Below, piece after piece: positions 1-12,843 of a stretch of 12,843 nt of DNA. Where the stretch lies: contig NW_006920886.1 of NCBI RefSeq assembly GCF_000417875.1, positions 17,083-29,925 on the forward strand, read 5' to 3'. The DNA is from Pseudozyma flocculosa PF-1 (lineage: Eukaryota > Basidiomycota > Ustilaginomycetes > Ustilaginales > Ustilaginaceae). The notes beneath the pieces are model-generated. The model searched no databases. It saw only the letters and a program-made list of their open reading frames with translations, and had not been told where the DNA came from. Positions within the stretch are counted from its first letter, which is position 1; every line of letters starts with the position of its first letter. A program made the position numbers and the translations under genes.

Positions 1-1
1 C

Positions 2-76
2 GGCGGCGGACCGAGGGGCGGCTACGGCGGCGGCGGTGGCGGCGGCAACGCGGTGCCGATGAGCGGTGTCTTTTGA
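2..76 (+). CDS. C-terminal tail of a glycine/RGG-rich protein (5' end outside window)
   Basis: One plus-strand frame is open from the left edge to a TGA at 74-76. It encodes 24 residues: a glycine-rich stretch with PRGG and GYGGGGG, then a non-repetitive end, NAVPMSGVF. Such RGG/GYGG tails are typical of RNA-binding proteins, including RRM proteins, GAR-domain nucleolar proteins and some helicases, but no folded domain is visible, so the family cannot be named. The gene is convergent with GPI18, with about 200 nt between the two stop codons. The call rests on composition and on the clean terminal codons. GGC-repeat DNA can mimic such a tail by chance, so confidence is moderate. Confidence 0.45.
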   Translation, partial: GGGPRGGYGGGGGGGNAVPMSGVF

Positions 77-284
77 ACGGCGAGGGGCGCGGCTGACGTC
101 GCATGTCCCGAGAATGCAAAATCATCCGGACCGGCAAGGGAGCACGATGCTCTCCTCCGTCCACCACACATCAGCCTTGACGCCGAGCGGCCGAGTGTCA
201 TCGTACGTGGGCGTGAGGTCGGGTCATCGTCGTCGTCGTCGAGGATGAGGACGGAGCGAACCAGCTCGCTTCTTCGACCGCCCA
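77..284. other. Convergent intergenic spacer (two 3' ends)
   Basis: This 208-nt spacer lies between the stop of the glycine-rich gene (plus) and the stop of GPI18 (minus), so it should hold both 3' untranslated regions. I see a short GTC/GTCATC run near 225-240 and no convincing gene, RNA or terminator structure. Confidence 0.5.
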
Positions 285-1355
285 CTAGGCAGGCGGGTAG
301 AAGCCGGAATAGAGGAGGATGCTACAGACGTACCAACCGGCCAACCAGAGCAGGGCTGCGTCGAGGAGACGGGGCCAGGACCGAGGAGGATGGAGGAAGG
401 ACGAGGCGAGGCCGTACCAGAGTAGGGGCATGCCGCCTGGACTTGCGAAGCGGAGCGAAATCTGCACGTGGCTTGCCAGTGCCAGTGTGGCGGTTAGGAG
501 GGCGGTGAGGAGGATGTGGGGGAGTAGGGAAGGGTGTTGGGTCGTCATCCCGGAGGAGGGGGAGGAGGAGGGAGAAGGGAAAGAGAGCGGGGCTGCTGCT
601 GCTGCGGCTGTTGGTTTGGACGTCTTGCTCTGTGTCGTCGTCGAGCGTATCGACGCTCTAAAGGCGCGGGGGACGAGGAGGTACACGATTTCGACGACGT
701 CGGAACGTGCAGAGTAGCAGACGAGGGTGTAGATGCACAGCGCCAGCACGGGCGATGCCAGGATGAAGTTGGGCAGTTGAGACCACGTCCAGTATCGGAG
801 AAAGCCGACGTCCCTGCGTGTCGGCGCGTGGGTCGGGGAGGGAAGGAGGGGGATGTGAGTGAGCCCACACCGGGCCCGGTCGGTCGGTCGGTCGGTCGGT
901 CTATGCCCCTCACTACGGCCAGCCCTGGCTGCTGGGAGGCTTCGTCGCACACTCACCAGTACTGGTCCTGCACGAACGCGTAGACGCTCCTGCTTCCCGC
1001 GCGACACCAGGGTCTCGTACCGCCAGCATCGAGCGAGGAGGCCGTATCGACGCAGAACCGCCCGAACGCCCATACCTGGGTCAGGAGGAAGGGCGAGATG
1101 GAGAGGGGTACGAGCAGCGCCGCCTCGGACAGGTCGACGAGGGCAGCCAGCGCGCCGCTGTTGCCTGCCGCATCTTGGGCAGGCGCCCAGAAGAGGTCCC
1201 ACAGGATAAACCCAGAGAGGAGGACGCCGTTGGAGCGGAACGACGTGGCGATGGCAAAGCAGCAGGCGGCGCACAGCCGGCGCGTAAAGGTGTCGCGGGT
1301 CGGTATCGCAGCCGGGCTCGGCTTTGGCTCTGGAGAGGGCGAGGGCGAGGGCGAG

Positions 1356-1386
<31 letters not shown>

Positions 1387-2230
1387 GCGACGGAGAAGAC
1401 GAAGAGCCCCTCTGGCTCTGGCTGTGACTCGAGGAGGGCGGAGCGAGGCTGAGCATTCCGAGGAGGGCAAAGAGCGAGTAGAAGGGTTCCGGGGTAGGAG
1501 ACGAGAGGGCGGTGCCGGCGGCGGGGCAGATGAGCGAGAGGGCAGCCGAGAGCCAGGCGAGGCGGAGCGAAGCCGTGTGGGCCCAGATGAGGCGGAAGAG
1601 GATGAGGGGTGCGATCCAGGTGGCGACGTTTGCGAGGAGTGTGGTCAAGGCGAGCGCGCTGAGCGGGCTCCATGGCCCCCCGGCGCCGCCGAGGGAGAGG
1701 TAGCCGGTGATGCGGAGGAGGGCGACGATGCCCGGCTGGAAGGCGAGCATCTGCTCGTGGCTGTATCCGCCGCTGGCGGGGAGGGAGAGGTCGGGGTGCG
1801 AGGGTGCCGGCGTGGGCGAGGCGATGGAGAGAAAGTAGACGGTGTCCCAGCGTACGAGAGCGAGGAGGGGTGCGGCTGCGCCAAACGAGAGGCCGTGGCG
1901 GTTGCGAGGGTCGAGGCCGAGGGCGACGAGGTGGGGCGAGGTGTCGAACGACTGCTGGAGCGACGAGGCGAGGCAGAGGGCGGCGAGGGAGGCGATGCGG
2001 ACCTTGAGCGAGAGGTTGAGGATGCGGCTGTGGCAGCGACGCAGCTTGTCATTGTCGTCGTGGTCGTCATCGTCGTCGTCTTCGTGGTGGTGGTGGTGGT
2101 CGTAGCGCTGACTTGAGGACAGCTTGGGCGGCAGGGCGGCGGCGGCGGCGGCGGCGAGCGAGTGTGCGGTAGATGACGACGACGACGACGACGACGGCGA
2201 GGTGGCGGGCGTGGTGGAAGGAGGGTGCAT
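285..2230 (-). CDS. GPI18: GPI mannosyltransferase 2 (PIG-V/Gpi18 family), two exons
   Basis: The product should add the second mannose to the GPI-anchor precursor in the ER lumen, using dolichol-phosphate mannose. Exon 1 is 2230-957 and exon 2 is 813-285. The 143-nt intron (956-814) has donor GTGAGT and acceptor GCAG. Splicing rebuilds TGG and gives the family signature QDQYW-DVGFLRYW across the junction. The protein has 600 residues. Family landmarks are RWDTVYFLSIA (about 127-137, with the conserved luminal Asp), EQMLAFQPG (159-167), ATSFRSNGVLL (328-338), RPWC (407-410) and HVQ..LRFASP near the C terminus, among many hydrophobic segments. The start was chosen as the first Met ahead of the first membrane helix (about 70-93). 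The N terminus is unusual: poly-Ser, poly-Ala, then five His followed by an Asp-rich run (45-61). A Ser-Pro repeat (278-300) is inserted between membrane segments. Function is secure from the motifs; the exact start is less so. Confidence 0.93.
877..900. repeat. (CGGT)6 tetranucleotide microsatellite in the GPI18 intron
   Basis: Six perfect CGGT units lie inside the GPI18 intron (read as ACCG on the coding strand), between the donor and the pyrimidine-rich 3' part. Length changes here would not alter the protein but would change intron size. Confidence 0.9.
1335..1382. repeat. (GAGGGC)8 coding hexanucleotide repeat
   Basis: Eight perfect 6-bp units, followed by diverged units to about 1394, encode the alternating Ser-Pro tract of GPI18 on the minus strand. 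The period is a multiple of three, so slippage changes the number of Ser-Pro pairs without a frameshift. Confidence 0.95.
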
Positions 2231-2298
2231 GGTGGCTGCGGAGGGGGCAGTCGAGTGGGTCGAGTGGTGGAGCTGCGGTCCAGCCTGCGCCGGGTGGT

Positions 2299-2365
2299 GG
2301 GATGGCAGGGTGGCCAGGGGGAGTGAGGGATGGCAGGGCGGCCAGGGGGAGTGAGGGATGACAGG
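2299..2365. repeat. 28-bp tandem repeat, about 2.4 copies
   Basis: Two adjacent 28-bp units (2299-2326 and 2327-2354) start with GGGATGGCAGGG and end with GGGGGAGTGA. They differ at one base, T versus C after the GGG. A third partial copy, GGGATGACAGG, follows. The array lies 70-135 nt upstream of the GPI18 start codon, in its probable promoter or 5' untranslated region. Confidence 0.9.
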
Positions 2366-2629
2366 AAGGAGAGAAGGAGGTGCGGCGGGCCAAAGAGGAG
2401 GGTAGGCGAGGAAAAGGGGGTGCTCGGGCCCTCTGTTAGCCCACAACCCTCGTCGTGCCTCCACCTTTGCCAGGCAGCACCTTTGAACGACGTTTGACTC
2501 GGGCGGATGGCGTGGCCAAATGGGGGGGGGAAGAATTCGAGGGCGGCAGAGGGCGGTTGAGGATGGGCCTGGTTGGCAGCTCGCCTCGGCCCATGCCATC
2601 CTCGTTCTGCACCACCAAGCAAGCACCTC

Positions 2630-2653
2630 ACCGCCACCGCCACCGCCACCGCC
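2630..2653. repeat. (ACCGCC)4 hexanucleotide repeat upstream of ARL5
   Basis: Four perfect ACCGCC units followed by a diverged ACCGAC lie about 105 nt upstream of the ARL5 ATG, in its likely 5' untranslated region or core promoter. Confidence 0.9.
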
Positions 2654-2758
2654 ACCGACCCACAGACACCACCATAACCGGCGCGCTATACGCCCGCCCC
2701 CCTTGGATCCCGACACCTGGCGCCGTCGTCCCTGCCCTCCCCCCTCTCCTCGGCACCA

Positions 2759-3504
2759 ATGGGCGTCGCCTTTAGCTCGCTCTGGTCCGGCCTCTTTGGC
2801 TCAAAGGAGCTCAAGATCTGCATCCTCGGCCTCGACAATGCCGGAAAGACGACCCTCATGTACAAAATGACGCTCGGATCCGTCGTCAGCACCGCGCCCA
2901 CCGTCGGCTCCAATACAGGTCCGTCTGCGCCCGCCCCCTCGACATCCCCGCTCGCACTGGCCAAACTGACCGTCCCAAGGCCCTTCACCCCCTCCCCTCG
3001 GCAGAAACATTCGAGTACAAGAACCTCAAGTTCATGCTCTGGGACGTCGGCGGACAGACGTCGCTCCGCACCAGCTGGTCGTCGTACCTCACCGCCACCG
3101 ACGCCGTCATCTTTGTCCTCGACAGCAACGACCGCGCCCGCGTCGACCTCGCAAAGCACGAGCTCCACCGCATCGCAGACGACGAGTCCATCGCAAACGC
3201 CCCCATCCTCGTATGGGCAAACAAGCAGGACATCAAGGGCAGCTTGTCCCCCGCAGAGATCTCCCAGGCGCTCGCCCTCACCGCCTTCCGCGATCGCACC
3301 TGGCAGATCTTTGGCTGCTCGGCCCTCACCGGCAAGGGGTGCGTCGGCTGTGTTGCCGGTGCACCGCCCGTTCCGTCTGAGCCTGGTTTCGCCCGAGCTG
3401 ACTCGGTCCCTCCTGCTTCTGCCCCTCCTCCTTTCCCTTCTTCTCTCGCCAGCCTCACCGAGGGTCTCGATTGGCTGGCACACACCCTCGGCGCAAAGGG
3501 GTAA
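2759..3504 (+). CDS. ARL5: ARL5-type ADP-ribosylation-factor-like GTPase, three exons
   Basis: Exons are 2759-2918, 3005-3338 and 3453-3504. Introns are 2919-3004 (GTCCGT...GCAG) and 3339-3452 (GTGCGT...CCAG), each with a CTGAC branch site. The spliced protein has 181 residues, the usual length for the family. It shows an MGxxxS N-myristoylation start (G2, S6), P-loop GLDNAGKTT (24-32), switch I TAPTVGSN (45-52), WDVGGQ (66-71), NKQD (126-129) and CSAL (158-161). GSN after switch I and SLRTSW after WDVGGQ match ARL5 better than ARL1, which has GFN and IRPYW. ARL5 proteins are trans-Golgi GTPases that recruit tethering factors in endosome-to-Golgi traffic. The stop TAA (3502-3504) sits inside a consensus splice donor, so a longer product fused to the downstream methyltransferase is possible (see 3501-4373). 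The family call is firm; the true C terminus is the open question. Confidence 0.93.
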
Positions 3505-3867
3505 GTGGCCACCCGCGCCTCATTGGCCCCGTCCGACTCCCCTCTCCCGCCCCCCTGGCCGTCTCTCTCTCTCCCCCTTCCTCGCGTCTCTACCCCTCTC
3601 TTTCCTCTTGGACAAGGTCTCGGCCAGCTGGCGTGCCTCTTGACGACGTCGACGTCGGAGCGATGCCTGCGACGCGCCGCATTGTCGCCAGTCCTCTGAA
3701 AAGCATCGGCAGCGGAGCCATCCGCCGACGTGCCCGGCACGCTCCTCTTGCCCGCCACCGCCTGGCCCATGCTGCGTTTTCCGCAGCACTGCGGCCACGC
3801 ACGCACGCGCTCGTCCCACGGCCTCGTATAGAGCTCCTCCGCGCACGGCACTACGCACGCGCCCGCG

Positions 3868-3889
3868 CACACACACACACACACACACA
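3868..3889. repeat. (CA)11 dinucleotide repeat
   Basis: A perfect 22-nt CA tract is followed by an imperfect extension (GCACACACGCGCACACGTG) to about 3909. It lies in the ARL5-methyltransferase gap and is complementary in kind to the GT-rich tract about 220 nt downstream. Confidence 0.95.
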
Positions 3890-4129
3890 TGCACACACGC
3901 GCACACGTGCCACTCGCCGTCGAGCAACCTGCCACCCGTATACCTCGCGCCGCCCGGCGGAACGCCCAATGAACATTCGATCAACGCCCTACTCCAGCCG
4001 GCCGGATCCGTGCGCACCGGCTCAGCTCGGCCAGCGTCTCGCTCGTCATGGCTCTCGTGGCGCCCGTTTCGAGTGGATCCAGAGAGGAGGGCACTCGTCT
4101 GCGGCTCAATGGCGAGTGGGCGTGCCTTT

Positions 4130-4160
4130 GTGTCCGTGTGCGTGTGCGTGTGTGTGTGCT
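4130..4160. repeat. GT/GTGC-rich tract, complementary to the upstream CA repeat
   Basis: Alternating GTGTGC and GTGTGT sequence with a few interruptions. In the plus-strand transcript it could pair with the CA tract at 3868-3909, looping out about 220 nt. It also contains two GTGCGT strings (4138-4143 and 4144-4149) that could act as splice donors. Confidence 0.85.
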
Positions 4161-4373
4161 GGGATGCGTGCGAAGTGTGCGAGTGCGGGTGGCGTTGCTG
4201 GCGTCGATGCTTCTGAGCTGCACTCGGAGGTGCCGACGGCGCCGCCGGGATCCTTGCGCGAGAGATGCCGCGAGGGACGAGGACCCGCCGTTGCTGTTTG
4301 CTCTCTCGTCGGTCTGATTCAGGTTTTGCTGACGCATCGACTCGCTACCCCTCCCTTGCCACCACGACGACAG

Positions 4374-5823
4374 GTTCAGCTACGAGGCGCTGATCTCTTC
4401 CGCTTTGGGCGAGTCGGACACGCCGGCCACATCGACCTCGACGGGCACACCGAGCGCAGAGCCGCCATCCCTCGCCGCTCTCTCGCTCGACGCATCGTCA
4501 TCCAACACCGCCGCCGATGCGGCAGGATCGAACGACAAGACAAACGAAGACAAAGCGGGAAGCGCGGACGAGCCGCCAAAGGCGCACGAACGGCAGGCGT
4601 ACGATGCCGAGGTCGAGGCGCAGCTGAGCGCCGTGCTCGCCACCAACCGACGCACGGCGACGCCGTTCGTCGTCGACAAGACGACGCGCGAGGCGTCGCG
4701 AAACTGGGACCGCTTCTACAAGCTGCACGCCGACCGCTTCTTTAAAGACCGCCACTGGACCAGCCGCGAGTTTGGGTCGCAGATTGGCGGCAGCAGCGCC
4801 GGCGATCCCGCGTCCCCGCCTGCGTCCGCAACCGCCTCGACGGCGTCGACAACGGCAGCGGGAGCGAAACGGGGCGGGGAGGATGACCGCGAAGAGGAGG
4901 CGAGGTTCGTCGCTGGCCGCGAGGCGGGCGAGTCCGGCGATGGCGACGGCGACGGCGACGGCGATGGAGAGGAAAAGGTGCTGCTCGAGGTCGGATGCGG
5001 CGTGGGCAACATGCTCTTCCCGCTGCTCGAGGCCGATCCCAAGCTCAAGGTGCACTGCTGCGACTTTTCCCAGAGGGCCATCGAGATTGTCAAGGTGCGT
5101 CTCCAGGCCGGGCCGGGCCGAGCCGGGTTGCGTGCTCGTCGGGGTGGGGGGGTGCCGTGTCGTTTCGTGTCGTGTCGGGTCGGGTCGGCTTGGGGCCCTG
5201 TGGAAGGCATGCTGACACTCGATCAACCTCTTTGTCTCCCTCGCCGCCTCGCCTCGCCCCCGTTTTTTGGCCAGGCGCATCCCAACTACGACGCGGCGCG
5301 GGTGAATGCCTTTGTGTATGACCTGACGAGCAGCGATCCGCCGCTGTCGTCGTTTCTCTCGACGCCGCAGACGGCGGGCTGGAAGCCGATTACGACGATC
5401 AGCATGATTTTCGTGCTGTCGGCCATTCCGCCTCAGCTGCACGCCTCGACGCTGGCGAGCATGGTGACGCTGCTGCGCCACCAGCTGTCGCTGCTGGGGC
5501 CGACGCTGCCGGACGGCACGCCGACGCGGGGCCACCTGATTCTGCGCGACTACGCCCACGGCGACCTGTCGCAGGTGCGCTACCACACCAAAAAGGACGC
5601 CGGATGGGCCGAACCGTCGCTCCTCGACGCCCAACGGCCCTGGTACAAGCGCGGCGACAATACCTTCAACTACTTTTTCACGCGCGACGAACTCGACGCC
5701 CTCGCCCGCCAGGTCGGCATCACCGGAGAGGTCGAGTCCATCTACCGCACCGCCGTCAACCGAAAGCGCGCAGAGGGAAGGCAGAGGAGATTCGTACAGG
5801 CCAAATGGACCGTCGAGCCCTGA
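4374..5823 (+). CDS. TRM140: tRNA (cytidine-32 N3)-methyltransferase domain, TRM140/METTL2 family; lacks its own ATG
   Basis: The family forms m3C at position 32 of tRNA-Thr and/or tRNA-Ser using SAM. Exons are 4374-5094 and 5275-5823; the intron (GTGCGT...CCAG, CTGAC at 5212) is 180 nt. Signatures are NWDRFYKLHADRFFKDRHW (family N-terminal motif), LLEVGCGVGN (SAM motif I), CCDFSQRAIEIVK, AFVYDLT, ISMIFVLSAIPP, LILRDYAHGDLSQVRY and RGDNTFNYFF. The segment encodes about 422 residues, with a Ser/Ala/Asp-rich leader before the conserved domain and an Asp/Gly run just before motif I. The frame has no ATG until 5011, just after motif I, and upstream stops at 4315 and 4330 close it. The translation start must therefore come from a spliced upstream exon, either ARL5 exon 3 (in phase, giving 603 residues in all) or a small private exon. 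The domain call is secure; the 5' structure is inferred. Confidence 0.9.
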
Positions 5824-6251
5824 CGCCGTCTTGGGTCGTCGGCCGTCTGCCTGTAGCCAATTGTCATCGTGTTTGGGGTTTGGAGCCTTGTGAAGAGGAC
5901 GTGTCGAGTGGGCGCCATTGCACCGTGGGCCGCGATAACTAGAGATGTGCTCGGGTTTCGGACATAGTAGTTAGCCAGACAGCCCAGTGAAATTTAGTAA
6001 TTCAAGAATATTTTGATGATTGCGGGTTGGCAGCCTCCGTCTGCCGGCCGCCGAGTGGACCCTGCCTAGCCTGGCGGTCCGCGCTTGGACCTCGTTTGCG
6101 TCTGCCTTCATCTTGCTTGGCTGCCCTCAGTCGGGCGCAGGCTAGCCTTCCGACTTCCACCTTCAGCATCCAGGCCGCCCACATCTCTTCGCTCACACCA
6201 CAACACGAGTCCCCCACATACCTGGCCGCGGCGACCAACCCATCGCTCGCC
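5824..6251. other. Intergenic region between the methyltransferase and NTPase genes
   Basis: This 428-nt spacer separates two plus-strand genes. It contains an island, about 5935-6022, clearly richer in A/T than anything nearby (for example GAATATTTTGATGATT). That is the likely 3' end and polyadenylation zone of the methyltransferase gene and/or the core promoter of the next gene. An open frame continues upstream from the NTPase start to about 6027 but has no ATG, so I treat it as untranslated. Confidence 0.5.
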
Positions 6252-9200
6252 ATGACCAGCAACGACGACGTTGACATGCAGGATGTGCCGCCTGAAAGGC
6301 AGCCTCTTTCGTCGCCGACATCGACGGCATCCACAGCAGACAGTGCGCTGGTATCAGAAGGCTTTCGCCGCGCCTGTGCCAAGCTGCTCGATTCTCCGAG
6401 GTCGCTCATGACACTTCAGATCACGGCCCTCAGAAAAATCCTTGCCGCCGATCCGGCCGACGATCCGGCCATGCTTCAGGAGCATCAGCAGTTGCTACAT
6501 GCAGACATCTCCGTGTGGCTCAGGGAAATGCATTCCTACGAGAAGTTCGTCAAGCAAGCGCCTCCCCTTGAGTTTTCTCGACGCCTCATCGACAGCGACG
6601 GCAACCCCATCAAGGTCCTGTCCAACAAAGGCGAGCTTTTCCGCCGCTTTTACCAGCGCTGGTCCAAGTCGGAAGACCTCGAGCCCGTCGCGCTGCTCGA
6701 CTGGATGCTCGTCCATGGTACCCAAGTGCCTCAGAGGGTCGGACCTCCAGTGCTCAGCGGAGCCGAGGCAGTTCCCTTTTGGCAGCTCGCCGCTTCCTTC
6801 AACGAGCCTTACCTGGGTGATCAGGTTCGCTGGGCAGAGCATCTGATCCGTGTCGAGTACGGAGCCAGGTACCGAGAAGCCCGAGCCACCGGCGACAAGC
6901 GCAACTACTACTACAGCAAGACTCTGCCCATCGTGCAGTCGAGTGGGACAGGCAAGAGTCGCCTGGTGAGTTGCCCTGTTTTTTGGCCATGCCTCTCGCT
7001 CTCTGCCTTGCTTCTCCGCTCATCTTCCCAAGTCCGGCTTCCGCCACCGTGCCCACCCATTGTCTGTGTTGCCGCTAGGTCTGGGAGCTGCGCCACTGCT
7101 GGCCGTCGCTTTCGCTCACTTTACGTCGCTCTGGCAACGACGCAGTCCCCACGTCCGGCTATCCGCTCCAAGATAATGCCGCCAAGGACTACTTCAGCCA
7201 AAGTGGCACCGTCGACCCCGACCTCATCGTCATCGCCTTCATCGCAGCGTGGCTAAAGCAGGCCGCCATCACCGTCCACGTCGGAGCCGACTCCATGGCT
7301 GGCCTCTTTGCCACCTGGGACTACAGCGTCCGGGAGACCTCGACCAAGAAGTGGATCCCCAACCAGCAGCGTCACGACGCCTTTGAGGCAGTGGCTCGAC
7401 GCGCCAGGGCTAACGTCACCCGGTATCGTGACGAAGTGCTCCGTGGATGCGTGCCCAAGACGGAAGATGCGATGCCCGAGTTCAAACACGACGAGATCAT
7501 CGGACGGGCCGAGGAAATGGTGCGCTTGCTCATCAAGCCAGCTTTGCAGGATCTCAGCGACAAGCTGCTAGAGGCGCCCGTGGTCAAGGCTGCACAAAGG
7601 AAGTTCGACCTCGAGCGGCCACTGCTGCTCCTGGCCATCGACGAGTGCACGCTCTTGGAACAGCTCACGAGCAAGGCAATGCTTCTGCACCTTCGCCGAT
7701 GCTTCTCGATGATTGACGACATTGCCAGCCCCGACCTCGACGTTTGGCTGCTGTTGCTCGATACGTCGAGCTCCGTAGGCCAAATGGTCCCATCGGAGAA
7801 GCACAAAAAGTCGTCCAGAGAGCAGGAGATGCTGTCCTTTTCTCCGCTGATCCCGGTCGGGTTCGACGTCTTCGTCGATCCAAGCCACCACCCCGCCAGG
7901 CCTGCCGATGCGCTCCGGCTGGACGCCCTGAAGCGGTACGGTCGGGCTTTGTGGCACCAGTACGGGGCGAATCGGCTGGTGACGGTGGCCTCAATGAAGC
8001 TGTGCGGCGAGGTCGACGCCAACAAAGTCAGTCCCGAGCTCCGGGCCATCACGCTCCTCTCGCACCGAGTGTGCCTCGAGGTCCTGCCCATTAGAAGCAG
8101 CCTGGGATCCTGGCTACTCCCAACGGCTTTGGTCGACAAGCACCTGCGCTGGATCCTCAGCTTCGTTGACGATGACACCATCTACACCCGGGCTTTGAGC
8201 GAGCCGGCTCTGGCTCTTGCCGCTTGGTACCGACTGACGGACGATGGAGGCGGCGAAACGCCGGAAGCATGGACGTACTCGGACGTCGTTCTGACCATGT
8301 CACAGCGCCTGATCAACGCGTCGCCCGTCGACATCAAGGGAGCCAACGGCGAATTTCTGGTGCGGCTTCTCCTCACCATGGCGCGGGACGCCAGCGAGGA
8401 AGTCGAGCGTGCACGCGCTCTCCGTATCCTCTCGCTGCTCCAGTCGGTGCCAGCGGTCAGTGCGTCCTCTTTCCTCTCGGGACTGCTCGGCCACGAGCGC
8501 GGCTCGAGCGCTCTCGCGCAGCTGGAGCAGGCCATCGATCTGAGGCGTCATGGAGGCGGTCTGGCAAATCTGGGTCGCTCGTGGTCCCACTGGCAGCAAG
8601 ATGCGACCAAGCAACAAAGAGACGAGCAACGAGGCACCGGAACAGACAAGGGCGAAGGCGGCTCAAGGTCCAGCCAGGGCGACGGCAGCGGCCCCGCAGA
8701 GCCCAAGCGCGGCGCATGGCTCAACTTCACCCACATGGCGGTGCTGGTGTGCGAGCTGCAGCTCATCTCGAGGCAGTACCTCTGGAAGTGCTGGAAGCGC
8801 GGCGTCGCCCTGCAGTGCCATTCCTCGCAGCGCGGCATCGACGGCATTCTGCCCGTCTTTCTGGGATCCCTCGACGAAAAGCTCGACGAGCGCGAGGCAG
8901 CGGCACGCATGACGTACATTGGCTGGCAAGCCAAGAACCAGGCCGACGCGTGCGCGACGCGCGCGTGCTTCCATGGGCCGCTGCATGCCTTGTCGCCGAC
9001 GCCGCAACAGGGCACACTGGAGGAGCCGCCGCCGCCGCCGCCGCCGCCGACGCGCGAGGGAGACCCGCCGCTGTTCACGCTCGTATTCGAGCTGGGCACG
9101 TCGGCCGAGTTTCGGGACAGCAGCATCTCGAAGCACGTCAAGGTGGTCAACGAAGCGTGCGCAAAGGCGGCCTGCGGCGGCGTCAAGTGCCTCACGCTGC

Positions 9201-9397
9201 GGATCCGCGGCTGCGATGCGGCCGTCTACCCTTTCCTGGAGCGGTGGCGCGTCACGGCGCCCTTTGTCGCCATGGTCGAAAAGCGGGACCTGCTCCCCGA
9301 CGACTGGGCCCGCGAGCAGGTCGGTCAGAACCCTGGCGATGACGGCAGGGAGGGAGACGTGATACCGCCCCTCGTTGATGCTGAGGCGCTGCCGTGA
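6252..9397 (+). CDS. P-loop NTPase with C-terminal PD-(D/E)xK-like nuclease region (Crinkler-RHS-type-like), two exons
   Basis: Exons are 6252-6965 and 7079-9397; the 113-nt intron (GTGAGT...GCTAG) falls directly after the Walker A codons. The protein has 1010 residues, starting at the first ATG in the frame (context GCCATGACC). Visible motifs are Walker A SSGTGKSRL (230-238), GYPLQD soon after, Walker B LLLLAIDECTLL (D426, E427), and a sensor-like strand LLLLDTSSS (about 462-470). A middle region contains RYGRALWHQY and SEPALALAAWY, a pattern I associate with a large basidiomycete P-loop family. The C-terminal part carries RGIDGILPVF (D826) and IGWQAKNQ (Q855, K857), matching the D...QxK core of Mrr-like PD-(D/E)xK nucleases. 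NTPase plus nuclease recalls Crinkler-RHS-type effectors and their fungal relatives. There is no signal peptide. Eight prolines (888-895, CCG repeats) sit in a loop after QxK. Role unknown; possibilities are an effector, a genome-conflict protein or a domesticated relative. Confidence 0.85.
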
Positions 9398-10002
9398 CGC
9401 TCGCACAGCGGCGGCAGGGGAAGGGGATCGCTGCCTCGTTGAGCGCCATATCGGAGCGAAAGCGAGGTGCTGGCGATGCAAGGATAAGTCGGCCGGTATG
9501 TGCTGGCTGGCGAGCGATGAGGGACGGCACGATCGACTGCCCGGCAAGGGCGCGACACTTTCGTACCTACATGCGCGCGCGTGGGCGTGTGGGGCGGTCG
9601 AGGTGTGGAGCAGCTGCCAGGGATGAGGACTAGGGACCAGCGGCGGGAAAGCAAGGTGCGGTGGGGAGGGGAAGGAATTTTCAAGGGAGGGTCGGGAGGG
9701 GACAGAGGGTTGCGATGAATTGGGTAGGGAGGGTCAGGTTGGGCATGGCATCTGGAAGGAGGGAGACTGGGAGCGACGGGAGAGGATGTGCGACGAAGAC
9801 GAGGGCGGGCGGGACACGGGTTTGGGCGGGTACGCGCTGCGTCCGGTGAGGGCGGGCAGCGGCGACGAGAGGGGGAGCGCAGCATCAGGACGACGACAGA
9901 CAGACAGACAGGCAGGCAGGTAGGCGATGACGACGACCAAGGCTGTCCATGTCAGCATGGAATCAGTGCCGTACCGTGCCGTGTCGTGCCGGGGCTAGCC
10001 AG
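9398..10002. other. Convergent intergenic region
   Basis: This 605-nt region lies between the stop of the NTPase gene (plus) and the stop of the coiled-coil protein (minus), so it should hold both 3' untranslated regions. It contains a CAGA/CAGG tetranucleotide run (9897-9924) and a CGTGCC-rich stretch (about 9968-9990). The open frames here are short and low-complexity, and I see no supported gene. Confidence 0.5.
9897..9924. repeat. CAGA/CAGG tetranucleotide repeat
   Basis: Three CAGA units pass into CAGG units and end in TAGG. It is a simple microsatellite in the shared 3' region, with no function implied. Confidence 0.85.
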
Positions 10003-11289
10003 CTAGCTCTTGGTGGTGGGGATGAGTTCTCCGCCCTGACCGACGACCCAGTCCTTTGGCGACGACGCCGCCGATCCGGTTTCAGATGCGGCTGGGTTGG
10101 AGAGGTGCAGCCTGGCGCGCTCGATTCTGGCCGCGTCGTCGTCGACGCCCGGAGCCGTCGCAGGGGGCTGACCCTGGCCGGGGCTGGGGTAGGGGTTGGA
10201 GAGGGACTCGACCTGATTCTGCAGGCGGTCGATGCGGTGGTGCGTGACGGCGGCGTCGATGCCGAGGCCGACGGTGCCCACAGCGCCGATGCCGCCAACG
10301 ACGGCGAGACCGGTCTTGGCCAGCCTGTCGCTCCGACGCGCGGCCTGGGCATCGGCATCGGCGTCGATGGGCGGGTTTTCGAGGGCCGAGATGCGCCGGT
10401 CGTTCCACTGTGTCGCCCTGGCGAGGCCGACCTGGTCCTCGAGCATATCGTCCATCCTGTCGTCGATGCCATCCAGGCGCGCGCGGTGCGAGGCGAGACG
10501 CGCATCGACGTCGTCGAGGTGCGCCCCGTGTCCGTCGAGCCGGGACGACACCTCCGCCTGGCCCGCGGCGAGCTCGTTGATCTGGCCAAACTGGTGGTGC
10601 AGCGACTCGGAGTCGGCATCGAGCACGGCGCGGTCGTGCCGGATCGCCTTGTCGTGCGTCTTGAGCGTCGCGTCGATGTCGTCTAGCCGGTCGCGGTGGG
10701 ATAGGATCGCGTCCTCGATCTCCGTTTGCCGCGCCGGGTTCGTGCTCGATAGGCCGGTCAGTGTCGACGAGGAGGAGGAGGAGGACGACGGGTGGGGCCA
10801 TGTGATGGACCCCCCTGAGAAGCTCTTGGATCGTTCTAGGCCCGCTGCGTGTCGAGATGTAGGCGAACAGGGGGAAGAGGGAGGGAGACGGGGACGTAAG
10901 AATGTGAGGGGAAGCGGGGTGAAGTCAGCGTCTCTCCCAAGCCTCAACCAGCCCAGCCTCATCGACCCGGAAGTGCGAGGATCGAGGTGACAAGCCAACT
11001 CACGCTGCATCGTGCGTCGTCCTGTCTCTTCGACCTCGCCTGCACCGCCGAGGGGGAGCGGGAGATGGTGTACCTTGTTGACAACGCTCGACGCCGTATC
11101 GGCGAGCATCCCTTCGACGGGAGCCAGCACGGCGGGGGCACGACGAGCCAGTCGGATCAACCTGTCGCCTCGACCCGTCCAGGTGTCGTGGTGACGCTGC
11201 TGCCGGTACAAAGGCGTGGCCGCGACGAGGTGAGCGTACGTCGTGCCCAGTCCGAGGAGGAGGACGAGGAGACGCGGAAAGCCGGTCAT
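10003..11289 (-). CDS. Predicted secretory-pathway coiled-coil protein with glycine-zipper segment, two exons
   Basis: I do not recognise this family. Exon 1 is 11289-11004 and exon 2 is 10844-10003. The 159-nt intron has donor GTGAGT, CTGAC branch (10928-10924) and acceptor GCAG, and it is the first AG after the branch. A second acceptor, TTCTCAG, 30 nt further on keeps the same frame. The protein has 375 residues. Residues 1-24 form a signal peptide (LLVLLLGLG core, possible cleavage after TYA or VAA). RLARR (46-50) is a possible Kex2 site. A Ser run follows (115-122). Residues about 135-250 are a charged coiled coil with repeated RLDDIDA/HLDDVDA elements. Residues 273-296 are hydrophobic with regular glycines (VVGGIGAVGTVGLG), then a short helix and a Pro/Gly/Asp-rich tail. 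It could be a secreted or membrane-inserting protein, or a type of anchored surface coiled coil. The minus-strand TATA box at 11449 supports this start. Confidence 0.72.
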   Translation of the reverse strand: MTGFPRLLVLLLGLGTTYAHLVAATPLYRQQRHHDTWTGRGDRLIRLARRAPAVLAPVEGMLADTASSVVNKVHHLPLPLGGAGEVEETGRRTMQRELACHLDPRTSGSMRLGWLRLGRDADFTPLPLTFLRPRLPPSSPCSPTSRHAAGLERSKSFSGGSITWPHPSSSSSSSSTLTGLSSTNPARQTEIEDAILSHRDRLDDIDATLKTHDKAIRHDRAVLDADSESLHHQFGQINELAAGQAEVSSRLDGHGAHLDDVDARLASHRARLDGIDDRMDDMLEDQVGLARATQWNDRRISALENPPIDADADAQAARRSDRLAKTGLAVVGGIGAVGTVGLGIDAAVTHHRIDRLQNQVESLSNPYPSPGQGQPPATAPGVDDDAARIERARLHLSNPAASETGSAASSPKDWVVGQGGELIPTTKS

Positions 11290-11442
11290 GGCTCGGTCGA
11301 TTGGCGTGCGGGAGTGTAGGAGGGTAAGGAATGTGTAGGTGGCTATGGAGCGTGGTGCGAGAGAGGGAGAGAGGGGGAAGAGAGATGAAGGTGAAAGGAG
11401 GGAAGGGAAGGGAGAGACCTGGCGTCGTTCCCTGCCTCCCCC

Positions 11443-11449
11443 TTTTATA
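11443..11449 (-). promoter_or_regulatory. TATA box for the coiled-coil gene
   Basis: On the minus strand the sequence reads GTATAAAAGG, with TATAAAA at 11449-11443, 154 nt upstream of the ATG at 11289. This is a canonical TATA element in otherwise GC-rich DNA. It predicts transcription starting roughly 30-100 nt downstream, leaving a purine/pyrimidine-biased 5' untranslated region. Confidence 0.65.
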
Positions 11450-11487
11450 CTCTCCCTCTACCTCCCTCACTCGGCCTCGTCGCTCGT

Positions 11488-11573
11488 CCACCGTCACCGC
11501 CATCACCTGAGATGGAAATGAGCAGTGATGAACCCGCTCCGGACTCAGCCCCGAGGTGATGGCGGTGGTGGTG
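11488..11573. repeat. Inverted repeat (14-bp perfect arms, extendable with G-U pairs)
   Basis: CACCGCCATCACCT (11495-11508) and AGGTGATGGCGGTG (11554-11567) are exact reverse complements separated by 45 nt. Outside them, 11489-11494 pairs with 11568-11573 if G-T/G-U pairs are allowed. The element lies just upstream of the TATA box of the minus-strand coiled-coil gene. It could be a regulatory site or a chance product of GGTGAT-type simple sequence. Confidence 0.8.
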
Positions 11574-12098
11574 ATGGTGGTGGTGGGGGAAAAGAGGAGG
11601 GAGGTGTGATCTCATCGGATCGGCCGCGGCCCCTTGATTTTTTCCTCGTCGCCACATTCAGCGCCAAGGTTGCGCGATCCGACCAACTCTCTTCCCCGGG
11701 CACGGCGTCGCGACACGAGACGAGAACTGACCGGCTGCCTTCTCCTCCCTCGACGTTTATTCCGTCCCTGTGCAGGACCCCACGAGGCTCTTCGCCACAT
11801 CCTCTGTCAGGTCCTGCTTCGCCCCACCTCATCCTCGCCCCTCCACCGCTTGCCTCGACCTTCATGAAAGTCAGCGACCGTAGACGCTGCTGGAGTGGGT
11901 CCGGAACGAAGGCGCAGCGCCGGGAAGCGGCCACGAAAGCCGCGGGGCGAGTGTCGCATTTGGGATCGTACTGTATGGCATTGCATCCGAGTGCTTCTCT
12001 GCGGTCTCGACGTGCGCCGTTCGGGGGGCGCCATCGATCGAGAAAAAGGGCCGGGCGACATCCTGCGCAATGGAAAGATGGAGAGGGAAGCATGCCCG

Positions 12099-12609
12099 CT
12101 AGAGCTTCTGCTCGACCTTGTCGACGACGTTTTTCGCGCCGTCGCGCAGTGACCGGAGGTCCGACTGGACCTGGCTCTTTGCGCCGTCGGCCGCCGACGA
12201 GGCCGACGAGTACCGCTGCACCTGATGCGTGATGAGGCCGATGGATCCGCCCACGCCGGCGCCGCCGAGGAGGCCATTGATGAGGCCCACCCTCCGGACT
12301 GCCCATCGTATGTTGCATCGGGGCGCAGGGGGTGCAAAGGCAGACGTGCGTGCGTGCATGTCAGCCACATGCTGTCGGGACGATGGTAGAGCGTCGACCA
12401 GGGCAGGCGCGGCGGACTCACGGAAGAGGGCGGGGATGACGAGCGCGCCGAGGACGGAGCCGATGAGGTGCAGGTCGTCGGAGCGCACGCGGTTTGCGTC
12501 CAATCTGAGGTTCTGTGCCGAGGCCGAGAGGCTCTTGTGGTCCAGGTTGGCGGCGGTGATGAGGCCCGTGGCGGAGCCGAGGCCTGCGCCGGCGGCGGGC
12601 GTGATCCAG
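12099..12609 (-). CDS. Small glycine-rich membrane protein, 3' part (first exon beyond window)
   Basis: Two exons are visible: 12609-12422 and 12298-12099, ending in TAG. The 123-nt intron has donor GTGAGT, a CTGAC branch (12364-12360) and acceptor GGCAG. At the left end of the first visible exon a CCCCGCAG acceptor (12610) precedes an open frame with no ATG, so the start lies in an exon beyond the right edge. The visible 128 or so residues contain a first glycine/alanine-rich segment (ITPAAGAGLGSATGLITAA), a hydrophobic helix (LHLIGSVLGALVIPALFL), a glycine-zipper helix (GLINGLLGGAGVGGSIGLI) and a charged amphipathic C-terminal helix ending VVDKVEQKL. This suggests a small multi-pass protein of an internal membrane, with mitochondria one possibility. 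I do not recognise the family. The neighbouring coiled-coil gene has the same orientation and also carries a glycine-zipper segment. Confidence 0.7.
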
Positions 12610-12652
12610 CTGCGGGGCGGGGGAGAAGATGAGAGAGGGAGAGAAGGGAGAC

Positions 12653-12753
12653 GAGAGAGAGAGAGAGAGAGAAAGGAGGGGAGAGAGAGAGAGAGGAGGA
12701 GAGAGAGGAGGAGAGAGAGGAGGAGGAGAGAGAGAGAGAGGAGGAGGAGGAGG
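12653..12753. repeat. 101-nt uninterrupted polypurine tract (GA/GGA repeats)
   Basis: Every base from 12653 to 12753 is A or G, mostly GA and GGA repeats, followed by GGT repeats. On the minus strand it is a very long polypyrimidine tract upstream of the acceptor at 12610, inside the putative first intron of the membrane-protein gene. Confidence 0.95.
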
Positions 12754-12796
12754 TGGTGGTGGTGGTAGGAGGAGGGTAGGGAGGAGGACGAGAGGA

Positions 12797-12840
12797 GGGA
12801 CGGGACGGGGGACGGGGGGACGGGGGACGGGGGACGGGGG
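12797..12840 (+). repeat. (G3-6 AC)n tract with G-quadruplex potential
   Basis: At least six runs of three to six G are separated by AC, in 5-8 nt units reaching the window's right edge. Four or more such runs with 2-nt loops meet the usual G-quadruplex pattern on the plus strand; the minus strand is correspondingly C-rich. Confidence 0.85.
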
Positions 12841-12843
12841 TAC

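Follow-up and report, generated by a model that had tools for sequence, protein, structure and literature searches.

The locus analysed here lies in a stretch of 12,843 nucleotides from Pseudozyma flocculosa PF-1 (the window). It raises the question whether a small GTPase and the methyltransferase encoded behind it are the products of two genes or of one. The initial annotation proposed that splicing joins them. Judged from the sequence, this is probably the case: a five-exon gene would encode an ARL5 GTPase, a linker and a tRNA m3C-type methyltransferase in one protein of 603 residues. The following features define this reading.

2759..2918, + strand: ARL5 exon 1, with Met-Gly2 start and P-loop GLDNAGKTT (PF00025, E 2.3e-63)
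3005..3338, + strand: ARL5 exon 2, with WDVGGQ and NKQD
3453..3500, + strand: ARL5 exon 3, ending in the C-terminal AKG, as in the standalone 181-aa ARL5 of Ustilago tritici
3501..3506, + strand: splice donor GTAAGT, containing the in-frame ARL5 stop TAA (3502-3504)
3501..4373, + strand: predicted intron of 873 nt (intergenic if there are two genes), without steady coding signal
4329..4333, + strand: CTGAC, branch-point-like, with no AG between it and the acceptor
4371..4373, + strand: CAG acceptor, a phase-2 match to 3500
4374..5094, + strand: predicted fusion exon 4, with FSYEAL start, linker, m3C N-terminal region (FFKDRHWTSREF) and SAM motif I (LLEVGCGVGN)
5275..5823, + strand: predicted fusion exon 5, with the remaining m3C-type methyltransferase and stop TGA

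The ARL5 stop codon had been placed within the donor, and it is indeed found there. The + strand of the window contains a single GTAAGT, and the - strand none. A stop inside a donor is by itself ordinary, as all phase-2 introns with GTAA, GTGA or GTAG have one. The notable feature is that this stop coincides exactly with the normal C-terminus of the ARL5 family; the claim that ARL5 ends at family length is borne out by the Ustilago tritici protein, whose AKG end falls at the exact site of the window's stop. Given an ARL5 that ends in Gly-stop, the chance of GG|GTAAGT spanning the stop is approximately 0.1%, or 0.3% when GTGAGT is also accepted; both figures are rough, being derived from the codon usage and the base composition of the window. 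On the other side, the methyltransferase frame is closed upstream by TGA at 4315 and TGA at 4330. The in-frame ATGs at 4207, 4048, 3889 and 3769 are located upstream of these stops and the first one past the acceptor is at 5011, so that the claimed lack of an ATG before 5011 holds from the acceptor on. When 16 YAG acceptors located from 3560 to 4640 were tried, the ones at 4374 and 4380 led into the frame without a stop. The CAG acceptor, its matching phase and the upstream CTGAC were all recovered as described, with AG dinucleotides absent between 4321 and 4372 and present on either side. The codon-usage score of the methyltransferase frame climbs at the 4374 acceptor; it is also slightly above zero (at most 0.13) over parts of 3390-3840. 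Joining 3500 to 4374 and translating in silico gives an in-phase product of 603 residues, exactly the length that had been predicted. Removal of the intron would delete the ARL5 stop codon, itself part of the donor, and translation would then continue in phase into the methyltransferase, which appears to have no usable start of its own.

ARL5 is a trans-Golgi GTPase (PMC11585589). The window GTPase contains all ARL5 hallmarks searched for, i.e., Gly2, the P-loop, WDVGGQ and NKQD. Its switch I reads GSN rather than GFN, in the motif PT(V/I)GSN. In a tree split into 14 versus 5 rows at 98/99, it sides with animal ARL5B. The best PDB score is obtained for yeast Arl1 (197.1 bits, compared to 189.9 bits for ARL5 chains), and the ARL5 assignment is therefore based on tree and motif rather than on PDB score. 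Gly2, the nucleotide motifs, PT(V/I)GSN and the position next to ARL5B are all shared with known ARL5, from which the window protein differs in that its C-terminus would run on into an enzyme. No second ARL5 was found in the genome, matches beyond the locus being at most 59% identical (14 matches, 17 candidates scored).

The enzyme has a class I SAM-dependent fold with motif I (PF08242, 45.6 bits with a cut-off of 30), and METTL6 chains in the PDB match it at E 1.6e-32 (116.4 bits). The m3C-specific N-terminal region (NWD-FYK, FFKDRHWT-REF) is present, could be aligned to 8owx and is conserved in relatives. The initial label of TRM140/METTL2 was wrong: the enzyme falls outside the METTL2-type clade and the window protein is devoid of the N-terminal HN-x-WD motif, which we take to be a marker of METTL2. 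A METTL2-type paralogue elsewhere in the genome (C23:342090-342756) does have this motif, as do P0093 and P0095, with which it forms a 100/98 clade that excludes the window. In a tree of 13 rows, METTL2-type proteins and a plant protein named trm141 are separated from the remainder at 87/90. A larger tree, with 33 rows chosen from 106 methyltransferase-like proteins, the window and the paralogue, has three groups: a basidiomycete clade that includes the window (98/92), animal METTL6 (97/97) and METTL2-type proteins plus plants (92/91). The branch joining these groups is weak (77/54). A grouping of the window enzyme with METTL6 is not upheld by the larger tree, in which the fungal clade does not lie inside animal METTL6. 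The METTL6 chains score the METTL2-type paralogue (173.9 bits) even higher than the window enzyme, hence PDB score has no power to decide between METTL6 and METTL2. Among the matches listed, the closest named animal proteins carry the name METTL6, and S. pombe has two paralogues of the m3C enzyme (PMC5372738). By elimination from these, METTL6/Trm141 seems the likelier counterpart of the window enzyme. METTL6 and S. pombe Trm141 introduce m3C32 in tRNA-Ser. The window enzyme shares the m3C-type core and motifs with them, and differs by the predicted fusion via a linker and by an extra low-complexity insert ahead of SAM motif I.

The fusion is favored because full-length models of two relatives have the identical junction and because the exon start is conserved. 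The predicted proteins of Thecaphora frezii (P0001, 597 aa, 65% identity) and Violaceomyces palustris (P0003, 587 aa, 58% identity) are full-length ARL5-methyltransferase fusions, and both lend support to the proposed splicing. In a search with the fusion protein (7,992 scored, 136 passed, 120 listed), these were the 2 of 120 listed matches aligning over 100% of the fusion with both PF00025 and PF08242. The junction register is common to all three, with AKG-FSYEAL in the window and AKG-FSYDAI and AKG-FSYDQI in the fusion models. A metagenome protein, P0012, has FSYDAV ahead of its methyltransferase domain. P0012 is known as a protein only; the Cys-Ser preceding FSYDAV is what TGCAG|C/T would encode. 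Among 258 fetched proteins, four contain FS[YF][DE]: P0001, P0003, P0012 and P0128, the last being an ARF-domain protein with its FSFD far from the GTPase. The idea that FSY(D/E) is a general METTL6 N-terminus was rejected, since just three of the 106 methyltransferase-like proteins fetched have it (P0001, P0003 and P0012). The linker alignment score was reached by none of 1,000 shuffles for window-Thecaphora and window-Violaceomyces, and by 4 for Thecaphora-Violaceomyces. When the first six residues are left out, 16 of 1,000 shuffles reach the window-Thecaphora score, a weak signal. The three fused ARL5 domains cluster at 90/90, and the window pairs with Thecaphora in the trees of both the methyltransferase (100/99) and ARL5 (90/66). 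This pairing is at odds with NCBI taxonomy, which places Pseudozyma flocculosa in the Ustilaginaceae and Thecaphora in the Urocystidales. An AlphaFold model of P0001 (17-row alignment) has a mean pLDDT of 64.6 and a pTM of 0.53. Its methyltransferase core is mostly above 80, the ARL5 half is poor, and residues 178-239 and 291-363 are below 50. The model is informative only on the apparently disordered linker and carries no information on domain packing. Separate loci in close relatives had been named as grounds for refutation. Judged from protein entries, this applies in part: Ustilago, Sporisorium and Melanopsichium have separate ARL5 or methyltransferase proteins, the methyltransferase entries of U. 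maydis being standalone. No literature was found on the U. maydis methyltransferase tag UMAG_11792 and similar tags, one of the three being a guess.

Counting against fusion, P0001 and P0003 are predictions that could be mergers made by gene callers, the deposited model at the locus keeps the genes apart, and the 873-nt intron is long relative to the median of 117 nt. Rhizoctonia ARL5-DHODH models may likewise be gene-caller mergers. This median is that of 53 estimated introns, 3 of which are at least 300 nt (365, 370 and 938). The sample was hand-picked from gaps with family coordinates abutting within approximately 6 positions and is biased to short introns; it leaves out residue-missing pairs (several with longer gaps) and abutting gaps of 296 (C25) and 57 (C9), while a few retained pairs are in a single open frame and might be insertions. 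In U. maydis, introns range from 24 to 1,899 nt (PMC2219887). The intron harbors a CA/GT inverted repeat:

3849..3904, + strand: left arm, 79% complementary to the right arm
4122..4177, + strand: right arm, containing candidate private-exon donors (see below)

The fold of this repeat has a z of -3.0 (20 shuffles). It was considered as a hairpin that draws the splice sites close to each other; similar repeats exist elsewhere in the genome and no tie to splicing was found. A transposon origin of the intron was ruled out, as its 12 other genome matches all involve the CA/GT stretches within it, and a known RNA gene in the window was ruled out by the lack of Rfam matches above the gathering score.

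Two other gene structures were weighed, each with its own first exon for the methyltransferase.

4109..4137, + strand: private first exon with ATG and a GTGCGT donor; with the variant ends 4131 and 4143, the donors are at 4132, 4138 and 4144
4265..4289, + strand: first exon of the deposited model P0002, which has a GTTGCT donor at 4290 and a second exon starting at 4526, omitting 4374-4525

In the former, which we regard as improbable, ARL5 would end at its TAA, and the methyltransferase would be transcribed from a separate promoter within 3505-4373 and begin with a short private first exon spliced to 4374; the fusion models of the relatives would be mergers by callers that had found no start. 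The three in-phase candidates with ATG 4109 and donors GTCCGT/GTGCGT exceed the mean of 0.24 and equal the maximum of 3 in 500 base shuffles, and GTGCGT is also the donor of two other introns of the window gene. The separate proteins entered for species of the Ustilago group, and P0002 as a separate protein in the database, point the same way. However, at least one such candidate arises in 17% of the 500 shuffles, and all three amount to a single ATG in a GT repeat. A perfect in-phase donor over the ARL5 stop would have to be a coincidence (~0.1-0.3%), and in Thecaphora and Violaceomyces FSYD immediately follows AKG within one model. The codon-usage score revealed no steady coding signal in 3505-4373, although an exon of 29 nt would be too small to register. 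The P0002 model, starting the methyltransferase at ATG 4265 with an intron at 4290-4525, is very hard to uphold. Its exon set gives the database protein letter for letter, but it relies on the weak donor GTTGCT and was rejected for skipping the conserved exon start, the FSYEAL segment found in Thecaphora, Violaceomyces and P0012.

If the fusion reading is correct, the next question is whether free ARL5 is made as well. Unspliced or early-terminated messages would give the ordinary 181-residue ARL5. A functional dual output of free ARL5 and fusion can be put forward only tentatively from the sequence, with chances somewhat below even. Closer to an even chance is a version of the fusion reading, overlapping with it in likelihood, in which splicing is constitutive, the donor stop is incidental, no functional standalone ARL5 exists and the fused GTPase does the job of ARL5. 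This agrees with the stop found in the donor of every phase-2 intron of the types given above, and with the fact that no entry named Thecaphora, Violaceomyces or Pseudozyma is among the 120 listed of 1,168 ARL5-like proteins, where many rows lack a name and cluster names hide members. On the other hand, of the 193 alternative splicing events recorded from ESTs of U. maydis, 114 were intron retentions (PMC2219887), and retention at this locus would leave exactly the family-standard 181-residue ARL5. As for location, ARL5 in an N-myristoylated and GTP-bound form could bring the enzyme to the trans-Golgi, Gly2 being the part of this seen in the sequence.

The best comparison is Abp140/Trm140 of S. 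cerevisiae, which likewise combines in one locus an N-terminal localization module with a tRNA m3C32 methyltransferase at the C-terminus, an in-frame stop between the two having to be bypassed for their joining (PMC5009743; PMC5372738), the zero-frame stop being at codon 280 (PMC5009743). Abp140/Trm140 has a 17-residue actin-binding segment and uses +1 ribosomal frameshifting, whereas the window has a full GTPase domain and predicted splicing, and its enzyme is outside the METTL2/Trm140 clade. The window locus would work like Abp140 but is no member of that system, as its predicted frames join by splice phase and not by a +1 frameshift. For Abp140, the significance of the frameshifting and of the presumed location-specific methyltransferase activity has been called unknown (PMC5009743). 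Multidomain proteins make up 75 of more than 2,000 ARF-family sequences (PMC8358228), and the predicted fusion resembles them as a lineage-specific innovation in which a further domain is attached to an ARF-family GTPase; the word methyltransferase does not occur in the main text of that paper. Flatworm TSR3-METTL6-type and plant METTL6-PF10294 proteins also have an m3C-type domain in a larger annotated protein, with partners unrelated to the window's GTPase.

The initial statement that no ARL5-methyltransferase fusion has been described stands for the literature searched, where this architecture, joining a membrane-traffic GTPase to tRNA modification, is unreported; in protein databases it was already present, unremarked, and annotated in two other smut orders. 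The deposited gene model at the locus (P0002) appears faulty. The most far-reaching proposal is that one locus makes both free ARL5 and the fusion, depending on whether the stop is read or the donor used, and that the fusion recruits m3C32 modification (probably of tRNA-Ser) to the Golgi in a GTP-dependent way. The arrangement would also exist in Urocystidales and Violaceomycetales, would have come apart again in the Ustilago group and would constitute an independent second case, after Abp140, of an m3C enzyme linked to a localization module by a stop that can be bypassed. Taken as a whole, this is unlikely. If true, tRNA modification would be tied to a membrane-trafficking switch. The locus would then offer a second system, parallel to Abp140, for asking why m3C enzymes are localized, and a stop codon doubling as splice donor would represent a route to gene fusion.

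Pseudozyma flocculosa, which NCBI taxonomy places in the Ustilaginaceae, has a genome of 23,045,585 bases in 33 contigs. The genes of interest and their neighbours in the window are the following.

965-2230, - strand: PIG-V-like GPI mannosyltransferase (PF04188), Pfam match
1335-1390: GAGGGC tandem repeat, 9 copies, in frame of the PIG-V-like gene
2759-2918, 3005-3338 and 3453-3500, + strand: ARF-family gene (ARL5), three exons
4374-5094 and 5275-5823, + strand: methyltransferase, two exons, downstream of the ARF-family gene
6252-9397, + strand: probable two-exon gene with a P-loop-like GTGKS motif; no Pfam family above cut-off

As the initial annotation had reported, the ARL5 stop codon TAA (3502-3504) lies inside a GTAAGT. 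It forms bases 2-4 of this hexamer, and no other GTAAGT occurs on either strand of the window. Its description of the methyltransferase frame as closed upstream is equally borne out: TGA codons occupy 4315 and 4330, and in this frame the first ATG past the acceptor comes only at 5011. Stop-free entry into the frame is possible from two of the 16 YAG acceptors tested, 4374 and 4380, and the first of them is favoured because relatives retain FSY. Scored for codon usage, with 1,194 codons of two other frames in the window as the training set, the methyltransferase frame reaches 0.28 at 4350-4440 and is positive across most of the exon except for a low-complexity insert. Between 3505 and 4350 this score gives a steady coding signal in no frame, with weak positives of at most 0.17. 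Judged from sequence and relatives, splicing 3500/4374 most likely yields a fusion of 603 residues. The putative intron measures 873 nt, compared to a median of 117 nt in 53 hand-picked estimates; EST-supported introns of U. maydis span 24 to 1,899 nt and average 169.8 nt (PMC2219887). Within it, at 3849-4177, lies a 56-nt CA/GT inverted repeat (fold z -3.0), and none of 20 shuffles folds as well.

Gly2 and the nucleotide motifs are present in the GTPase. PDB scores alone place it about equally near to Arl1, Arf1 and ARL5. Its switch I reads GSN, as in four animal ARL5-type proteins, where GFN is seen in one ARL1 and two ARFs, and in the tree it groups with ARL5B and basidiomycete relatives (paired branch supports 98/99). 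The standalone ARL5 proteins of Ustilago tritici (a 44-member cluster) and Melanopsichium have 181 residues, ending in AKG and AKA, respectively, so the ARL5 stop in the window falls where the protein normally ends.

The methyltransferase had been assigned to TRM140/METTL2, an assignment that fails: the enzyme is not METTL2-type. In a 33-row tree, the second m3C-type enzyme of this genome (C23:342090-342756; METTL2/Trm140-type, motif AHNAWDHV) forms a 100/98 clade with P0093 and P0095, database proteins with HN-x-WD, and the window enzyme falls outside. The latter belongs to a basidiomycete clade (98/92), animal METTL6 forming a separate clade (97/97); the branch uniting both is weak (77/54). 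Among the best 120 of 136 matches, its named animal relatives are METTL6. It matches solved METTL6 chains with 116.4 bits, below the 173.9 bits of the C23 paralogue. Given two m3C-type enzymes in the genome, and the division of substrates in S. pombe, where trm141 acts on tRNA-Ser and trm140 on tRNA-Thr (PMC5372738), we infer that the window enzyme is the METTL6/Trm141 counterpart. METTL6-like domains also occur inside flatworm proteins named TSR3 or 18S rRNA aminocarboxypropyltransferase (P0089, P0094, P0101 and others) and in plant proteins with an extra PF10294 domain; the METTL6-like enzyme is thus frequently annotated within bigger proteins. P0095, which comes from a fish and is named tousled-like kinase 2, has a METTL2-type domain with HNAWDNV and is possibly a merged model of adjoining genes.

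Used as a search query, the 603-residue join gave 136 passing matches out of 7,992 candidates scored. Among the best 120, two match the whole query with both domains: models from Thecaphora frezii (Urocystidales; 597 aa) and Violaceomyces palustris (Violaceomycetales; 587 aa). At the join, the window and both models share a 12-letter protein stretch followed by E or D. In P0012, a methyltransferase protein encoded on a metagenome contig of 1,909 bases, RPCS-FSYDAV precedes the enzyme; going by the protein letters, this is what would result if the frame ran across a TGCAG|C/T acceptor. FSY(D/E) is found in 3 of 106 fetched methyltransferase-like proteins, namely P0012 and the two fusion models. 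When long proteins were surveyed using just the ARL5 part (588 candidates, 27 matches), the same two methyltransferase fusions came back. The survey also returned three models from Rhizoctonia and Ceratobasidium (P0014, P0016, P0122) in which a C-terminal ARL5 is joined to dihydroorotate dehydrogenase; these may be either merged models or true fusions, and they call for caution, as gene models can be wrongly merged. Rhizoctonia additionally has a standalone ARL5 of 183 residues (P0147).

Alternatively, though less probably, ARL5 and the methyltransferase could be separate genes, the enzyme then needing a private first exon in the intron region. The ATG at 4109, which has three possible donors within GT-rich sequence, could provide it, but chance can supply such an exon: of 500 base shuffles, 17% contained one candidate or more, the mean being 0.24 and the maximum 3. 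Arguing against separate genes are the perfect donor spanning the ARL5 stop in the right phase (chance expectation approximately 0.1-0.3% by composition) and the joined models in Thecaphora and Violaceomyces. The deposited protein model of the locus, P0002 (4265-5823), whose source name starts 'related to ABP140', is identical to the methyltransferase part (100% over 62% of the fusion). It uses exons 4265-4289 and 4526-5094 with a weak donor, GTTGCT, and is probably mis-annotated, because it omits the conserved FSYEAL segment. The ARL5-methyltransferase is probably a real gene fusion, as read from sequence and relatives.

Separate loci in close relatives, which the initial annotation had named as evidence against a fusion, are partly indicated by separate protein entries. 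Among the matches listed, U. maydis, U. hordei and Sporisorium graminicola have standalone methyltransferase entries with their own Met and without FSYD, while Thecaphora and Violaceomyces have fused models. In the methyltransferase tree, Violaceomyces branches first in a seven-member clade (98/95), the remainder of which, Ustilago group included, is united at 86/84; the Ustilago group is thus nested within the fused set. Together with taxonomy, this suggests an old fusion that was later split again in the Ustilago group. In the ARL5 tree, the three fused domains group together (90/90), separate from the Ustilago-group proteins, and the two trees do not firmly agree on the history. The window pairs closely with Thecaphora, at odds with the taxonomy (Ustilaginaceae versus Urocystidales).

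The nearest known system is Abp140/Trm140 of S. cerevisiae, in which +1 frameshifting ahead of codon 280, a stop in the zero frame, joins an actin-binding N-terminus to an m3C enzyme (PMC5009743); a review, in contrast, attributes the activity to the zero frame, with no frameshift (PMC5372738). The P. flocculosa fusion would work similarly, but with splicing, a different module and a different branch of the enzyme family. In a study of ARF proteins across eukaryotes, 75 of more than 2,000 were multidomain, and "methyltransferase" does not occur in its main text (PMC8358228). In open-licence PMC literature no ARL5-methyltransferase link was found, the matching papers lacking the term Arf-like. 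Within that literature the architecture is new, in line with the initial annotation, which knew of no such fusion, although models of it already stand unremarked in protein databases.

A message spliced 3500/4374 would encode the fusion, whereas one keeping the intron, or ending within it, would give normal ARL5. Such intron-retaining messages are plausible by analogy with U. maydis, where, out of 193 events of alternative splicing, 114 were intron retentions (PMC2219887). The enzyme region is preceded by a linker of approximately 70 residues, disordered in the predicted structure of the Thecaphora protein, so the fusion need not block the enzyme behind it. It can be hypothesized that the methyltransferase would be tethered to the Golgi through its ARL5 part.
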